Position numbers and translations under genes: made by a program
The notes under the pieces: generated by a model
What the model was told of the DNA's origin: nothing
The model's database searches: none
What the model saw: only the letters and a program-made list of their open reading frames with translations
From: Desulforegulaceae bacterium
GTDB taxonomy: Bacteria; Desulfobacterota; Desulfobacteria; Desulfobacterales; JACKCP01
Assembly (NCBI GenBank): GCA_034006035.1
Contig: JAVETN010000002.1
Coordinates: forward strand, 62,001-126,000
DNA length: 64,000 nucleotides
Direction of reading: 5' to 3'
In this document: in pieces, positions 1-64,000 of the stretch
Position numbering within the stretch: the first letter of the stretch is position 1
Layout: each line of letters starts with the position of its first letter

Positions 1-1180
1 TATGGACAAGAAGTCCTTCTGAGATAATTTCAAAAACAGTCATCCTGGGGTTTAAGCTCCCAAAGGGATCTTGAAAAACAACCTGAATTTGGGATCGGAT
101 TTCCCTTAAAAGTGAAGGCTTTAAATTATCAATTCTTTTGTTTTTAAAATAAATTTCACCCCTTGAATCAATGAGCCTTAAAAGTGAAAGACCAAGGGTT
201 GTTTTTCCTGAACCACTTTCTCCCACAATTCCAAGAGTTTCACCTTTTTTAAGTGAAAAATTTATTTTATCGCAAGCTTTGATAAAACCTTTTGTTCTTT
301 TTAAAATTCCTTTTTTAATGGGAAACCAGACCTTTAAATTTTTTGCCTCTAAAACTATTTCATCACTTAAACTCTCATCAAATCCAAAATCGTTGTCTGA
401 ACCCATGAGTTTTTTTGTATACTCATGGGAAGGATTTTCAAAAACATCTTTTGAATTTCCATACTCCAAAGCCTTTCCTTCTTTCATTACAAGGACTTTA
501 TCAGCAATGCTTTTAACAAGAAGAAGATCATGGCTTATAAAAATCATGGACATTGAAAGTCTTTGCTTTAAATCATCCAAAAGCTTTAAAATCTCAGCCT
601 GAACAGTTACATCAAGGGCAGTGGTTGGCTCATCTGCAATTAAAATATCAGGATTTTGCGCAATTGCCATTGCAATCATCACCCTTTGCCTTTGACCTCC
701 AGAAAGCTGATGAGGATATGAATCATATCTTTTTTCAGCCTCTTGAATTCCCACCATTTTCAAGAGCTCAACCACTTTTTTTCTTGTTTCTTTGATTTTT
801 TTACCGGAATGAATTAAAAAAACCTCTCCAATCTGATTGCCGATTTTATGAAGGGGATTTAAAGAGGACATGGGTTCTTGAAAAATCATTGCAATTTTTT
901 TTGTTCTCAATTTCTGAATATATGATTCAGGCATTTTTAAAAGATCTGTATTTTTATATAAAATTTCACCGCTAACCTCACAAAAAGGAGGTTTGGGCAA
1001 AAGCCCAATTATTGATTTTGCAGTAATAGACTTTCCAGAACCGCTTTCTCCAACAATTGCAAGAGTTTCCTTTTGCCTGAGTGTAAAACTAAGAGATTTT
1101 ACTGAATTAATACTTTTTCCAACCTTTTTGTTGAAACTTATATCAAGGTTTTTTATCTCTAAAATAAAATCATTTTCCAT
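1..1180 (-). CDS. yejF: YejF-like dual ATP-binding subunit of peptide ABC importer (3' part off window)
   Basis: This is a fused double ATPase that would power the YejB/YejE inner-membrane channel for peptide uptake. About 393 N-terminal residues are visible and the reading frame runs open off the window edge. The first ABC domain has Walker A GESGSGKS (residues 44-51), the signature LSGGQRQR and Walker B DEPTTALD. A second Walker A, GESGSGKTT, and the Q-loop VFQDPFGSLNP open the second domain. The ATG at 1178-1180 lies one base after the yejE stop, with GAGGGATAAA as ribosome site. It is the last visible gene of the minus-strand run. Dpp/Opp-type ATPases share this fold, but the two-domain fusion and the neighbours favour YejF. 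Confidence 0.88.
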   Translation of the reverse strand, partial: MENDFILEIKNLDISFNKKVGKSINSVKSLSFTLRQKETLAIVGESGSGKSITAKSIIGLLPKPPFCEVSGEILYKNTDLLKMPESYIQKLRTKKIAMIFQEPMSSLNPLHKIGNQIGEVFLIHSGKKIKETRKKVVELLKMVGIQEAEKRYDSYPHQLSGGQRQRVMIAMAIAQNPDILIADEPTTALDVTVQAEILKLLDDLKQRLSMSMIFISHDLLLVKSIADKVLVMKEGKALEYGNSKDVFENPSHEYTKKLMGSDNDFGFDESLSDEIVLEAKNLKVWFPIKKGILKRTKGFIKACDKINFSLKKGETLGIVGESGSGKTTLGLSLLRLIDSRGEIYFKNKRIDNLKPSLLREIRSQIQVVFQDPFGSLNPRMTVFEIISEGLLVH

Positions 1181-1181
1181 T

Positions 1182-2216
1182 TTATCCCTCAACCCTTGGA
1201 TCAAAAGCATCCCTTGCAGCTTCTCCTGTAAAAATCAAAAGACTAAGCATAAGAGATAAAGTTATAAAAGCAGAAATTCCAAGCCAGGGAGCTTGGATAT
1301 TTTCCTTTCCCTGGGCAAGAAGCTCACCAAGGGAAGGAGAGCCTGCCGGCATTCCAAATCCTAAAAAATCAAGGGAGGTAAGTGTAGTTATTGAGCTATT
1401 TAAAATAAAAGGGAAAAAAGTCATTGCAGCAATCATTGCATTGGGAAGCATATGTCTTGTCATTATTCTAAGATCTGAAACCCCTAAAGCTTTTGCAGCC
1501 ATTACATATTCAAGGTTTCTGCATCTTAAAAACTCGGCTCTTACAACATCGACAAGACTCATCCATGAAAATAAAAGCATGATAAAAAGAAGCCAGAAAA
1601 AACTTGGCTGGACAAAACCTGACAAAATAATAAGAAGATATAAAACAGGCATTCCTGACCAGATTTCAATTATTCTTTGACCTAAAAGATCGATCCTTCC
1701 TCCAAAATATCCTTGAACAGCACCGGCTGCTATTCCTATTAAAGAGCCGAAAACAGAAAGACAAAGGCCAAAAAGAACTGAAATCCTGAATCCGTAAATA
1801 AGCCTTGCTAAAACATCCCTGCCCTGATCATCAGTTCCTAGAAAATTTTCACTCCCAGGAGGGGAAGGAGCCGGGGATTTTAAATCATAATTTATTGTAT
1901 CATAGGAAAATCTTATCAAAGGCCAGATCATAAAGCCTTTTTCATTTATAAGCTCCTGAACATAAGAATCACGATAATCTGCTTCAGTTAAAAAATCTCC
2001 GCCAAAATCTGTTTCAGGATATTCAATAAAAACAGGAAAAAAAAACTTGTTTTCGTATTTAACAAAAATGGGTTTGTCATTTGCGATAAATTCAGCAAAC
2101 AAGGTAAGAACAAAAAGTATTATAAAAACTATTGAAGAATAATACCCTCTTTTGTTCTGCTTAAACAAAAGAAATCTTTTTTTTGCCATCCCAAATTTAT
2201 CGGTTTTCAAAATCAA
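1182..2216 (-). CDS. yejE: YejE-like ABC transporter permease
   Basis: Inner-membrane permease of a Yej-type peptide importer, the partner of YejB. The 344 residues match the family length. The N-terminal membrane segment ends in the family-typical IANDKP, followed by a long periplasmic loop with DFGG, then [15 protein letters not shown] and the binding-protein-dependent permease domain (about residues 140-340). The EAA loop that contacts the ATPase is near [10 protein letters not shown]. The TTG at 2216 has AAGGA just upstream and overlaps the yejB stop. An in-frame ATG at 2189 is the alternative and would match the E. coli N-terminus better. It is translationally coupled to its neighbours. 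Confidence 0.9.
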
Positions 2217-3304
2217 CCTGTCCTTGTTTCAAAATCAATTCTTGGATCAACAAGAGTGTATGTTAAGTCTGAAATTATTCTTATAAAAAGACCAAGAAGA
2301 GTAAATATATAAAGACTTCCAAACATAACTGGATAATCCCTTGTTATTGCCGACTCAAATCCTAAAAGCCCCAGACCGTCAAGAGAAAAAATAACTTCAA
2401 TTAGTAAAGAACCGCTGAAAAACATCCCTATAAACGCAGAAGGAAAACCTGCAATTATTATAAGCATTGCGTTTCTAAAAACATGACCGTAAAGAACTGA
2501 TTTTTCATCAAGACCTTTGGCTTTAGCTGTCAATACGTATTGCTTGTGAATTTCATCAAGAAAAGAGTTTTTTGTTAAAAGTGTAAGTGTGGCAAATCCG
2601 CCGATTGATAAAGACAAAACAGGAAGAAAAATATGACTTAAATAATCTTTGATTTTACCAAAAAAGCTCAATTCATCAAAATTTATGGAAGTAAGTCCTT
2701 TTAAGGGAAAAATATCAAAATAATTTCCCCCTGCAAACAGGATTATTAAAAAAACAGCAAACAAAAATACAGGAATTGCATGTCCTATTGTTATCAAGGC
2801 ACTTGTGTAAATATCAAATTTTGAGCCGTGGGTTACAGCTTTTTTTACTCCAAGGGGAATGGATACAAGATAAATTATTAAAGTACTCCAGACTCCAAGG
2901 GAAATTGAAACAGGAAGCTTTTCTTTTATAAGTGTTATTACTTTTTTGTTTTTATAAAAACTCTGTCCAAAATCAAAACTGATAAAATCCTTGAGCATTT
3001 TAAAATATCTTTGATGCAAAGGCTTGTCAAAGCCGTAAAGGATTTCAAGCTCTTTTATGAGCTGAGGATCAACTCCCCTTGACCCCCTGTATGAGGAAAG
3101 GCCTTTTGAGTCAGAAGAAAAGGTTTCCATTGATTTATCCCCTGAAACCCTTGACAATGCATTTACTTTCCCTGTTTCAAGCTTGGCTATCATTTGCTCC
3201 ACAGGCCCGCCCGGAGCCGCCTGAATAATAAAAAAATTCAGGGTGATTATCCCAAGCAAAGTTGGAACAAGCAAAAAAAGTCTTCTAAATATATAGGCTC
3301 CCAT
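2213..3304 (-). CDS. yejB: YejB-like ABC transporter permease
   Basis: Inner-membrane permease that pairs with YejE to move peptides into the cytoplasm. It has 363 residues, like E. coli YejB. Residues 1-30 form the first membrane segment, ending in [10 protein letters not shown], which is conserved at the start of YejB and DppB proteins. A variable polar insert (about 40-85) follows, then the DppB-type permease domain with the EAA loop [19 protein letters not shown]. The C-terminus ends in LVDPRI, usual for the family. It lies directly after yejA with no spacer and overlaps yejE by 4 bases. Confidence 0.91.
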
Positions 3305-5083
3305 TTAATCTTCCTGCCACCAGGAATTAAGCCCAATTCCGTATTCAGGTGTTTTTTCTGGGTGTTTAAGCTTCTTGTTATAAGCAACTCTGAAAGAATC
3401 TATATGCCAATGGGGAACAAGGTAATAATTCCAGAAAAGCACCCTGTCCAAAGCTTTTGAATGATTGATAAGATTTTGCCTTCCTTTTGCTGAAATAAGC
3501 TTTTCTATGATCTCATCAATTACAGGATTTTTTATTCCGCAATAGTTTCTGCTTCCCGGAGTATCAGCAGCAAGGGATCCCCAAAAATATCTTTGCTCAT
3601 TTCCAGGCGAAAGGGACTGGGGAAAAACAGCGGTTATAATTTCAAAATCAAAATTTCTTATTCGATTATAAAACTGAGTATCATCAACCCGTCTTATTTC
3701 AAGTCCTATCCCAAGCCTTTCAAGACTTTTTTTATAGGTAAGGGCAACTCTTTCAAAGGCTGGATTTGAAATCAAAATCTCCAGCTCAAGGGGCTTTTTA
3801 GAATATTTGTCAATTCTTTTCCCATTTTCAACCAAATATCCTTCTTTTTTTAATATTTGAGAAGCTTTTCTTAAGTAATATCTTAGATTCTTTTCTCCGT
3901 CAGTATTGGGGAGAAACATTTCTTTTTCAAAAACCTCAGCTGGAATTTTACCCTTATAAGGTTTTAAAATTTCAAGCTCTTCTTTTGAAGGCAACCCTTT
4001 TGCAGCAAGCTCTGAATTTGAAAAAAAAGAAAGAGATCTTTTATATTGTCCATAAAACAAATTTTTGTTTATCCAGTCAAAATCAAAAGCATATACAAGA
4101 GCTTTTCTTAAATTTTTGTTTTTAAACTTTTCACTTCTTAAATTAAAAGCAAATCCCTGCATTCCTGAGCTGTTTTTATGATAAATCTCTTCTTTTAAAA
4201 TTTCACCTTTATCAAAGGCTTGCCCTGTATAGGATACAGCCCATGATTTTGCAGTATACTCAAGGCGGAAATCATAGGCTCCTGCCTTAAATGCTTCAAG
4301 TGAAACTGTTTCATCCCTGTAATAATCAAAAATAATTTCATCAAAATTATACATTCCCTTGTTTACAGAAAGATCTTTTCCCCAATAGTTTTTCACCCTT
4401 TCATAAGCAATAAATTTTCCGGGGCTGAACTCCTTAACTTTGTAAGGTCCGCTTCCCAAGGGAGGGATTAGCCCTGATTCAAAACCTTTTTTTTCATAAT
4501 AATGCTTTGGAAGCACAGGAAGCTGGGAAATAATTAAGGGAAGTTCTGGATTTTTACTTGTTTTAAAATTAAACCTTACTTTTTTATCTGATACTTTTTC
4601 CACATTTAAGACATCATTATAATATTTTTTATAAATGGGAGATCCTTTTTCCATTAAAATATTAAAAGAAAAAATAACATCTTCAGGAGTAATTATTTGC
4701 CCATCGTGAAACCTTGCTTTTTCATTTATTTTAAATTCAACATATTCATTGGAATCTGGAATTGTTATTTCTTCAGCTATAAGTCCATAGATTGAAAAAG
4801 GCTCATCTTCGGACTGAACACAAAGATTTTCAAATACATAACCAAGTCCGTCTGCTGAAAGACCTTTTAATACAAAAGGATTTAAGGAATCAAAACTTCC
4901 AGTTGACGCCCTTTTCAAAACCCCGCCTTTTGGGGCATTGGGATTTACATATTCAAAATGTGAAAAACCTTTTTTATATTTCACTTCACCATTCATGGCA
5001 AACCCATGGCCTGAAGAAGTTTGACAATAAACCCCAGGTACAAAGCAAAAAAACAACAAAAAGAAATAAACCAGATGTTTCAC
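3305..5083 (-). CDS. yejA: YejA-like periplasmic peptide-binding protein
   Basis: Extracytoplasmic solute-binding protein of the SBP_bac_5 family that delivers peptides to YejBEF. It has 592 residues, with a signal peptide cut near residue 20 (VYCQ). The YejA signature follows: HGFAMNGEVKY, then YVNPNAPKGG and SLNPFVLKG. The rest is the large DppA/OppA-type bilobed fold, with FHDGQIITPEDVIFS typical of the family. There is no lipobox, because the Cys at 20 lacks the LxGC context, so it is probably free in the periplasm. Its start lies 1 base after the M16 peptidase stop, which suggests that peptides made by that enzyme could be its ligands. Confidence 0.9.
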   Translation of the reverse strand: MKHLVYFFLLFFCFVPGVYCQTSSGHGFAMNGEVKYKKGFSHFEYVNPNAPKGGVLKRASTGSFDSLNPFVLKGLSADGLGYVFENLCVQSEDEPFSIYGLIAEEITIPDSNEYVEFKINEKARFHDGQIITPEDVIFSFNILMEKGSPIYKKYYNDVLNVEKVSDKKVRFNFKTSKNPELPLIISQLPVLPKHYYEKKGFESGLIPPLGSGPYKVKEFSPGKFIAYERVKNYWGKDLSVNKGMYNFDEIIFDYYRDETVSLEAFKAGAYDFRLEYTAKSWAVSYTGQAFDKGEILKEEIYHKNSSGMQGFAFNLRSEKFKNKNLRKALVYAFDFDWINKNLFYGQYKRSLSFFSNSELAAKGLPSKEELEILKPYKGKIPAEVFEKEMFLPNTDGEKNLRYYLRKASQILKKEGYLVENGKRIDKYSKKPLELEILISNPAFERVALTYKKSLERLGIGLEIRRVDDTQFYNRIRNFDFEIITAVFPQSLSPGNEQRYFWGSLAADTPGSRNYCGIKNPVIDEIIEKLISAKGRQNLINHSKALDRVLFWNYYLVPHWHIDSFRVAYNKKLKHPEKTPEYGIGLNSWWQED

Positions 5084-5084
5084 T

Positions 5085-7898
5085 TTAGTCCTCTTTTTTC
5101 GATTTGATTATAAGAAATGAAATGTTTTCCTTTAAAAGATATTGGTCGCATTTTTCCTGAACAACTTCTTTTGTAAGTGAAGAATAGTCTGAGACAATGG
5201 TTTTTGCCCATTCAAGCTGAACTTTATTTTGAAAGGAGCCGTCAAGCACAGTATTAAGCCAGTATGAATTTTGCTGAACCTGGGTTGCAATTGAACTTAA
5301 AAGTGGTTTTAAAGCCCTTTCAAACTCATCATCTGTAATTTTTTTATTTTTTAAGCTTGAAATTATATTTTTTATTTCTTTTTTTACAATTTCAGTCTTT
5401 TCAGGTGAAGTTTTTACTCCCATGAAAAGACCTCCATAATTTTCATAAACTTTTGAAGGCTGATTATATGCAAAAGGAGAATAGGCCAGGCCAAGATTCT
5501 CCCTTATATTTACCCTGAGTCTGTCATCAATAATTCTTGCACAAAGACTTAAAGCTCTTGAGTTTTCTATTGGATAAATATGATCTGTTTTAAACCCGCC
5601 AAGAACAAAAGCAGATTCTATTTTTGTATCTACAAAAATTTCTTTGTTTTTTCCCATTGGAAAACCCACAGGCTTTGGTGATAGTTGTTTAATTTTACTT
5701 CGCTTTTTATCTACGCCCAAATATTTTAAGCTAAGGTTTTCAATAACTTCTTCATCAAAATCACCAACAATAGAAACTTCAAAGGCCTGATTTTTGAAAT
5801 TATCATTAATCAATTGCTTTATATCATGAATACTTATTTTTTTTGCATCTTCATAGGTTAAAAACTCAAATCTATGATCGTTTTCCGCAAAAAAACCACT
5901 GGCATTCAAACTCAAGTTTCCATCAACTGATTTAAGCTTTTTTTCATATGAAGTTTTAAGCCTTTTCAAGGAAAGCTCATAGGCATTTTCTTTAATCCCA
6001 GGATCATTTATATAATGATAAAAAAGAAGAAACAATGTTTCAAGGTCATTTTTTGAGGAGCTGCCTGTAAAATAAAGCCTGTCTTCATCAACTCCAAACT
6101 TTAAAAAGACATCTTTATTGGAAAGGCTTATCCCAAGCTCTTCACTTGAAATGGAACTTAATTTACCAGAGTTTAAAACCCTTGAGCTTAATAAATATAA
6201 TCCTTTTTTATTTTCAGATTCAAAAGCTTTTCCCCTTCCAAAGGATGCTTTAAAAAAAACCTTATTTTTATCAAAATCTGTTTTTTTATAATTTATTATA
6301 TTATTATTTTTTAAAATTATTCTTTTAACTTCAGGTTCAAGAACAAGTTTTTCTTTTATCCCGGATTTTTGTTCAGAAATTTCAAGATAAGGAAAAACTT
6401 TGGCTGTTTTTTCATTTTTTTCTTTTGTTTTTTGTAAAAAAGCCTTTTTTGCAGACTGAGATATTTTTTCAAGAGGTTTATCTTTAATCAATACATTACC
6501 TGTTAAGGCAATAGAAAGATTGTCAAGATCCCAGATTTTATCAAAACTTTTATTTAAATCCTCAAGGGTTAAGTTTTTTACAAAAGGAGAAAAAATCTTT
6601 TGCTCATTTTCAGGCGAAACAATTATTTCACCTCCCATGGCAGAAGAAATATAAGAGGCCGCAAGTTCTTTTGTATCCCTGGTTTTAGAAGTTTCAACTC
6701 CCCTTTCAAATATCTTAATTACTTCATTTTTCACTCTTTCCAGCTCATATTGATAAAATCCGTTTTCCTTAATTTTCTTAAGCTCCAAACCTAAGATAAG
6801 AAGAGTTTTTTCCCAGTTTTCCGGACTTGTTTTACCTGAAATATTTGACCACAAAACACGATTCATAAAAGGGAAAGTAAAAGTATTTGCAGATTCAAAG
6901 GGCTGGTCACTTTTTTCAAGAAGAGAATTAAGCCTGTAATTTAAAAGAAGAGAAACCATATATTTTTTAAGCCAGCTTGATTCGTATAAAAAATTGCTGG
7001 TTTTACTTTCAATATCTTTTATAAAATTGATTGAAACACTTGTGCTGGCTGATTCCTTTTCATAATGATAAAAAGTTTGGATCCCTTTTTTATTTTTCAA
7101 TTTTCCAAAATCAGAAATTTCTTTAAAAACATTAGTTTTCTTTTTTTCTGAAAAAACTTCTTTTATAAGCTTTTCTGTTTCATCTAGATCTAAATCTCCT
7201 ACTACGGCAAGCACCATTCTTTCAGGTGTATACATTGAATTATAAAATTTCTTTAAATTTTCAGGGCCTGAACTTTCAAGAACTGATTTTTCACCTATGG
7301 GAAATCTCTTTGGTAAAATAAGACCATCAAACAAAAAATTATAAAGTTTTACCCTTGTTCTATAATCAGCAGAATCACGGGCTGACATTTCAGCAAGGAC
7401 AACTTTTCTTTCTCTTTCAACCTCTTTTTCGGGTATAAGGGCATTAAAAGCAAAATCATTTAAAATTATCAATCCCTCCTTTAATTCCTCTTTTTTACCT
7501 TCTGGAAGATAAATTTTATATACTGTTTCATCAAATCCTGTGTGTGCGTTTGTATCTGCTCCAAAATCCATTCCTATTTTCTGGAAATAATTTACAAGTT
7601 CTCCTGGGCTGAAATTTTTTGAACCGCAAAAAACCATATGCTCAAGAAAATGAGCTATTCCTCTTTCTTCTTCTGTTTCATGAATTGAGCCTGCCATTAC
7701 TCCAAGGTACAAAGCAGCCCTTTTTTCAGGAGTATTATTTGTTTTGATAAGATATCTAAAGCCATTATCCAGCCTGTTGAATTTAATTGATTGATCAAAG
7801 GGAAGATCTGTTTTTATTTCAGGCCATTTAAGCCTTTCTTCTCCAAAAGCTGAGATTGAAATAAAAAACACAGCTGCAAAAATAAAAATTTTTTTCAT
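5085..7898 (-). CDS. Periplasmic M16 (pitrilysin-family) zinc metallopeptidase, PqqL/FusC-like
   Basis: Inverzincin protease of the M16 clan. Its 937 residues match the size of PqqL and FusC, the periplasmic members. A signal peptide covers about residues 1-19 (ISISAFGE). The zinc motif HFLEH is at 83-87, with a distal Glu ligand in EVERERKVVLAE (about 159-170). The four M16 repeats follow, the last two without the zinc motif. It overlaps the TPR gene by 4 bases and abuts yejA. Known relatives cut imported proteins such as ferredoxin in the periplasm. The substrate here cannot be read from sequence. The gene context (TonB system upstream, peptide importer downstream) supports a nutrient-processing role. 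Confidence 0.88.
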   Translation of the reverse strand: MKKIFIFAAVFFISISAFGEERLKWPEIKTDLPFDQSIKFNRLDNGFRYLIKTNNTPEKRAALYLGVMAGSIHETEEERGIAHFLEHMVFCGSKNFSPGELVNYFQKIGMDFGADTNAHTGFDETVYKIYLPEGKKEELKEGLIILNDFAFNALIPEKEVERERKVVLAEMSARDSADYRTRVKLYNFLFDGLILPKRFPIGEKSVLESSGPENLKKFYNSMYTPERMVLAVVGDLDLDETEKLIKEVFSEKKKTNVFKEISDFGKLKNKKGIQTFYHYEKESASTSVSINFIKDIESKTSNFLYESSWLKKYMVSLLLNYRLNSLLEKSDQPFESANTFTFPFMNRVLWSNISGKTSPENWEKTLLILGLELKKIKENGFYQYELERVKNEVIKIFERGVETSKTRDTKELAASYISSAMGGEIIVSPENEQKIFSPFVKNLTLEDLNKSFDKIWDLDNLSIALTGNVLIKDKPLEKISQSAKKAFLQKTKEKNEKTAKVFPYLEISEQKSGIKEKLVLEPEVKRIILKNNNIINYKKTDFDKNKVFFKASFGRGKAFESENKKGLYLLSSRVLNSGKLSSISSEELGISLSNKDVFLKFGVDEDRLYFTGSSSKNDLETLFLLFYHYINDPGIKENAYELSLKRLKTSYEKKLKSVDGNLSLNASGFFAENDHRFEFLTYEDAKKISIHDIKQLINDNFKNQAFEVSIVGDFDEEVIENLSLKYLGVDKKRSKIKQLSPKPVGFPMGKNKEIFVDTKIESAFVLGGFKTDHIYPIENSRALSLCARIIDDRLRVNIRENLGLAYSPFAYNQPSKVYENYGGLFMGVKTSPEKTEIVKKEIKNIISSLKNKKITDDEFERALKPLLSSIATQVQQNSYWLNTVLDGSFQNKVQLEWAKTIVSDYSSLTKEVVQEKCDQYLLKENISFLIIKSKKED

Positions 7899-8959
7899 AT
7901 TTCACCACTTATAATATTTAAAGCCTGATCAGAATAAATTGATTTTTTATCTTGGGATAAACTAAAGCATTTAAAAGCTTTTACATATTCACCTACCATT
8001 AAATAAGCTTCTCCTGCAAAATAATATAATTCACCTGATTTTTCTTTATTTAACTCAGCTAAACTTAAAAACAATTCACCTGAATTTTTATATTCGCCAT
8101 TTATAAATAAAATTTTTGCCTTTAGTAAATCTGATTTAAAATCAGAAGTTTTTATTTTTTCTATTGCTTTAAAAGCTTTAATATAAAGTCCTGAATCATA
8201 ATAAAGCCTGGCTGTTTCATAATGATTTTGAGGGCTTAATTTTTTATGATAAAAAACTTTTAAAAACTTATTGCCCTGATTAAAATCAAAAAGAAATTCA
8301 AAATCTTTTTCCAAAACTTTTTGAATATAAAGATCTGATTTAATGTCTTTTTTTAAAATTTTTTTAAGCTTTATATAATTATTGAAATACAATTTGTCAT
8401 AGGGTTTAATTTTCAGCAGTTTTTTATGAACATCCAGACATTTTTCATAGTTTTTAAGAGAAAAAAGAATTTGAGATTTTAAATTAAGCATTTCTTCTTT
8501 TTTATCCAGAAATTGTTTTTCTTCTAAAATCTTTAAGGCCTTTGTGTAATTTTCACTTAAATAACCTGAATTTGCAGCAAGAAGAATTTCTTCTTCACTT
8601 GAATTGTTGTTAATACTTTTTAAAAAGCAGTCAAAGGATTTATCATATCTTTTCATTCCAAAAAAACAAAGGCCTTTATTCCAGTTTAAAGTTTTAAGAT
8701 TTTCATAACCCTCAGCTTTTTCAAAACATAAAAGACTTTTTTTAAAATTTTTTAAAAGAAAATATTTTTCACCTATAATAAAATAAAACTTAGATTTTTG
8801 TTTATTATCAGCATTTAAGTTTTCTATTTCAAGAGTTGCTCTTTCAAGACTGTTTTTTTCAATAAGAGATTTAATATTTGAAAAAGAGGATTCTTCACCA
8901 CTCAAACTTATTGGGAAAATAAAAAACATTATTAAACAAAAGCTAATCTTTATATACAT
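7895..8959 (-). CDS. TPR-repeat protein of the TonB2-like cluster, exported
   Basis: A 354-residue protein with an N-terminal signal peptide (about 1-20, ISLSGEES) followed almost entirely by tetratricopeptide-like helical pairs, for example KNFKKSLLCFEKAEGYENL, KYDKSFDCFLKS-type and EYVKAFKCFSLS units. TPR proteins are periplasmic or outer-membrane partners in TonB2-type clusters, often located right after tonB as here. The start lies 17 bases inside the end of tonB, and its stop overlaps the M16 start, so all three are probably translated together. The partner is unknown. A role as scaffold linking TonB to the peptidase or receptor is inference. Confidence 0.75.
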   Translation of the reverse strand: MYIKISFCLIMFFIFPISLSGEESSFSNIKSLIEKNSLERATLEIENLNADNKQKSKFYFIIGEKYFLLKNFKKSLLCFEKAEGYENLKTLNWNKGLCFFGMKRYDKSFDCFLKSINNNSSEEEILLAANSGYLSENYTKALKILEEKQFLDKKEEMLNLKSQILFSLKNYEKCLDVHKKLLKIKPYDKLYFNNYIKLKKILKKDIKSDLYIQKVLEKDFEFLFDFNQGNKFLKVFYHKKLSPQNHYETARLYYDSGLYIKAFKAIEKIKTSDFKSDLLKAKILFINGEYKNSGELFLSLAELNKEKSGELYYFAGEAYLMVGEYVKAFKCFSLSQDKKSIYSDQALNIISGEI

Positions 8960-9632
8960 AACTCACCGGTAAATAAACAAAAGTTGACACTTTTTTCCCA
9001 TTTTTAATTCCCGGGGAAAACTTCCATTGTTTCACTGCTTTTATTACACTTTCATCAAAAACTTTTTCATGGGTTGAAGAAACTATAGTTAAATCTTCAA
9101 TCTTTCCATTTTGGTTTACAACAAATCTAAGCAAAATTTTTGCATTTTTAATTCCCATTCTTTTTGCTTCAAGAGGAAATTCAGGCTTTGAGCTTTCAAG
9201 TACAAAAGGTTTTTTATCAAGTTCTAAAAGATCAAAAATATTTGAAGGTTTATTGTCTTTATCCCTGATTTCACCATTTGAAAAAAACTTATTTTCAAAA
9301 CTTTCTTTTTTAATCATTGAATCAAGATCATATTCAAGCTTTTTGCTTTTAAAATCTTTGACTTTTACTTCTTTTTCCTGATAAAAACCCGGTTTTTTCT
9401 TTTCATTAAAAACAAAATTTTTAACCCTGGATGAAAAATTTTTTTCAAAACTTTCATTTTCTTTTGAAGCCTTTTCCTGGCTTAAATTCAAGGAAATAAG
9501 ATTGGTGGATTTTTGTTTAAATTGAGAGTTTAATTTTTTTTCAGGAAAAAGAAAGGAAAGAAGAATAAAAAAAACCAAAGAAATTATAAAACCTCCCATG
9601 GTTGAAATTAAGACAATGAACTTATTCTTCAT
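8943..9632 (-). CDS. tonB: TonB-family energy transducer
   Basis: Inner-membrane protein that spans the periplasm and passes ExbB/ExbD energy to outer-membrane receptors. It has 229 residues: a single membrane anchor at about 7-29, a charged linker rich in Lys, Glu, Ser and Phe (about 35-135) in place of the usual Pro-rich linker, and a C-terminal TonB domain (about 145-229). The domain carries FPLEAKRMGIKNAKILLRF, VNQNGKIEDL, AVKQWKFSPG and the final VSYVY strand. It lies between the ExbB-ExbD fusion (11-base overlap) and the TPR gene. The short linker may suit the TonB2 class, which works with TtpC. Confidence 0.87.
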   Translation of the reverse strand: MKNKFIVLISTMGGFIISLVFFILLSFLFPEKKLNSQFKQKSTNLISLNLSQEKASKENESFEKNFSSRVKNFVFNEKKKPGFYQEKEVKVKDFKSKKLEYDLDSMIKKESFENKFFSNGEIRDKDNKPSNIFDLLELDKKPFVLESSKPEFPLEAKRMGIKNAKILLRFVVNQNGKIEDLTIVSSTHEKVFDESVIKAVKQWKFSPGIKNGKKVSTFVYLPVSYVYKD

Positions 9633-10440
9633 TTTCCACTGAAACCGAAATACTTGATATTTTATTTTTCCTTAAAAAATCTATTAATTCAATAAGTTTT
9701 CCTGCAGCCACGTTTTTGTCAGCTGAAATAATTAAATCTTTTTTTTCAAGCTCATTGATTTTCAAAGAGATCTCCCCATAGGAAACAGGTTTACTATTTA
9801 AAAAAAGTTGATTGTTTTTATTTAAAACAATAAAATTTGCTTCTTTTCCAACACTTTGCCCGGTTGAAGCACCTGGAAGGTTTAAATCAATAGAATGATT
9901 TTCAATAAAGCTTGAAGTTACAACAAAAAAAATTAAAAGAATAAAAACCATATCAAGCAAAGGGGTTAGATTTAAATCATTAACAATGTTTTTCCCTTTT
10001 ATTTTTTCTCTCAATTTATTTTTTCCCTTTTTTACTTTTACTCTATTATCAGGGCAATACTTTCCCTTTATAAAATTACCTGCAGCTATTCCGGGAATAG
10101 CTATTACAAGCCCTGTCTGAGTGGTAGCTAGAGCAAGTCCTATTCCTGAAGCCATTATTGAAGGAGAAATATCTTTTGAAATCCAGATATTTTTAAAAAT
10201 TTCAACAATCCCGTCAATAGTTCCAAGAAGGCCTATGAGAGGAGCGATTCCAGCAAGAAAAAAAACTGTATTTAATTTTTTTAAAATCTTATTTTCAGCA
10301 TGGGCTGATTTCATTTCAATATTTTTAAACTTAATACTTAAAATAATATAAAAAATATATGACCAAAGTAAAAATGAAACAATAAACAAAAAATAAAAAT
10401 ATACCCCTGAAATCTTCCACAATTGGGTTAAAAAATTCAT
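9622..10440 (-). CDS. ExbB-ExbD fusion protein (proton channel of the TonB system)
   Basis: A single open frame of 272 residues joins two proteins that are normally separate. Residues 1-130 are a short ExbB/TolQ: first membrane segment about 15-36, then GIAPLIGLLGTIDGI (64-78) and ASGIGLALATTQTGLVIA (97-114). Residues 131-152 are a Lys-rich cytoplasmic linker. Residues 153-272 are ExbD: NDLNLTPLLDMVF, with the proton-carrying Asp at 163, one membrane helix and a periplasmic domain. The topology fits, since the ExbB C-terminus and the ExbD N-terminus are both cytoplasmic. An internal AAAGGGA (10030-10024) precedes an in-frame TTG at 10014-10012, which would give a free 130-residue ExbD. The reading frame is continuous and the cluster order is otherwise normal. 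Confidence 0.88.
   Translation of the reverse strand: MNFLTQLWKISGVYFYFLFIVSFLLWSYIFYIILSIKFKNIEMKSAHAENKILKKLNTVFFLAGIAPLIGLLGTIDGIVEIFKNIWISKDISPSIMASGIGLALATTQTGLVIAIPGIAAGNFIKGKYCPDNRVKVKKGKNKLREKIKGKNIVNDLNLTPLLDMVFILLIFFVVTSSFIENHSIDLNLPGASTGQSVGKEANFIVLNKNNQLFLNSKPVSYGEISLKINELEKKDLIISADKNVAAGKLIELIDFLRKNKISSISVSVENEE
10012..10030 (-). promoter_or_regulatory. Possible internal ribosome site and TTG start for free ExbD
   Basis: Inside the ExbB-ExbD fusion frame, AAAGGGA is followed after 9 bases by an in-frame TTG codon (residue 143). Initiation here would yield a 130-residue ExbD of normal length, starting a few residues before the conserved NDLNLTPLLD segment. This is visible in sequence; use of the site is inference, since Lys codons in AT-rich DNA often mimic ribosome sites. 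Confidence 0.35.
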
Positions 10441-11606
10441 TTTTTTCTTAATTTTGCCATAAATATATTTTTCTTTTCATCAAGATCAAAAACAAATTGA
10501 TCCAGTCTTTGCTCAAAAAAATGATGAAAAATCATAAGAGGCAAAGCTATTGAAAGGCCTAACTGGGTTGTAAGAAGTGCTTCAGATATTCCCCCTGCCA
10601 TTTCAGCAGCTTTTACAGATCCAGCCCCTCCTGCAGAGTTAAAAGTTGTTATCATCCCTGTAACAGTGCCAAGAAGACCTATAAGCGGAGCAATTCCAGC
10701 AAGAACAGCTATTGTGGGATTAAATTTTTCAAGTTTTTTTATTTCCCTCTCCAAAAGAGAATTTATAATTTCATCAGAAAAACTTCCTTTTTCTTTTAAA
10801 TAAAGTTTTTTATAAAATTTCAGTGAAGGATATCTTTTAAAACTTTTAACAAATTTATTTTCCAGGTTTTCAAAAAACTCCTTTTCTTTTTTTTCTTTGG
10901 GGATTTTCATATAAAAAAGAATAAATCCCTGAAAAAGTGTGAGTATAATTCCTGCAAAACCTATTAAAAGAATGGGGTAAATCATTACCCCTCCCTTTTG
11001 AATATAGACTAAAACGCTTTCAATAAAACCTGGTTCCATTTTTCTTCCTTTACCAAAACACAAGGGAAAATAAGCTGAGTTATTATTAAAAATATTTTCA
11101 ATTTTTTGAGAATTTATTTTTTCCTGAATAAAAACTAATTCTTTATCGTCAATTTTTACATATCCATACTCTTTACCGCTTTTATATACTCCTCCCAAAT
11201 ATCCATTCATAATTATTTGCTTTGAATTATATTCAAATTTAAAAAACTTTGAACTATTTGAAAAAAACCTTTCAATTTCTTTTTTAAACGTTTTTGTTTC
11301 TTGAAAGAAAAATTGAATTTTTTGGACTGAATCTTCAATTTCTTTTGTTTTATTTTTTTCAGATTGAAATTTTTCAAGGAGTTCAGGCTGGGTGTTTTTA
11401 ATTTTTAAATCTTTTTCTAAATTTTCAATTTCTGATTTTAAAAAATCAATTTCTTTTAAATATTTTTCTTCTCTGATTTTAAATTCATTTTTAACAATAT
11501 CAGCAGATTGAATTAAGAATTTTTTTTCCTCTTCTAAAAGATCCTCTCCATACAACAAACTGGAGATAAAAATTAAAAATATAAAAATCAGACTAGTTTT
11601 TTTCAT
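10437..11606 (-). CDS. TtpC-like MotA/TolQ/ExbB protein with N-terminal periplasmic coiled coil
   Basis: A 389-residue ExbB-superfamily protein of the TonB2-accessory class. A signal peptide covers 1-20 (SSLLYGED). A coiled coil covers about 25-112, and a small beta-rich periplasmic region (about 125-190) includes GGVYKSGKEYGYVKID. Three membrane segments follow (about 207-232, 296-325, 340-365), with GIAPLIGLLGTVTGMITTF and GGISEALLTTQLGLSIALP conserved in ExbB/TolQ. Vibrio TtpC has this layout and is needed for TonB2-dependent import. Because the ExbB part of the neighbouring fusion is tied 1:1 to ExbD, this protein may supply extra ExbB-type subunits. That last point is inference. Confidence 0.85.
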   Translation of the reverse strand: MKKTSLIFIFLIFISSLLYGEDLLEEEKKFLIQSADIVKNEFKIREEKYLKEIDFLKSEIENLEKDLKIKNTQPELLEKFQSEKNKTKEIEDSVQKIQFFFQETKTFKKEIERFFSNSSKFFKFEYNSKQIIMNGYLGGVYKSGKEYGYVKIDDKELVFIQEKINSQKIENIFNNNSAYFPLCFGKGRKMEPGFIESVLVYIQKGGVMIYPILLIGFAGIILTLFQGFILFYMKIPKEKKEKEFFENLENKFVKSFKRYPSLKFYKKLYLKEKGSFSDEIINSLLEREIKKLEKFNPTIAVLAGIAPLIGLLGTVTGMITTFNSAGGAGSVKAAEMAGGISEALLTTQLGLSIALPLMIFHHFFEQRLDQFVFDLDEKKNIFMAKLRKK

Positions 11607-12276
11607 TATCTAAATCTATGAACACAGGTTTAAAAAAATTCTCATCAAAACTTCCTGAAAATATCTTTTCCAATAAAGGATTTGTAAATTTTTGATATTC
11701 TTGATTTTTTTTATCCCATAAATAAAGAATATTTTCAGTTTTGATTATAACAATACTATTTTCACCAATTAAGGCTTTACCTGATTTTTTTTCATTATTA
11801 ATTAAAAAAGAAGACTCTTTAAAATAAAAATTCATAGATTTAAAATTCTCTTTTTCAAAAAAACTTTTAAAAGCTTCTGCCTTTAATTCAAAATCTATAT
11901 CTTCATTAAACAAACTGAATAAAGTATCTTTTTCAATTCTAAATTTTTCTTTTAAAAAAGTGGGCAACCTGGATTTTTGAATTTCAATCCCAGTTAAAAT
12001 TTCTTTCCATTCCTTGATTTTCAGTTCAATAAATTCATTTCGTTTATTTTCAAGATTTGAAATTTCTTTAATTTTTTTACTCAAAAGATAATGTTTTATT
12101 TTTAAATTTTTTATTGAATTTAAATACTTTTCTTCCTTATTATTGATTTCTTCTGATAATAAATTCAGCTCTTCAGAAAGTGAAAAATTTTCCTCAACTT
12201 TTATTTCATTTTCCATTCCCCAAATAAAATGGGATAAAAAAATAAAAAGAGAAATTGTATAAAAAAATTTCAGCAA
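11593..12276 (-). CDS. DUF3450-like periplasmic coiled-coil protein, first gene of the TonB2-like run
   Basis: A 227-residue protein with a signal peptide (about 1-19, SHFIWGME), a Glu/Lys-rich coiled coil (about 22-95) and a C-terminal domain with ILTGIEIQKSRLPTFLKEKF. DUF3450 proteins occupy this first position in TonB2 clusters, ahead of ttpC, and have similar length and coiled-coil structure. Sequence similarity to the family by eye is modest, so the assignment rests largely on position and architecture. It overlaps the ttpC-like gene by 14 bases. The molecular role of the family is not established; a periplasmic partner of TtpC is the likely reading. Confidence 0.68.
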   Translation of the reverse strand: MLKFFYTISLFIFLSHFIWGMENEIKVEENFSLSEELNLLSEEINNKEEKYLNSIKNLKIKHYLLSKKIKEISNLENKRNEFIELKIKEWKEILTGIEIQKSRLPTFLKEKFRIEKDTLFSLFNEDIDFELKAEAFKSFFEKENFKSMNFYFKESSFLINNEKKSGKALIGENSIVIIKTENILYLWDKKNQEYQKFTNPLLEKIFSGSFDENFFKPVFIDLDNEKN

Positions 12277-12388
12277 TAGAAACTCTCTTTTATATTCTGC
12301 CAGGATTCAAGCTTTTGAAAAACAATTTTACCCATAAGTAAATTCTAATTTTTTAATCAAAACTAAATTTGTTTAAAAAAAAATACCA

Positions 12389-12757
12389 TCATATTTTTTC
12401 ACCAATAAATTTTGAAAGAAACAAATCAAAATCTTTGGCATCAGCAAGGGAATTAAGAATGATAATTTCTGTTTTAGGATACTTTGCACTAAATTTTTTT
12501 TGTATTTCAGGAAGATCTTCTGTTACATGGGCACCATTAAAAAGAAAATAAGGGAAAATATAAATTTTTGTTCCCCCTTTTTTTATTTCCTCTTCCAGGG
12601 CTTCTTCTATTCCAGGTTTCCCAAATTGAAGAAAACAACAAATTCCCCTATCAATTTTATTTCCAAGGCCAGTTAATACTTTTTCAAAAAACAAAGATAC
12701 TTCCAAATTGGAATTAACTTTTCTGCTTCCATGGGCAGCAAACAAAAGTACTTTCAT
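12389..12757 (-). CDS. cbiX: CbiX-type small sirohydrochlorin/metal chelatase-like protein
   Basis: A single-domain 122-residue chelatase of the CbiX-short/SirB class, which inserts cobalt, nickel or iron into sirohydrochlorin. The N-terminus LLFAAHGSR carries the first metal-binding His (H9), and IFPYFLFNGAHVTEDLPE carries the second conserved His region. Bacterial CbiX is often a two-domain fusion of about 240-300 residues; the short form dimerises. Its start overlaps the glycosyltransferase stop by 4 bases, a pairing with no obvious functional link. It could act in siroheme, coenzyme F430-like or cobalamin synthesis; no other tetrapyrrole genes are nearby to decide. Confidence 0.82.
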   Translation of the reverse strand: MKVLLFAAHGSRKVNSNLEVSLFFEKVLTGLGNKIDRGICCFLQFGKPGIEEALEEEIKKGGTKIYIFPYFLFNGAHVTEDLPEIQKKFSAKYPKTEIIILNSLADAKDFDLFLSKFIGEKI

Positions 12758-13599
12758 AGCTTTTCCTCCATTTCCCTTTTCAAGGACTTATATATAAAAT
12801 ATTCTTCCATTTTAAATCTTTTTTTACACCCTTCCATATAAATCAAAGATTTTTCAATGGCTTTTTCTATGGCAGCAACTTCTTTTTCCCTGTGTGAAAT
12901 TCCCTGATCCAAAATTTTTTTTATAGAATAAATTCTAAATTTATCAAGAAAAGGAAGAGAAGAAAGCTGATCTTCATGACCTCCTCTTTTGACAACAAGA
13001 GGGCTTTCAATCAAATGAAAATCAAATAAAAGAGATGCCCTGAGCCAAAGATCATAATCTTCACAAGCAATCATTTTCTCATCAAACAACCCTGATTTAT
13101 AAAAAAACTCCCTTTTCATCATCACAGCAGAAGGACTTACCAAACAAAGGGAAAGGGAGGGAATAAAAATATCACCAAAAGGTTTTTTATGTCTTTTTTT
13201 AGGGTTGATTCTTTTATTCTTCCTTATCCAGATTTCTTCTGTCTGACAAACAATTGCAGTTTTGTTTTCAATGAAATAATCAACCTGAATTTCAAGTTTT
13301 TTGGGTTCCCAAAAATCATCAGAGTCAAGAAAAGCTATAAAATCTCCCCTGGAGTTTTTAATGCCAAAATTTCTTGCAGCACTTACCCCCTTATTTTCCT
13401 GAAAAAGAACTTTGACAATCCCATGGTTTTTTTCATAATTTTTTAAAATATCACCTGTTTCATCATCAGAGCCGTCATCAACAATAATAAGCTCTATGTT
13501 TTTATATGTTTGATCAAGCACAGAATCAATTGCTTGATGAATGCACCAGGCCCTGTTGTAAACAGGAATAATTACGCTTATAAAATTGTTTTCTGTCAT
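12754..13599 (-). CDS. Family 2 glycosyltransferase
   Basis: A 281-residue GT-A fold enzyme that transfers a sugar from a nucleotide-sugar donor. The N-terminus VSVIIPVYNR-type segment (ISVIIPVYNRAWCIHQAI), IVDDGSDDET and GVSAARNFGIKNSRGDFIAFLDSDD give the nucleotide and DXD metal sites (DSDD near residue 93). CEDYDLWLRA matches the acceptor-side ED motif. There are no membrane segments, so it is a soluble or peripheral cytoplasmic enzyme. A weak AAAAAGG ribosome site precedes the ATG. Acceptor and product are unknown, and no polysaccharide cluster surrounds it. Confidence 0.85.
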   Translation of the reverse strand: MTENNFISVIIPVYNRAWCIHQAIDSVLDQTYKNIELIIVDDGSDDETGDILKNYEKNHGIVKVLFQENKGVSAARNFGIKNSRGDFIAFLDSDDFWEPKKLEIQVDYFIENKTAIVCQTEEIWIRKNKRINPKKRHKKPFGDIFIPSLSLCLVSPSAVMMKREFFYKSGLFDEKMIACEDYDLWLRASLLFDFHLIESPLVVKRGGHEDQLSSLPFLDKFRIYSIKKILDQGISHREKEVAAIEKAIEKSLIYMEGCKKRFKMEEYFIYKSLKREMEEKL

Positions 13600-13924
13600 T
13601 TTACCTTTTTAATTTGATTTCATTAAAACCTATACTTAACTATTGACTAAAAACCAGAATTACTTATAAAAACAAATTAATAATCAACACAAAAACTGAT
13701 TTATTTTAAAACTTGAATTTACCAATCAATGTTTTTAACATGGTTTTAATTGTAAAAAAACATCAAACAATAAACTTAAGATGATTGTTGGTAAAAAAAG
13801 CTAGAAAACAGAAGATAATTTAAAAGGGGCTGTTTCATCAAAAAAATATAAAAACTCTTCAATAACAATAGTAAGTTTCAGAACAAATCAATGTTTTGAA
13901 AAACTTAAAAAAAAGATACAAAAC
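13600..13924. other. Intergenic region, no gene recognised
   Basis: This 325-base AT-rich divergent region lies between the glycosyltransferase and the HAD phosphatase gene. I see no open frame of interest and no strong hairpin. An imperfect inverted repeat (AACAAT ... ATTGTT near 13766-13797) is present but has no clear role. Promoters for both flanking genes must lie here, yet none matches consensus well. Confidence 0.5.
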
Positions 13925-14398
13925 ATGATTAAAATTTCCATACCCGGAATAAAAGACATAGAAATAGAAAATATATTATTAGATTATAATGGAACAATTG
14001 CCACTGATGGAGAGCCTCTGCCCGGAATAAAAGAAAGATTTGAAAAACTTTCAAAAATTTCAAAAATCCATCTTATTACCGCAGACACCCATGGAAGTGT
14101 TAAGGAAAAACTCAAAAACTATGATTGCAAAATAAAAGTAATTTCAGGCAAAAACCAGGATACTCTCAAACTTGAATATCTTGAAGAAATTGGAAAAAAC
14201 AAAACAGCAGCAATAGGAAACGGATTAAATGACAGGCTGATGCTGAAACATTCCAAATTGGGAATTTGTATAATAGGTGAAGAAGGAGCTTTTTCCCAGT
14301 CAATAATCAACTCGGATCTGGTTGTTCAATCTCCAAATCATGCTCTTGATCTTTTCCTGAAAAAGAATAGACTGACGGCCGGACTAAGAAACGAATAA
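13925..14398 (+). CDS. Small HAD-superfamily protein resembling the phosphatase domain of P-type ATPases
   Basis: A 157-residue soluble HAD protein (COG4087-like). Motif I is DYNGTIATDG (residues 20-29): the nucleophile Asp is present, but the second acid is replaced by Asn, as in P-type ATPase-like HADs rather than ordinary phosphatases. Motif II is in HLITADTHG, the Lys motif in the region of KVISGK, and motif IV is AAIGNGLNDRLML. There is no cap domain and no membrane segment. It lies 15 bases before the ferredoxin-nitroreductase gene, so the two are probably co-transcribed. Substrate unknown. Confidence 0.75.
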   Translation: MIKISIPGIKDIEIENILLDYNGTIATDGEPLPGIKERFEKLSKISKIHLITADTHGSVKEKLKNYDCKIKVISGKNQDTLKLEYLEEIGKNKTAAIGNGLNDRLMLKHSKLGICIIGEEGAFSQSIINSDLVVQSPNHALDLFLKKNRLTAGLRNE

Positions 14399-14413
14399 TA
14401 ATTAGGAGAAAAT

Positions 14414-15235
14414 ATGTCAGTTTCAATTGATCACGACAAATGTGTACTGGATTTTAAGTGTATAGACGAATGTCCAGTCAAAATCTTTGGATTTTCCAAA
14501 GAAGAAAAAAAAATAACAATTATTCCAGCCCCAGAGAGTTTATGTATAAAATGCGGTCATTGCATGGCTGTATGTCCTGAAGGGGCAATTAAGGTTAAAG
14601 GATTTACAGACTCTGATTTTATTGAAAAAAATAAAAACGAAATACTTTCAAAAGAAAATATTGAATATATTTTAAGGTCTAGAAGATCAATAAGATCCTA
14701 TAAAAATGAAATAGTTCCAAAGGAAAAAATAGAAGAACTTTTAAATCTTGGTTTTGCAGCTCCAACAGGCCATAATTCCAGATCTGTTAATTTTACAATT
14801 GTCTATGAAAAGGAAAAGCTTAAGACCTTTAGTCAAATGGTGATAGATTGGATGAAATACATGATCAAAGAACAACCTGACACTGCTGCTCTTTTGAATT
14901 TAAATCATGTAGTTATGGGATTTGAAGCTGGATTTGACGGAATCTTTCGAGGAGCCCCTCATCTTATCATAGCCCACTCATCCAAATATGCCCCTACAGC
15001 TGCCATAGACTGTGCCACTGCAATTTCATATCTTGAAGTTGGAGCCCAGGGTTTAGGCCTTGGTACCTGCTGGGCAGGTTTTTTCAATGTTGCAGCCTCT
15101 TTTTGGCCTCCATTGAAATCGGAATTAAATCTTCCAAAGGATCATAAAAACCATGGAACAATAATGGTAGGTGTTCCCAAGCATGAATACAAAAAAATTA
15201 TAAAAAGAAAACCAGGAAATACCACCTGGATTTAA
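14414..15235 (+). CDS. Ferredoxin-nitroreductase family protein (4Fe-4S plus FMN)
   Basis: A 273-residue fusion of a two-cluster ferredoxin domain (about 1-65) and an FMN nitroreductase domain (about 85-255). The second cluster motif CIKCGHCMAVCPEGAIKV is canonical. The first is irregular, with C10, C16 and C20 in CVLDFKCIDECP. The nitroreductase part begins RSRRSIRSYKNE, the usual FMN-phosphate region, and includes GLGTCWAGFF. Such proteins are common in strict anaerobes and are thought to pass electrons from ferredoxin to an organic acceptor; the acceptor is unknown. An AGGAG ribosome site precedes the ATG. Probably in an operon with the upstream HAD gene. Confidence 0.87.
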   Translation: MSVSIDHDKCVLDFKCIDECPVKIFGFSKEEKKITIIPAPESLCIKCGHCMAVCPEGAIKVKGFTDSDFIEKNKNEILSKENIEYILRSRRSIRSYKNEIVPKEKIEELLNLGFAAPTGHNSRSVNFTIVYEKEKLKTFSQMVIDWMKYMIKEQPDTAALLNLNHVVMGFEAGFDGIFRGAPHLIIAHSSKYAPTAAIDCATAISYLEVGAQGLGLGTCWAGFFNVAASFWPPLKSELNLPKDHKNHGTIMVGVPKHEYKKIIKRKPGNTTWI

Positions 15236-15265
15236 TCAACCAGTTGCTAGTTTAACAAAATCTTT

Positions 15266-15296
15266 CAGTTTTGCCCAAACCTTCAAGGCAAAACTG
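15266..15296 (+). terminator. Hairpin after the nitroreductase gene
   Basis: A perfect 10-bp stem (CAGTTTTGCC at 15266-15275 with GGCAAAACTG at 15287-15296) and an 11-base loop lie about 30 bases after the stop. No U-tract follows, so it may be a weak terminator or an mRNA 3'-end structure. Confidence 0.5.
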
Positions 15297-15525
15297 GAAA
15301 CCAATGACTTTTAATCAAAATTAAACAAAATTTCACTTTTTTATTTCATTTTTTTATCAACTTGTATTAAACCTGCTTCAATATAGTTTGAAATTTCTTG
15401 TAAATGCTTTGAGTTAAAAAGATAAAAACCTTCAATTCAGGTTAAACTTATCCTTATTAAATGACGACAATTATTTAAGGCTAAATAATAAAGGATGTTT
15501 AAAAACTAAATAATATAAGGTGAAA

Positions 15526-18192
15526 ATGTTTACCAATCTTTTTTCCAAATGCCCTAAATGCGGAGAGTCTATTAACTCAGGCTCAACTAAATGCAGTAAG
15601 TGCAAAATTGAAATTAAATCTTCATTTGGTGTTGAAAAAGATTTTTATTCAGATCTGTTTTTAGAACTGGCTGAAAAAAACAATATTATTTCAAAAAATG
15701 AAGCTGAAATCATTTACAACGAATACAAGAGTCTTTTAAATACAGAATATCCTCAAAAAATTGAAGAAATACTCCTTAGTCAAGAAAAAACAGATATTAA
15801 AACAATTTCAAAGCTAATTGCTGCTGCACTTAGAATAATTGACAAAAATTTTTGCAGGGAAGCTGTAAAAAAAGGCCTGATCACTAAAAATCAGGCATTG
15901 GAAGCTTTAAGCATCCAAAAGAAGCTATTCAAAAATCAAAGTTTAAAATCAGCTGCTGATATTTTAAAAGAAAAAGACCATTTAAATGATTCACAAATAA
16001 AAGAAATTTTAAGTACAGTTTCAATTACCAAGCCAGACAAAGACGAAGACGACTACAAGCCCTTGACCAAACTCTGGCAGGAAGAAGATAAAAAAATGAA
16101 AATAAAAGAAATTAAAAACAAAATCAGCCCAAAAAATCTTAAAATTTGTGAACTTGGAATTAAATACAAATTCTTTTCAGCAGAAACCATTGAAAAATAT
16201 GCTTTCCAATGGGCAAAAGACCCTTTATCAAAAGATCTTGATTTTATAGATTTTATTGAAACAAAAGGGCTTATTGACAAAAATAAACGGATTCTTCTCA
16301 ATATTCACTGTGAATACCAAAATCTCAAAAAATCAGATATAGAGTTTTTAAAGCTTGGTATTTTATACAAATTTATAACAAAAAAAAATGCTGAAGCCGT
16401 ATTTAAAAAACAAAACTCAATATTTAAGGAGCAATACAAACTAATTCCTGTATGTAAAATCCTTTATAATAACAATCTTATTACAAAATCTCAGATCAAA
16501 GAAATTCTTTCAGAACAAAACAGAAAAGGACTTGCCCAAAAGTTAAAATCTGATCCTGATTTAATCAATGAAAATTCATCCACCAATAAAAAATCAGAAG
16601 AAAACCCTTTAAATTCAGGATTTGCATCAAAAGAAGAGATTCAGATTGAAATCTCAAATGACTCCATGAAGGCTCTTCTTTACCCCCTGCCCAAAAAAAT
16701 TAAAGTTGAAGACATAAAATCAGTTTTAGCTGAAAAAGGTGTCCAATACGGAGTTCTAAGCGATGATCTGATTCAGGTTTTCATCAATAAAAACCCTGAT
16801 ACCCCAATTGAAGTGGCAAGCGGAAGTCCTCCTGTTGAACCTGTAAATTCAGAAATCAAATGCCATTTTTCACAAAACTACCTCAACGTGGGAAATGTTG
16901 ATGAACAAGGGAATATCGATTTTATGGACAGAGGTGAAATTCCTGTTGCAGAACCAGGACAGCTCCTGGCAGAAAAGATACCCCTGAAAAACGGTAAAAA
17001 CGGATTGGATATTTTTGGTAATCCAATCCTGGTGGAAGAAGCTCAAGACTGTTTTATTGAAGCAGGCCAGGGAACAAGATTAGACGAAACAGAGAACAAA
17101 ATATATGCCATAGAAAAAGGACAGCCCCATATTTCAATTGATGGAAAAGTTTCTGTATTTAACACCCACGAAATAAAAGGTGATGTTGACTTTAACACAG
17201 GTCATATAGAATTTGACGGAAATATAATTATCCACGGAAGCATAAAGCCGGGATTCAGAGTATCTGCAAATGATATCACTGCAAAATCTGCAATGGATGC
17301 CATTATAAAATCAAGGGGCCAGGTTGAAATTAAAAATGGAATTAACGGCGGTAAAATCTTTGCCCAGCAAGGACTTTCAGCTAAATTTACAAACCAGGCT
17401 GAAATAACAGCATGCGGAAATGTTAATATTGAAAAAGAAATCCTTGAGTCAAAAATAAAAACAAGTGGGCTGGTTACTGTTAAATCAGGGAGAATAATAT
17501 CTTCCCTTGTTTCTGCAAAAGGAGGAATTGACTCAAGGCACATAGGAACAGAAGTTTCAACACCTTCAATAATTGAAATAGGCAAAGATTCATACCTTGA
17601 AAAAATCCTGGCACCCTACCTTGCAAGTCAGAAAAACATTGATTCTGAAATTAATAATTTAAAAGAAGAAATAGCTTTAGTCTATGCCAAGGAAAAACAA
17701 AGCCATATAGAAATTGCCAAAAAAGCCCAGGTTCAGGACAAAGCATCCCAGGCTCTAAAACAGTTACGCGAGCATTATGAGCTTGTTTCCGGATCAGTAA
17801 AACCAAAAACAGTAAATGAGATCAAATCAAAAATAGATGAATTATCTTTAAAAATTAAAAACACTGAAAAAACCATAGACTCTTTATTCCAATCTCAGGA
17901 TGAATATAAAAACATTCTTTCAGGGCATTCATCAAAGCTTAAAACTTTGGAAGAAAATAAAATCAAAATTCTAGGGCAAATTGAATCAATAAAAAATTAC
18001 GATAATTCAATAGAACCATCCCCTGTATTAATTGTTCACGGAACAATAGAAAAAGGCACCAAAATTTTTGGTCCAAACTCTGTCTGGGAAGTAAATGAAA
18101 CTTCTAAAAACATAAGAATTTCAGAAATAACAACAACCGATGAGGCCGGAAATAAGATTTACTTTCTAAAAAAAGATAAAAACAACAAATAA
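15526..18192 (+). CDS. fapA: FapA/DUF342-family protein with N-terminal zinc ribbon and helical repeats
   Basis: A large cytoplasmic protein (888 residues from this ATG). A zinc ribbon opens it, with pairs CPKCGE and CSKCKI near residues 9-26. A middle section (about 30-370) repeats a helical pattern of the type KGLITKNQALEALSIQKKL, GIKYKFFSAETIEKYAF and LGILYKFITKKNAEAVF. The C-terminal half is DUF342: GVLSDDL, VASGSPPVEP, repeated beta-helix stretches such as VSVFNTHEIKGDVDFNTGH, a coiled coil (about 700-800) and a final beta segment. DUF342/FapA proteins affect polar flagellum placement and surface signalling. The ATG follows AAGG by 5 bases; a GTG at 15520 is the alternative. No adjacent flagellar gene. 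Confidence 0.8.
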   Translation: MFTNLFSKCPKCGESINSGSTKCSKCKIEIKSSFGVEKDFYSDLFLELAEKNNIISKNEAEIIYNEYKSLLNTEYPQKIEEILLSQEKTDIKTISKLIAAALRIIDKNFCREAVKKGLITKNQALEALSIQKKLFKNQSLKSAADILKEKDHLNDSQIKEILSTVSITKPDKDEDDYKPLTKLWQEEDKKMKIKEIKNKISPKNLKICELGIKYKFFSAETIEKYAFQWAKDPLSKDLDFIDFIETKGLIDKNKRILLNIHCEYQNLKKSDIEFLKLGILYKFITKKNAEAVFKKQNSIFKEQYKLIPVCKILYNNNLITKSQIKEILSEQNRKGLAQKLKSDPDLINENSSTNKKSEENPLNSGFASKEEIQIEISNDSMKALLYPLPKKIKVEDIKSVLAEKGVQYGVLSDDLIQVFINKNPDTPIEVASGSPPVEPVNSEIKCHFSQNYLNVGNVDEQGNIDFMDRGEIPVAEPGQLLAEKIPLKNGKNGLDIFGNPILVEEAQDCFIEAGQGTRLDETENKIYAIEKGQPHISIDGKVSVFNTHEIKGDVDFNTGHIEFDGNIIIHGSIKPGFRVSANDITAKSAMDAIIKSRGQVEIKNGINGGKIFAQQGLSAKFTNQAEITACGNVNIEKEILESKIKTSGLVTVKSGRIISSLVSAKGGIDSRHIGTEVSTPSIIEIGKDSYLEKILAPYLASQKNIDSEINNLKEEIALVYAKEKQSHIEIAKKAQVQDKASQALKQLREHYELVSGSVKPKTVNEIKSKIDELSLKIKNTEKTIDSLFQSQDEYKNILSGHSSKLKTLEENKIKILGQIESIKNYDNSIEPSPVLIVHGTIEKGTKIFGPNSVWEVNETSKNIRISEITTTDEAGNKIYFLKKDKNNK

Positions 18193-18240
18193 CCCGCCTT
18201 TTTTAGCCACCCCTAAATTATTTTTTACAGCCAGCATTTC

Positions 18241-18289
18241 TTTGTCTAAATTCTTCTTATTGGACAAAGATTTTTTAATATTATATATT
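18241..18289 (+). promoter_or_regulatory. Candidate promoter and overlapping inverted repeat of the DtxR-family gene
   Basis: TTTGTCTAA (18241-18249) and TTGGACAAA (18260-18268) form an inverted repeat with one mismatch and a 10-base spacer. The right arm contains a -35-like TTGGAC (18260-18265), and TATATT (18284-18289) lies 18 bases on as a -10. Autoregulation by the encoded DtxR-type protein is an inference. Confidence 0.35.
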
Positions 18290-18361
18290 CCCCCACCAGG
18301 ATCAACCAGATGACTCTTTAACCTAAAAATTTTATTTTATTTGCGGAGCTGCTCTCTTATC

Positions 18362-19117
18362 ATGAAAAAAAACAAAACCAAACTAAGTGCCAGCCTTGAA
18401 GATTATCTTGAGACAATTTATCAGGTTGTATGCCAAAAACAGGCTGCAAGAGCAAAAGATATTGCAACAAGACTTAAAGTCAACAACTCATCAGTTACCG
18501 GAGCCCTTCGCACCCTGGCTGGAAAAGGACTTGTAAACTATGCCCCATACGATCTTATAACCCTTACTCCTTCAGGAACTGAAATTGCCAAAGATATTAT
18601 AAGAAGACATTTGGCATTAAAAAATTTTTTCACAAAAATTCTATACGTAAACGAAAATACTGCAGAAGAAGCTGCCTGCAAAATGGAACATGATGTTCCA
18701 AAAGAAATCCTTGAAAAACTTATTTTGTTTGTTGATTTTATCCAGATCTGCCCAAGGGGAGGAGAAGGGTTAATCAAAGGTTTTACAAAACATTGTGAAG
18801 AGTCAATTCTTACAGGAGACTGCGAAAACTGTGTTAATATCTGCCTAGAATCATTAAAGCAAAAAAAGAAAATTTACAATAAATACAATGAAAATCCTAT
18901 CCTGCTAAAAGAGATGAAGAAAAATGACCTCGGTAAAATTTCAGAAATAAACAAAAACTCATCTGCCTTTCAAAAATTTATGGAAATAGAAGCAGGCAGG
19001 GGCTCAATAATCCAGGTTATTGAAAAAGACAACCAGTCAATTCTCATAAAAACAAAGGGCTATAATCTCACCATAAGAGGAGATGAGGCGGACAATATTA
19101 AAATTTTACCCTATTGA
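18362..19117 (+). CDS. DtxR/MntR-family metal-dependent regulator with FeoA-like C-terminal domain
   Basis: A 251-residue metalloregulator. The winged helix is at about 1-65 (LSASLEDYLETIYQV, AKDIATRLKVNNSSVTGALRTL). The metal-binding and dimer domain follows (RRHLALKNFF, ACKMEHDVPKEILEKL), giving the usual His, Glu and Cys/Met ligands. A Cys-rich stretch (CPRGGEG to CENCVNIC, about 137-165) and a FeoA/SH3-like domain (about 190-250) complete it. It would sense Fe2+ or Mn2+ and repress uptake genes. No feo or mnt genes are close by. The ATG at 18362 is preferred; an in-frame TTG lies at 18341. It overlaps the reading frame of the next gene by its stop. Confidence 0.85.
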   Translation: MKKNKTKLSASLEDYLETIYQVVCQKQAARAKDIATRLKVNNSSVTGALRTLAGKGLVNYAPYDLITLTPSGTEIAKDIIRRHLALKNFFTKILYVNENTAEEAACKMEHDVPKEILEKLILFVDFIQICPRGGEGLIKGFTKHCEESILTGDCENCVNICLESLKQKKKIYNKYNENPILLKEMKKNDLGKISEINKNSSAFQKFMEIEAGRGSIIQVIEKDNQSILIKTKGYNLTIRGDEADNIKILPY

Positions 19118-19131
19118 AGACCGGCAAAAAA

Positions 19132-19533
19132 ATGAAATTCAGATTCCTTTTTTTTATTCTTTTTTCCTTGGGTATTGTTTTTAGCAGTGCCCCATACATT
19201 GAAAATCTAGGAGATGAAATTATTAATTATTATTATGTATACAAAACCAAAAAAGATCTGATCATTATTAAAACCTGTCTTGACACTGAAAAAGATAAAA
19301 ATGGAACCTATCCTCCCTCACACAGGTTTGCTCATTGGTATAAAACAAATTTATCAGGAAAATTTAAATATAACTTTCCCTTAGACAGATGGGGTCAGCC
19401 CTATATTTATAAATCAGTAAATGAAAAAATGGACTTTATTCTTTCAAGCTCTGGAAAAGACCAAAAACCTGATACAAAAAACGATCTAAGAATAAAAAAT
19501 GATAACAAAAACTGGCTATCAGCCAATAACTAA
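19132..19533 (+). CDS. Exported protein with a GspG-like pseudopilin C-terminal domain
   Basis: A 133-residue protein with one N-terminal hydrophobic segment (about 1-20) and a globular part. The end of that part, PLDRWGQPYIYKS and SSSGKDQKPDTKNDL, matches the calcium-binding C-terminal region of type II secretion major pseudopilins, where PLDPWGNPY and SxGxDG are typical. The N-terminus lacks the G/FTxxE prepilin cleavage site, so it is probably not a working pilin. It starts 15 bases after the DtxR-family stop and may be co-transcribed. A frame-preserving TTG exists at 19114. Function unknown. Confidence 0.6.
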   Translation: MKFRFLFFILFSLGIVFSSAPYIENLGDEIINYYYVYKTKKDLIIIKTCLDTEKDKNGTYPPSHRFAHWYKTNLSGKFKYNFPLDRWGQPYIYKSVNEKMDFILSSSGKDQKPDTKNDLRIKNDNKNWLSANN

Positions 19534-19543
19534 ACCCGGGTTT

Positions 19544-19711
19544 TTATTTGTTTACCGCCTTCATAAAAAACTCCATCTGGGATAATTTTGATTCTTCTTT
19601 ATTTTTAAAAAATTTGACCATATCAGTTTTATCAACAAAACCCACTTTAATATCTCCAAATTCCAATCCTATTTTTTTAGAAATATCAATTAATTTTTCT
19701 TTTTCTTCCAT
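19544..19711 (-). CDS. Small conserved-looking hypothetical protein (55 residues)
   Basis: A short open frame with ATG at 19709-19711, a purine-rich AAGAAAG about 11 bases upstream and TAA at 19544. It is a charged, soluble peptide without Cys or membrane segment; its centre reads GLEFGDIKVGFVDKTDMVKF, and it ends in MKAVNK. It lies convergent to the pseudopilin-like gene and after the HDOD gene on the same strand (62-base spacing). I do not recognise it. Codon use resembles its neighbours, which is the main reason to keep it. Confidence 0.45.
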   Translation of the reverse strand: MEEKEKLIDISKKIGLEFGDIKVGFVDKTDMVKFFKNKEESKLSQMEFFMKAVNK

Positions 19712-19773
19712 TTGAATTATTTTTTTCTTTCTTATAATATTTTTTTAAGTCTAAAAACTTTTTAGACAAAAAT

Positions 19774-20622
19774 TTATTTTGCATTAAGAATCATTTCAGC
19801 TTTAAACACAGCATCTTCCATATCTTTTATAATTGGAAAAACATCATCAAGGGAAAACCCCAGCATTTCCCAAATCTCACTTCTAAAGGAAGAATCTAAA
19901 GATTCAACCCCAAAAGAAAAGCCCTGACTTCTACATATCCCGTTGGCTATATGTACAAGTCCAGCAGCATTTTGAATTTCCTGATCTTTATTAACAGGGA
20001 GATGATGGCCTCTGACTGCACCTACTATCTGGGCTGGAAGCTTCCAGTTTTTTTCAAGAAAAATTCCACCAAGCTCAGCATGGTCAATTCCAAAAACTTT
20101 TTTTTCAGCCTTTTCAAGAGGAATCTTTCCATCGTAATCTTCAAGAAAATCAAGATAAGCCTCAGGAATAAGATAAAAGAAAATTATAATTCCTATATCG
20201 TGCAAAAGACCTGAAAAATAGGCAAGATTGGCACAAGAATCCGAAACGTTCACATATTTTGAAAGTCTTTGGGAAAACTCAGCAACGCTTATGCTGTGTT
20301 TCCAAAAGCTGTGGAGGTCAATGTCTTTAAAATTAACAAATAATTCGCTTACTTTAAGAGAATATGCAAGTTTTTTAAGTTCATCAATACCAAGCCTTGA
20401 AACAGCAGTGGAAAAACTATCGGCTTTTGTCGCCCCAAAAACAGAAGAATTTGCATAGGATAATACACGCCCTGAAAGCACAGGATCAAGCATGACAACC
20501 TTTCCAACTTCGTCAAGTCCTGCATTTTCATCATTTAAAATAAGATTAAGCCTTGAAAGAACCTTGGGAAAAGCGGGGATATTTGTCTTTTTTTCAAGTT
20601 CTTTTAATATTTTTTCTCTCAT
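19774..20622 (-). CDS. HDOD-domain signalling protein
   Basis: A 282-residue protein made of one HDOD domain (about 10-205), a degenerate HD phosphohydrolase fold found in bacterial signalling. Recognisable parts are IPAFPKVLSRLNLIL, DPVLSGRVLSYANSSVFG, the HD-like LAYFSGLLHDIGII, the helix FGIDHAELGG, and GAVRGHHLP. A short C-terminal tail follows. HDOD proteins usually lack nuclease or phosphodiesterase activity and act as adaptors in motility or stress signalling. It is 39 bases after cheR on the same strand, which supports a chemotaxis or motility context. Confidence 0.85.
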   Translation of the reverse strand: MREKILKELEKKTNIPAFPKVLSRLNLILNDENAGLDEVGKVVMLDPVLSGRVLSYANSSVFGATKADSFSTAVSRLGIDELKKLAYSLKVSELFVNFKDIDLHSFWKHSISVAEFSQRLSKYVNVSDSCANLAYFSGLLHDIGIIIFFYLIPEAYLDFLEDYDGKIPLEKAEKKVFGIDHAELGGIFLEKNWKLPAQIVGAVRGHHLPVNKDQEIQNAAGLVHIANGICRSQGFSFGVESLDSSFRSEIWEMLGFSLDDVFPIIKDMEDAVFKAEMILNAK

Positions 20623-20661
20623 AAAAAACTCCCCTGGTATATTTAGCTTTAAGCTTAGAAT

Positions 20662-21489
20662 TTATTTTTTATAATTAATCATAACATTATTTTTATAGCT
20701 GATGCTAAATTCGTTTGAAAAATCTCTTATTGACTCTGTAGAACCTAAAATAAGAGGACTTCCTGCAGCCATCCTTGCTGCAGTTTTTTTAATTATTTCT
20801 TTTTTTGTTTCGGCCGAAAAATAAATAAGCACATTTCTTAAAAAAACCAGATCAAAATTTCCAAGAGAAACAAAGCTTTCCTGGAGATTTAATTTTTTAA
20901 AATTCACCCTTTTCCTAAGATTTGGATCAAAAAGCCAGACTTTTTCTTTTGAAACAAAATATTTTTCTTTAAAAAACTGAGGAAGCCCCCTTTCCATGGA
21001 TATCCCGGAATATCTTCCGGATTTTGCCTGGAAAAGAACCGAAGGAGAAATATCTGTTGCAATAAGCTCGACCAACTCCAAAACATATTTTTGACCTGTC
21101 TTTTGAAGGTGTTCATTAAGCATCATCAAAAAAGAGTAAACTTCCTGGCCAGTAGAACATGCTCCAAACCACACCCTTACTTTTTTTTTAGTTTTAGCCT
21201 TTTCAACAATTTGGGGAATTATTATATCTGAAATAGCCTTCCAAACCAAAGTATCCCTGAACCAAAAAGTTTCATTGGTTGTCATTGCATCAATTATTCT
21301 TTCAACAAGGGCGGGGTCTTTCTCAGCTTTTTTATAAAAATCCAGGTAGTTATTATGCCCATATTCCAAAACCAAATCTGAAAGTCTTGTCTCTATAAGG
21401 TAAGATTTGTTGCCGCCCAGATTAATTCCACATTGTTTTTTGATGAACGTTCTTAAAACTTCATATTCATTTGGTTTTATTTTTATCAT
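20662..21489 (-). CDS. cheR: CheR-type chemotaxis protein methyltransferase
   Basis: S-adenosylmethionine-dependent methyltransferase that modifies glutamates on chemoreceptors. From the ATG at 21487-21489 it has 275 residues: an N-terminal helical domain (about 1-75, with FIKKQCGINLGGNKSYLIETR) and a catalytic domain. The latter has MTTNETFWFRD, the SAM-binding VWFGACSTGQEVYS, LIATDIS and FLRNVLIYFS. An upstream in-frame TTG (21528) would add 13 residues but lacks a good ribosome site. No cheB, cheA or cheW is adjacent. The chemoreceptor at 34120 could be a substrate. Confidence 0.87.
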   Translation of the reverse strand: MIKIKPNEYEVLRTFIKKQCGINLGGNKSYLIETRLSDLVLEYGHNNYLDFYKKAEKDPALVERIIDAMTTNETFWFRDTLVWKAISDIIIPQIVEKAKTKKKVRVWFGACSTGQEVYSFLMMLNEHLQKTGQKYVLELVELIATDISPSVLFQAKSGRYSGISMERGLPQFFKEKYFVSKEKVWLFDPNLRKRVNFKKLNLQESFVSLGNFDLVFLRNVLIYFSAETKKEIIKKTAARMAAGSPLILGSTESIRDFSNEFSISYKNNVMINYKK

Positions 21490-21703
21490 CTTTTTTCGTT
21501 CAATTCGGTATTTGTATGAGTTAGTCAAAAAAACAAACCAGCTTTAAAACAACCTTTATTTTATCTGAGTAATCCCAGGAAAACCAGAACTTTTCATTTC
21601 TTGTCCAAAGATAAAAATTTTAAACCCTTAATTCTTAAATACCCAAAGCCCAAATTAAGAAAAATTCAGATTGTTTATATTTGAAAATAAAGTTAATTAT
21701 TCC

Positions 21704-21733
21704 TTGACTATTAAATCACTTAATTACTATATA
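21704..21733 (+). promoter_or_regulatory. Candidate promoter with ATTAA-N5-TTAAT operator of the ArsR-methyltransferase/ahcY pair
   Basis: TTGACT (21704-21709) and TATATA (21728-21733) are 18 bases apart. Between them lies a perfect inverted repeat, ATTAA (21710-21714) and TTAAT (21720-21724), well placed for repression by the encoded ArsR-type protein. The ATG at 21741 is so close that the transcript would be nearly leaderless, although AGGGA sits at 21735-21739. Confidence 0.4.
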
Positions 21734-21740
21734 AGGGAAT

Positions 21741-22658
21741 ATGGATATATCAATATATTTAAAAGCACTGGCAGACCCTACCAGAATAAGACTTGCAAAC
21801 ATTCTTTTTTTCCATGAACTCAGTGTAAATGAAATTGTAGCTACAATGGACATGGGTCAGTCAAGAATATCAAGACACCTGAAAATACTTACTGACGCAG
21901 GAATTTTAAAATGCAGAAGAGACGGAGTCTGGGCATTTTACTCAACTGTTGATTCAGGCGGAGGGAAAAAAGTGATGAATGCTCTTTCCCCTGTGATGAA
22001 TCTTGATCCTATTTTAGAATCAGACCTTAAAAAAACTGACAGAGTTATTGATAAAAGGAAAAAAAACACAGCAAACTTTTTTGATAATGTTGCTCCCAAA
22101 TGGGACACCATGAAAAAAGAGCTTCTCGGTGACTTCAATCTTAACAAAGCAATCACAGAACTGATGGAAAACTGCAAAACCTCCCTTGATCTAGGTTGCG
22201 GAACCGGAGAGCTTTTATGCCATATGGGCCCTTATTCAGAAAAACTCATAGGAGTGGACTGCTCTCCTGAAATGCTTGGAGAAGCCGAAACCCGAATCAG
22301 AGAAAAAGGGTTCAGGGCGGATTTAAGACTTGGGGAACTAGAGCATCTGCCAATGAGGGACAATGAAGCAGATCTTGCCGTAATTTCAATGGTTCTCCAC
22401 CATCTGACCAAACCCGAAGAAGGAATAAAAGAGGTATCAAGAGTTCTTAAACCCGGCGGAATTTTTATTTTTGCAGAATTTGGAAAGCATAATCTTGAAA
22501 AAATGAGAACCGAATACGGGGACAGATGGCTTGGATTTGATCACGACTATTTGGGAGAAATCCTTGAAAACAATGGATTCAGAATAACAGTGAAAAAAGA
22601 GCATCCCTTAACTCAGGGGCTTTCTCTTTATATAATAAAAGCAGTAAAATCATTTTAA
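21741..22658 (+). CDS. ArsR-family regulator fused to a SAM-dependent methyltransferase domain (SahR-like)
   Basis: A 305-residue fusion. An ArsR winged helix covers about 1-80 (YLKALADPTRIRLANILF, SQSRISRHLKIL-type recognition helix QSRISRHLKILTDAGIL) and a class I methyltransferase covers about 110-290 (LDLGCGTGELLCHMG, VDCSPEMLGEAE, VLKPGGIFIFAEFG). It has no ArsR metal-binding CxC motif. SahR regulators of the methionine cycle in sulfate reducers belong to the ArsR family and sense S-adenosylhomocysteine. The position 22 bases before ahcY strongly suggests the same role, with the methyltransferase fold serving as ligand sensor. Whether it still methylates anything is open. Confidence 0.84.
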   Translation: MDISIYLKALADPTRIRLANILFFHELSVNEIVATMDMGQSRISRHLKILTDAGILKCRRDGVWAFYSTVDSGGGKKVMNALSPVMNLDPILESDLKKTDRVIDKRKKNTANFFDNVAPKWDTMKKELLGDFNLNKAITELMENCKTSLDLGCGTGELLCHMGPYSEKLIGVDCSPEMLGEAETRIREKGFRADLRLGELEHLPMRDNEADLAVISMVLHHLTKPEEGIKEVSRVLKPGGIFIFAEFGKHNLEKMRTEYGDRWLGFDHDYLGEILENNGFRITVKKEHPLTQGLSLYIIKAVKSF

Positions 22659-22680
22659 AAATAATTAAGGAGCAGATTAA

Positions 22681-24105
<1,425 letters not shown>

Positions 24106-24170
24106 AACCTGAATTTAAGGCTTGTCTTTTTTTAAAAAATATAAGCTAACCAAACTGAAATCAAAACACA

Positions 24171-24213
24171 AAAGCCCTGTTCTTATAGTTTATAAGAACA
24201 GGGCTTTCTTTTA
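24171..24213. terminator. Strong bidirectional terminator between ahcY and panB
   Basis: A perfect 17-bp stem (24171-24187 with 24191-24207) and a GTT loop is followed by CTTTTAT. Its left arm starts with AAAGCCCTG, so the reverse strand also ends in a U-rich run. It separates convergent ahcY and panB. Confidence 0.9.
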
Positions 24214-24233
24214 TAATTTTATAAATATAAAAA

Positions 24234-25022
24234 TCAATAACTATGTTCATCTCCGGGGAATTTACCCTCTTTTACCTCTTTGGCATACAAAGCAAAAGCT
24301 TCCACAGCAAGATCACCTAAGTTTGCAAACTTTTTGGCAAACTTTGGAACATGACCTCTATTAAGGCCTAAAAGATCATGCATTACAAGAATTTGTCCAT
24401 CGCAATCTATTCCTGCACCAATTCCTATGGTGGGAATTTTAAGCTCACTTGTAACTCTTTTTGCAATATGACTGGGGATTCCTTCAAGAACAACAGAAAA
24501 AGCTCCTGCTTCCTCAACAGCATGGGCGTCTTTTACAATTCTATCTTCATCCCTTTGAATTTTAAATCCTCCCATTTGATGGACAGACTGGGGAGTAAGC
24601 CCTATATGAGCCTGAACAGGAATTCCTGCTTTTGTAATTGCTTCAATTTTTTCTGCCACCTCTACTCCACCCTCAAGCTTTACAGCTTCTGCAAATCCTT
24701 TTTTTAAAAGAAGCCCTGAATTTGTCACAGCCTCAAAAACACTGGTTTCATAGGAAAGAAACGGCATATCTGCAACAATAAGAGATAAAGGCTTTGCCCT
24801 TGCCACCATTTTTGAATGGTAAATCATTTCTTCCATGGTTACAGGAATTGTGCTTGGATGACCCTGAACTACCATACCTAATGAATCACCAACAAGAATC
24901 ATGTCTATTTCTGCTTCATGGGCAAGACCTGCGAAAGTAAAGTCATAGGAAGTAACTGCTGTAATTTTTTCACCAGATTCTTTTTTTTTCATAAAAGTTG
25001 TTGTTGTAACTTTTTTTGCCAT
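24234..25022 (-). CDS. panB: 3-methyl-2-oxobutanoate hydroxymethyltransferase
   Basis: First committed enzyme of pantothenate synthesis; it adds a hydroxymethyl group from methylenetetrahydrofolate to 2-oxoisovalerate in the cytoplasm. It has 262 residues. Typical motifs are [59 protein letters not shown] and [19 protein letters not shown]. The metal-binding Asp and Glu residues are in these segments. An AAGGA ribosome site precedes the ATG. No panC or panD is adjacent, so it stands alone on the minus strand. Confidence 0.96.
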
Positions 25023-25076
25023 TTTTTTAAGTCCTTAATTTATTTTATTTGCAAATTAGCTTCCGTCACTGACGAT

Positions 25077-25082
25077 ATTATA
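25077..25082 (-). promoter_or_regulatory. Candidate -10 element for panB
   Basis: A perfect TATAAT lies on the minus strand 55 bases before the panB ATG. A weak -35 (CTTGCA) lies 15 bases further upstream. Single-site reading; moderate support only. Confidence 0.35.
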
Positions 25083-25162
25083 AAATGATTTTAATTTTGC
25101 AAGTATTGATTTTGGATCATCAGAACATTTTTGGATTAATCCCTTATTTTATTCAAGAAATA

Positions 25163-25190
25163 TTGACTATCAAAACTCACTGGGATAATA
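25163..25190 (+). promoter_or_regulatory. Candidate promoter upstream of hisS
   Basis: TTGACT (25163-25168) is followed after 15 bases by GATAAT (25184-25189), with TGG just before it as a weak extended -10. It would give an untranslated leader of roughly 120 bases before hisS at 25315. No riboswitch-like structure is evident in that leader. Confidence 0.3.
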
Positions 25191-25314
25191 ATATTCGGTT
25201 ACATAATTGATATAAAATTCAATTAGACTAAAGCTTAAGTTTTATTGAGTTTAAAATCTTAATAAAAGCCCATACTAAAGACAAGTTTACTAAATCAAAT
25301 AAGGATTTAAATAA

Positions 25315-26562
25315 ATGATTCAAACAATAAGAGGTTTCCGTGATATCCTGCCTGAAGAAATTGAAGTCTGGCAGAAAATAGAACTGGAGGCAAAAAATAT
25401 ATTTGAAAATTTTGGATTTAAGGAAATAAGACTTCCCATTCTTGAAAAAACTGAAGTATTTGCAAGGGGTATAGGGGAAAGTACAGACATAGTTGAAAAA
25501 GAAATGTTTACATTTCCAGACTCAAAAGGGAACAATCAAACAATGAGACCTGAGGCTACAGCCTCAATTGCAAGATCCTATGTTCAACATAAAATGTATT
25601 CAAGACAGCCTGAACAAAAACTTTACACAATAGGTCCAATGTTTAGAAAAGAAAGACCTCAAAAAGGAAGATACAGACAATTTTATCAAATTGATGCTGA
25701 GGTTTTAGGAATTGACTCTCCCATTCTTGATGCCCAGATTCTTGTAATGCTCAACATGCTTTTTAAAAAACTTGAAGTAAAAAATCTTCTTACCAAAATA
25801 AACTCTCTTGGGTGTCCAGGATGCAGAAAAAAATACAATGAAATCCTTTTAAGCTTTATTCAAAACACCAAAGACCTTTGCAGTGACTGCGAAAGAAGAA
25901 AAACTAAAAATCCCCTAAGGATTCTTGACTGCAAAGTAAAATCCTGCAGAAATCAGCTAAAAGGAGCCCCGCTTTTAAAAGATTATCTTTGCAGGGAATG
26001 CTCTGAACATTTTAAAGCCTTAAAACAATGTCTTGATCTTGAAAATATTAAATATGAAATAGACGATTACCTTGTAAGAGGGCTTGACTATTATACCAAA
26101 ACAGCTTTTGAAATCCAAACCCTGGAGCTTGGAGCCCAGTCTGCTGTTGCCGGGGGAGGAAGATACGACGGTCTGGTTGAAATCCTTGGTGGCCCAAAAA
26201 CACCTGGAATTGGATTTGCCATAGGATTTGACAGGCTTGTTGAAATAATTGCCTCTAATCAGGAAGTAAAAAAAGAAGGGCCTCTGGTTTACTTTTTAAC
26301 CTTTGGTGAATCTGCAGCCAAAAAGGCATTTAAAATCTGCAACAATTTGGCATCCCAGGGTATAAAATCTGAAATGGACTTTTCTAACAAAAGCATGAAG
26401 GCCTCAATGAAAAAGGCAAATAAATCAAATTGCAAATTTTGTGCAATTATAGGCGAAAATGAAATTGAAAAAGGCATTATAAGTCTTAAAAACATGGAAG
26501 AGGGAACCCAGGAAGAAGTTTTAGAAAAAGATTTTATTTCAATAATAAAAAAATATATTTAA
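25315..26562 (+). CDS. hisS: Histidine-tRNA ligase
   Basis: Class II aminoacyl-tRNA synthetase of 415 residues. The core has GFRDILPEEIEVW (motif before the catalytic fold), motif 2 in GPMFRKERPQKGRYRQFYQID, the histidine signature LVRGLDYYTKTAFE and GGGRYDGL, and motif 3 GIGFAIGFDRL. The C-terminal anticodon domain starts near residue 320 (GPLVYFLTFGES). The insertion between motifs 2 and 3 has a Cys cluster (CPGC ... CSDC ... CRNQ, CREC), which may bind zinc. It precedes aspS by 14 bases, a common pairing in bacteria. Confidence 0.96.
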   Translation: MIQTIRGFRDILPEEIEVWQKIELEAKNIFENFGFKEIRLPILEKTEVFARGIGESTDIVEKEMFTFPDSKGNNQTMRPEATASIARSYVQHKMYSRQPEQKLYTIGPMFRKERPQKGRYRQFYQIDAEVLGIDSPILDAQILVMLNMLFKKLEVKNLLTKINSLGCPGCRKKYNEILLSFIQNTKDLCSDCERRKTKNPLRILDCKVKSCRNQLKGAPLLKDYLCRECSEHFKALKQCLDLENIKYEIDDYLVRGLDYYTKTAFEIQTLELGAQSAVAGGGRYDGLVEILGGPKTPGIGFAIGFDRLVEIIASNQEVKKEGPLVYFLTFGESAAKKAFKICNNLASQGIKSEMDFSNKSMKASMKKANKSNCKFCAIIGENEIEKGIISLKNMEEGTQEEVLEKDFISIIKKYI

Positions 26563-26576
26563 CAGGAGAATTTATA

Positions 26577-28373
26577 GTGGCTGATTTACTTGGAGATCTT
26601 AGAAGAACCCATCATCTGAATGAGCTTTGCACTGCTGATAAAGATAAAGAAGTGGTTCTCATGGGCTGGGTACAAAGAAGAAGAGACCACGGCGGAGTAA
26701 TTTTTGTGGACTTAAGGGATAGGGAAGGAATCACCCAGGTGGTTTTCAATCCTGAAACAGATCCAACAATGCATGAAAAAGCCCATGAAATAAGAAGTGA
26801 ATATGTAATTACAATAAAAGGGATAGTTGGCAAAAGACCTGAGGGAATGATAAATAAAAATCTTCCCACAGGAGAAATAGAAGTCAATGTTTTAGAACTT
26901 AAAATCCTGAACAAAGCAGAAACTCCTCCTTTTTTAATTGAAGACAGAGTTGAAGCTTCTGATAACATAAGATTAAAATACAGACACCTGGATCTTCGAA
27001 GACCGGCCATTCAAAAAAATATAATAAAAAGACATAAAGCAGGATTTGCAATAAGAAAATATTTAAATGAAAAAGGATTTCTGGATATAGAAACACCTTT
27101 TCTTACAAAGTCAACTCCGGAAGGTGCAAGAGACTACCTTGTTCCCAGCAGAGTTACCTGGGGTAATTTTTATGCCCTTCCCCAGTCCCCCCAGCTTTTC
27201 AAACAGCTTCTTATGATTTCAGGCTTTGATAAATATTATCAGATAGTAAAATGTTTTAGAGATGAAGACCTAAGAGCCGACAGACAGCCAGAATTCACAC
27301 AAATAGATATAGAAATGAGTTTTATCGGTGAAGAAGAAATAATGGCAACGGCAGAAGGACTTGTAAAAACAGTTTTCAAAGAAGTTGTTGATCTTGAGAT
27401 CAAACCTCCTTTTAAGAGGATGGATTATAAAGAGGCCATGGATAAATACGGCCTTGACAAGCCTGATTTAAGATTTGGACTCGAGCTGGTAAACCTTTCA
27501 GAAACACTTAAAAACACAGGATTTAAAGTATTTGCAGACACTCTTAAAAGAGGAGGCCTTGTTAAAGCTCTAAATGCAAAAGGGTGTGCTGGTTTCTCAA
27601 GAAAAGAAATAGATGATCTCACAGCTTTTGCAGCTATTTATGGAGCCAGGGGCCTTGCCTGGATAAAGATAAAGGAAAACGGAGACTGGCAGTCACCAAT
27701 AACAAAGTTTTTTTCTGATGAAGAAAAAGAAGAAATGCAAAAAGCCCTTTCAATGGAACCCGGAGATATTGTATTTTTTGTTGCAGATACTCCAACCATT
27801 ACAAATGACACCTTAGGTAACCTTAGAAATCATCTTGGGGCAAAGCTTGGTCTTGTTGACAAAAACAAATATGAATTTGTCTGGATAACAAAATTTCCAA
27901 TGTTTGAATGGGATGAGGACGAAAAAAGATACCAGGCACTTCACCATCCTTTTACAGCACCCCTTGAATCTGACTATGAAAAAATTGAACAATCTCCTCT
28001 TGAAGTAAAATCAAGGGCCTATGATCTGGTTCTCAATGGCTCTGAAATTGGGGGCGGAAGCATCCGTATTCATCAGCCTGAAGTTCAGGAAAAAGTTTTT
28101 TCAATTCTTGGGATGGAAAGAAAAGACTATGAAGAAAAGTTTGGATTTCTTGTTGATGCCCTTAAATCAGGAGCACCTCCCCATGGAGGAATCGCCTTTG
28201 GATTTGACCGTCTTGTAATGATTTTATGCAATCAGGAATCAATAAGAGATGTGATGGCTTTTCCTAAAACTCAAAGGGGAACCTGTCTTCTTACCAATGC
28301 TCCTTCAAGTGCTTCCTGGGCACAGCTCCAGGAGCTTGGACTCAAAACAATTGCAAAGGAAAAAGAAGAGTAA
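26577..28373 (+). CDS. aspS: Aspartate-tRNA ligase (bacterial type)
   Basis: Class II synthetase of 598 residues beginning at a GTG 14 bases after hisS, with AGGAG as ribosome site. The N-terminal OB-fold binds the anticodon (VVLMGWVQRRRDHGGVIFVDLRDREG). The catalytic core follows: ETPFLTKSTPEGARDYLVPSR, QSPQLFKQLLMISGFDKYYQI, CFRDEDLRADRQPEFTQIDIE. The bacterial GAD insert (about 290-420) and motif 3 HGGIAFGFDRLVM complete it. Whether it is discriminating or also charges tRNA-Asn cannot be settled here; no gatCAB is in the window. Confidence 0.96.
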   Translation: MADLLGDLRRTHHLNELCTADKDKEVVLMGWVQRRRDHGGVIFVDLRDREGITQVVFNPETDPTMHEKAHEIRSEYVITIKGIVGKRPEGMINKNLPTGEIEVNVLELKILNKAETPPFLIEDRVEASDNIRLKYRHLDLRRPAIQKNIIKRHKAGFAIRKYLNEKGFLDIETPFLTKSTPEGARDYLVPSRVTWGNFYALPQSPQLFKQLLMISGFDKYYQIVKCFRDEDLRADRQPEFTQIDIEMSFIGEEEIMATAEGLVKTVFKEVVDLEIKPPFKRMDYKEAMDKYGLDKPDLRFGLELVNLSETLKNTGFKVFADTLKRGGLVKALNAKGCAGFSRKEIDDLTAFAAIYGARGLAWIKIKENGDWQSPITKFFSDEEKEEMQKALSMEPGDIVFFVADTPTITNDTLGNLRNHLGAKLGLVDKNKYEFVWITKFPMFEWDEDEKRYQALHHPFTAPLESDYEKIEQSPLEVKSRAYDLVLNGSEIGGGSIRIHQPEVQEKVFSILGMERKDYEEKFGFLVDALKSGAPPHGGIAFGFDRLVMILCNQESIRDVMAFPKTQRGTCLLTNAPSSASWAQLQELGLKTIAKEKEE

Positions 28374-28397
28374 AACTCTTTTCCAGCAACTTATTCT

Positions 28398-28429
28398 ATT
28401 TCGGAGACAAAAAAATTTGTCTCCGAAAT
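28398..28429. terminator. Perfect 14-bp hairpin after aspS
   Basis: ATTTCGGAGACAAA (28398-28411) pairs fully with TTTGTCTCCGAAAT (28416-28429) around an AAAA loop, 25 bases after the aspS stop. The U-tract expected of an intrinsic terminator is missing (TAAACAATG follows), so it may be a weak terminator or an mRNA-end stabiliser. Confidence 0.6.
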
Positions 28430-28539
28430 TAAACAATGATCAGACTGGAATAAAATTTTTGCTGAGAATTCAGTTGGCAAAATCTCGTTTTTTATTTATC
28501 ACTAACTATATTTGCCACTAAATTACTGGGAGGCTTTTT

Positions 28540-29502
28540 TTGTCTTATCTTTTTCTTACGGCAGGTTTTGTTTTTCTGATAAAAAGTGCAGACTGTCTTG
28601 TAAACGGTGCCTCGGCCATTGCAAAAAAATTCAAGATCTCAGATATGACCATAGGTCTTACTGTGGTTGCTTTTGGCTCTTCACTTCCTGAACTTTTTGT
28701 AAACATTGTTGCAAGCACCCAGGGGAGTACAGGAGTTGCAACAGGAAATATTTTAGGCAGCAATATAGCTAATATTCTTTTAATCCTGGGAATCTGCGGG
28801 TTGGTAAAACCCCTTAAGGTTCCTATAGGTACTGTAAAAGCAGAAATACCCCTGGGACTTCTTGCTGTCCTTGTTCTGGCAGTTTCAGTAAATGATCAAT
28901 TTTTTGACGGATATAGATACTCCTTATTAAGCAGAAGCGACGGAGTGGTTTTTCTTGGTTTTTTCCTTATTTTTTTCCATTATTCTTTTTCACTTTCAAA
29001 AAGAGAACCCGACACAGAAGAATTAGATGAAAAACTGGTTAAAATGCATTGGGGAATTTCCACAATACTTATACTTATTGGAATTGCCGGCCTTGCAGGA
29101 GGAGCAGAGCTCATTGTAAGAGGAGCTGTGGGCATTGCCCGTTCCTTTGAAGTATCTGACGAAATAATAGGCCTTACCATTGTTGCCATTGGAACCTCAC
29201 TTCCTGAGCTTGCAGCCTCAGTTGTAGCAGCCTATAAAGGTCAGTCTGAAATGGCAGTGGGAAACGTTGCAGGTTCTAATATATTCAATATTTTTTTTGT
29301 TCTTGGAATAAGTGCAACCATCAAACCCCTTCCTTTTTCTCCAAACAACAACCTGGATATTTTAATGGTTATTTTTGCAAACATTCTTTTGCTTATATTT
29401 ATGGCAACAGGGAGAAAAAGGCTTCTGGATAAATGGGAAGGAGGATTTATGATTGTTCTTTACTTTGTCTACCTCTTTTTCAGAACCACAATAAAAATTT
29501 AA
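28540..29502 (+). CDS. CaCA-family calcium/sodium (cation/proton) antiporter
   Basis: Inner-membrane exchanger of 320 residues with about ten membrane segments arranged as two inverted repeats. The two alpha-repeats are GSSLPELFVNIVAS with GNILGSNIANI and GTSLPELAASVVAA with GNVAGSNIFNI. The paired Glu residues in the SLPEL motifs are the cation ligands. It resembles E. coli YrbG. The start is a TTG (28540-28542) with GGGAGG 6 bases upstream; no ATG fits. It stands alone between aspS and the tRNA gene. Confidence 0.9.
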   Translation: MSYLFLTAGFVFLIKSADCLVNGASAIAKKFKISDMTIGLTVVAFGSSLPELFVNIVASTQGSTGVATGNILGSNIANILLILGICGLVKPLKVPIGTVKAEIPLGLLAVLVLAVSVNDQFFDGYRYSLLSRSDGVVFLGFFLIFFHYSFSLSKREPDTEELDEKLVKMHWGISTILILIGIAGLAGGAELIVRGAVGIARSFEVSDEIIGLTIVAIGTSLPELAASVVAAYKGQSEMAVGNVAGSNIFNIFFVLGISATIKPLPFSPNNNLDILMVIFANILLLIFMATGRKRLLDKWEGGFMIVLYFVYLFFRTTIKI

Positions 29503-29519
29503 TATTTTATTTTTTTTAC

Positions 29520-29548
29520 TTGACCGCCATGACAAACAAATGTATATG
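29520..29548 (+). promoter_or_regulatory. Promoter of tRNA-Asn
   Basis: TTGACC (29520-29525), a 17-base spacer and TATATG (29543-29548) place the start about 25 bases before the tRNA. Confidence 0.6.
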
Positions 29549-29580
29549 TTTTTCCATTGCTGATTAAAAGCAAAACTTAA

Positions 29581-29656
29581 TCCCCAGTAGCTCAGTCGGC
29601 AGAGCAGATGGCTGTTAACCATCGGGTCCGCGGTTCAAGTCCGTGCTGGGGAGCCA
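29581..29656 (+). tRNA. tRNA-Asn (anticodon GUU)
   Basis: A full cloverleaf can be drawn: acceptor TCCCCAG with CTGGGGA, D arm GCTC/GAGC, anticodon stem GATGG/CCATC around CTGTTAA with GTT at 29614-29616, a 5-base variable loop, T arm CGCGG-TTCAAGT-CCGTG and an encoded CCA at 29654-29656. It is a single-gene unit with its own promoter and terminator. Confidence 0.97.
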
Positions 29657-29662
29657 GACTTC

Positions 29663-29696
29663 AAGCCCCTTTAAATTTTAAAGGGGCTTTTTTTAT
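29663..29696 (+). terminator. Intrinsic terminator of tRNA-Asn
   Basis: AAGCCCCTTT (29663-29672) pairs with AAAGGGGCTT (29680-29689) around a 7-base loop and is followed by a run of T, 7 bases after the CCA end. Confidence 0.9.
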
Positions 29697-29821
29697 TTCC
29701 AGCCTGACAATCTTATTGTCTTTACCTTAATTTTTACAAAAACATTGAAAAACTTCAGATCTAAATCCAAGAAGAACCTGAAATAACTCTTAAAAATAAA
29801 AATCAGCCAGTACCGCCTTGT

Positions 29822-29850
29822 TTGACAATTAAGCTTATTAGCTATAGTCT
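29822..29850 (+). promoter_or_regulatory. Candidate promoter of the hydantoinase-family gene
   Basis: A consensus TTGACA (29822-29827) is followed by TATAGT (29843-29848, 15-base spacer) or TAGTCT (29845-29850, 17-base spacer), about 40 bases before the start codon. Confidence 0.45.
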
Positions 29851-29888
29851 GTATAGAATAATCATTAATTTAAATCTGCGGGGTGCAA

Positions 29889-31541
29889 ATGATAATTGGT
29901 ATAGATGTAGGCGGTACTCATACGGATGGAGTTCTTCTGTCTGGCAACAAAACTGAAAAATCCATTAAAATACCTACAAAAAAAGACAATCTTTACGAAT
30001 CTGTAATCGAAGCTCTGGACTCTTTGATTGAAAAAACAGACCCTTCTAAAATAAAAAGAACAGTATTAAGCACCACCCTTACAACCAATACTGTTGTTCA
30101 GAACAAAACCTCACCTGTTGCAGTGATAATTTCAGCAGGACCTGGAATAGATCCCGGGTATTATAAAATAGGAGAGTTTTACTCCATTGTAAAAGGAGCA
30201 CTTGACCACAGGGGAAGAGAGCTTATTCCAATTGATGAAAAGGAACTTGCAAAAACAGCAGAAGAAATAAAAAAACTTGGGATAGAAAATGTAGCGGTTA
30301 TTTCAAAATTTTCTCCTAGAAACCCGACCCATGAAAATCAAAAAGAAAAAATTTTTTCCAAGACTTTTAAAAATATATTTAAAGGACACAATGTTTCAGG
30401 ACACCTTAATTTTCCAGGAAGAATAAATACCACCTGGCTCAATGCTGCTGTTCGTGATTCATATGAAGATTTTTTTGACTCGGTAAATAAAAGTTTTATA
30501 GAAAGGGGAATCAAATCACCTGTACATATTTTAAAGGCAGATGGGGGAACAATGCCCCTTGGTGAATCTGTTAATTTCCCTGCACAGACAATATTTTCAG
30601 GCCCTGCTGCAAGTGTTCTTGGAGCAATGCCCGGCTCAAAAAAAGATATTGACTCAATTGTTCTTGATATAGGAGGAACAACAACAGATATTGCTATCCT
30701 TGCCAATGGCGATCCTGTAATAGCTCAAAGCGGAATAAGAATACAAAATTTAAAAACACTTATTAGGGCAATAGAAACAAAATCCATTGGAGCAGGAGGC
30801 GACAGCTGGGTAAGAGTTGAAGATTCAAAACTTTTAGTGGGCCCGGAAAGAAAAGGACCTGCCATGGCCTTTGGGGGAGATTTACCAACACCTACAGATG
30901 CCTTTGTTTTTCTTGGTGAAATAAAAGAAGGTGATTTTGAAAAAGCAAGCAAGGGAATTAACTCCATTGCAACCACCCTTGGAATTTCTCCTGAAGATGC
31001 AGCAGAAAAAATTGCTGACAAAGCCGCCCAGAATATAGTTGATGCCTTCACTGAAAAGATTTTTGATTTAAACAACAAGCCTGTATACACTCTTCATGAA
31101 TTTTTAGACGGCTATGTTTTAAATCCCAAAGAAATTCTTGTACTTGGAGCACCGGCAAGCGTTTTTGCAAAAAGATTGGAAAAACTATCAAATATAAAAA
31201 CCAGTACAGTTAAAGATTTCAGCATTGCAAACGCAATAGGTGCGGCAATGGCAAAACCTACCTGCACTGTAACCCTGTTTGCAGACACAGCCCAAAGAAA
31301 AGCTTATGCTGTTTCTGAAAACTATGAGGAATCCATTTCTCAAAATTATTCAAGGGAAGATGCTTTTGCAAAGGCAAAATCTCTTTTATATGCCAAGGCT
31401 GAAAAAATGGGTGCAGATATGAATAATCTGGAAATAGATACAATTGAAGACTTATCTTTTAATATGATGAGGGGCTATAGATCTTCAGGAAAAAATATAA
31501 GAATAACACTTCAGATAAGACCGGGCCTTGTAGCCGTATAA
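29889..31541 (+). CDS. Hydantoinase/oxoprolinase-family protein
   Basis: A 550-residue protein of the hydantoinase A/5-oxoprolinase superfamily, built on an ASKHA ATPase fold. The N-terminal phosphate loop IIGIDVGGTHTDGVLLSG, then TLTTNTVVQNK, LKADGGTMP, FSGPAASVLGA and the second phosphate motif LDIGGTTTDIAIL are all present. The ATG at 29889 follows GGGGTG; an in-frame GTG lies at 29883. Family members hydrolyse cyclic amides such as hydantoins or oxoproline, or carboxylate acetone/acetophenone, using ATP. No HyuB-type partner is adjacent, so the substrate is unknown. It is 99 bases before the histone-deacetylase-family gene. Confidence 0.85.
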   Translation: MIIGIDVGGTHTDGVLLSGNKTEKSIKIPTKKDNLYESVIEALDSLIEKTDPSKIKRTVLSTTLTTNTVVQNKTSPVAVIISAGPGIDPGYYKIGEFYSIVKGALDHRGRELIPIDEKELAKTAEEIKKLGIENVAVISKFSPRNPTHENQKEKIFSKTFKNIFKGHNVSGHLNFPGRINTTWLNAAVRDSYEDFFDSVNKSFIERGIKSPVHILKADGGTMPLGESVNFPAQTIFSGPAASVLGAMPGSKKDIDSIVLDIGGTTTDIAILANGDPVIAQSGIRIQNLKTLIRAIETKSIGAGGDSWVRVEDSKLLVGPERKGPAMAFGGDLPTPTDAFVFLGEIKEGDFEKASKGINSIATTLGISPEDAAEKIADKAAQNIVDAFTEKIFDLNNKPVYTLHEFLDGYVLNPKEILVLGAPASVFAKRLEKLSNIKTSTVKDFSIANAIGAAMAKPTCTVTLFADTAQRKAYAVSENYEESISQNYSREDAFAKAKSLLYAKAEKMGADMNNLEIDTIEDLSFNMMRGYRSSGKNIRITLQIRPGLVAV

Positions 31542-31640
31542 AATTTTGGCAAGCCAGAGTCTGAAACAAACTGATGTTTATCAGCACAAATCTTAAATCG
31601 CCCAATTCAGAGATAATTATCTGAGAAAAGGAGATAAAAA

Positions 31641-32948
31641 ATGCTTAAAGCAAAAAAGAAAACAGGTCTTGTCTTTTTCCCGGCTTTTGACTGGGCAATA
31701 GATCCCTCCCATCCGGAAAGGGAAGAAAGACTTTTATATACAAAAGATCAGGTCTTTGAAGAAGGCCTTATGGATATCGAAGGAATAAAAGAATACAAAC
31801 CTGCCAAGGTTACAGAAAACGAAATAAACAGGGCTCACTTTTGTGTGCCCGACATCCAAACTGTAACCACAAGCTCACATTTTATAAGTGCAGGAGGAGC
31901 AAAAGCCATAGCCCAGAAATTTGCATCTGGAGAAATTGACAACGGCTTTGCCCTTGTAAGACCACCGGGACATCATGCAATGAGAGTGGTTCACGGAGGA
32001 AGAGGATTTTGCAATATAAATATTGAAGCTGTAATGGTTGAATACTTAAGAAAAGAGCACGGGTATAAAAAAATTGCAATTGTAGATACAGACTGCCATC
32101 ACGGAGACGGAACCCAGGATGTTTACTGGCATGATCCTGATGTTTTATTCATTTCTATCCATCAGGATGGAAGAACTCTTTATCCTGGTTCAGGATTTAC
32201 AGAAGAGCTTGGAGGACCCAATGCCTGCGGTTATAATATAAATATTCCCCTTCCGCCAAAAACTTCAGAAGAAGGGTATCTTTATACTATTGAAAATTGC
32301 GTATTACCTATTTTAAATGAATTCAAGCCCGATGTAATAGTAAATTCAGCAGGCCAGGACAATCACTATTCAGATCCTTTGACCAATATGAATTTCACAG
32401 CTCAAGGCTATTCAAAGCTTACAACTCTTTTAAACCCTGATATTGCAGTTCTTGAAGGGGGATACTCCATTGAAAGTGCCCTTCCCTATGTAAACGCAGG
32501 AATAATTCTTGCCCTGGCTGGTCTTGATTATTCAAATGTAAAAGAACCTGACTATAATCCGGAAAGCTTAAAAGAAACCCCTGAAACAATAAAATACATC
32601 AAAGATCTTTGTAAAAAAGTAATGGGTATCTGGGATTCAAGAAACGACCTTAAAAAAAGAGTTTACGGTAATGATCCGATTTTTAAAAGAAAAAGAAACA
32701 TTGTGTATGATACCGACGGTATTTATGAAAGACAATTTGAAAATGTTACAAATTGTGATAAATGCGGAGGTGCTTTAAAAATTGATTCAGAATCTGATAG
32801 AGGATGGAAAATAACCGGAGTTCATCTTCCCATAAATGCCTGTGAACAATGCGTTACCCAGGCTGAAAAATGGTATGAAGATTCAAATGCTGAAATAAGC
32901 TATTTCCATGACAACAAAAATGACAGATTTGAAAAAAAGAAACGCTGA
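31641..32948 (+). CDS. Histone-deacetylase-family amidohydrolase with C-terminal zinc-ribbon-like extension
   Basis: A 435-residue zinc amidohydrolase of the arginase/deacetylase fold. Active-site motifs RPPGHHAM (His pair), DTDCHHGDGTQ (metal Asp/His) and NSAGQDNHYSDPL are in place, as is LEGGYS near the end of the fold. The last 90 residues extend beyond the usual domain and carry NCDKCGG and NACEQC, a likely zinc ribbon. Bacterial relatives deacetylate polyamines, acetoin-pathway substrates or protein lysines; which applies here is not readable. A good AAAGGAG ribosome site precedes the ATG. A terminator follows. Confidence 0.87.
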   Translation: MLKAKKKTGLVFFPAFDWAIDPSHPEREERLLYTKDQVFEEGLMDIEGIKEYKPAKVTENEINRAHFCVPDIQTVTTSSHFISAGGAKAIAQKFASGEIDNGFALVRPPGHHAMRVVHGGRGFCNINIEAVMVEYLRKEHGYKKIAIVDTDCHHGDGTQDVYWHDPDVLFISIHQDGRTLYPGSGFTEELGGPNACGYNINIPLPPKTSEEGYLYTIENCVLPILNEFKPDVIVNSAGQDNHYSDPLTNMNFTAQGYSKLTTLLNPDIAVLEGGYSIESALPYVNAGIILALAGLDYSNVKEPDYNPESLKETPETIKYIKDLCKKVMGIWDSRNDLKKRVYGNDPIFKRKRNIVYDTDGIYERQFENVTNCDKCGGALKIDSESDRGWKITGVHLPINACEQCVTQAEKWYEDSNAEISYFHDNKNDRFEKKKR

Positions 32949-33019
32949 TTACAGCTTAAAACAAATCAAGATTCACTGATTTAACAATTATACAAAACCC
33001 TAAATTTAATCAATCAGCT

Positions 33020-33060
33020 AAATAGCCTGGATTTATAAAATTTCCAGGCTATTTAATTTA
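33020..33060 (+). terminator. Terminator after the deacetylase-family gene
   Basis: A perfect 12-bp stem (AAATAGCCTGGA 33020-33031 with TCCAGGCTATTT 33043-33054), an 11-base loop and an AATTTAA tail, just before epmA. Confidence 0.75.
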
Positions 33061-33078
33061 AGAATTTAAAAAACTAAA

Positions 33079-33966
33079 ATGAAAAACACTTTAGAAAAAA
33101 GAAGTAAAATAATTTTTGAAATAAGAAAAATTTTCATGGAAAATGATTATATAGAAGTTGAAACTCCAATAAGACTTCCTTCAATTATTCCAGAAGATCA
33201 TATTGATCCTTTTTTATCTGAAGATTTTTTTTTGCAGGCATCCCCTGAAATTTGCATGAAAAGACTTCTTGCCAGGGGTTATAAAAAAATTTTTCAAATC
33301 TGCAAAACTTTTAGAAAAAATGAAAGGGGAAAGCTTCATATCCCTGAAATGACCATGCTTGAATGGTATCAAACAAACAAAAACTATTTTGATTTAATGG
33401 AAGAAACCCAGGAGCTTATAATAAAACTGGCAAAAAAGTTTTCAGCTCAAAAAATTAAAAGACAAAATAAAGAAACCCGTTTAGACCTCCCTTTTGAAAA
33501 ATTAAGTGTTTATGATTCTGTTAAAAAATATACCAATTATTCATTTGAAGAAGTTTTAGATAATTTTGATGAAATTTTTGGAATAGAAATTTCCCCCAAA
33601 CTTGGATTTGGAAAGCCTGTTTTTTTATATGATTTCCCAAAATCCCAGGCATCTCTTTCTAAACTTTGTGAAAACAACAAAAATTTTTCTCAAAGATTTG
33701 AACTTTTTATTTCAGGAATTGAAATTTGTAATTGCTACACCGAACTTACCGATTCAAAAGAACAGGAAAAAAGATTTAAAGATTCAATTGATTTTAGATT
33801 GAAAAAAAACCTGCCTGTATCAAAACTTCCATTAAAGTTTTTAAAAGACCTGGATAAAATGCCAAAATCTTCTGGAAACGCCCTTGGAATTGACAGGCTT
33901 ATAATGGTGCTTTTAAACAAAGATAAAATTGATGATGTTTTGTCTTTTATACCTGAAGATTTATAA
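33079..33966 (+). CDS. epmA: EF-P lysine lysyltransferase-like protein (EpmA/PoxA/GenX)
   Basis: A 295-residue class II lysyl-tRNA synthetase paralogue without the anticodon-binding domain. It modifies elongation factor P in species that have EpmB. Conserved segments are YIEVETPIRLPS, ASPEICMKRLLARGYKKIFQIC, FRKNERGKLHIPEMTMLEWY, FPKSQASLSKL, GIEICNCYTELTD and GNALGIDRLIMVLL. Length and order match E. coli EpmA closely. There is no ribosome site of note. Neither epmB nor efp is in the window. A weak possibility is another lysine- or beta-lysine-activating function. Confidence 0.9.
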   Translation: MKNTLEKRSKIIFEIRKIFMENDYIEVETPIRLPSIIPEDHIDPFLSEDFFLQASPEICMKRLLARGYKKIFQICKTFRKNERGKLHIPEMTMLEWYQTNKNYFDLMEETQELIIKLAKKFSAQKIKRQNKETRLDLPFEKLSVYDSVKKYTNYSFEEVLDNFDEIFGIEISPKLGFGKPVFLYDFPKSQASLSKLCENNKNFSQRFELFISGIEICNCYTELTDSKEQEKRFKDSIDFRLKKNLPVSKLPLKFLKDLDKMPKSSGNALGIDRLIMVLLNKDKIDDVLSFIPEDL

Positions 33967-34119
33967 ATTAAGCCAACAAATCAAACTTAAAAATTTATTA
34001 AATTTCAGGAACCAGCAATTCTTTTTACAACTCCAGCTAAAACTAATAAAACTTGATTTTAAGTCTAAAATCTGAAATTAAATAATATTTAATAAACAAT
34101 TAACAATCAGGAGCTTTAA

Positions 34120-35643
34120 ATGGAAAAGGCAATGTCCAAATCTTCAAATTCAATTGATTCTGAAATTAAAAATAAATATGAAAAAGAAGCTGTGATAGAG
34201 CTTTCAAACCGTTCTAAAGGAACAGCTCCAGCCTATATTTTAGGTTATATAATTCTTGTCCTTCTTTCTCCTATTTATTCAAAATCACCAAAAGCTACAA
34301 TTACCCTTGGGATCTTGTTTTTGGTGATGATTATTTTAAAAACATATACATGTTTTAAATTACCTGAAAAATACGATGAAAATCCAAAATTCTGGTATGG
34401 TCTTTTTCTATTTCAAAATTATCTTGGTGGAATTTTAGTTTCTCTATTCACTATTCTTTCTTTAATTGTTTTTGGATTAAGTGAATACACCCTTTTATTC
34501 CTGGTTTTTGTAGCAGGAATGGCAGCAGGGGCCACAGCTTCACTTTCTCCTAAACTTTTAATCGGAATTATTTTTCAGGCGGTAATCCTCTTTCCAGTTA
34601 TAGCCTGGGGAATTCTTCAGGCAGAAAAAATCACCTATTCTCTTTCAGCTCTTTTTCTCTTGTTTTTTGTAATTTTAATTTCAATTACCAAAAAAAACAC
34701 CCTTTGGTATTGGCAGAGCATAGTTCAGCAGGATAGAATTAAAGGACAAGGGGAAAGGCTTAATAAAATTTTAGAAAATATTAAATCAGGTTCTATAAAT
34801 CTTGAAACTTCAGCATCAGCACTGGCAGCCCTTTCTAATCAAATAACCAGTACAATTAATTCTCTTTCCAGCGAAGCTTCCCAAATAAACACCCAGTCGG
34901 AAGCCATGAACAAAAACATTGCAGGTGCTTCAAAAACAATGGAAGAAACCACCTCCAATATAAATGCCATAGCAGCAGCAATGGAAGAAATGACAGCCAC
35001 AGTGACTGATATTTCTCAAAACACCCAGTCCGCCCATGAAACAACTGCAATAGCGGCTGAAAAAGTTGAAGTTGCGGCAAAAAACATTGAAGAGCTTCAA
35101 AAGGGAGCCAATGCAATAGGAGAAATTACTGAAATGATTTCTTCAATTGCAGATCAAACAAACCTTCTTGCACTTAATGCAACAATTGAAGCTGCCCGTG
35201 CAGGAGAGGCAGGAAGAGGATTTGCTGTTGTTGCAAACGAAATAAAAGAACTTGCTGCCCAGTCCAACAAATCCACTGAAAGAATAAACGAAACAATTCA
35301 ACAAATGCAAAAAGAAACAAAACTTACAACTGAATCAATCCAGGAAGTGCTCAATGTTGTTAAAGAAGCCAATGAAAGGGTTTCTACAATTTCAGCAGCA
35401 GTTGAAGAGCAGTCTGCAACCACAAGGGAAATAACTGAAAACACAGAAAGAGTTTCAATTGGAATGCAAACTGTAAACTCAAATGCCCATGAAAATGCCA
35501 ATACAATCTCAAATATAAATGAAGAGCTTAATAAAATTTCATTGTCCCTTGAAGAGCTTAGCCTTGGCAGCAAAACACTTGATACAAGTGCAGAGGAAAT
35601 TAAAGATCAGGCAATAAAAATGACTTCAATGACAAGAGAATAA
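34120..35643 (+). CDS. Methyl-accepting chemotaxis protein with a multi-pass membrane N-terminus
   Basis: A 507-residue chemoreceptor. Residues 1-35 are cytoplasmic. About 35-190 contain some six closely spaced hydrophobic segments with no large periplasmic sensor. The rest is a long cytoplasmic coiled coil. The signalling hairpin tip reads [24 protein letters not shown], shortened here to its core [18 protein letters not shown]. Glu/Gln pairs for CheR methylation lie on either side. AGGAGC is the ribosome site. A membrane-embedded sensor suggests detection of redox or energy state, or of a membrane-soluble signal, rather than a periplasmic ligand (inference). It is a single gene followed by a terminator. 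Confidence 0.88.
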
Positions 35644-35688
35644 AAAAATCAGCTAAACCAAAGTTTTCTACCAAGCCTTTATTTATAA

Positions 35689-35729
35689 TATGGTATCTGT
35701 CAATTTTATTGCTGATACCATACTTTTTT
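35689..35729 (+). terminator. Terminator after the chemoreceptor gene
   Basis: TATGGTATC (35689-35697) pairs with GATACCATA (35714-35722) around a 16-base loop, followed by CTTTTTT. Confidence 0.8.
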
Positions 35730-35750
35730 GGATCAGCCCTGTTAAAAACC

Positions 35751-35766
35751 TGGCAAATAAATTGCA
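35751..35766 (+). promoter_or_regulatory. Sigma-54 promoter of the kinase/NtrC-type regulator pair
   Basis: TGGCAAATAAATTGCA matches the sigma-54 -24/-12 consensus: TGGCA, then TTGCA, with exactly 10 bases between the GG (35752-35753) and GC (35764-35765). It lies about 100 bases before the kinase gene, downstream of the previous terminator. The operon encodes a GAFTGA-type activator, so autoregulation is plausible. Confidence 0.7.
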
Positions 35767-35864
35767 ACTAATTTAAATTATCTGTGTTTTTACTGTTTTA
35801 AACAGATTTTCCGTGTAATAATTACCCATTGTATAAAAAATACCCACTTTTTAAGGCTTAAACT

Positions 35865-37625
35865 TTGGAAAAAAAAATATCTATTTCAGTTATCCTGGGA
35901 ATGATTGCTATTTTGGCTGCAGTTTTTACTTATGTAACCTACAAAGACCTTAGCAGCAAAAAAGACAACTTGAGAAAATTAATGGTAAATAGGGGAGAAA
36001 CAATAATTGACTCTTTTGAGGCAGCCTCAAGGGAAATTTCAAGCGGAGACTATAGAAGAAAATTCTGGATTCAAAAACTTCTAATAGAAACATCAAGGCT
36101 TAACGCTGTAAAATATATTTTTATTTCATCCCCTGAAGGAAAAATTCTTGCCAGAAGCAATTTGGCAGATACAGACTATAATCAACTTGAAAAATTTGCC
36201 CATGAAAAAAAACCAGAAAAAAATCTTTTATGGGAACTTCTTGTAAAAGAAGAATCTGAAACTCTTTTACTTTTTAGGAAACTCTCCCCTTCTTTTCTTC
36301 CGGATAAATATCAGTGCAAAGATCCAGACTCCATGAAAAGCCATCATCAAAGAATGAACAAAATGCACAAACTTGGAATGGAAAACCCCCAGGGCCCAGT
36401 GATAAGATTTTTCTACAGAGACAATGAAATTTTACAATACAATCCAAAAGATCTTTCCATTTTTCTTGCCCTTGATATGGACATGGTTTACCAGTCAAAT
36501 CTGTCAAGCAATGAAGAAACCATTTATACGGGGATAATTCTTTTTTCAATGTCTTGTGCTGGAGTTTTTCTTCTTTTCTTTATCCAAAACTATAGATCTG
36601 CAAAAATTTCACTGGGAAGGGCCAAAAAGTTTACAGGAGCTGTAATTAATACCATGCCAGCAGGATTTATAACAACAAATGCCCAGGGCGATGTAATTTC
36701 ATTTAACAATTCAGCCATTCAAATATTTGAAACCCCTGAAAAAATAGAAGAATTTACTTTAACCTTAAAAAAAGAAACAAATTTTCATAAAAATTTGAAT
36801 GAAAAAACAAAAGAAATTGAAACAACATTAAATCACTTAAATTTAAAAAAACACCTTGATACCAATATTTCTTTTATTAATGCAGGGGTGGATGAAAAAC
36901 CCGGATTTCTTATTTTAATCAAAGATGAAACTGAAAAAGTAACTCTTAAAAAAGAAATAGCTTTAAATGAAAGACTTGCCACAGTTGGAAAACTTGCAGC
37001 TGGAGTTGCCCATGAAATAAGAAATCCTTTAAGCTCAATCAAAGGTTTTTCAACCTGTATCAAGGAAAGCCCTGAAAACTTAAGCCAAAATATTCAAATT
37101 TCAAATCTTATAATCAATGAAGTTGAAAGACTTGATAAAGTTGTGGGCCAGCTCCTTGATTTTGCAAAACCAGTAAATCTTATAAAAGAAAAAGTGGAAA
37201 TTTCTTGTCTTTTAAATGAAACCTTAAACCTGATTAAAAGAGAAGCCAAAGAAAAAAACATAAAAATCAACCGTTTTTTTGAAAAAGGAATCAGTCTTGA
37301 AATTGACAGGGATAAAATAAAACAGGTTTTTTTAAATATTTTATTCAATTCTTTGGAAGCTTTTACAAACAATGGTGAAATAAATGTTGAACTTAAATCA
37401 AAAGAAGACAGGATAGTTTTAAAATTCACTGATTCAGGCCCTGGAATCCCTGAAAAAATAATGCCCCATATTTTTGACCCGTATTTTACCACCAAGCCAA
37501 CAGGAACAGGAATAGGTCTTGCTATTTCAAGGAATATAATCCAGGCACATAATGGTAAAATTTATTCAGAATCATCAAAAAACTCCAATACAATTTTTTA
37601 TATAGAATTTCCAAAGGAAGGATAA
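35865..37625 (+). CDS. Membrane sensor histidine kinase (ZraS/NtrB type)
   Basis: A 586-residue kinase: membrane segments at about 7-24 and 221-241 frame a 195-residue periplasmic sensor. A PAS-like domain (about 255-355), HisKA (VAHEIRNPLSSIKG, H383) and HATPase (NILFNSLEAF, DSGPGIPEKI, FTTKPTGTGIGLAIS) follow. Between C151 and M172 the periplasmic region gathers Cys, two adjacent His, another His and several Met, which looks like a soft-metal site. The start is a TTG with no ATG alternative nearby. It is 3 bases from the response regulator gene and is presumably its cognate kinase. Confidence 0.9.
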   Translation: MEKKISISVILGMIAILAAVFTYVTYKDLSSKKDNLRKLMVNRGETIIDSFEAASREISSGDYRRKFWIQKLLIETSRLNAVKYIFISSPEGKILARSNLADTDYNQLEKFAHEKKPEKNLLWELLVKEESETLLLFRKLSPSFLPDKYQCKDPDSMKSHHQRMNKMHKLGMENPQGPVIRFFYRDNEILQYNPKDLSIFLALDMDMVYQSNLSSNEETIYTGIILFSMSCAGVFLLFFIQNYRSAKISLGRAKKFTGAVINTMPAGFITTNAQGDVISFNNSAIQIFETPEKIEEFTLTLKKETNFHKNLNEKTKEIETTLNHLNLKKHLDTNISFINAGVDEKPGFLILIKDETEKVTLKKEIALNERLATVGKLAAGVAHEIRNPLSSIKGFSTCIKESPENLSQNIQISNLIINEVERLDKVVGQLLDFAKPVNLIKEKVEISCLLNETLNLIKREAKEKNIKINRFFEKGISLEIDRDKIKQVFLNILFNSLEAFTNNGEINVELKSKEDRIVLKFTDSGPGIPEKIMPHIFDPYFTTKPTGTGIGLAISRNIIQAHNGKIYSESSKNSNTIFYIEFPKEG

Positions 37626-37628
37626 TTA

Positions 37629-38990
37629 ATGAATAAACCTTCAATTTTAATAGTTGATGATGATAATTCCCATAGAACCATGCTTTTAACCCTTACAAAA
37701 GGCTGGGGATATGAAACCCAAAGTGCTGAAGACGGTGATCTTGCTGTTGAAAAAGTAAAAAAATCAGCTTTTGATCTTATTTTAATGGATATTAAAATGA
37801 TTAAAATGTCAGGAATTGAAGCCCTTGAAGAAATTCAAAAAATTAACCCTTCAATTCCTGTTCTTATAATGACAGCCTATGCTTCAATAGATACAGCAGT
37901 AAGTGCCATGAAAAAAGGAGCTTATGATTATCTCACCAAACCCCTTGATTTTGACAAATTAAAAATAACAATGACAAGGGCAATGGAACACCTGGATCTT
38001 AAAAGGGAAAACACAGCTCTTAAGGAAAATCTTGGTGAAATTTTCAATAGAAATAAAATTATTGGACAAAGCCCTGCAATCAAAGAAGTTCTTCAGACAA
38101 TTAAAAATTCAGCTCCAACCGAAGCAACAATTCTTATCACAGGAGAATCAGGAACAGGAAAAGAACTGGCAGCTGGTGCAATCCACTATAACAGCCATAG
38201 AAAAAACGGGCCGTTTATAAGGGTAAATTGCGGAGCAATAACAGAAACCCTTATTGAATCAGAGCTTTTCGGCCATGAAAAAGGTGCTTTTACAGGTGCT
38301 TTAAGACTAAAAGAAGGAAAATTTGTTCAGGCTCAAAATGGCAGTATTTTTTTAGATGAAATTGGAACCATGCCAATGAATATGCAAACAAAGCTATTAA
38401 GGGTTCTTGAAGAAAAAAAGGTTGTAAGAGTGGGAGGAGAAAAAGAAATTTCACTTGATATAAGGGTGATTGCAGCCACCAATGAAAATCTTTCATCAAG
38501 GGTTGAAGAAAAAAAATTCAGAGAAGACCTTTTTTACAGACTCAATGTTGTAAATATAAATCTTCCCCCTTTACGCCAAAGAGAAGGGGATATTCCTTTG
38601 CTTGCAAATTATTTTCTTAAAACATCTGCCAAAAAAAACTGGAAAGAAATTTCAGGATTTTCACCTGAAGCCATGGCAAAACTCAATAGATATTATTGGC
38701 CGGGCAATATAAGAGAACTTGCCAATTCCATTGAAAGAGCAGTGATTCTTTCCAAATCAGATTATATTGAAAAAGAAGATATAATTACAGGAGAAGAATA
38801 TTTTAAAGAAAGGGAAACCCCTGATTTTTCAGATGAATTTAAAATTGAACCTTTAAAGGAAATTGAAAAAAAAGCAATTATCCAAACCCTAAAATCCCTT
38901 GATAACAATAAAAGTGCAGCCGCAAGAGAGCTTGGAATAACAAGAAAAACCCTTCATAAAAAAATCAAGGATTATAAGATAGACAATTGA
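37629..38990 (+). CDS. NtrC-family sigma-54-dependent response regulator
   Basis: A 453-residue activator with receiver (about 1-120, phospho-acceptor D54 in LMDIKM), AAA+ domain (about 140-370) and Fis-type HTH (about 405-450). The AAA+ domain has Walker A GESGTGKE, the sigma-54 contact loop GAFTGA, FLDEIGTM and RVLEEKKVVRVGG. The HTH has NKSAAARELGITRKTLHKK. It would respond to the upstream kinase and open sigma-54 promoters, possibly including its own at 35751. The domain order and GAFTGA are intact. Target genes cannot be read from sequence. Confidence 0.94.
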   Translation: MNKPSILIVDDDNSHRTMLLTLTKGWGYETQSAEDGDLAVEKVKKSAFDLILMDIKMIKMSGIEALEEIQKINPSIPVLIMTAYASIDTAVSAMKKGAYDYLTKPLDFDKLKITMTRAMEHLDLKRENTALKENLGEIFNRNKIIGQSPAIKEVLQTIKNSAPTEATILITGESGTGKELAAGAIHYNSHRKNGPFIRVNCGAITETLIESELFGHEKGAFTGALRLKEGKFVQAQNGSIFLDEIGTMPMNMQTKLLRVLEEKKVVRVGGEKEISLDIRVIAATNENLSSRVEEKKFREDLFYRLNVVNINLPPLRQREGDIPLLANYFLKTSAKKNWKEISGFSPEAMAKLNRYYWPGNIRELANSIERAVILSKSDYIEKEDIITGEEYFKERETPDFSDEFKIEPLKEIEKKAIIQTLKSLDNNKSAAARELGITRKTLHKKIKDYKIDN

Positions 38991-39121
38991 ATAATTTTAA
39001 CCTAAACTGAATGTTTAATATTTTTAATTTAACAAACAAAAAATATTTACAAGCTCCCGGGCTTAATCTAGGAAACAATGAAGAATTACAAAAACTAACC
39101 TTTAGAAATACCGGAAAAAAA

Positions 39122-39994
39122 ATGAAAAAAAACATTTTAAAATTATTTTTTCTAATTTACATTTTATCCTTATTGTTTTCATGTTCATCAAAAAGCTCAA
39201 CCCCTGTAACCGAGTTTGTATCTCAAGCAGATCAACATCTTATAAGGGGAAACGAACTTTTAAAACAGGGAAACTATGATAATGCAGGAACCAATTTTCT
39301 TAAATCCTATACAAAATATTCCCTTTCAGATGATCTTGAAGGCTGCGGAGCAAGTCTTGTTGGCCTTGGAATCACCCTTTTTAATCAGCAAAGGGAAGAA
39401 GAAGCTTATCTTGTTTTAAACAAAGCTGAAAATTATTTTAGTTTTTCAAAAAATCCCCAGGATATTTTATCCTTTTATATTACAAAAGCACTTTTATTCA
39501 TTGAAAAACAAAAATTTGACCAGGCTTTTGAATTATTAAAAAATTCAGAATCAAAAGGCTCAACAGATAAAAGACTTGCCCCTTCCCTGGCCTTTCTTGA
39601 AATTAAAAGAAACAATTTTGAAAAGGCAAAAAATTATTTAAACAAAAAAGAAGACACTTCATTTTATTATTATGTTTCAGGAATTTATGAGCTTGAAACC
39701 AAAAATTATGAAACTGCCTTGATAAATCTTGAAAAAGCACTTTTAAAAGACAAAACCCAGGGAAATATAAGCGAAACAGCATCAGATCTTGAAGCTCTTT
39801 CAAGGGTTTATCTTGAAACAAAAGATTATAAAAAATCAGAAAATTATCTTTTAAGGGCAATAAAAGTTTATATTCTTATAAATAAAATTGACAAGGCAAA
39901 TAAATTGATAGAAAAATTCAAGGAAATTCCCCGTGATAAAAATCATGATATGAATCTTGAAAACTTTTTTATTGAACTTTGGATAAATAAATAA
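39122..39994 (+). CDS. TPR-containing lipoprotein
   Basis: A 290-residue protein starting at the ATG at 39122, which is chosen because it places a lipoprotein signal peptide at the N-terminus: a Lys-rich start, a hydrophobic stretch and the lipobox LLFSC (Cys about residue 21). The rest is tetratricopeptide-like: GNELLKQGNYDNAGTNFLKS, REEEAYLVLNKAENYF, NYETALINLEKAL and KKSENYLLRAIKVY. It is likely an outer-membrane-anchored scaffold. It lies 131 bases after the response regulator and 16 bases before the TraB-family gene, so it is probably co-transcribed with the latter. Function unknown. Confidence 0.78.
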   Translation: MKKNILKLFFLIYILSLLFSCSSKSSTPVTEFVSQADQHLIRGNELLKQGNYDNAGTNFLKSYTKYSLSDDLEGCGASLVGLGITLFNQQREEEAYLVLNKAENYFSFSKNPQDILSFYITKALLFIEKQKFDQAFELLKNSESKGSTDKRLAPSLAFLEIKRNNFEKAKNYLNKKEDTSFYYYVSGIYELETKNYETALINLEKALLKDKTQGNISETASDLEALSRVYLETKDYKKSENYLLRAIKVYILINKIDKANKLIEKFKEIPRDKNHDMNLENFFIELWINK

Positions 39995-40010
39995 ACAATT
40001 GGATTTATTA

Positions 40011-41198
40011 ATGGAATCACCTACTGAGAATCAACCTGAAATTAAAAACATCACCAGTCTTGAAAAAAACGGCAAAAAATTTACAATAATAGGCACTGCC
40101 CATGTTTCCAAACAAAGTGCCAAACTTGTTGAAGATACAATTAAAGAAATAAAACCAGATGCTGTTTGTGTTGAGCTCTGCCAATCAAGATTTGACTCAA
40201 TCCAGAAAGAACAAAAATTTGAAGATACTGATATAATCCAGGTTATTAAGGAAAAAAAAGTTTACCTTCTTCTTTCCACCCTTATTCTTTCATCTTTCCA
40301 GAAAAAAATTGCAGATAAAATGGAAATCAAACCAGGTCAGGAAATGATCTCTGCAATTACAGCTGCCAAAGAATCAGGAGCTGAAATTGTACTTGCTGAC
40401 AGGGATCTTCAGATAACATTAAAGCGTGGATGGAAAAGCATGGGATTTTTTGAAAAAATCAAAATCATTTCCCAGCTTATTTTTGCAGCAGGATCAGATG
40501 AGGAAATTTCAGAAGAAGAAATTGAAAGACTTAAAAATACAGATGTACTAGAAACCCTTCTTGATGAAATAGGAAAAAGCCATCCAAGGCTTAAAAATGC
40601 CCTTATAACTGAAAGAGATAAATATCTCAGCAATAAAATTAAAAATTCTAAAGGGAAAAATATAGTTGCAGTTGTAGGAGCAGGCCATGTTCCTGGAATA
40701 AAAAAATACTGGGATGAAGAAATTGAAATTGAGCCCCTTGAAGAAATTCCCCCTCCTGGAAAACTTTTAAAATTTTTCAAATGGGGAATTCCTGGTATTA
40801 TTATCTGTCTTATTTGTGCTGGTTTTTTTCTGGGAGGCAAATCAACAGGTTCTGAAATGATCTTGGTATGGATAGGACTCAATGCCCTGATGGCAGGAAT
40901 TGGAGCTCTACTTGCCTTTGCCCACCCTCTTACCATAGCTACAGCAGCTCTTGCTGCTCCTTTTACCTCTCTTAACCCCATGGTTGCTGCAGGCTGGGTT
41001 TCAGGGCTTGCCGAAGCTTTTTTAAGAAAACCAAAAGTAAAAGATATTTCAGATCTTTCAACTGATATAACTTCTTTAAAAGGTTTTTGGAAAAACAATC
41101 TTACAAGGATCCTTCTTGTTGTTGTTTTTACAAATATTGGAAGTTCAATAGGAACCTTTGCAGCCTTTCCTTTTCTTTTAAAAATCATGGGTCAATAA
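40011..41198 (+). CDS. TraB/PrgY-family membrane protein
   Basis: A 395-residue protein of the TraB family, which includes the pheromone shutdown protein PrgY. The N-terminal domain has the family signature IIGTAHVSKQSAKLVEDTI, DAVCVELCQSRFDSI and a later VVGAGHVPGI with the conserved GxxH. From about residue 260 there are four or more membrane segments (GIPGIIICLICAGFF and following). The ATG at 40011 is preferred over an in-frame TTG at 39999. The family is thought to be a metal-dependent protease or pheromone inhibitor of the EreA/TIKI type; its bacterial substrate is unknown. Confidence 0.85.
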   Translation: MESPTENQPEIKNITSLEKNGKKFTIIGTAHVSKQSAKLVEDTIKEIKPDAVCVELCQSRFDSIQKEQKFEDTDIIQVIKEKKVYLLLSTLILSSFQKKIADKMEIKPGQEMISAITAAKESGAEIVLADRDLQITLKRGWKSMGFFEKIKIISQLIFAAGSDEEISEEEIERLKNTDVLETLLDEIGKSHPRLKNALITERDKYLSNKIKNSKGKNIVAVVGAGHVPGIKKYWDEEIEIEPLEEIPPPGKLLKFFKWGIPGIIICLICAGFFLGGKSTGSEMILVWIGLNALMAGIGALLAFAHPLTIATAALAAPFTSLNPMVAAGWVSGLAEAFLRKPKVKDISDLSTDITSLKGFWKNNLTRILLVVVFTNIGSSIGTFAAFPFLLKIMGQ

Positions 41199-41214
41199 TT
41201 TTTAAACCATATAA

Positions 41215-41248
41215 AAAAGCCCGGCTTAAAAACCGGGCTTTTAGATTT
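41215..41248. terminator. Bidirectional terminator between the TraB-family gene and fadL
   Basis: AAAAGCCCGG (41215-41224) pairs with CCGGGCTTTT (41233-41242) around CTTAAAAA. Both strands end in a short U-run, and the flanking genes converge. Confidence 0.88.
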
Positions 41249-41267
41249 AATTGTTAAATTAATATGT

Positions 41268-42644
41268 TTAGAATTCGTAGGTGGCAGTCAAACTATAACC
41301 AAAAATTTTAGCTTCTGCATCTGCTGTTACACGGGCATTATCACCATAAGTATGGTTCAGGTTTTTACTTTCTCCCCCAAGAATTATATCCTTTTCAGTG
41401 GAAATATATACAAATGTTCCGTCCAATGTCCAGCTGCCAAGGTTTACTCCAAGACCAACAGAATATGTTTTTTTATCTGCATCAGGCCAGACAATATCAA
41501 AAGTATCGTCAGGAACCGGGGTAGGATCATAAAAGAACCCGCATCTTAAAGTAAACATATCTGTTAAAAGATATTCAAGACCAACTCTTACCTGCCTTGT
41601 ACTTACCCAATCCCTTGGGTGTACTTGTTCATCTGTCTCCAAAAGTCCTTGGATATACTTATCTTTAATTTTTACAGTCTGCTGTTTAACATCAGACCAG
41701 TTTGTCCACACAATATCAGCTTCAAAACTTACTCTTTTATGAGGCTCATATCTGATTCCAGCCTGAACCTGAGCTGGGTGATTCACATCCTCAAGTCTAA
41801 TCTTGGACTTAAAATTGTTGTTTGTATGAGCATCGTGAAGACCTTCTTTACTACACAAAGTATCATTAATAAGCTTTTTCTCATTATCAGAAAGGTTTTT
41901 CAATTCAAGATCACCAGAAAAATCAGCGTCTGCCTTACTTCTATATGTAAGACCAAGGGTAATTTTTTCAACAGGCTTATACATCACACCAAAGTTAAAT
42001 GAATAGTTTAGATCATCTGTAAGATCACCATGGGAAGAACCTGTAATTCCTTTTTGATAAAGATCATATAAATTCTGATAAGTGCCTGACTCTGAGCGAC
42101 CTAAAACCACTCCAAATCCAAGAGAAAGCTTTTCATTTACCTTATATGCAACTGCAGGAGTAACTGCAACTCTTTGGTACCAGGACTCATAAGAGTTGAA
42201 TGCAGTTGGGTTTGCCGATGTATTTGTACGATCCCATTTAAGATGAAGCCCATAGGGAGCATAGGCTGAGATTCCAAAAGCCCACTTTGAGTTAATGGGC
42301 ATTGCAAAACCAAGATGGGGAACCAAAAGGTTGTCTGATTCATCTCTTACATTTACTCCGGGTCCGCCCATAATGACTTCATTGTTTTTTTGAACTGTAT
42401 AATTCCTGGCTTTAAGATTAGGAGCCATAATTGCAGTTCCAAAGGCTACAGTCATTGATTCAATCTGGGTAAGTCCTGCAGGGTTATAGTGACCCGCAAA
42501 AGGATCTGATGCATTGGCCGTATATGCTCCACCCAATGCCATTGCCCTTGAACCAATACCAAAGGTGTCAACCAAATTGGCATGAACATTGGCAGCGGAA
42601 AAGAAAACCATTGTTATAATTAAAGAGAAAATTAACTTTCTCAT
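41268..42644 (-). CDS. fadL: FadL/OmpP1-family outer-membrane long-chain fatty-acid channel
   Basis: An outer-membrane beta-barrel of 458 residues. The signal peptide ends near residue 22 (NVHANL). The FadL N-terminus follows: FGIGSRAMALGGAYTANA, then DPFAGHYNPAGL, which contains the NPA motif of the hatch. Alternating hydrophobic strands fill the rest, and the protein ends in TATYEF with a terminal Phe as BamA expects. The transport substrate is a hydrophobic molecule, most likely fatty acid. It lies 12 bases after the VolA-like gene with AGGAGG as ribosome site, so the two are one operon. Confidence 0.92.
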   Translation of the reverse strand: MRKLIFSLIITMVFFSAANVHANLVDTFGIGSRAMALGGAYTANASDPFAGHYNPAGLTQIESMTVAFGTAIMAPNLKARNYTVQKNNEVIMGGPGVNVRDESDNLLVPHLGFAMPINSKWAFGISAYAPYGLHLKWDRTNTSANPTAFNSYESWYQRVAVTPAVAYKVNEKLSLGFGVVLGRSESGTYQNLYDLYQKGITGSSHGDLTDDLNYSFNFGVMYKPVEKITLGLTYRSKADADFSGDLELKNLSDNEKKLINDTLCSKEGLHDAHTNNNFKSKIRLEDVNHPAQVQAGIRYEPHKRVSFEADIVWTNWSDVKQQTVKIKDKYIQGLLETDEQVHPRDWVSTRQVRVGLEYLLTDMFTLRCGFFYDPTPVPDDTFDIVWPDADKKTYSVGLGVNLGSWTLDGTFVYISTEKDIILGGESKNLNHTYGDNARVTADAEAKIFGYSLTATYEF

Positions 42645-42656
42645 AGATCTACCTCC

Positions 42657-45212
42657 TTATTTATTTTCTATACTTAAGTAATCTGCTGTCCAGGTTCCAA
42701 CTGCAGTATAAGCGTCTGTAATATAGCTATCATCCATAAATTCTTTTGCTTCAGGATAATTTTCTGTACCTGGAGAAAGCAGAAATCCATGGGGTATCCA
42801 ATTATCTTTTTTGTCTGCTTTCCCTCCAAAAACGTATGCTTTATTATTCTCAAAATCTGCAGGAGTTGAAAATTCTGTCAGCTCAACTTTTGCTTCAGCA
42901 CCGGCAACATTTGCAAAAATCTCATTGGAAACATTTGATACAACAGTATCTTTGTATGCAAACTGGAAGATGGTATCTTCTACATTTGTGGTAAGATCTT
43001 TAGCTAGATAAGCAGGGTCACAAGGATCCATTATAAGCTGAAGAACTCCAAGGGTTGTAAAATATTCAATGGTATTTTTTTCAATTCCAAGGCTTTTAAC
43101 AAGTCCTGCTAAAGAAGCATTTTTTGCTGTATCAAGGATGGCTGCAAAGTTTGCTCCACCCGCATTTAAAACCACCTTATCAAGATAATTTGGGTTATAT
43201 TTAGCCATTACAGAACCGGTAATTGAACCCATAGACTGGCCAGCAAAGTAAATATTGGCTGGAGCATCGGGTGTTCCATCACCATCAATATCAAACTTAC
43301 CAGATTTAATACCCTGAACAAAAACACTCATATCATAAAAAGACTGATAAAGGTTTATCCTGTTCATAGGAAGATTACTTGTAAGAAATCCACCACCCTC
43401 AGGATCAACTCTATCGCCGTGATGGGGAAGATCCATTGCCATTACAGGATAGCCAAGTCCGGCCAGAGCTGCTCCATCATTTTTTTCTCTTCCAAGTCCA
43501 TGTTGAAAAACAACTACAGAATCAGTGAATTTATCACCATAAAAAATCTTATATTGTACTCTTTCATCTACTGGAATTAGCCCCTTATAAAGATTTGACA
43601 AACTTGAGACGTTCCATGATTTAAAAAAATCACCCTCAACCCCTATAGTAGAGGGAATAGTAGTGCCGTTTCCATGAACTTTCAACGGAATTGTAGGTAA
43701 CATAGACCCATATTCGCTAGTTAAGCTGGAATATTCAAGACCTTCAATTGTCATAGAATCAGGATCAGCGCCACCTGTTACTGTTACAAGAATTGTTGCA
43801 AAATCAGTGACAGAAAGGGTTTTTTCAGCAGTGGTAAAAGTAGAAAGCATTAGAATTTCATCTTCAGGAATACTGCTGATATGTCCACCTGAAATGACTT
43901 CATAATTTGCAAGTCCGAAAAAAAGCCTCTCATATTTATCTTTTAATGGCTGTAATGCTGCAAAAACATCTGGAAGCCCTTCTTCAAATGATGGCTTAAT
44001 CATTTCAAACACTGGATTAGTACCAAGCTCAACACCCTCAAGGCCTTTAACTTTGATTCCTTTTTGTAAAACAACTGCGTATTGTGTTCCTCCATCAAAT
44101 GGCTTTGTTGGATATATTTTAATAAATTCATTATCCTGAGCAACTGTAAAATCTGTTACCGGAGTAAACGAGGAAAGATTAAAAATTTTAACAGCAGGCT
44201 GAATATCTTCAGGTACAAGCTCTGCTCCGGATGTCAAAGGTATAGAAATTGGGGTATTAGGACTTAACCCTTCATTTTCAAGTTTATTAATTGCTGTATA
44301 AAGAACTTTTTTATCTGCGGGGGTATCATCGCTTATGGGCAAAACCACTTTACCACCACTTGAAGCCCATGCAAGATCATTTGGAAAAGGAAGTGCAGTT
44401 GGCGGTGAAAAATTAACACCATACCTGGAAAACTTTTTACTTTCAGCTGCTTTTGCTACCTTTTCAAGTTCCTCTGGTTTAACTTTATCATCAATGGCTT
44501 CAATAGCCGCAAATGCCATAGACTGAATAGCCATAGCCTTTGCATCATCAATAAGCCCTCTTTCCTTGAGCTTTCCTAAAAAAGCAGTAACAGCAGCTTT
44601 TATCTCTATATCATATTTAATATTTTTATCTAATAATTCGCCGGCAAGAAGTGTCATTGCGCTGAATTGATCAAAATTTGCTGTCCCTGCAGAAGCAAGT
44701 GCTGATTGAAGTATTTCTATTACAAATTTTACCTGTAAAAGACTCCCGTCTACATATCTTGTAATAGTTCCATTTGGTTCTTTCTTCTCAATAACTTCAT
44801 AAGGATCAGAATTCCACCTAGGACCAAAAGTCGCCTTTAAACCTGGATTAATTGCAACAAGGGTTGTCAATGCTGTTATATTACCTGAATCCCTTGGTGC
44901 AAGCATTGGAAGTGCTGCGGCTCCGGTATTGGAAAGAGCTCCGCCTACACTACATATCAAACCTTCTTTTCCTTTAGGAATATTTAAAGTGTAAGATCCG
45001 TCATCTTTAGTTTTTACAGATGGTTCCCCTTGATTCAACTTCCTATCTCCGTTGATATCAAGAAAAACTGTTGCTCCCTTAACCGGACCTTGAATAACTT
45101 TTCCGCTTTCTACACCTGCAGTGCTGTGGTCATGGTCACTACAACCTGTCATCAGCATTAAACTGATAAGAACGGCCAATAAACCATTAAAAATGGTCCA
45201 ATTTTTTTTCAT
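42657..45212 (-). CDS. VolA/Pla-1-like outer-membrane lipoprotein (lyso)phospholipase
   Basis: An 851-residue lipoprotein with lipobox LMTGC (Cys near residue 24). A small EF-hand-like/carboxypeptidase-regulatory segment (FLDINGDRKLNQGE, about 50-65) and a helical region follow. The C-terminal alpha/beta-hydrolase (about 560-850) has HGLGREKNDG for the oxyanion region and the nucleophile elbow GQSMGS. DIDGDGTPDAP just before the elbow resembles a calcium loop. Vibrio VolA has the same layout, sits next to fadL and releases fatty acids from lysophospholipids at the cell surface. The pairing here is the same. A GGAGG ribosome site precedes the ATG. Confidence 0.83.
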   Translation of the reverse strand: MKKNWTIFNGLLAVLISLMLMTGCSDHDHSTAGVESGKVIQGPVKGATVFLDINGDRKLNQGEPSVKTKDDGSYTLNIPKGKEGLICSVGGALSNTGAAALPMLAPRDSGNITALTTLVAINPGLKATFGPRWNSDPYEVIEKKEPNGTITRYVDGSLLQVKFVIEILQSALASAGTANFDQFSAMTLLAGELLDKNIKYDIEIKAAVTAFLGKLKERGLIDDAKAMAIQSMAFAAIEAIDDKVKPEELEKVAKAAESKKFSRYGVNFSPPTALPFPNDLAWASSGGKVVLPISDDTPADKKVLYTAINKLENEGLSPNTPISIPLTSGAELVPEDIQPAVKIFNLSSFTPVTDFTVAQDNEFIKIYPTKPFDGGTQYAVVLQKGIKVKGLEGVELGTNPVFEMIKPSFEEGLPDVFAALQPLKDKYERLFFGLANYEVISGGHISSIPEDEILMLSTFTTAEKTLSVTDFATILVTVTGGADPDSMTIEGLEYSSLTSEYGSMLPTIPLKVHGNGTTIPSTIGVEGDFFKSWNVSSLSNLYKGLIPVDERVQYKIFYGDKFTDSVVVFQHGLGREKNDGAALAGLGYPVMAMDLPHHGDRVDPEGGGFLTSNLPMNRINLYQSFYDMSVFVQGIKSGKFDIDGDGTPDAPANIYFAGQSMGSITGSVMAKYNPNYLDKVVLNAGGANFAAILDTAKNASLAGLVKSLGIEKNTIEYFTTLGVLQLIMDPCDPAYLAKDLTTNVEDTIFQFAYKDTVVSNVSNEIFANVAGAEAKVELTEFSTPADFENNKAYVFGGKADKKDNWIPHGFLLSPGTENYPEAKEFMDDSYITDAYTAVGTWTADYLSIENK

Positions 45213-45563
45213 CTTTTCCTCCTTAATAAGTCAATAAACCAATTACGTTTGGACATAATAACATTGTTTATTCTAAAAATATAGATTTTAGTCAATGAAA
45301 AAGAGTAAGTCTTTTAATAAGCTTTTCCCTACAAACACAGGGGAAAGCTCAATCTACCGGAGTTTATTGTAAAATTTTTGATTCAGAGATGAAAATTAAT
45401 TTTATCTTCTTTGGACTGATAATAAAAAATCGGCCTGAAACTCCCGTTTTAAAAGCTTCAAGCCTAAAAAAAAGAGGATAGAAATGAAAAAATACAATTT
45501 GAATTGTTAAATAAAAACAAGATGGGTGTTTATCTGTGTAAAATAAGATAATTTTTATTAAAC
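45213..45563. other. Intergenic region upstream of volA with one hairpin
   Basis: These 351 bases hold the minus-strand promoter region of the VolA-like gene; TTGACT lies at 45295-45290 but no good -10 follows. A 10-bp hairpin with one G-T pair is at 45321-45348 (GCTTTTCCCT ... AGGGGAAAGC). No open frame longer than a few codons is convincing. Confidence 0.45.
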
Positions 45564-45809
45564 TTATTGATTACCCAAATCGTTTTTTTCCCCGCATTCA
45601 GGACATCCCCAGGTTATTCCATTGCAGGTGAGTGCCCAGAGATTTTCATTCATGCAGTTTTCACACAAATTAAATTCACATTTTCTGCATTTCCATGAAA
45701 AAGAGGTGGAACCTGTGCAAACACTACAGGGTAAATTCCTTACAACCCTTCTTTTACTTTTTCTAATATGTTTTTTTGTAATATTAACTGAATAATCTTT
45801 TATGTTCAA
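45564..45809 (-). CDS. Small Cys-rich zinc-ribbon protein
   Basis: An 81-residue protein with four Cys pairs: CSVC, CRKC, CENC and CPEC, plus a lone Cys in LTCNG. The N-terminal 25 residues are strongly basic (KKHIRKSKRRVVR). It probably binds two zinc ions and may contact nucleic acid; the family is unknown to me. The only start is a TTG at 45809 with a weak ribosome site, 26 bases inside the end of the CoA-binding gene, so translation coupling is likely. The true start could be a few codons later. Confidence 0.6.
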   Translation of the reverse strand: MNIKDYSVNITKKHIRKSKRRVVRNLPCSVCTGSTSFSWKCRKCEFNLCENCMNENLWALTCNGITWGCPECGEKNDLGNQ

Positions 45810-46206
45810 TTTTAGTACACCTGTCCATTATTACATTAATTCCATTTTCAATTAAAACTTTTGCGGCTTCCTGATTTTCAACTCCAAGCTGCATCCAAAA
45901 AACCTTTGGCTTAAGCCTTAAAGCTTCTTCAAGATGTCCCAAAACCTTGTCTGAGTTTCTAAATACATCTAAAATATCAATTTTTTCATCAAGGGAGTCA
46001 AGGTTTTCATAAACTTTGAGCCCATGAATTTCTCCGCCCCCTGGTCTTACAGGAAAAATTTCATATCCATTTTCAATTAAAAATTTGGAAACCTGAAAAG
46101 AATCCCTTTCTTTTTTAGGACTTATCCCAAGAACTGCAATTTTTTTAGAGTTTTTTAAAATTTCTTTTATTTCATTATTATCTGTTATAATTTTTCCTTT
46201 TATCAT
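45784..46206 (-). CDS. CoA-binding-domain protein (YccU-like)
   Basis: A 140-residue single-domain protein with the CoA-binding Rossmann fold seen in succinyl-CoA synthetase alpha subunits. Features are KIAVLGISPKKERDSFQVSKFL, GYEIFPVRPGGGEIHGLKVY, SLDEKIDILDVFRNSD, WMQLGVEN and the end VIMDRCTKIEH. E. coli YccU has the same size and ends similarly. An AAGGAG ribosome site lies just before the ATG. Its biological role is not known; a CoA or metabolite sensor is the usual suggestion. It is divergent from polA. Confidence 0.88.
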   Translation of the reverse strand: MIKGKIITDNNEIKEILKNSKKIAVLGISPKKERDSFQVSKFLIENGYEIFPVRPGGGEIHGLKVYENLDSLDEKIDILDVFRNSDKVLGHLEEALRLKPKVFWMQLGVENQEAAKVLIENGINVIMDRCTKIEHKRLFS

Positions 46207-46242
46207 TTTATCTCCTTATTGCAGGGTTTTTAATACAATGAT

Positions 46243-46259
46243 AAGGTGAATTTCACCTT
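46243..46259. promoter_or_regulatory. Perfect operator-like palindrome between the CoA-binding gene and polA
   Basis: AAGGTGAA-T-TTCACCTT is an 8-bp inverted repeat around one base, in the 109-base divergent spacer, 37 bases before the CoA-binding ATG and 57 before polA. It looks like a dimeric repressor site; the regulator is unknown. Confidence 0.4.
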
Positions 46260-46315
46260 TAATATTGTTCTAGTACCCATAAAAATTAAATACTTAATTT
46301 CAGGATTCAACCAAA

Positions 46316-48973
46316 ATGACAAAAAAAACAATTTATCTTGTCGATGGAACCGCATACATTTACAGAAACTATCATGCCATTAGAAATCTTTCCACCAAAG
46401 AAGGTTTTCCCACCAATGCAATTTTTGGATTTACAAGAACCTTGATAAACCTTTTAAAAGAAAAAACTCCCCAATATATTGGTGTCTGCTTTGATGCCAG
46501 GGGAAAAACATTTAGAAATGAAATTTATGATGATTATAAGGCAAATAGGCCAGAAATGCCCAAAGAGCTGGCTTTACAAATAGATGGGGTTAAAAAAACA
46601 GTTTCAGCACTTTCAATCCCCTGGTTTGAAAAACAAGGATTTGAAGCAGATGACCTTCTTGGGACCATGGCAAAAAAAGCCGAGGCTCAAGGATTTAAAG
46701 CTGTGATAGTAACAGGAGATAAAGACTTGTCCCAGCTTATAAATGAAAATATCTCAATTTATGACCCAATGAAAAAAATTGAAATCACCTTTGATTCATT
46801 TAAAGAAACCAATGGGTTTTCACCTGATTTTCTTACCCAGGCAATGGGACTTTCAGGAGATGCTTCAGACAATATTCCAGGGGTTAAGGGAGTGGGAATA
46901 AAAACAGCTGCAAAACTTATAAAAGAATATAAAACCCTTGAAAAAATTTATGAAAACATCAATAAAATCAAAGGCAAAAAACTGGTTGAAAACCTTGAAA
47001 TAAATAAGGAAAATGCGTTTTTAAGCAGAAAGCTTGTAGAAATTAATTGTGAAGTGCCCTTTGATTTTGATCTTGATGAACTTATAAAAAAAGAGCCAAA
47101 AAAAGAAGAACTTGCCAATTTATTTAAAGAATATGAATTTAAAAACCTTCAAAGGGAATTTCTTGAACATACAAATCAATCTGAAAATTCATATAAGTGC
47201 CTAAATGAAATAAACCAAATAAAAGAAGTTGTAAAAAAAATACAAAACACAAAGTTTTTTGCCTTTGATACTGAAACAACAAGTCCAAATCCTGTAGAAG
47301 CAGAACTGGCAGGCATTTCACTGGCTTTTTCCAATGAAGATATTTATTATATCCCAATTAAACATGAAAATACAAAAACTGTTTCTCTAAAAGAAGTTCA
47401 GGATACTTTAAAAGAAATTTTTATAGATGAATCAATTCTTAAAATTGCCCAAAATCTAAAATATGATCTTATTGTGTTAAAAACCCATGGAATTGAAATT
47501 AAGGGAAAAACCTTTGATACAATGCTTGCAGCCTATCTACTTTCTCCTGGCAGCAGATCCCATAACCTAAATGATCTTGCCCTTGAATATCTCAACCATA
47601 AAATGATTGATTTTAAAGATATAGTTAATAAAGGACAAACCTTTGATAAGGCAGACTTTGACAAAGCTTTTGTTTATGCTTGCGAAGATTCTGAGATCAC
47701 TTTAAAACTTTATAAAATCCTTAAAACCAGGCTTGAAGAAAAAAATTTATTTGAGCTTTTAGAAAAAATAGAAATGCCCCTTGTTCCTGTGCTTGCAGAA
47801 ATGGAAATTAAAGGGATTTTTATTGATAAAGACAAGCTTGTTGAAATGTCAACTGCCTTTGAAAAAGAGCTTATCCAGATAGAAAAAGATACTTTTGAAA
47901 CCGCAGGTGAAGAATTTAATATGAATTCATCAAAACAGCTTGGTGAAATTCTTTTTGAAAAATTAAATCTTCCACCCAAGAAAAAAACCAAGAAAAAAAC
48001 AGGATATTCAACAGATATGTCTGTTTTGGAAGATCTTTCACAAATTCATCCCCTGCCCGAACTTATTTTAAGGCATAGAGAGCTTTCAAAATTAAAATCA
48101 ACTTATACAGACGCCCTTGTATCACTTATAAATAAAAAAACAGGAAGAATTCACACCTCCTTTAATCAAACAATTACAGCCACAGGAAGGCTGAGCAGTT
48201 CAAATCCCAATTTGCAAAATATTCCCATAAGAACTGAAAAAGGAAGAAAAATAAGAGAAGCTTTTATTCCTAAAAAAGGCTGGATTTTACTTGCTGCAGA
48301 CTACTCCCAGATTGAACTTAGGCTTTTGGCACATTTTTCAAAGGATCCTCTTTTAATTGAAGCTTTTAAAAATGACCAGGATATTCATTCAAAAACAGCA
48401 GAAGAGGTTTTTCAAACTCTTCCAGGAATGATTAATGATGATTTAAGAAGGCAGGCAAAGGCAATAAATTTTGGAATAATTTATGGAATGGGAGCTTTTA
48501 AGCTGGCTGGAGAACTTGGGATTTCAAGAAAAATGGCCCAAACTTATATAGATAATTATTTTTCAAGATATAAAAAAGTATATGAATTTATTGAATCTGC
48601 AAAAGAGCAGGTAAGAAAAACCGGACATTCCACAACAATTTTGGGAAGAACAAGAATAATTGAAGAAATAAACAGTACAAATAAAAATAAAATCATGATG
48701 GCAGAAAGAATTGCAGTAAACACCAAAATCCAGGGTTCTGCAGCTGATATTTTAAAACTTTCAATGATAAAAACCGCTGAACTTTTAAAAGAAAACAAAA
48801 TGGAAACCAATCTTTTACTCACTGTTCATGATGAACTTGTATTTGAACTTCCCCCCCATGAAAAAAAAGAAGCTGAAGAAATTTTAAAAGCTTCAATGGA
48901 AAAAATAATCAAGCTTGATGTCCCACTTAAAATAAATATTGCTTCGGGTAAAAACTGGTCTGAGGCTCATTAA
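46316..48973 (+). CDS. polA: DNA polymerase I
   Basis: An 885-residue replication and repair polymerase with all three activities apparently intact. The 5'-nuclease domain (about 1-290) has LVDGTAYIYR, DDYKANRPEMP, EADDLLGT and SDNIPGVKGVGIKTA. The 3'-5' exonuclease domain (about 295-480) keeps the metal ligands in FDTETTS and YACEDSEI. The family A polymerase (about 500-885) has ATGRLSSSNPNLQNIP, AADYSQIELR, RRQAKAINFGIIYGMG and LLTVHDELVFE. It is followed by a hairpin terminator. Confidence 0.97.
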   Translation: MTKKTIYLVDGTAYIYRNYHAIRNLSTKEGFPTNAIFGFTRTLINLLKEKTPQYIGVCFDARGKTFRNEIYDDYKANRPEMPKELALQIDGVKKTVSALSIPWFEKQGFEADDLLGTMAKKAEAQGFKAVIVTGDKDLSQLINENISIYDPMKKIEITFDSFKETNGFSPDFLTQAMGLSGDASDNIPGVKGVGIKTAAKLIKEYKTLEKIYENINKIKGKKLVENLEINKENAFLSRKLVEINCEVPFDFDLDELIKKEPKKEELANLFKEYEFKNLQREFLEHTNQSENSYKCLNEINQIKEVVKKIQNTKFFAFDTETTSPNPVEAELAGISLAFSNEDIYYIPIKHENTKTVSLKEVQDTLKEIFIDESILKIAQNLKYDLIVLKTHGIEIKGKTFDTMLAAYLLSPGSRSHNLNDLALEYLNHKMIDFKDIVNKGQTFDKADFDKAFVYACEDSEITLKLYKILKTRLEEKNLFELLEKIEMPLVPVLAEMEIKGIFIDKDKLVEMSTAFEKELIQIEKDTFETAGEEFNMNSSKQLGEILFEKLNLPPKKKTKKKTGYSTDMSVLEDLSQIHPLPELILRHRELSKLKSTYTDALVSLINKKTGRIHTSFNQTITATGRLSSSNPNLQNIPIRTEKGRKIREAFIPKKGWILLAADYSQIELRLLAHFSKDPLLIEAFKNDQDIHSKTAEEVFQTLPGMINDDLRRQAKAINFGIIYGMGAFKLAGELGISRKMAQTYIDNYFSRYKKVYEFIESAKEQVRKTGHSTTILGRTRIIEEINSTNKNKIMMAERIAVNTKIQGSAADILKLSMIKTAELLKENKMETNLLLTVHDELVFELPPHEKKEAEEILKASMEKIIKLDVPLKINIASGKNWSEAH

Positions 48974-48980
48974 AAAAACT

Positions 48981-49028
48981 GATTGTTTTAAGCTTATGGC
49001 GGATATAAAAATCCGCCTTTAAACAATC
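48981..49028 (+). terminator. Terminator after polA
   Basis: GGCGGAT (48998-49004) pairs with ATCCGCC (49011-49017) around ATAAAA and is followed by TTT. Outer flanks GATTGTTT (48981-48988) and AAACAATC (49021-49028) extend the pairing. Confidence 0.75.
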
Positions 49029-49093
49029 TGATAATTATCAAACTTCCAATTTAAAACAGCTCAATTTAATTAAAAAACCTTTATAAAAAGATT

Positions 49094-49273
49094 TTATTCT
49101 TTTTTTTCCTCTATTGTTTCTTCAGGCTTGATATTGTGAACAGTATTGAAAATCCCACGGTACACCTTTTCAAAGTTTTCATGAAAAGCAGCAGGAGAAA
49201 CCCTGCCAACTTCAATATATTTTACTATAACTTCCTTGGCAGCCCTTAAAATCTGCTCATTAATTTTTGTCAT
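49094..49273 (-). CDS. Small helical hypothetical protein (59 residues)
   Basis: An open frame with ATG at 49271-49273, AAAGGG and AAAG purine-rich ribosome sites just upstream, and TAA at 49094. The product is one compact helical unit, with QILRAAKEVIVKYIEVGRVS then PAAFHENFEKVYRGIFNTV, and an acidic Glu/Lys tail. The pattern is strongly amphipathic and typical of a small DNA-binding or adaptor protein, but I cannot name a family. It occupies most of an otherwise empty 481-base spacer between polA and the next response regulator. Confidence 0.6.
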   Translation of the reverse strand: MTKINEQILRAAKEVIVKYIEVGRVSPAAFHENFEKVYRGIFNTVHNIKPEETIEEKKE

Positions 49274-49454
49274 TTTTCTTTACCCTTTAATTGATTTTGT
49301 CTAACTTAAAACCCTAATTACAATTAAATAATTGGACATAATTAAGCTAATACTTTAATCTTATATTTTTTTAGATTAAATGCTGTTCTTTCAGTTATTC
49401 TTAACATAAAAATCAAATCAAATCCTTAAATTTTAAAGAAGAGATTTTTTTAAT

Positions 49455-50645
49455 ATGAATATAATTATTGCTGAGAATAATCCTGATTCCTCAAAACTTG
49501 TTCAAAATTTACTTTCAAAAGAAAACTATGTTTTCCATCTTGCCAAAAACGGAAAAGAGGCTATTGAGCTTTTAAAAACAACAAAAAGCAGAATAATAAT
49601 ATACAATTGGAAAATGCCCGGAATAGACGGAGTGAACTTTTGCAAAAAAATAAGAACAGATTTTTCCACACCCTATATATATATAATTTTTCTCACTTCA
49701 ACTCCAGATATTGAAAAAATGGTGTCAGCTTTTGATGCCGGAGCAGACGATTATCTTGAAAAACCCTTAAATCCAAAAGAGATGGTTGCAAGAATAAAAG
49801 CCGGAATAAGAACAATAAAACTCCAGGACAAATTTGAAAAAGCAAATATCCAGCTTGTAAATTCAGAAAAAATGGCTGCTGTGGGTCAACTTTCAGCAGG
49901 AATTGCACATGAAATAAACAATCCCACCAGTTTTGTAAAAAGCAATCTTGAAACTCTTCGGGGCTATATGGATGATTTTATTGATGCCGGAAAAAAACTA
50001 AACACTGTTTTTGAACTTAACCTCCAGGGAAAACTACCGAATAAACAAGAAATGGACGAAATCAGTAACTACCTGGAAAAAATAGATATAAATTTTCTTC
50101 TTAAAGATGTTGGTGATCTTTTAAAAGACTGTATTGAAGGAATAAACAGGGTCAGCAAAATTGTAACTGATATGAAAAATTTTGCCCATCCAGGAAATGC
50201 TATGGCAAAGCCTTCGGATATAAACAAAGGAATTGAATCAACCCTGAATGTAATCTGGCCTGAAATTAAATATAAGGCAAAAATTATAAAAGAATACGGA
50301 GAAATTCCTAAAATCAATTGTTTGCCTCAAAAGCTCAATGAAGTTTTTATGAATATTATTCTCAATGCCTCCCACTCAATTGAAGAAAAAGGAATTATAT
50401 CAATAAAAACATATTTGAAAAACAACTCAATAATAATTGAAATAGCAGATAATGGCAAAGGAATACCAAAGGAAGATTTGCCAAAAATATTTGACCCTTT
50501 TTTTACAACAAAACCCGTTGGAAAAGGAACAGGGCTTGGCTTAAACATTGCTTATAATATAATAAAAATGCACAAAGGAACCATAGAGGCCAAAAGTGAA
50601 GTTGGAAAAGGTACTCTTTTTATTATTGCATTGCCTGTAAATTAA
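49455..50645 (+). CDS. Soluble histidine kinase with N-terminal pseudo-receiver
   Basis: A 396-residue cytoplasmic protein: receiver-like domain (about 1-120), linker coiled coil, HisKA (SAGIAHEINNPTSFVKSN, H152) and HATPase (NAS-type NIILNASHSIE, ADNGKGIPKED, FTTKPVGKGTGLGLNIAYN). In the receiver the position of the phosphorylated Asp is N51 (IIYNWKMPGIDG), and the acidic pair is E7-N8 instead of two acids. The switch Thr and the Lys (K103 in EKPLNP) remain. It therefore probably cannot be phosphorylated in the usual way. It precedes the HD-GYP regulator gene by 22 bases and is the likely kinase for that protein. Confidence 0.88.
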   Translation: MNIIIAENNPDSSKLVQNLLSKENYVFHLAKNGKEAIELLKTTKSRIIIYNWKMPGIDGVNFCKKIRTDFSTPYIYIIFLTSTPDIEKMVSAFDAGADDYLEKPLNPKEMVARIKAGIRTIKLQDKFEKANIQLVNSEKMAAVGQLSAGIAHEINNPTSFVKSNLETLRGYMDDFIDAGKKLNTVFELNLQGKLPNKQEMDEISNYLEKIDINFLLKDVGDLLKDCIEGINRVSKIVTDMKNFAHPGNAMAKPSDINKGIESTLNVIWPEIKYKAKIIKEYGEIPKINCLPQKLNEVFMNIILNASHSIEEKGIISIKTYLKNNSIIIEIADNGKGIPKEDLPKIFDPFFTTKPVGKGTGLGLNIAYNIIKMHKGTIEAKSEVGKGTLFIIALPVN

Positions 50646-50667
50646 ATTTTAATTGGAAAAGACTTAA

Positions 50668-52029
50668 ATGGAAAATAAAGCAAATTTAAAATATAAACAC
50701 AAAATTATTGTTGTTGATGATGAAGAGGGTATATTAAAAGCCATAAAAAGAATTTTAAGAAAACTTCCCTGCGAAATTACAACAACAACTTCTCCTGAAA
50801 AAGGCCTTGAAATTTTAAAAAAAGAAAAACCGGCTTTTTCATTGATAATTTCAGATCAAAGAATGCCGGAAATGAAGGGTGCTGATTTTCTTAAAAAAGC
50901 AAAGGCAATTTCTCCTTTTGCAATAAGATTTCTTATCACAGGACATACTGATATGGATGCTCTTGTTGATGCTATCAATAAAGGAGGAATCCACAGATTC
51001 ATAGCCAAACCATGGGAAGATCAAGACTTTATTGAACTTGTAATTGATGGTCTCAGACAATATGAGCTTGTTCTTGAAAACAAAAGACTTCTTGCTATAG
51101 TTGCAAAACAAAACAAAGAACTTGAAGAAAAAGTTAAAGAAAGAACCATTGAAGCTTCAAGAAAAAATGCAAAACTCATAAGTTCAAACAAGGAGCTAAA
51201 AGAAAATCTTTTCAACGCCATAAGATCAATTGACAGTCTTATATTTACAATTAATCCCAAACTTTCCCAACACGGAAGAAGAGTATCTTCTATTTCAATC
51301 AAACTTGGAATTGCCATGGATCTTTCAAAAAAAGAGCTGAGAACCCTTGAAATAGCATCTCTTCTCCATGATATAGGCAGACTCTCCCTTCCAGAAGAAA
51401 AAAGTTCAGACTCTGAGTCTATTGAAGTTTCCAAAACAAAGGACTATATTAGCCACCCTGAAAAAGGCCAGGAAATTTTAAAGTTTATTCCCCAGCTGGA
51501 TACCTGTTCAAAAATAATCAGACATCATCATGAAAACTACGATGGTTCAGGATTTCCAGACGGGCTTGAAGAAAAAAACATCCCCATGGAATCAAGAATA
51601 ATTTCCATAGCAGACTATTATGACAAAATGCATATAAATCCCCAAAGGCTTAAGTCTTCAATAGAAAATTTTATCAAAAATAAAAAAATATCACCTGATA
51701 AAATAGACAGAAATACTTTGATTGAAAATTCGGTTATGCACAGTCTTCAACAAAATACATTTTCTCTTTTTGATCCCGATATTTTAAAATTAATGCTTGA
51801 TCTAATTAAAAACAAAGAACTTGACTACACAGCAAAAATTGAAGTTAAACCCCATGAATTAAAACCCGGAGATCTTCTTGCCAAAGAAATAACAACAGCT
51901 TCAGGAAAAGTTGTCCTGGAAAAAGATACAATTTTAGATCTTGAAAAAATTGCAACCTTAAATCATATTTTAAAAACAAACTCACTAAAAGAACCTATAA
52001 AAGTAATTGAATATTTTGGAAAAAACTAA
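50668..52029 (+). CDS. Response regulator with HD-GYP-type phosphodiesterase domain
   Basis: A 453-residue protein with an intact receiver (about 10-130, D63 in IISDQRMPEMKG), a coiled-coil linker (about 140-180) and an HD-GYP domain (about 185-370). The HD motif is LLHDIGRLSLPEE, with HHHENYDGSGFPDG further on; the family GYP triad reads GFP here. A C-terminal beta-rich domain (HELKPGDLLAKEI, about 390-450) is common in RpfG-like RR-HD proteins. The likely role is control of cyclic-di-GMP turnover, if the Tyr to Phe change is tolerated. Probably an operon with the upstream kinase. Confidence 0.87.
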   Translation: MENKANLKYKHKIIVVDDEEGILKAIKRILRKLPCEITTTTSPEKGLEILKKEKPAFSLIISDQRMPEMKGADFLKKAKAISPFAIRFLITGHTDMDALVDAINKGGIHRFIAKPWEDQDFIELVIDGLRQYELVLENKRLLAIVAKQNKELEEKVKERTIEASRKNAKLISSNKELKENLFNAIRSIDSLIFTINPKLSQHGRRVSSISIKLGIAMDLSKKELRTLEIASLLHDIGRLSLPEEKSSDSESIEVSKTKDYISHPEKGQEILKFIPQLDTCSKIIRHHHENYDGSGFPDGLEEKNIPMESRIISIADYYDKMHINPQRLKSSIENFIKNKKISPDKIDRNTLIENSVMHSLQQNTFSLFDPDILKLMLDLIKNKELDYTAKIEVKPHELKPGDLLAKEITTASGKVVLEKDTILDLEKIATLNHILKTNSLKEPIKVIEYFGKN

Positions 52030-52170
52030 AATCTAATTAAACCTGAGTTGAGCAATTTTAAAATTTATCCCAATAAAATATAGTAAAATTTCCCCAAAAA
52101 TTTCATGTTTTTAAACACAAAAGCCTGAGTTTATTTTAAAGTTTGTATTTAAAAATATAAACTCGTCAAT

Positions 52171-52190
52171 TTAGATTGAATTAGATTGAA
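52171..52190. repeat. 10-bp tandem duplication at the yedF stop codon
   Basis: TTAGATTGAA occurs twice in a row. The yedF stop (TAA, minus strand 52183-52181) lies in the second copy, so the duplication repeats the last codons and stop beyond the gene. Confidence 0.8.
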
Positions 52191-52774
52191 ATCACTTTGT
52201 CAGCAAGGTTTAAGCTTGTAACAATATCAAGCATATTTGTTGTTTCCCCAATTTCCTTTGATTCTAAAAGATTATAATGACCAAGGCAGGTTCCGCAGAC
52301 AAGAATTTTAATTCCGGATTTTTCAAGATTTTTTAAATCTGACAAAACTAAAGAATCATTAATTGTAAGCTTTACTCCTCCATTTACAAAAACAAGCATC
52401 CACAAACCTTGATATTCATTTAAGGTGGCAATGAAATTTTTCATCAGACTTTTTCCAAGAATGCTGTCACCAGATCCCAGCTCATCTTTGGAAATCATAA
52501 TTAAAGTTTTTATATTTGAAAACTCGCTTTCAACCAAGCTTAAGGGTTTAACTTCTCTACCCTGACTTGTTCCTATTAATTTATAGGTTTCTTTTTCCAT
52601 TGAAACTTCTACTTCAAATCCATAGTTAGAAAGAAATCTTGAAACATTTTCAAATGCCGGCTGATTATCAACCAGAACGCAAATTTGCTTACACTCTGAA
52701 TTAGAATCAAGAAAGTTTTTAGTTTCAATTACAGGGGCTGGACACGATAGTTTTCTTGCATCTATCAACTTCAT
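52181..52774 (-). CDS. yedF: YedF-type sulfurtransferase-like protein (TusA domain plus DsrE-like domain)
   Basis: A 197-residue two-domain protein of the selenium-metabolism YedF type. The N-terminal TusA/SirA domain (about 1-70) has IDARKLSCPAPVIETK with the catalytic Cys in CPAP. The C-terminal DsrE-like domain (about 90-195) has KTLIMISKDELGSGD, GKSLMKNFI and KILVCGTCLGHY, with another pair of Cys. The ATG at 52774 is preferred because AAAGG lies 6 bases before it and the TusA domain begins there; an in-frame TTG at 52828 would add 18 residues. No selD or selA is in the window. Confidence 0.86.
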   Translation of the reverse strand: MKLIDARKLSCPAPVIETKNFLDSNSECKQICVLVDNQPAFENVSRFLSNYGFEVEVSMEKETYKLIGTSQGREVKPLSLVESEFSNIKTLIMISKDELGSGDSILGKSLMKNFIATLNEYQGLWMLVFVNGGVKLTINDSLVLSDLKNLEKSGIKILVCGTCLGHYNLLESKEIGETTNMLDIVTSLNLADKVISI

Positions 52775-53120
52775 CTTAATACCTTTCAATTCATAAAAAC
52801 AATTACCTCCCCAAACTGGGGTTTTCAATTTACCCTTATTTGCAGGAAAGGCAAAATCACTGAGTTCAGGACTTTAAAAAAGCCTTTGAATATTAAAAAA
52901 ATATCATATTTGCATATTTTTCTATCCTGGAAAACCCTTAAAAATTTTTGGCAGATATTTTTTTACACAGCCCACCTAATTCCATCAAAAAATTAAGAAA
53001 AGCCAGGTTGAAATAATTAAAATTCAAAGTTAATCTCTGACATTTAGTTTGACAAAAGACTTTTTTCAAATATAAATTTCCCTGAATCTTTATGAAAAGT
53101 ATTAATATCGGGAATCTAAA
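52775..53120. other. Divergent intergenic region between yedF and the lysO-like genes
   Basis: These 346 AT-rich bases contain a short hairpin (CCCC-AAACT-GGGG, 52809-52821) in the yedF leader and a good plus-strand promoter (listed separately). I see no convincing gene. Confidence 0.5.
53049..53076 (+). promoter_or_regulatory. Sigma-70 promoter of the split lysO pair
   Basis: Consensus TTGACA (53049-53054), a 16-base spacer and TATAAA (53071-53076) predict a start about 35 bases before the first ATG. Confidence 0.7.
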
Positions 53121-53405
53121 ATGCTGAAATTTTTTTTATTTCTTTTTGCAGGAATTTTAACAGGTGTTTTTTTAAGAGAAAACAAAAAAGCTATTTCTTT
53201 TTTTGAAAAAGCAACCATGTTTTCCATTTTTCTTCTTCTTTTTCTTTTTGGAGCAGAAGCAGGACTTGATGAAAAAATAAAAACCACTTTTTATTCATCT
53301 GGAGTAAACGGAATTTTAATTTCCATATCCGCAATAGCGGGAAGTATTGTTTTTTCCATTCCTGTTTATTTTTTTATTTTCAGAAAAAAAGAGGAAAAAA
53401 AATGA
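53121..53405 (+). CDS. LysO-like protein, N-terminal half (DUF340-type)
   Basis: A 94-residue membrane protein with three hydrophobic segments (about 2-14, 31-46, 65-88). FLFLFAGILTGVFL and FLLLFLFGAEAGLDEKI match the first half of the LysO lysine exporter, which in E. coli is one protein of about 300 residues. The ATG has no strong ribosome site. It overlaps the next gene by 4 bases (ATGA), so both halves are made together and probably assemble in the inner membrane. Confidence 0.78.
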   Translation: MLKFFLFLFAGILTGVFLRENKKAISFFEKATMFSIFLLLFLFGAEAGLDEKIKTTFYSSGVNGILISISAIAGSIVFSIPVYFFIFRKKEEKK

Positions 53406-54004
53406 AAGACAGTTTAATTATAACATTTTGTTTTATTTTGGGACTTGTTCTTGGGATCTACAAGTTTTTACCCGAGTTTTTAATAAAAAACTCTTTTTCT
53501 AATTATGCTCTTTACCTCATCCTTTTTCTGGTGGGGGTTACCATGGGCTCGGATAAAAAAACCTGGTTTTTCTTCTTGAGTAAAAGCTTTAAGCTTGTTT
53601 TAATACCTTTATCAATAATTATAGGCACTCTTATAGGCTCAGGACTTATTTCCCTTGCCATAAAAGAAATTTCAATCCAAGAGGCTTTGGCTGTGGGGTC
53701 AGGATTTGGATATTATTCACTTTCAAGTATAATTATAGCAGAAATTCATTCGGAAACACTTGGAATGACAGCTCTTTTATCAAATATTTCAAGGGAAATC
53801 CTAACCCTTCTTTTAACACCGTTTTTTGTCAGATTTTTTGGCCCCCTTTCTCCTGTTGCTTCAGGAGGGGCAACTTCAATGGACACTTGTTTGCCTGTAA
53901 TTGCAAAGTATTCAGGAAGGGAAATTGCTGCTGCTGCAGTTTTCAGCGGGTTTATCCTTACTTTGGTTACACCTTTTGCAGTAACTTTTATATTGAACTT
54001 TTAA
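53402..54004 (+). CDS. lysO: LysO-like lysine exporter, C-terminal half
   Basis: A 200-residue inner-membrane protein with about six hydrophobic segments. It matches the main part of LysO (DUF340): LYLILFLVGVTMGSDKK, ALAVGSGFGYYSLSSIII, GMTALLSNISREILTLLL and SPVASGGATSMDTCLPVI. These glycine-rich stretches are the family hallmarks. Together with the upstream 94-residue half it reaches the normal full length. The known family member exports L-lysine; the lysine assignment is by family only. Strain-specific splitting is discussed in the findings. Confidence 0.85.
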   Translation: MKDSLIITFCFILGLVLGIYKFLPEFLIKNSFSNYALYLILFLVGVTMGSDKKTWFFFLSKSFKLVLIPLSIIIGTLIGSGLISLAIKEISIQEALAVGSGFGYYSLSSIIIAEIHSETLGMTALLSNISREILTLLLTPFFVRFFGPLSPVASGGATSMDTCLPVIAKYSGREIAAAAVFSGFILTLVTPFAVTFILNF

Positions 54005-54120
54005 GTTGAAACTGCAAATGTTATATTGATAAGATAAAATTGTACTTAAAAAGATAAATACCGGTTCACAATAAAATTAAATTCATAATTTATAAAAAAG
54101 TTTATTCTAAGGAGGATTAA

Positions 54121-55404
54121 ATGCCTGTAAAACCAGCTGATTTTGAAAAAGCTGTTGAAATTGGAAGGCCGCCCAACATCAGAAGATTGTTTCCAAACTC
54201 AAAGGCCCTTATTGTATCAGGAAAGTATATTGACCTTGCAATGCTTAAAAAAGGCAAATGCATGACAATAGCTGCCAATACAAGGAACCATATTGTTTTA
54301 AGAGGAGTTCTCCAGGCAGCCCAAAGGGCCAATGCTGCAATTATAATTGAAATTGCAAGATCCGAAGGCGGAGCCAACGCTTACTGCCCTATAAACCTGT
54401 GGAATATAGCAAGACAAGTTGATGCTGTATGCAATGAGCTTGGAATAACAATTCCTGTAGCAGTTCATGCAGATCACTACGGAATTAAAAAAGAAAGTGA
54501 ACTTCCAGCTGCAAAAAGAGAAATCCCGTCTTTATTTGACAGCGGAATAACATCCATTGCCATAGATGCTTCCCATATGAGAGACGATCTTAATCTTCTT
54601 GCAAACATTGAACTATACGACCTTATTCCCCCATGGGCAGGTCTTGAAACTGAAGTTGGAGAAATTAAAGGAGATTTGGGGCTTTCAACTCCTGAAGAGG
54701 CACTTTTTCTTATCCAGGGTCTTAATGCCCATAATATTTTTCCAAACTGGATTGCCCTTAACAATGGAACCACCCATGGAATAGAAACAAACGAAGAAGG
54801 AATCCAAATAGAGCTTACAGCAGAAATTCACCGTGCTCTTTCACCTTATAAAATATCAGGTGCCCAGCACGGAACTTCAGGAAACAGCACTGAAAAACTA
54901 AAAAAGATTGTCAAAGAAACAGCCACAACAAAAGCAAATGTTGCCACAGCTCTTCAAATGGTAGGATGGGGAGTTGAAGTAAATAACTATGGAAATGCCA
55001 TCCTTGATTCAAACGGAGACTTGAAAAAGATTAAAGGAGAAGGACTTCCTGAAGATATCTGGGAAGAAATGAATGAATACGCAAGAAAAAACAATATAAA
55101 AGGCAATGATTTCAAAAAACTCAACAGACCCTTTGAAAACAGAATAATGGGAATTGAAAAAGAAGTTAAAGAACAAATGGCAAAAAGAGTTGAAGATCTT
55201 GCCTATGATTATCTTGTAAATGTTTTCAACGCAAAAGATACAGCAGATTACGCAATAAATGAAATCCTTGAAAAAGGAGGCCATGATCCAGGGCCCAAAG
55301 CATCAAGAATTGAAGATCCCAATGAATGGACAAAAGAAAAAATAATTGAAAAAGCAAAACTTATCACAAGTGATAAAGGCCCTGAGGGAAACTTTGACGA
55401 TTAA
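54121..55404 (+). CDS. Class II fructose-bisphosphate aldolase-family protein
   Basis: A 427-residue class II aldolase. Zinc-binding and catalytic segments include VAVHADHYG (catalytic Asp and first His), AIDASHMRDD, GLETEVGEIKGDLG and WIALNNGTTHG followed by ISGAQHGTSGNS with the phosphate-binding loop. At 427 residues it is longer than the usual 300-360; the C-terminal extension includes charged helices and NEILEKGGHDPGPKASR. A strong AAGGAGG ribosome site precedes the ATG. It probably works in glycolysis or gluconeogenesis. A related sugar-phosphate or tagatose aldolase cannot be excluded. Confidence 0.82.
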   Translation: MPVKPADFEKAVEIGRPPNIRRLFPNSKALIVSGKYIDLAMLKKGKCMTIAANTRNHIVLRGVLQAAQRANAAIIIEIARSEGGANAYCPINLWNIARQVDAVCNELGITIPVAVHADHYGIKKESELPAAKREIPSLFDSGITSIAIDASHMRDDLNLLANIELYDLIPPWAGLETEVGEIKGDLGLSTPEEALFLIQGLNAHNIFPNWIALNNGTTHGIETNEEGIQIELTAEIHRALSPYKISGAQHGTSGNSTEKLKKIVKETATTKANVATALQMVGWGVEVNNYGNAILDSNGDLKKIKGEGLPEDIWEEMNEYARKNNIKGNDFKKLNRPFENRIMGIEKEVKEQMAKRVEDLAYDYLVNVFNAKDTADYAINEILEKGGHDPGPKASRIEDPNEWTKEKIIEKAKLITSDKGPEGNFDD

Positions 55405-55435
55405 TTCTTATTAATAAAACAAAATCTTTTAAATA

Positions 55436-55463
55436 AAAAGCCGGAAACTTTCCGGCTTTTATT
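55436..55463 (+). terminator. Terminator after the aldolase gene
   Basis: AAAAGCCGG (55436-55444) pairs with CCGGCTTTT (55452-55460) around a 7-base loop; the right arm ends in a T-run. Confidence 0.88.
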
Positions 55464-55495
55464 ATGATTAACCAGATTTATTCAAAGGTCATATT

Positions 55496-55999
55496 TTGAA
55501 ACAAAAAAAATTTTGTCATTTTTGCGGATTTGAGCTTGATAAAAAATTTATTGAAGGAAGAACAAGACTTTTTTGCAAGGTCTGCAATCAGCCCTTGTAT
55601 GAAAACCCGGTACCTGCCTCCTGTTGCGTAGTTGTTAATAACAAGAGAAAAATTCTTTTGGTAAAAAGAAGTGTTGAACCAAAAATTGGAATGTGGTGCC
55701 TTCCCGGGGGATTTATGGAAATTGGTGAAACTCCTGAAGAAACTGCACTCAGAGAACTTAATGAAGAAACAGGGATAACCGGTGAAATTTCAAATATAAT
55801 AGGAGCTTTAAGTCACCCAAGTATTTTATACGGCAGTGTTTCCATCACAGGATATCTGGTGGAAAATTTTTCCGGGCAAATTTTTCCAGGTGACGATGCC
55901 ATGGATTGTAAGTTTTTTAATTATGAAGATCTGCCTGAAATAGCCTTTCGCTCTCACCTTTCTTTTATCCGGGCCTATGTTTCAAGATATCTTCCTTGA
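55496..55999 (+). CDS. NUDIX hydrolase with N-terminal zinc ribbon
   Basis: A 167-residue NUDIX enzyme. The N-terminal zinc ribbon has CHFC and CKVC pairs (about residues 5-30). The complete Nudix box runs from GGFMEIGETPEETALREL to NEETG, with the metal-binding REL-NEE acids intact. PASCCVVVNNKRKILLVKRS opens the fold. Zinc-ribbon NUDIX proteins of this size often act on NADH or ADP-ribose; the substrate is not readable. The start is a TTG at 55496 directly after the aldolase terminator. Confidence 0.87.
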   Translation: MKQKKFCHFCGFELDKKFIEGRTRLFCKVCNQPLYENPVPASCCVVVNNKRKILLVKRSVEPKIGMWCLPGGFMEIGETPEETALRELNEETGITGEISNIIGALSHPSILYGSVSITGYLVENFSGQIFPGDDAMDCKFFNYEDLPEIAFRSHLSFIRAYVSRYLP

Positions 56000-56035
56000 C
56001 AATTACCCCTATTTATTGAAAAAATAAAAAATAAT

Positions 56036-56062
56036 TCAAGGAATTTTTTTCCCTGCCGAAAT
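56036..56062 (+). promoter_or_regulatory. Candidate sigma-28 (FliA) promoter of the flgM operon
   Basis: TCAAGGAA (56036-56043), exactly 11 bases, then GCCGAAAT (56055-56062) resembles the sigma-28 consensus TAAAGTTT-N11-GCCGATAA: 6 of 8 in the -10 and 4 of 8 in the -35. It lies 25 bases before the FlgM-associated gene, the expected place. Confidence 0.5.
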
Positions 56063-56087
56063 AGATATTAAATAAGGAGAGGTGAAT

Positions 56088-56528
56088 ATGCAAATACCAG
56101 CATACCAAATACATAATGTATTAAAAGCATACAGCAGGCAAGTGAGCCAAAACAAGCTCAATGCAAAAGCTCGCCCTGAAAGTATGAAGAATACAGCTGT
56201 AGACAAAATCTCTATTTCGCCTGAAGGCAAGAAACAAGGTGTAATTGACAAGGTTGCATCAGATATCTTACAAAAACTCACAAAACAAGATCCAGATATC
56301 AAACCTGAAAAAAACCTTGGAAGCAGACCTGGACAGGAACCTGGAGGGAAATCAAGCTTTCTTGAAAAATACAAAAACAACTTCAGTTATTATGAAATAG
56401 ATGGAAATTCAAAAAGAAAAAACACTTTCTCCTTTAAAGGAATTGACAATTCAAAGACAAAAACGGAAGAGCTTTCATATGATTTGCCAATTAAAGATCT
56501 TGCCGAAGACGAAGGAGATAAGAAATGA
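56088..56528 (+). CDS. FlgM-associated small protein (DVU0524-like)
   Basis: A 146-residue soluble protein that begins with IPAYQIHNVLKAYSRQVSQN, then KISISPEGKKQGVIDKVASD. The N-terminal motif and the position right before flgM match the FlgM-associated family of Desulfovibrio and relatives (DVU0524 family). The middle is disordered and Pro/Gly/Lys-rich. The ATG at 56088 follows AAGGAG by 8 bases; a GTG at 56082 is the alternative. Its stop overlaps the flgM start by 4 bases. The function is unknown, but a partner or modulator of FlgM or of flagellar export is likely. Confidence 0.75.
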   Translation: MQIPAYQIHNVLKAYSRQVSQNKLNAKARPESMKNTAVDKISISPEGKKQGVIDKVASDILQKLTKQDPDIKPEKNLGSRPGQEPGGKSSFLEKYKNNFSYYEIDGNSKRKNTFSFKGIDNSKTKTEELSYDLPIKDLAEDEGDKK

Positions 56529-56839
56529 AAATAGCAGGTTCTTTTTTAAAAGAAGCAATAAATCAGCTCAAGCCTGAAAAAGCAAAAACTGAGAAACTGG
56601 AAAAAACAAAATCTGAAATTACAGACAAAGTTTCCATAGGAAATTCCAGTGAAAGAAAATCAGAGCTTGAATCATCACCAATATATTCTCCTGAGAATTT
56701 AAAAATAGACAGAGGGGTTGAATCAAGAGCCTCCAAAATAGAGCGTCTTAAAAACGAAATAAACTCAGGTACATACAATATCTCTTCTGGAAAAGTTGCA
56801 GAAAAAATTCTGGGAGCCCATATTAATGATTTGATTTAA
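56525..56839 (+). CDS. flgM: Anti-sigma-28 factor FlgM
   Basis: A 104-residue protein that holds sigma-28 (FliA) inactive until the flagellar hook is finished and FlgM is exported. The C-terminal half contains the conserved binding region: DRGVESRASKIERLKNEINS, GTYNISSGKVAEKILGAH. The N-terminal half is Lys/Glu-rich and disordered, as in all FlgM proteins. It overlaps the upstream FlgM-associated gene by 4 bases. No other flagellar structural gene is nearby, so this is a small regulatory outpost of the flagellar regulon. Confidence 0.87.
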   Translation: MKIAGSFLKEAINQLKPEKAKTEKLEKTKSEITDKVSIGNSSERKSELESSPIYSPENLKIDRGVESRASKIERLKNEINSGTYNISSGKVAEKILGAHINDLI

Positions 56840-56921
56840 GCCTGAAACAAAGTTTCATATTGCCAAAGAAATTAGATTAAATATATGAAATTTTAAACTT
56901 TTTTAGTTCAGGCTTAGTTTT

Positions 56922-56937
56922 TGGTCTGATTTTTGCT
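56922..56937 (+). promoter_or_regulatory. Candidate sigma-54 promoter of the 56980 gene
   Basis: TGGTCTGATTTTTGCT has GG (56923-56924) and GC (56935-56936) exactly 10 bases apart and a TTGCT -12 element. The -24 element is weaker than consensus (TGGTC for TGGCA). It is 44 bases before the start codon. Confidence 0.55.
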
Positions 56938-56979
56938 ATTCTTTTTTAAAGAAAATCTTTTAACATTAAAGAGGCTTAA

Positions 56980-57450
56980 ATGAACGACCAGATATTTTCA
57001 ATAAACGAACTCCTTTCCAAAGCAGGAGTTCTTCCAAAAACAAAAAAACCAGACAATAACTCTGGTGAATCCTTTTCAAAAATTCTGGAAAATGCTGTAT
57101 CAAAACCAGAATTAATCAAAAATCCACAACCCCGGCAGGTTTCAGATATTTTTCAACCATCATTTATAAATCCTTTAAACAAAATAGAGTCAAATCAGGA
57201 TTTTGCAAAAATTCTTGAAACCGGATTAAATGAAATGCTTTCAGATCTTGAGATTTTTTCAAAGCTTCTTGGGAACTCTTCAATAGATATGGAAGATATA
57301 AAACCCCTTGCAGACAAAATCCAGGAAAACTCCCAGGAAATTTTAAGAATGAGTCAAAAAAACAATATCCCTGATGAGCTTAAATCTATTGCAAGGGAAA
57401 GCACAGCTCTTGCCTATACTGTTTTTGAAAAATTAAACAAACTTAACTAA
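56980..57450 (+). CDS. Hypothetical protein, probably flagellum- or motility-associated
   Basis: A 156-residue soluble protein I do not recognise. The first 65 residues are polar and probably disordered (KTKKPDNNSGESFSKILENA, like the N-terminal parts of hook-length or rod proteins). Residues 75-156 are helical: KILETGLNEMLSDLEIFSKLL, then QENSQEILRMSQKNNIP and TALAYTVFEKLNKLN. It follows flgM and has its own sigma-54-type promoter, a class used for middle flagellar genes. A weak GAGG ribosome site precedes the ATG. A flagellar chaperone or export substrate is a reasonable but unproven idea. Confidence 0.6.
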   Translation: MNDQIFSINELLSKAGVLPKTKKPDNNSGESFSKILENAVSKPELIKNPQPRQVSDIFQPSFINPLNKIESNQDFAKILETGLNEMLSDLEIFSKLLGNSSIDMEDIKPLADKIQENSQEILRMSQKNNIPDELKSIARESTALAYTVFEKLNKLN

Positions 57451-57561
57451 TTGATTTTTAAGTCAAATGATTGTTTTAATCAGCAAAAAAACAACGTTGT
57501 TTTTAGTTGTTCTTTTCAAAGGGACAATTGTTTTTTTATTTTAGAAACCAAATTTTTCAAT

Positions 57562-58347
57562 TCAAGGGTAAATTTTTTTTGAAATTTCCCAGAAATTTTC
57601 AAGTTCTATTCTGTCAATACTTTCAAATTCTTTTCCCTCGGATAAAACTTTTTTTTCCATCCACCTGAATCTTTTTTCAAACTTGTCACAGGCTTTTAAA
57701 AGGGCAGCTTCACTTTCAATCCCAAGAAAACGTCCTGAATTTACAAGAGTGAATAAAAGATCCCCAAATTCCATCTGCTTATCTTCAAAATCAAGTTTTT
57801 TATCAAAGGTTTCTTTTAGTTCTTCTATTTCTTCAAAAACCTTTTCAAAAACCCCTTCAAGATCACTCCATTCAAATCCGCATTTTACTGCTTTTTCTGA
57901 GACTTCCAAAGCTTTCATAAGAGCTGGCAGTCCCGAAGGAACACTGTCCATTACAGATTTAAATTTATCTTTTTTTTCAAGCTGCTTTACATTTTCCCAA
58001 ATTTTTTTCACTTCTTCTTCGCAACAGGCTTTTTCATCTGAAAAAACATGGGGATGCCGAAATTTCATTTTTGAAACAGATTTTTCAACAATATCTTCAA
58101 AAGTAAAAAGGCCTTGTTCCTGATAAAGAAGAACAATAAAACAAAGCTGGAATAAAGTATCACCAAGCTCATCTTTTATACTTTCAATCTTTCCAGAATG
58201 GATTGCTTCATAGGCTTCATGAGATTCTTCCACAAGATATTTAGCTAAAGAAAAAGGAGTTTGATTTTTATCCCAGGGGCAGCCTTTTTCACTTTTTAAT
58301 ATCCCTATAAGATCCATAAGAGGATCTAAAAAATAATTATCTGCCAT
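57562..58347 (-). CDS. mazG: Nucleoside triphosphate pyrophosphohydrolase MazG
   Basis: A 261-residue house-cleaning enzyme that hydrolyses non-canonical NTPs, and (p)ppGpp-related NTPs in some species. Two MazG domains are present. The first has CPWDKNQTPFSLAKYLVEES, the EExxE metal motif in VEESHEAYEAI and ELGDTLFQL. The second has EEIEELKETF and EFGDLLFTLVN. HPHVFSDE is the usual connector. It overlaps cvpA by 11 bases, so the two are one operon on the minus strand. Confidence 0.93.
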   Translation of the reverse strand: MADNYFLDPLMDLIGILKSEKGCPWDKNQTPFSLAKYLVEESHEAYEAIHSGKIESIKDELGDTLFQLCFIVLLYQEQGLFTFEDIVEKSVSKMKFRHPHVFSDEKACCEEEVKKIWENVKQLEKKDKFKSVMDSVPSGLPALMKALEVSEKAVKCGFEWSDLEGVFEKVFEEIEELKETFDKKLDFEDKQMEFGDLLFTLVNSGRFLGIESEAALLKACDKFEKRFRWMEKKVLSEGKEFESIDRIELENFWEISKKIYP

Positions 58348-58876
58348 TATTTGCTTTTTCCTGGAGCTTTTTTAAAGTTTCCATATTTAAATTAAAAGAA
58401 CCGTCTTTAAAATCCGAGGGAACAACCTCCATCATTAATTCGGAAAAGCTTGAAACATAGGGAATAAGAGAGGATTCTTTAAGAAGAGAACTTTTAGGAG
58501 GAAGAAAAGTGGTAAGAACTATAACAAGAACTGAAACAATAATTCCCCCTTTAAGAAAGCCAACAACTCCGCCTCCCAATCTGTCCACCCAGCCCAAAAA
58601 AACTATTTTCATTATCCATTTCAGTATCTTGCCAAGAATTGTAACAATAATTACAATTGCACAAAAAATTATAAAAAAAGAGGCTATATTAAGAGCTGAA
58701 CCCGGTTCCACCCAGTTTCCAAGAAAATCAGCAAGAGTGGGATAATAAAAATAAGCTCCATAAAATCCTGCAACAGCTCCAATCACCCCTGAAACTGACT
58801 GAACCAGCCCGGTCATTATCCCTCTTATCAATGTAAAACCCAGAATGCACAAAATTGCAATATCCAGTCCGTTCAT
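58337..58876 (-). CDS. cvpA: CvpA-family inner-membrane protein
   Basis: A 179-residue membrane protein with four hydrophobic segments (about 3-22, 26-48, 65-86, 100-125). The family signature GLDIAILCILGFTLIRGIMTGL at the N-terminus (core ILGFTLIRGIMTGLVQ) and DRLGGGVVGFLKGGIIVSVL are clear. The C-terminal tail is polar. CvpA is linked to envelope homeostasis, purine regulation and colicin V production in enterics; its exact function is open. It is the upstream gene of the mazG pair and diverges from phoH. Confidence 0.88.
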   Translation of the reverse strand: MNGLDIAILCILGFTLIRGIMTGLVQSVSGVIGAVAGFYGAYFYYPTLADFLGNWVEPGSALNIASFFIIFCAIVIIVTILGKILKWIMKIVFLGWVDRLGGGVVGFLKGGIIVSVLVIVLTTFLPPKSSLLKESSLIPYVSSFSELMMEVVPSDFKDGSFNLNMETLKKLQEKANNGR

Positions 58877-59011
58877 CTAATCCCCCGTTTTAATTTAGTT
58901 TTAACCAGGTAGAAATCAAAAGAGTTTAACTTTGAGTTAACCATTAAACAATAAATTTACAAAAACTTCAAAGCTGAATTGATTTGCAAATTAATTTATA
59001 TATTATATAAC

Positions 59012-59039
59012 TTGACATGCAAATAATTAAATACATAAT
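59012..59039 (+). promoter_or_regulatory. Promoter upstream of phoH
   Basis: Consensus TTGACA (59012-59017), a 16-base spacer and CATAAT (59034-59039) predict a start at about 59046, immediately before the hairpin at 59047. Confidence 0.65.
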
Positions 59040-59046
59040 TCACCCT

Positions 59047-59098
59047 GGCCGTTATGATCATAAATTTTGATTTATGATTCACGGCCTCTTTTTTTTAA
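59047..59098 (+). ncRNA. Promoter-proximal hairpin with U-tract: phoH attenuator or tiny RNA
   Basis: GGCCGT (59047-59052) with ACGGCC (59081-59086) closes a stem that continues, after an internal loop, as ATCATAAA (59057-59064) with TTTATGAT (59071-59078). A run of eight or more T follows (59089-59096). On the plus strand this is a full intrinsic terminator, starting at the predicted transcription start and about 20 bases before phoH. No gene ends here, because cvpA is divergent. A transcript of about 50 bases, or a leader attenuator, would result. Confidence 0.5.
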
Positions 59099-59116
59099 CC
59101 TGACTATGAAAAGATT

Positions 59117-60103
59117 ATGGAAAACAAATTTGTAAAAAAAATTAAAATAACTGAACAAAGCCAGGCAAACCAGGTTTTCGGAGAACACAATAAAAATCTT
59201 ATAAAAATATCAGACTTGATTCCCGTTTCAATTCAGTCAAGGGGCAATGAAGTAATGATAAAAGGAGAGCCCGAAAATGTCGAGTTTACATCAAGAGTAA
59301 TAAAAGAGCTCTGCTCTGTAATTAAACACGGCTACCCTGTTTTTCCAAGAGATGTTGAATACGCAGTTCAGATATTAAGTAAAGATGACAATGTAAGACT
59401 GAAAGATATTTTTCTTGATACTGTGTTTATTTCTTCAAAAAAAAGCCATCTGTCCCCAAAAAACAAATCTCAAAAAGATTATATAGATGCCATGAGGGAA
59501 AAGGACATTGTCTTTGGAGTCGGCCCTGCAGGTACCGGTAAAACATACCTTGCCATGGCCATGGCTGTTTCTTTTCTCCAAAAAAAACTGGTCAGCCGGA
59601 TTATTCTTGCAAGACCTGCAGTTGAAGCTGGAGAAGCCCTTGGTTTTCTTCCCGGAGATCTTGCTGAAAAAGTAAACCCTTATTTAAGACCCCTTTATGA
59701 TGCTCTTCATGATATGCTGTCATTTGAAAAAGCACAAAAATTCATGGCCCAGGGAGTAATTGAAGTTGCTCCTCTTGCATTTATGAGAGGGCGGACACTT
59801 AATGAAGCCTTTATAATTCTTGATGAAGCTCAAAACACCACAAGTGAGCAAATGAAAATGTTTCTCACAAGAATTGGGTTTGGATGTCATACTGTGGTTA
59901 CAGGGGATATAACCCAGGTAGATCTTCCCAACTCAAAAAAATCAGGACTTATTGATGCCCTTGAGATTCTTCAGGATGTAGATGAAATGGGGTTTATTTT
60001 TTTTACACAAAATGATGTTGTAAGACATCCTCTTGTAAAAAAAATAATTGATGCCTATGAAAAAAGAGAAAAACTAATTGCGGAAAATAAAAATGAAAAA
60101 TAG
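59117..60103 (+). CDS. phoH: PhoH-family ATPase
   Basis: A 328-residue cytoplasmic ATPase, usually encoded beside ybeY. An N-terminal KH-like region (about 10-80, IQSRGNEVMIKGEPENVEF) precedes the PhoH domain: Walker A GPAGTGKTYLAMAMAV, RPAVEAGEALGFLPGDLAEK, FMRGRTLNEAFIILDEAQN and VVTGDITQVDLP. The family is linked to RNA handling and, through YbeY, rRNA maturation. No clear ribosome site precedes the ATG; the leader is dominated by the hairpin at 59047. It overlaps the next gene by 11 bases. Confidence 0.94.
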   Translation: MENKFVKKIKITEQSQANQVFGEHNKNLIKISDLIPVSIQSRGNEVMIKGEPENVEFTSRVIKELCSVIKHGYPVFPRDVEYAVQILSKDDNVRLKDIFLDTVFISSKKSHLSPKNKSQKDYIDAMREKDIVFGVGPAGTGKTYLAMAMAVSFLQKKLVSRIILARPAVEAGEALGFLPGDLAEKVNPYLRPLYDALHDMLSFEKAQKFMAQGVIEVAPLAFMRGRTLNEAFIILDEAQNTTSEQMKMFLTRIGFGCHTVVTGDITQVDLPNSKKSGLIDALEILQDVDEMGFIFFTQNDVVRHPLVKKIIDAYEKREKLIAENKNEK

Positions 60104-62447
60104 AAACCATTCTCAATTTTTTAAAAAACTTGGGTCTGGGTTTGACAGTCCCATTATTATCCCTGTTTCAGGAATAATCATAGCGGCAATTTTTGCCTTT
60201 TTTGTCTCTGACTTGTTCTATTTTGCCGGAAGTGACTATAAAATCGGAGATATTGCACCTAAAACCATAAAATCTATTAAATATACTGTTTTTGAGCATC
60301 CAGGCAAAACAGAAGAAAAAAAACGCGAAGCAGCCTCAGGGGTTTTTTCAGTTTACGATCTTGACTCAAGAATGATCAATGAAACAACAAGAATGATAGA
60401 TCTTGCCTTTGAATCCGGAAAAAAAGAACTGGAAAAAATTGAGAAAAACCCGGAAGATCAGCCCTTCCCCAATCTTGCTGCAAAAAAAAATTTTGAAACC
60501 CATTTAGGATTTGAAATAAGCCAGGGAGCATTCAACCTTTTAATTGAGAATAAATTTTCTGAAGATCTTAATTCGATTCTCAAACAAATTGTTGTTCAAA
60601 TTCTTGAAAATGGTGTGGTGTCAAATAAAAATGTTTTAATGAAAGAAGAAGAAAAAGGAATAACTTTAAGAGATATTTATACTGGTGAAGAAACTTTCAC
60701 AAGCAGACTCAAAAGGTTTTATGGCCCTGATCAAGCCCAAACAATGGTAAGAATTATTGGAGATCCCCTTTTAAAAAACTACTCATACAATATTGTAAAC
60801 CTTATTGTTGATTTTGCACAAAGACTTATAAGACCAAATATAACAATCAACCAAAATGAAACCCAGGAAAGAGTTTATCAGGCCGTTGAAAACGTGCCAC
60901 CAGTTCTTTACCAGATAAACAAGGGAGAAATAATTGTAAGAAAAGGAGATGTAATTAATCCCCTCCAGATGATCAAACTCAATGCCTATCAAAAAGAAAA
61001 CAATACAAAAGAACAGTGGCTTGGGGTAATGGGAAAAAGCATTTCAATACTTTTTTTTATTATAGCCATCTATATGACTTTTTTAAAAAACCTGGTTGAT
61101 TTAACAAGCAACTCCAACAAAAACATCCTCTTTCTAACCCTTGTGATAATTTTTAATATAATCCTTGCAAAACTTCTTTCTATTGTTCCAACTGCAGAAC
61201 TTTCCAACGGAGGATATACAATCCCTGATACTGCTGTGAAAATTATTTTACCAGTGGCTGCTTCCTCAATGATAGTCTGCCTTTTTTTCGGTCAGTATCA
61301 GGCGTATTCAATTGCAATAATCTGTGCTTTTATCTGTGCAATGATATTTGAAACCAATGTGGCTGGATTGTTTATTTTCTTCCTGATAAACGGGGTAATG
61401 GGTACATTTTGGATTAAAGAATGCCGGGAAAGGCAGGTTTTTGTTAAAGCAGGAGCCAAGCTAGCCCTTTTAAACCTTATTGTTGCTCCAGCATTTCTTA
61501 TTCAAATTCCACAAATATCAATGTTTGAAATTGCCATAGGAATGCTTTTTGCGGCTACAGGAGGTCTTTTATCAGGTATTTTAACAGGAGGAATTTCTCC
61601 CCTTCTTGAAATTATTTTTGGCTACTCCTCAGATATAAAACTAATGGAACTTTCCAATCCTGAGCAAAAACTTTTAAGAAGACTGATGCTTGAAGCACCT
61701 GGAACCTATAACCACTCAATGATAGTTGGAACAATGGCTGAAGCTGCTGCTGCAGAAATAAATGCCAACTCCATTCTTGCAAGGGTGGGAGGGTATTATC
61801 ATGACATAGGGAAATTGAACAAACCTCTTTATTTCATTGAAAACCAAAGGCATGGCAAAAACCCCCATGATAAGCTTTCCCCTTCAATGTCCATGCTTAT
61901 TTTAACTGCCCATGTAAAAGACGGAATCGCCCTTGCAAAAAAATATAAGCTGCCTGAGGCTGTTACTGCTATAATAAGTCAGCACCATGGAACAAGCCTT
62001 ATAAGATATTTTTATGAAAAGGCAAAACAAAAAACAACTGAAAAAGAACCTTTAAAAAATCATTACAAATATCCAGGCCCCAAACCCCAGTCAAGGGTAG
62101 CTGCCATTGTAATGCTTGCAGATATTACTGAAGCCGCAACCAGATCCCTTGATAATCCAAGCGTATCAAGAATTCAGGGAGTTGTTCACAAGCTGATAAA
62201 CTCAACTTTTTCTGACAACCAGCTGGATGAGTGTAATCTTACTCTTAAAGATCTCCATAAAATAGCTAAAATTTTCAACAAAATTTTAAGCGGAATTCAT
62301 CATCACAGAATAAAATATATTGAAGAAGAAAAGGAAGAATCTAAAAAAGATGGAAATCCTCCTCCAAAACAGGAAAAACCAGTCCAGGATAACAAACCAA
62401 AGCCTTCGGAAGAAGACGGCTCTTATCTTAAACGCCTTGGACTGTAA
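60093..62447 (+). CDS. 7TM-HD (PgpH-like) membrane protein with HD phosphohydrolase domain
   Basis: A 784-residue inner-membrane protein. One N-terminal membrane segment (about 20-45) leads to a large extracytoplasmic 7TMR-HDED domain (about 45-315). Seven membrane segments (about 320-520) and a cytoplasmic HD domain (about 535-730) follow, with GTYNHSMIVGTMAEAAA, ARVGGYYHDIGKLNKP and SQHHGTSLIRYFY. The Firmicute PgpH is a cyclic-di-AMP phosphodiesterase; the nucleotide in this lineage is not established. The C-terminal 50 residues are Lys/Glu/Pro-rich and disordered, and overlap ybeY. The ATG at 60093 is preferred; a TTG lies at 60078. Confidence 0.88.
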   Translation: MKNRNHSQFFKKLGSGFDSPIIIPVSGIIIAAIFAFFVSDLFYFAGSDYKIGDIAPKTIKSIKYTVFEHPGKTEEKKREAASGVFSVYDLDSRMINETTRMIDLAFESGKKELEKIEKNPEDQPFPNLAAKKNFETHLGFEISQGAFNLLIENKFSEDLNSILKQIVVQILENGVVSNKNVLMKEEEKGITLRDIYTGEETFTSRLKRFYGPDQAQTMVRIIGDPLLKNYSYNIVNLIVDFAQRLIRPNITINQNETQERVYQAVENVPPVLYQINKGEIIVRKGDVINPLQMIKLNAYQKENNTKEQWLGVMGKSISILFFIIAIYMTFLKNLVDLTSNSNKNILFLTLVIIFNIILAKLLSIVPTAELSNGGYTIPDTAVKIILPVAASSMIVCLFFGQYQAYSIAIICAFICAMIFETNVAGLFIFFLINGVMGTFWIKECRERQVFVKAGAKLALLNLIVAPAFLIQIPQISMFEIAIGMLFAATGGLLSGILTGGISPLLEIIFGYSSDIKLMELSNPEQKLLRRLMLEAPGTYNHSMIVGTMAEAAAAEINANSILARVGGYYHDIGKLNKPLYFIENQRHGKNPHDKLSPSMSMLILTAHVKDGIALAKKYKLPEAVTAIISQHHGTSLIRYFYEKAKQKTTEKEPLKNHYKYPGPKPQSRVAAIVMLADITEAATRSLDNPSVSRIQGVVHKLINSTFSDNQLDECNLTLKDLHKIAKIFNKILSGIHHHRIKYIEEEKEESKKDGNPPPKQEKPVQDNKPKPSEEDGSYLKRLGL

Positions 62448-62811
62448 AGATTTTGAAATTTCAATTGTAATAACAAACGATGAGGATATGAGGCAAATTA
62501 ACCAAAAGTATAGAAATATTGACAAAACCACCAATGTTCTTTCTTTTCCCATGGATGATGAAAGTATGATTATCCCGGGAATAAAAATTTTGGGAGACCT
62601 TGTAATTTCTGAAGACACTGCATTAAAAGAGGCTCAAGATGCCAGGATAACACTTGAACAAAGAGTTTCACAGCTCCTTGTCCACGGAATTTTGCACCTT
62701 TTGGGTTATGACCATGAAACAAGCGATGAAGATGATAAAATTATGACAAAAAAAAGTAAAGAACTTATCTCCATAATTGAAAATGATAAAAATCTTTCCT
62801 GGTGGATGTGA
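62350..62811 (+). CDS. ybeY: Endoribonuclease YbeY (16S rRNA maturation factor)
   Basis: A 153-residue zinc metalloprotein required for 16S rRNA 3'-end processing. The start is set at ATG 62350 because MEILLQNRK matches the usual YbeY N-terminus; a longer frame starts at 62320. Conserved segments are VITNDEDMRQINQKYRN, TTNVLSFPM, LGDLVIS and the H3xH5xH zinc motif HGILHLLGYDH. The first 98 bases lie, in another frame, inside the end of the upstream HDIG gene. Upstream AAGGAAG could serve as ribosome site. Confidence 0.93.
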   Translation: MEILLQNRKNQSRITNQSLRKKTALILNALDCKDFEISIVITNDEDMRQINQKYRNIDKTTNVLSFPMDDESMIIPGIKILGDLVISEDTALKEAQDARITLEQRVSQLLVHGILHLLGYDHETSDEDDKIMTKKSKELISIIENDKNLSWWM

Positions 62812-62958
62812 AAATATTTGATTTGAGATGAAATTTTGACCTTGAATTTTCTTGAACTTTAAAATTTTATATGAAATTTTCAATAAAAAACTAAAATAAT
62901 CCGTCGTTAATGATTATAATTATATCTAAACTTTTAAATTAATCGAGGGGGGTTAACC

Positions 62959-63678
62959 ATGAGTACTTTAGCTGTTAATGTAGACCATGTTGCAACACTA
63001 AGAGAAGCAAGAAAAATAAATTATCCAGATCCTGTCAGTGCAGCTTTACTTGCAGAGCTTGCAGGAGCCGACGGGATTGTGGTTCATCTTCGTGAAGACG
63101 TAAGACATATCCAGAAAAGGGATGTCAGGCTTTTAAGAGACACAGTTCAGACAAAACTTATTCTTGAAATGGCAACCACTGATAAAATGCTTAAATTTGC
63201 AATGGATATTCTTCCCGACTTTGTAACCCTTGTTCCTGAAAAAAGGGAAGAACTTACAACCGAAGGCGGCCTTGATCTTATTTCAAATCTGGACACTACA
63301 AAATATGCAGTTGAAAACCTTAAAAACGCAGCCATACCTGTAACTATTTTTATTGATCCCAACAATGAGCAAATAGATCTTGCCAAAAAAATAGGAGCTG
63401 ACGCAATAGAAATCCATACAGGAAATTTTTGTGACGCCAAAAACCAAGTTGAACAAAACCAGGAATTTGAAAGAATAATTAATTCTGCAAACCATGCCAA
63501 ATCATTGGGCCTTATGGTTAATGCAGGACATGGGCTTTGTTATTCAAGCATAAAAGCTTTTAAAGGAACAAATGTAATTGATGAATTCAGCATTGGTCAT
63601 TCAATTGTCTCAAGGGCAGTTCTTGTAGGTATGGAAAAAGCTGTAAGAGATATGTTGAAACTTATTGGTAACTTATAA
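62959..63678 (+). CDS. pdxJ: Pyridoxine 5'-phosphate synthase
   Basis: A 239-residue TIM-barrel enzyme that condenses 3-amino-2-oxopropyl phosphate with deoxyxylulose 5-phosphate in the last step of pyridoxal-type vitamin B6 synthesis. The signature NVDHVATLREARKINYPDP at the N-terminus, GADGIVVHLREDVRHIQKRD, LVPEKREELTTEGGLD, IEIHTGNFC and NAGHGLCYSS are all present. A very strong GAGGGGGG ribosome site precedes the ATG. It overlaps the next gene by one base (TAATG). Confidence 0.96.
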   Translation: MSTLAVNVDHVATLREARKINYPDPVSAALLAELAGADGIVVHLREDVRHIQKRDVRLLRDTVQTKLILEMATTDKMLKFAMDILPDFVTLVPEKREELTTEGGLDLISNLDTTKYAVENLKNAAIPVTIFIDPNNEQIDLAKKIGADAIEIHTGNFCDAKNQVEQNQEFERIINSANHAKSLGLMVNAGHGLCYSSIKAFKGTNVIDEFSIGHSIVSRAVLVGMEKAVRDMLKLIGNL

Positions 63679-64000
63679 TGTTTTCAGAAAGCTCAAGACT
63701 TGTCTACTCTTCTGTAATGCCCGAAATAGACAAAAAAACAATTTTTGAATTCGGACTTTCAGGTGAAGTGTTGATGGAAAACGCAGGAAGGGGCTGTGTC
63801 CGTGTTCTTGAAGAAAACATTGATATCTTCAAGAAAAAAATTGTTATTGTTTGTGGTCCGGGAAATAACGGAGGAGACGGATTTGTAATTGGAAGATATC
63901 TTTTTAAAAAAGCCCTTGATCTGAAAATTGTTTTTTTATCCAGTTCCAAAAAGCTTCCTGAAGATGCCCTTTTAAATTATCAAAGAGCAAAAAAGCTTGG
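63678..64000 (+). CDS. nnr: NAD(P)H-hydrate epimerase/dehydratase (YjeF N-terminal domain), truncated by the window edge
   Basis: The first 107 residues of a NAD(P)HX repair protein are visible. ATG 63678-63680 overlaps the pdxJ stop. The YjeF_N fold begins with a helix (VMPEIDKKTIFEFGLSGEVL), the metal-binding MENAGRG, and the NAD-binding loop VCGPGNNGGDGFVIGR. These residues belong to the epimerase half. Whether the dehydratase (YjeF_C) domain is fused lies beyond the window. Usually acpS lies between pdxJ and this gene; here it is missing, so pdxJ and nnr are directly coupled. Confidence 0.9.
   Translation, partial: MFSESSRLVYSSVMPEIDKKTIFEFGLSGEVLMENAGRGCVRVLEENIDIFKKKIVIVCGPGNNGGDGFVIGRYLFKKALDLKIVFLSSSKKLPEDALLNYQRAKKL

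Follow-up and report, generated by a model that had tools for sequence, protein, structure and literature searches.

Motors of the ExbB/ExbD class have a 5:2 stoichiometry (PMC12905483). How can such a motor be built when ExbB and ExbD are parts of one polypeptide? This question is raised by a gene in the stretch of DNA analysed here (the window, 64,000 nucleotides from a Desulforegulaceae bacterium). In this gene exbB and exbD form a single frame directly downstream of a gene for a TtpC-like ExbB paralogue, and the genes for TonB and a TPR protein follow (Table 1). The fusion bears on two questions, namely the role of TtpC in the motor and the extent of rotation.

Table 1. Positions of the features discussed (window coordinates unless a locus is given)
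Feature	Positions	Strand	Remark
exbB-exbD fusion gene, 272 aa, ATG to TAA	9622..10440	-	single frame, PF01618 + PF02472
ExbB part, residues 1-128: TM1 ~13-38, TM2 46-88, TM3 93-128	10057..10440	-	short TM1-TM2 loop
Linker, residues 129-157	9970..10056	-	Lys-rich, predicted disordered (pLDDT ~40-54)
ExbD part, residues 158-272 and stop: TM4 158-182, periplasmic domain ~200-268	9622..9969	-	
D163, equivalent of the essential ExbD Asp	9952-9954	-	in TM4
AAAGGGA, candidate internal Shine-Dalgarno (SD)	10024..10030	-	-5.3 kcal/mol duplex with anti-SD
TTG codon 143, candidate start of a free 130-aa ExbD	10012..10014	-	fits ExbD N-termini of relatives
TtpC-like ExbB paralogue, 389 aa	10437..11606	-	periplasmic coiled coil + MotA_ExbB, complete cytoplasmic loop; TtpC profile 237 bits
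TtpB/DUF3450-like protein, 227 aa	11593..12276	-	profile of positional homologues 56 bits
TonB, 229 aa	8943..9632	-	PF03544 E 5e-18
TPR protein in TtpD position, 354 aa	7895..8959	-	
M16 peptidase	5085-7898	-	downstream of the TPR gene
Fusion, then separate exbD, genome G775	L189 3672-5195		
Fusion, then separate exbD, genome G776	L191 (G776:C282) 733-2254		
Unfused short-loop ExbB beside TtpC, genome G431	L194 3581-4090		positions of the reverse complement

A single frame for ExbB and ExbD

The first-pass annotation had placed ExbB and a complete ExbD in one frame, and both Pfam domains are indeed found in the 272-aa ORF above their cut-offs. More specifically, MotA_ExbB (PF01618) covers residues 41–127 (E 5e-18, 65.5 bits against a cut-off of 22.9) and ExbD (PF02472) covers residues 155–270 (E 1.2e-24, 87.2 bits, above the curated cut-off). 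The NCBIfam equivalog models exbB2 (TIGR02805, 45.4 bits) and ExbD_2 (TIGR02804, 61.7 bits) score below their cut-offs of 135.35 and 123.45, respectively. Both remaining frames over the exbB/exbD junction are crowded with stops and hold no hidden split reading. Given these stops, nothing points to a frameshift here, and a frameshift or assembly split was rejected.

In an alignment with relatives, P67, T74, T107, P116 and N122 of the ExbB part and D163 of the ExbD part are retained. All five ExbB residues fall on their counterparts in an alignment to solved ExbB; the channel Thr is present in both TM2 (T74) and TM3 (T107) of the three-helix ExbB part. In E. coli ExbB the Pro, Thr and Asn are pore and ExbD-contact residues (PMC12215075), and the same study describes their roles and that of the ExbD Asp. 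The exbB-exbD fusion is confirmed as real in the sequence, and its motor residues are intact.

The ExbB part had also been called trimmed. This is correct for the cytoplasmic loop between TM1 and TM2, which according to the alignment lacks about 65 residues that most relatives from the order have, and incorrect for the C-terminus, which is not trimmed. It is important to note that an unfused ExbB of genome G431, where a stop lies between exbB and exbD, has an equally short loop; the idea that the short loop is a consequence of fusion was dropped for this reason. Leu (L102) at the TM3 Glu position was likewise dropped as a functional mark, since the ExbB proteins of other TtpC operons have E, Q, K, R, M, I, S or V there.

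The helix and linker boundaries in Table 1 are those of an AF2 model with a mean pLDDT of 73. The C-terminal part of the model has an ExbD-like periplasmic fold, for which Foldseek matches 8pek, 8p9r and 8vgc. Judged from the model, a four-helix topology consisting of three ExbB helices, a disordered linker, the ExbD transmembrane helix and the periplasmic ExbD fold is plausible, in agreement with the first-pass view that the topology fits.

The ORF is unusual. Among the matches listed for the order (389 sampled genomes) and the phylum (395 genomes), all others that include both halves are interrupted by at least one stop. In the open-access literature searched, no ExbB-ExbD or TolQ-TolR fusion is described. 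In unfused relatives an ExbB of about 200 aa is followed by a stop and then by ExbD, often in the same frame; 76 of 79 unfused pairs share one frame, a proportion skewed by the way in which the loci were collected. With this layout, the loss of a single stop makes a fusion, and equally one wrong base mimics one. The fusion of the window is known from one assembly, which has no close relative, and a single substitution there could conceal a stop. Could a sequence or assembly error mask the stop of genes that are truly separate? One wrong base would be enough, as in unfused relatives a stop lies in frame at the same place, and the closest relatives, which have separate exbB and exbD genes and proteins only ~30–40% identical to those of the window, are too distant for a base-by-base comparison. 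However, such an error would need a rare consensus substitution, the signature of a frameshift is absent, and conserved fusions in another family show that the fused state is real elsewhere. We regard an error as very unlikely.

Fusions in the GTDB family of NP119

The first-pass annotation had proposed that relatives be searched for the same fusion. The raw window protein as a query gave no match in the named genomes; an alignment query succeeded. In this alignment-based scan, 80 loci were found, and in one of them (L114) ExbB and ExbD share a frame. This locus belongs to the MAG 'Deltaproteobacteria bacterium NP119' (also G774), in which a fusion of 349 aa lies directly after TtpC. Two further genomes of NP119's GTDB family, G775 and G776, have the same fusion at 59% identity; by ORF reading and Pfam each of them is 371 aa long and again directly after TtpC. 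In a fourth member of the family exbB and exbD are separate. G775:C5 and G776:C228 seemed to hold second fusions, which were rejected, as stops were found between the halves.

The fusions of this family share with the window protein the order of three ExbB helices, linker and ExbD in one ORF after TtpC. Unlike the window protein, to which they are 26–30% identical, they have a complete cytoplasmic loop and longer linkers. Between G775 and G776 there are no indels in the fusion. dN is 0.035 and dS 0.47 in the ExbB half (ratio ~0.075), and 0.029 and 0.35 in the ExbD half (ratio ~0.08). The linker has a dN of 0.22 and a dS of 0.54 (ratio 0.41) at 62% identity. On this comparative evidence ExbB-ExbD fusions are natural, and the fused frame is maintained by selection in NP119's family, because indels are absent and dN/dS is ~0.08 in both halves.

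In the ML tree the window fusion stands apart from the NP119-family fusions, and two changes are needed. A single clade of fusions is not rejected by the AU test (p 0.24), and the branch of the window protein is very long (1.99), which may reflect relaxed constraint. Because of the AU result and this long branch, an independent origin of the two groups is likely and not more than that. Searched against plasmids, the NP119 fusion had only distant matches (<60% identity); where these are annotated, ExbB and ExbD are listed as separate genes, and four matches are without annotation. All fusions adjoin TtpC, as do 79 of the 115 unfused pairs in the sample, and a statistical link between fusion and TtpC was discarded as not significant in this sample.

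A possible way to build a 5:2 motor from a fused subunit

Which other subunits are available to the fusion? The window's genome (97.7% complete) encodes five proteins of the ExbB family. Besides the fusion these are TolQ, TtpC and two proteins of 265–270 aa, which we regard as MotA-like. Of the ExbD family only TolR and the fusion are present. This whole-genome inventory of both families contains no free exbB or exbD for the TonB2-type system, and the possible donors of extra ExbB-type subunits are only TtpC, TolQ and the two MotA-like proteins. TtpC is encoded in the same operon as the fusion and has a complete ExbB-type domain and loop. The first-pass annotation had recognized the TtpC-like paralogue next door, as the TtpC profile confirms, and had proposed that it adds ExbB-type subunits; TtpC is indeed the obvious source of these. 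The sole Plug-domain TonB-dependent receptor found in the same genome is encoded at L196 1360–3303 (G000:C7), and the permease fragment adjoining it looks FecCD-type by eye.

The best explanation, to which we give a probability of about 0.5, is that loss of the exbB stop fused exbB and exbD and that the single-chain subunit forms a mixed pentamer with TtpC. Two adjacent in-frame genes of a TonB2-type operon would have merged once the stop codon was lost. The product would be one membrane protein with four helices, in which a flexible linker in the cytoplasm joins the three helices of ExbB to the pore helix of ExbD, and the periplasmic ExbD domain comes last. As a 5:2 motor holds only two ExbD helices, the fused subunits would fill no more than two places in the five-membered ring. 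The remaining positions would most likely be taken by TtpC, giving TtpC3:fusion2, or TtpC4:fusion1 together with one free ExbD. A mixed pentamer of TtpC and fusion is favoured because the list of possible donors is so short. The motor would drive the TonB of the operon, probably for the single Plug-domain receptor of the genome. We infer that the full-length fusion protein is made, that the pentamer is mixed and that it has the stoichiometry given; if this is true, it would be the differently built motor that the first-pass annotation envisaged.

A ring made only of fusion subunits would be in line with 1:1 synthesis from one gene. In such a 5:5 homo-pentamer two ExbD helices would be in the pore, three would be displaced or degraded, and TtpC would be employed otherwise; its periplasmic domain could act outside the ring. 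Three surplus ExbD helices with their periplasmic domains would, however, crowd the complex, and TtpC has a complete ExbB-type channel domain. This arrangement seems highly improbable to us. The fusion might also be a polyprotein that is cut in the exposed linker to give an ordinary ExbB/ExbD (plus TtpC) complex. Linker residues 129–157 are lysine-rich and predicted to be disordered, but no cleavage motif was identified, the 1:1 ratio would persist after cleavage, and the linker diverges fast between G775 and G776 (62% identity). We consider cleavage unlikely.

Another possibility is that the gene has two products, the fusion and a free ExbD started at TTG143, with one fused and one free ExbD per motor and TtpC filling the ring. 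The internal AAAGGGA-N9-TTG pointed out in the first-pass annotation is present: the SD-like sequence lies 9 nt before an in-frame TTG exactly at the ExbD N-termini of relatives, and TTG143 leaves 130 aa. It does not exceed chance. Of 505 start codons inside genes of the window, 37 (7%) have a duplex as good or better, and TTG226 of the fusion gene is a stronger site (−8.6 kcal/mol). Moreover, Lys-Gly-Lys codons yield AAGGGAAA-like strings anyway, and three of these are in the linker region. By itself, the internal start at TTG143 is weak and no better than chance. What raises the idea is the NP119 family. Where ExbD begins, the fusion of NP119 (G774) has an internal ATG and a GGAG (−6.6 kcal/mol); in G775 and G776 the linker is without an internal start, and a separate exbD of 133–151 aa comes immediately after the fusion. 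At the sequence level these fusions, with an internal SD and ATG or with a separate exbD, strengthen both halves of the first-pass reading, the natural fusion and the option of a free ExbD. Tandem exbD genes in several TtpC operons also speak for two products. Taken together, we find a dual-product gene rather doubtful in the window. The first-pass proposal that free ExbD could repair the stoichiometry is not supported in that form: a 1:1 fusion is short of ExbB, and free ExbD alone makes the shortage worse. As the shortage is of ExbB, free ExbD would be useful only if few fused subunits (one) enter each ring.

Several TtpC-type operons (L109, L112, L119, L132, L137, L151, L155 and L159) have two consecutive exbD genes, which suggests ExbD heterodimers.

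The fusion would also have a mechanical consequence. In current models of Ton and Tol, the extent of the assumed rotation is left unspecified; the models are extrapolated from MotAB, without a direct test (PMC12905483). A natural tether of ~29 disordered residues between ring and rotor would limit the relative turning of ExbD and the ring. It is possible, and we say this tentatively, that the single-chain subunit and TtpC form a ring with a built-in 2:3 (or 1:4) ratio in which the tether forbids unlimited rotation of ExbD. If this is true, TonB would be energised by such a ring via limited turning or a reciprocating motion. Because the 1:1 gene forces the extra ring subunits to come from elsewhere, a concrete role can be proposed for TtpC. 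The fusions of the two groups, of which one shows measured purifying selection, are natural constructs for structural and crosslinking tests, and the joined parts of this proton-driven motor provide a natural way to test motor assembly and free rotation in outer-membrane nutrient uptake.

The operon and known TonB systems

In the window the genes overlap by 14 nt (TtpB/TtpC), 4 nt (TtpC/fusion) and 11 nt (fusion/TonB). The TtpB-like first gene product has no Pfam match. A profile built from the genes at this position in relatives, one of which (in L195) matches DUF3450, gave it 56 bits compared with 8 bits for the next window ORF. Elsewhere in the window, a gene for a CbiX-type chelatase (12389–12757) lies just upstream of the TonB operon on the same strand, a DtxR-type iron-dependent repressor with a FeoA domain is encoded at 18341–19117, and a large FapA-type protein of 890 aa at 15520–18192.

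In E. coli ExbB-ExbD (PDB 6TYI, 9ddo; PMC12215075) both folds, the channel Thr, Pro and Asn and the Asp of ExbD are the same as in the window protein. The latter differs in the covalent link between ExbB and ExbD, the short TM1-TM2 loop, the lack of a separate ExbB, and Leu instead of Glu in TM3, a variable position in TtpC-type ExbB.

The six-gene TonB2 operon of Vibrio has the order ttpB-ttpC-exbB-exbD-tonB-ttpD (PMC6957404). The window operon shares with this system (ttpB2-ttpC2-exbB2-exbD2-tonB2-ttpD2) the gene order and, with a putative TtpB (DUF3450-like) as first gene, all six roles, including the TtpC paralogue and the TPR last gene. In contrast to Vibrio, the TtpB-like protein of the window has diverged beyond the reach of the Pfam DUF3450 model, there is an M16 peptidase gene after the TPR gene, and separate exbB and exbD genes, a TonB2-type trait, are absent. 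By its gene content and order the operon is of the TonB2 type (TtpC-containing), with the fusion in the place of separate exbB and exbD. We see in it a variant form of the TtpC-type TonB system already known, and another family offers conserved parallels.
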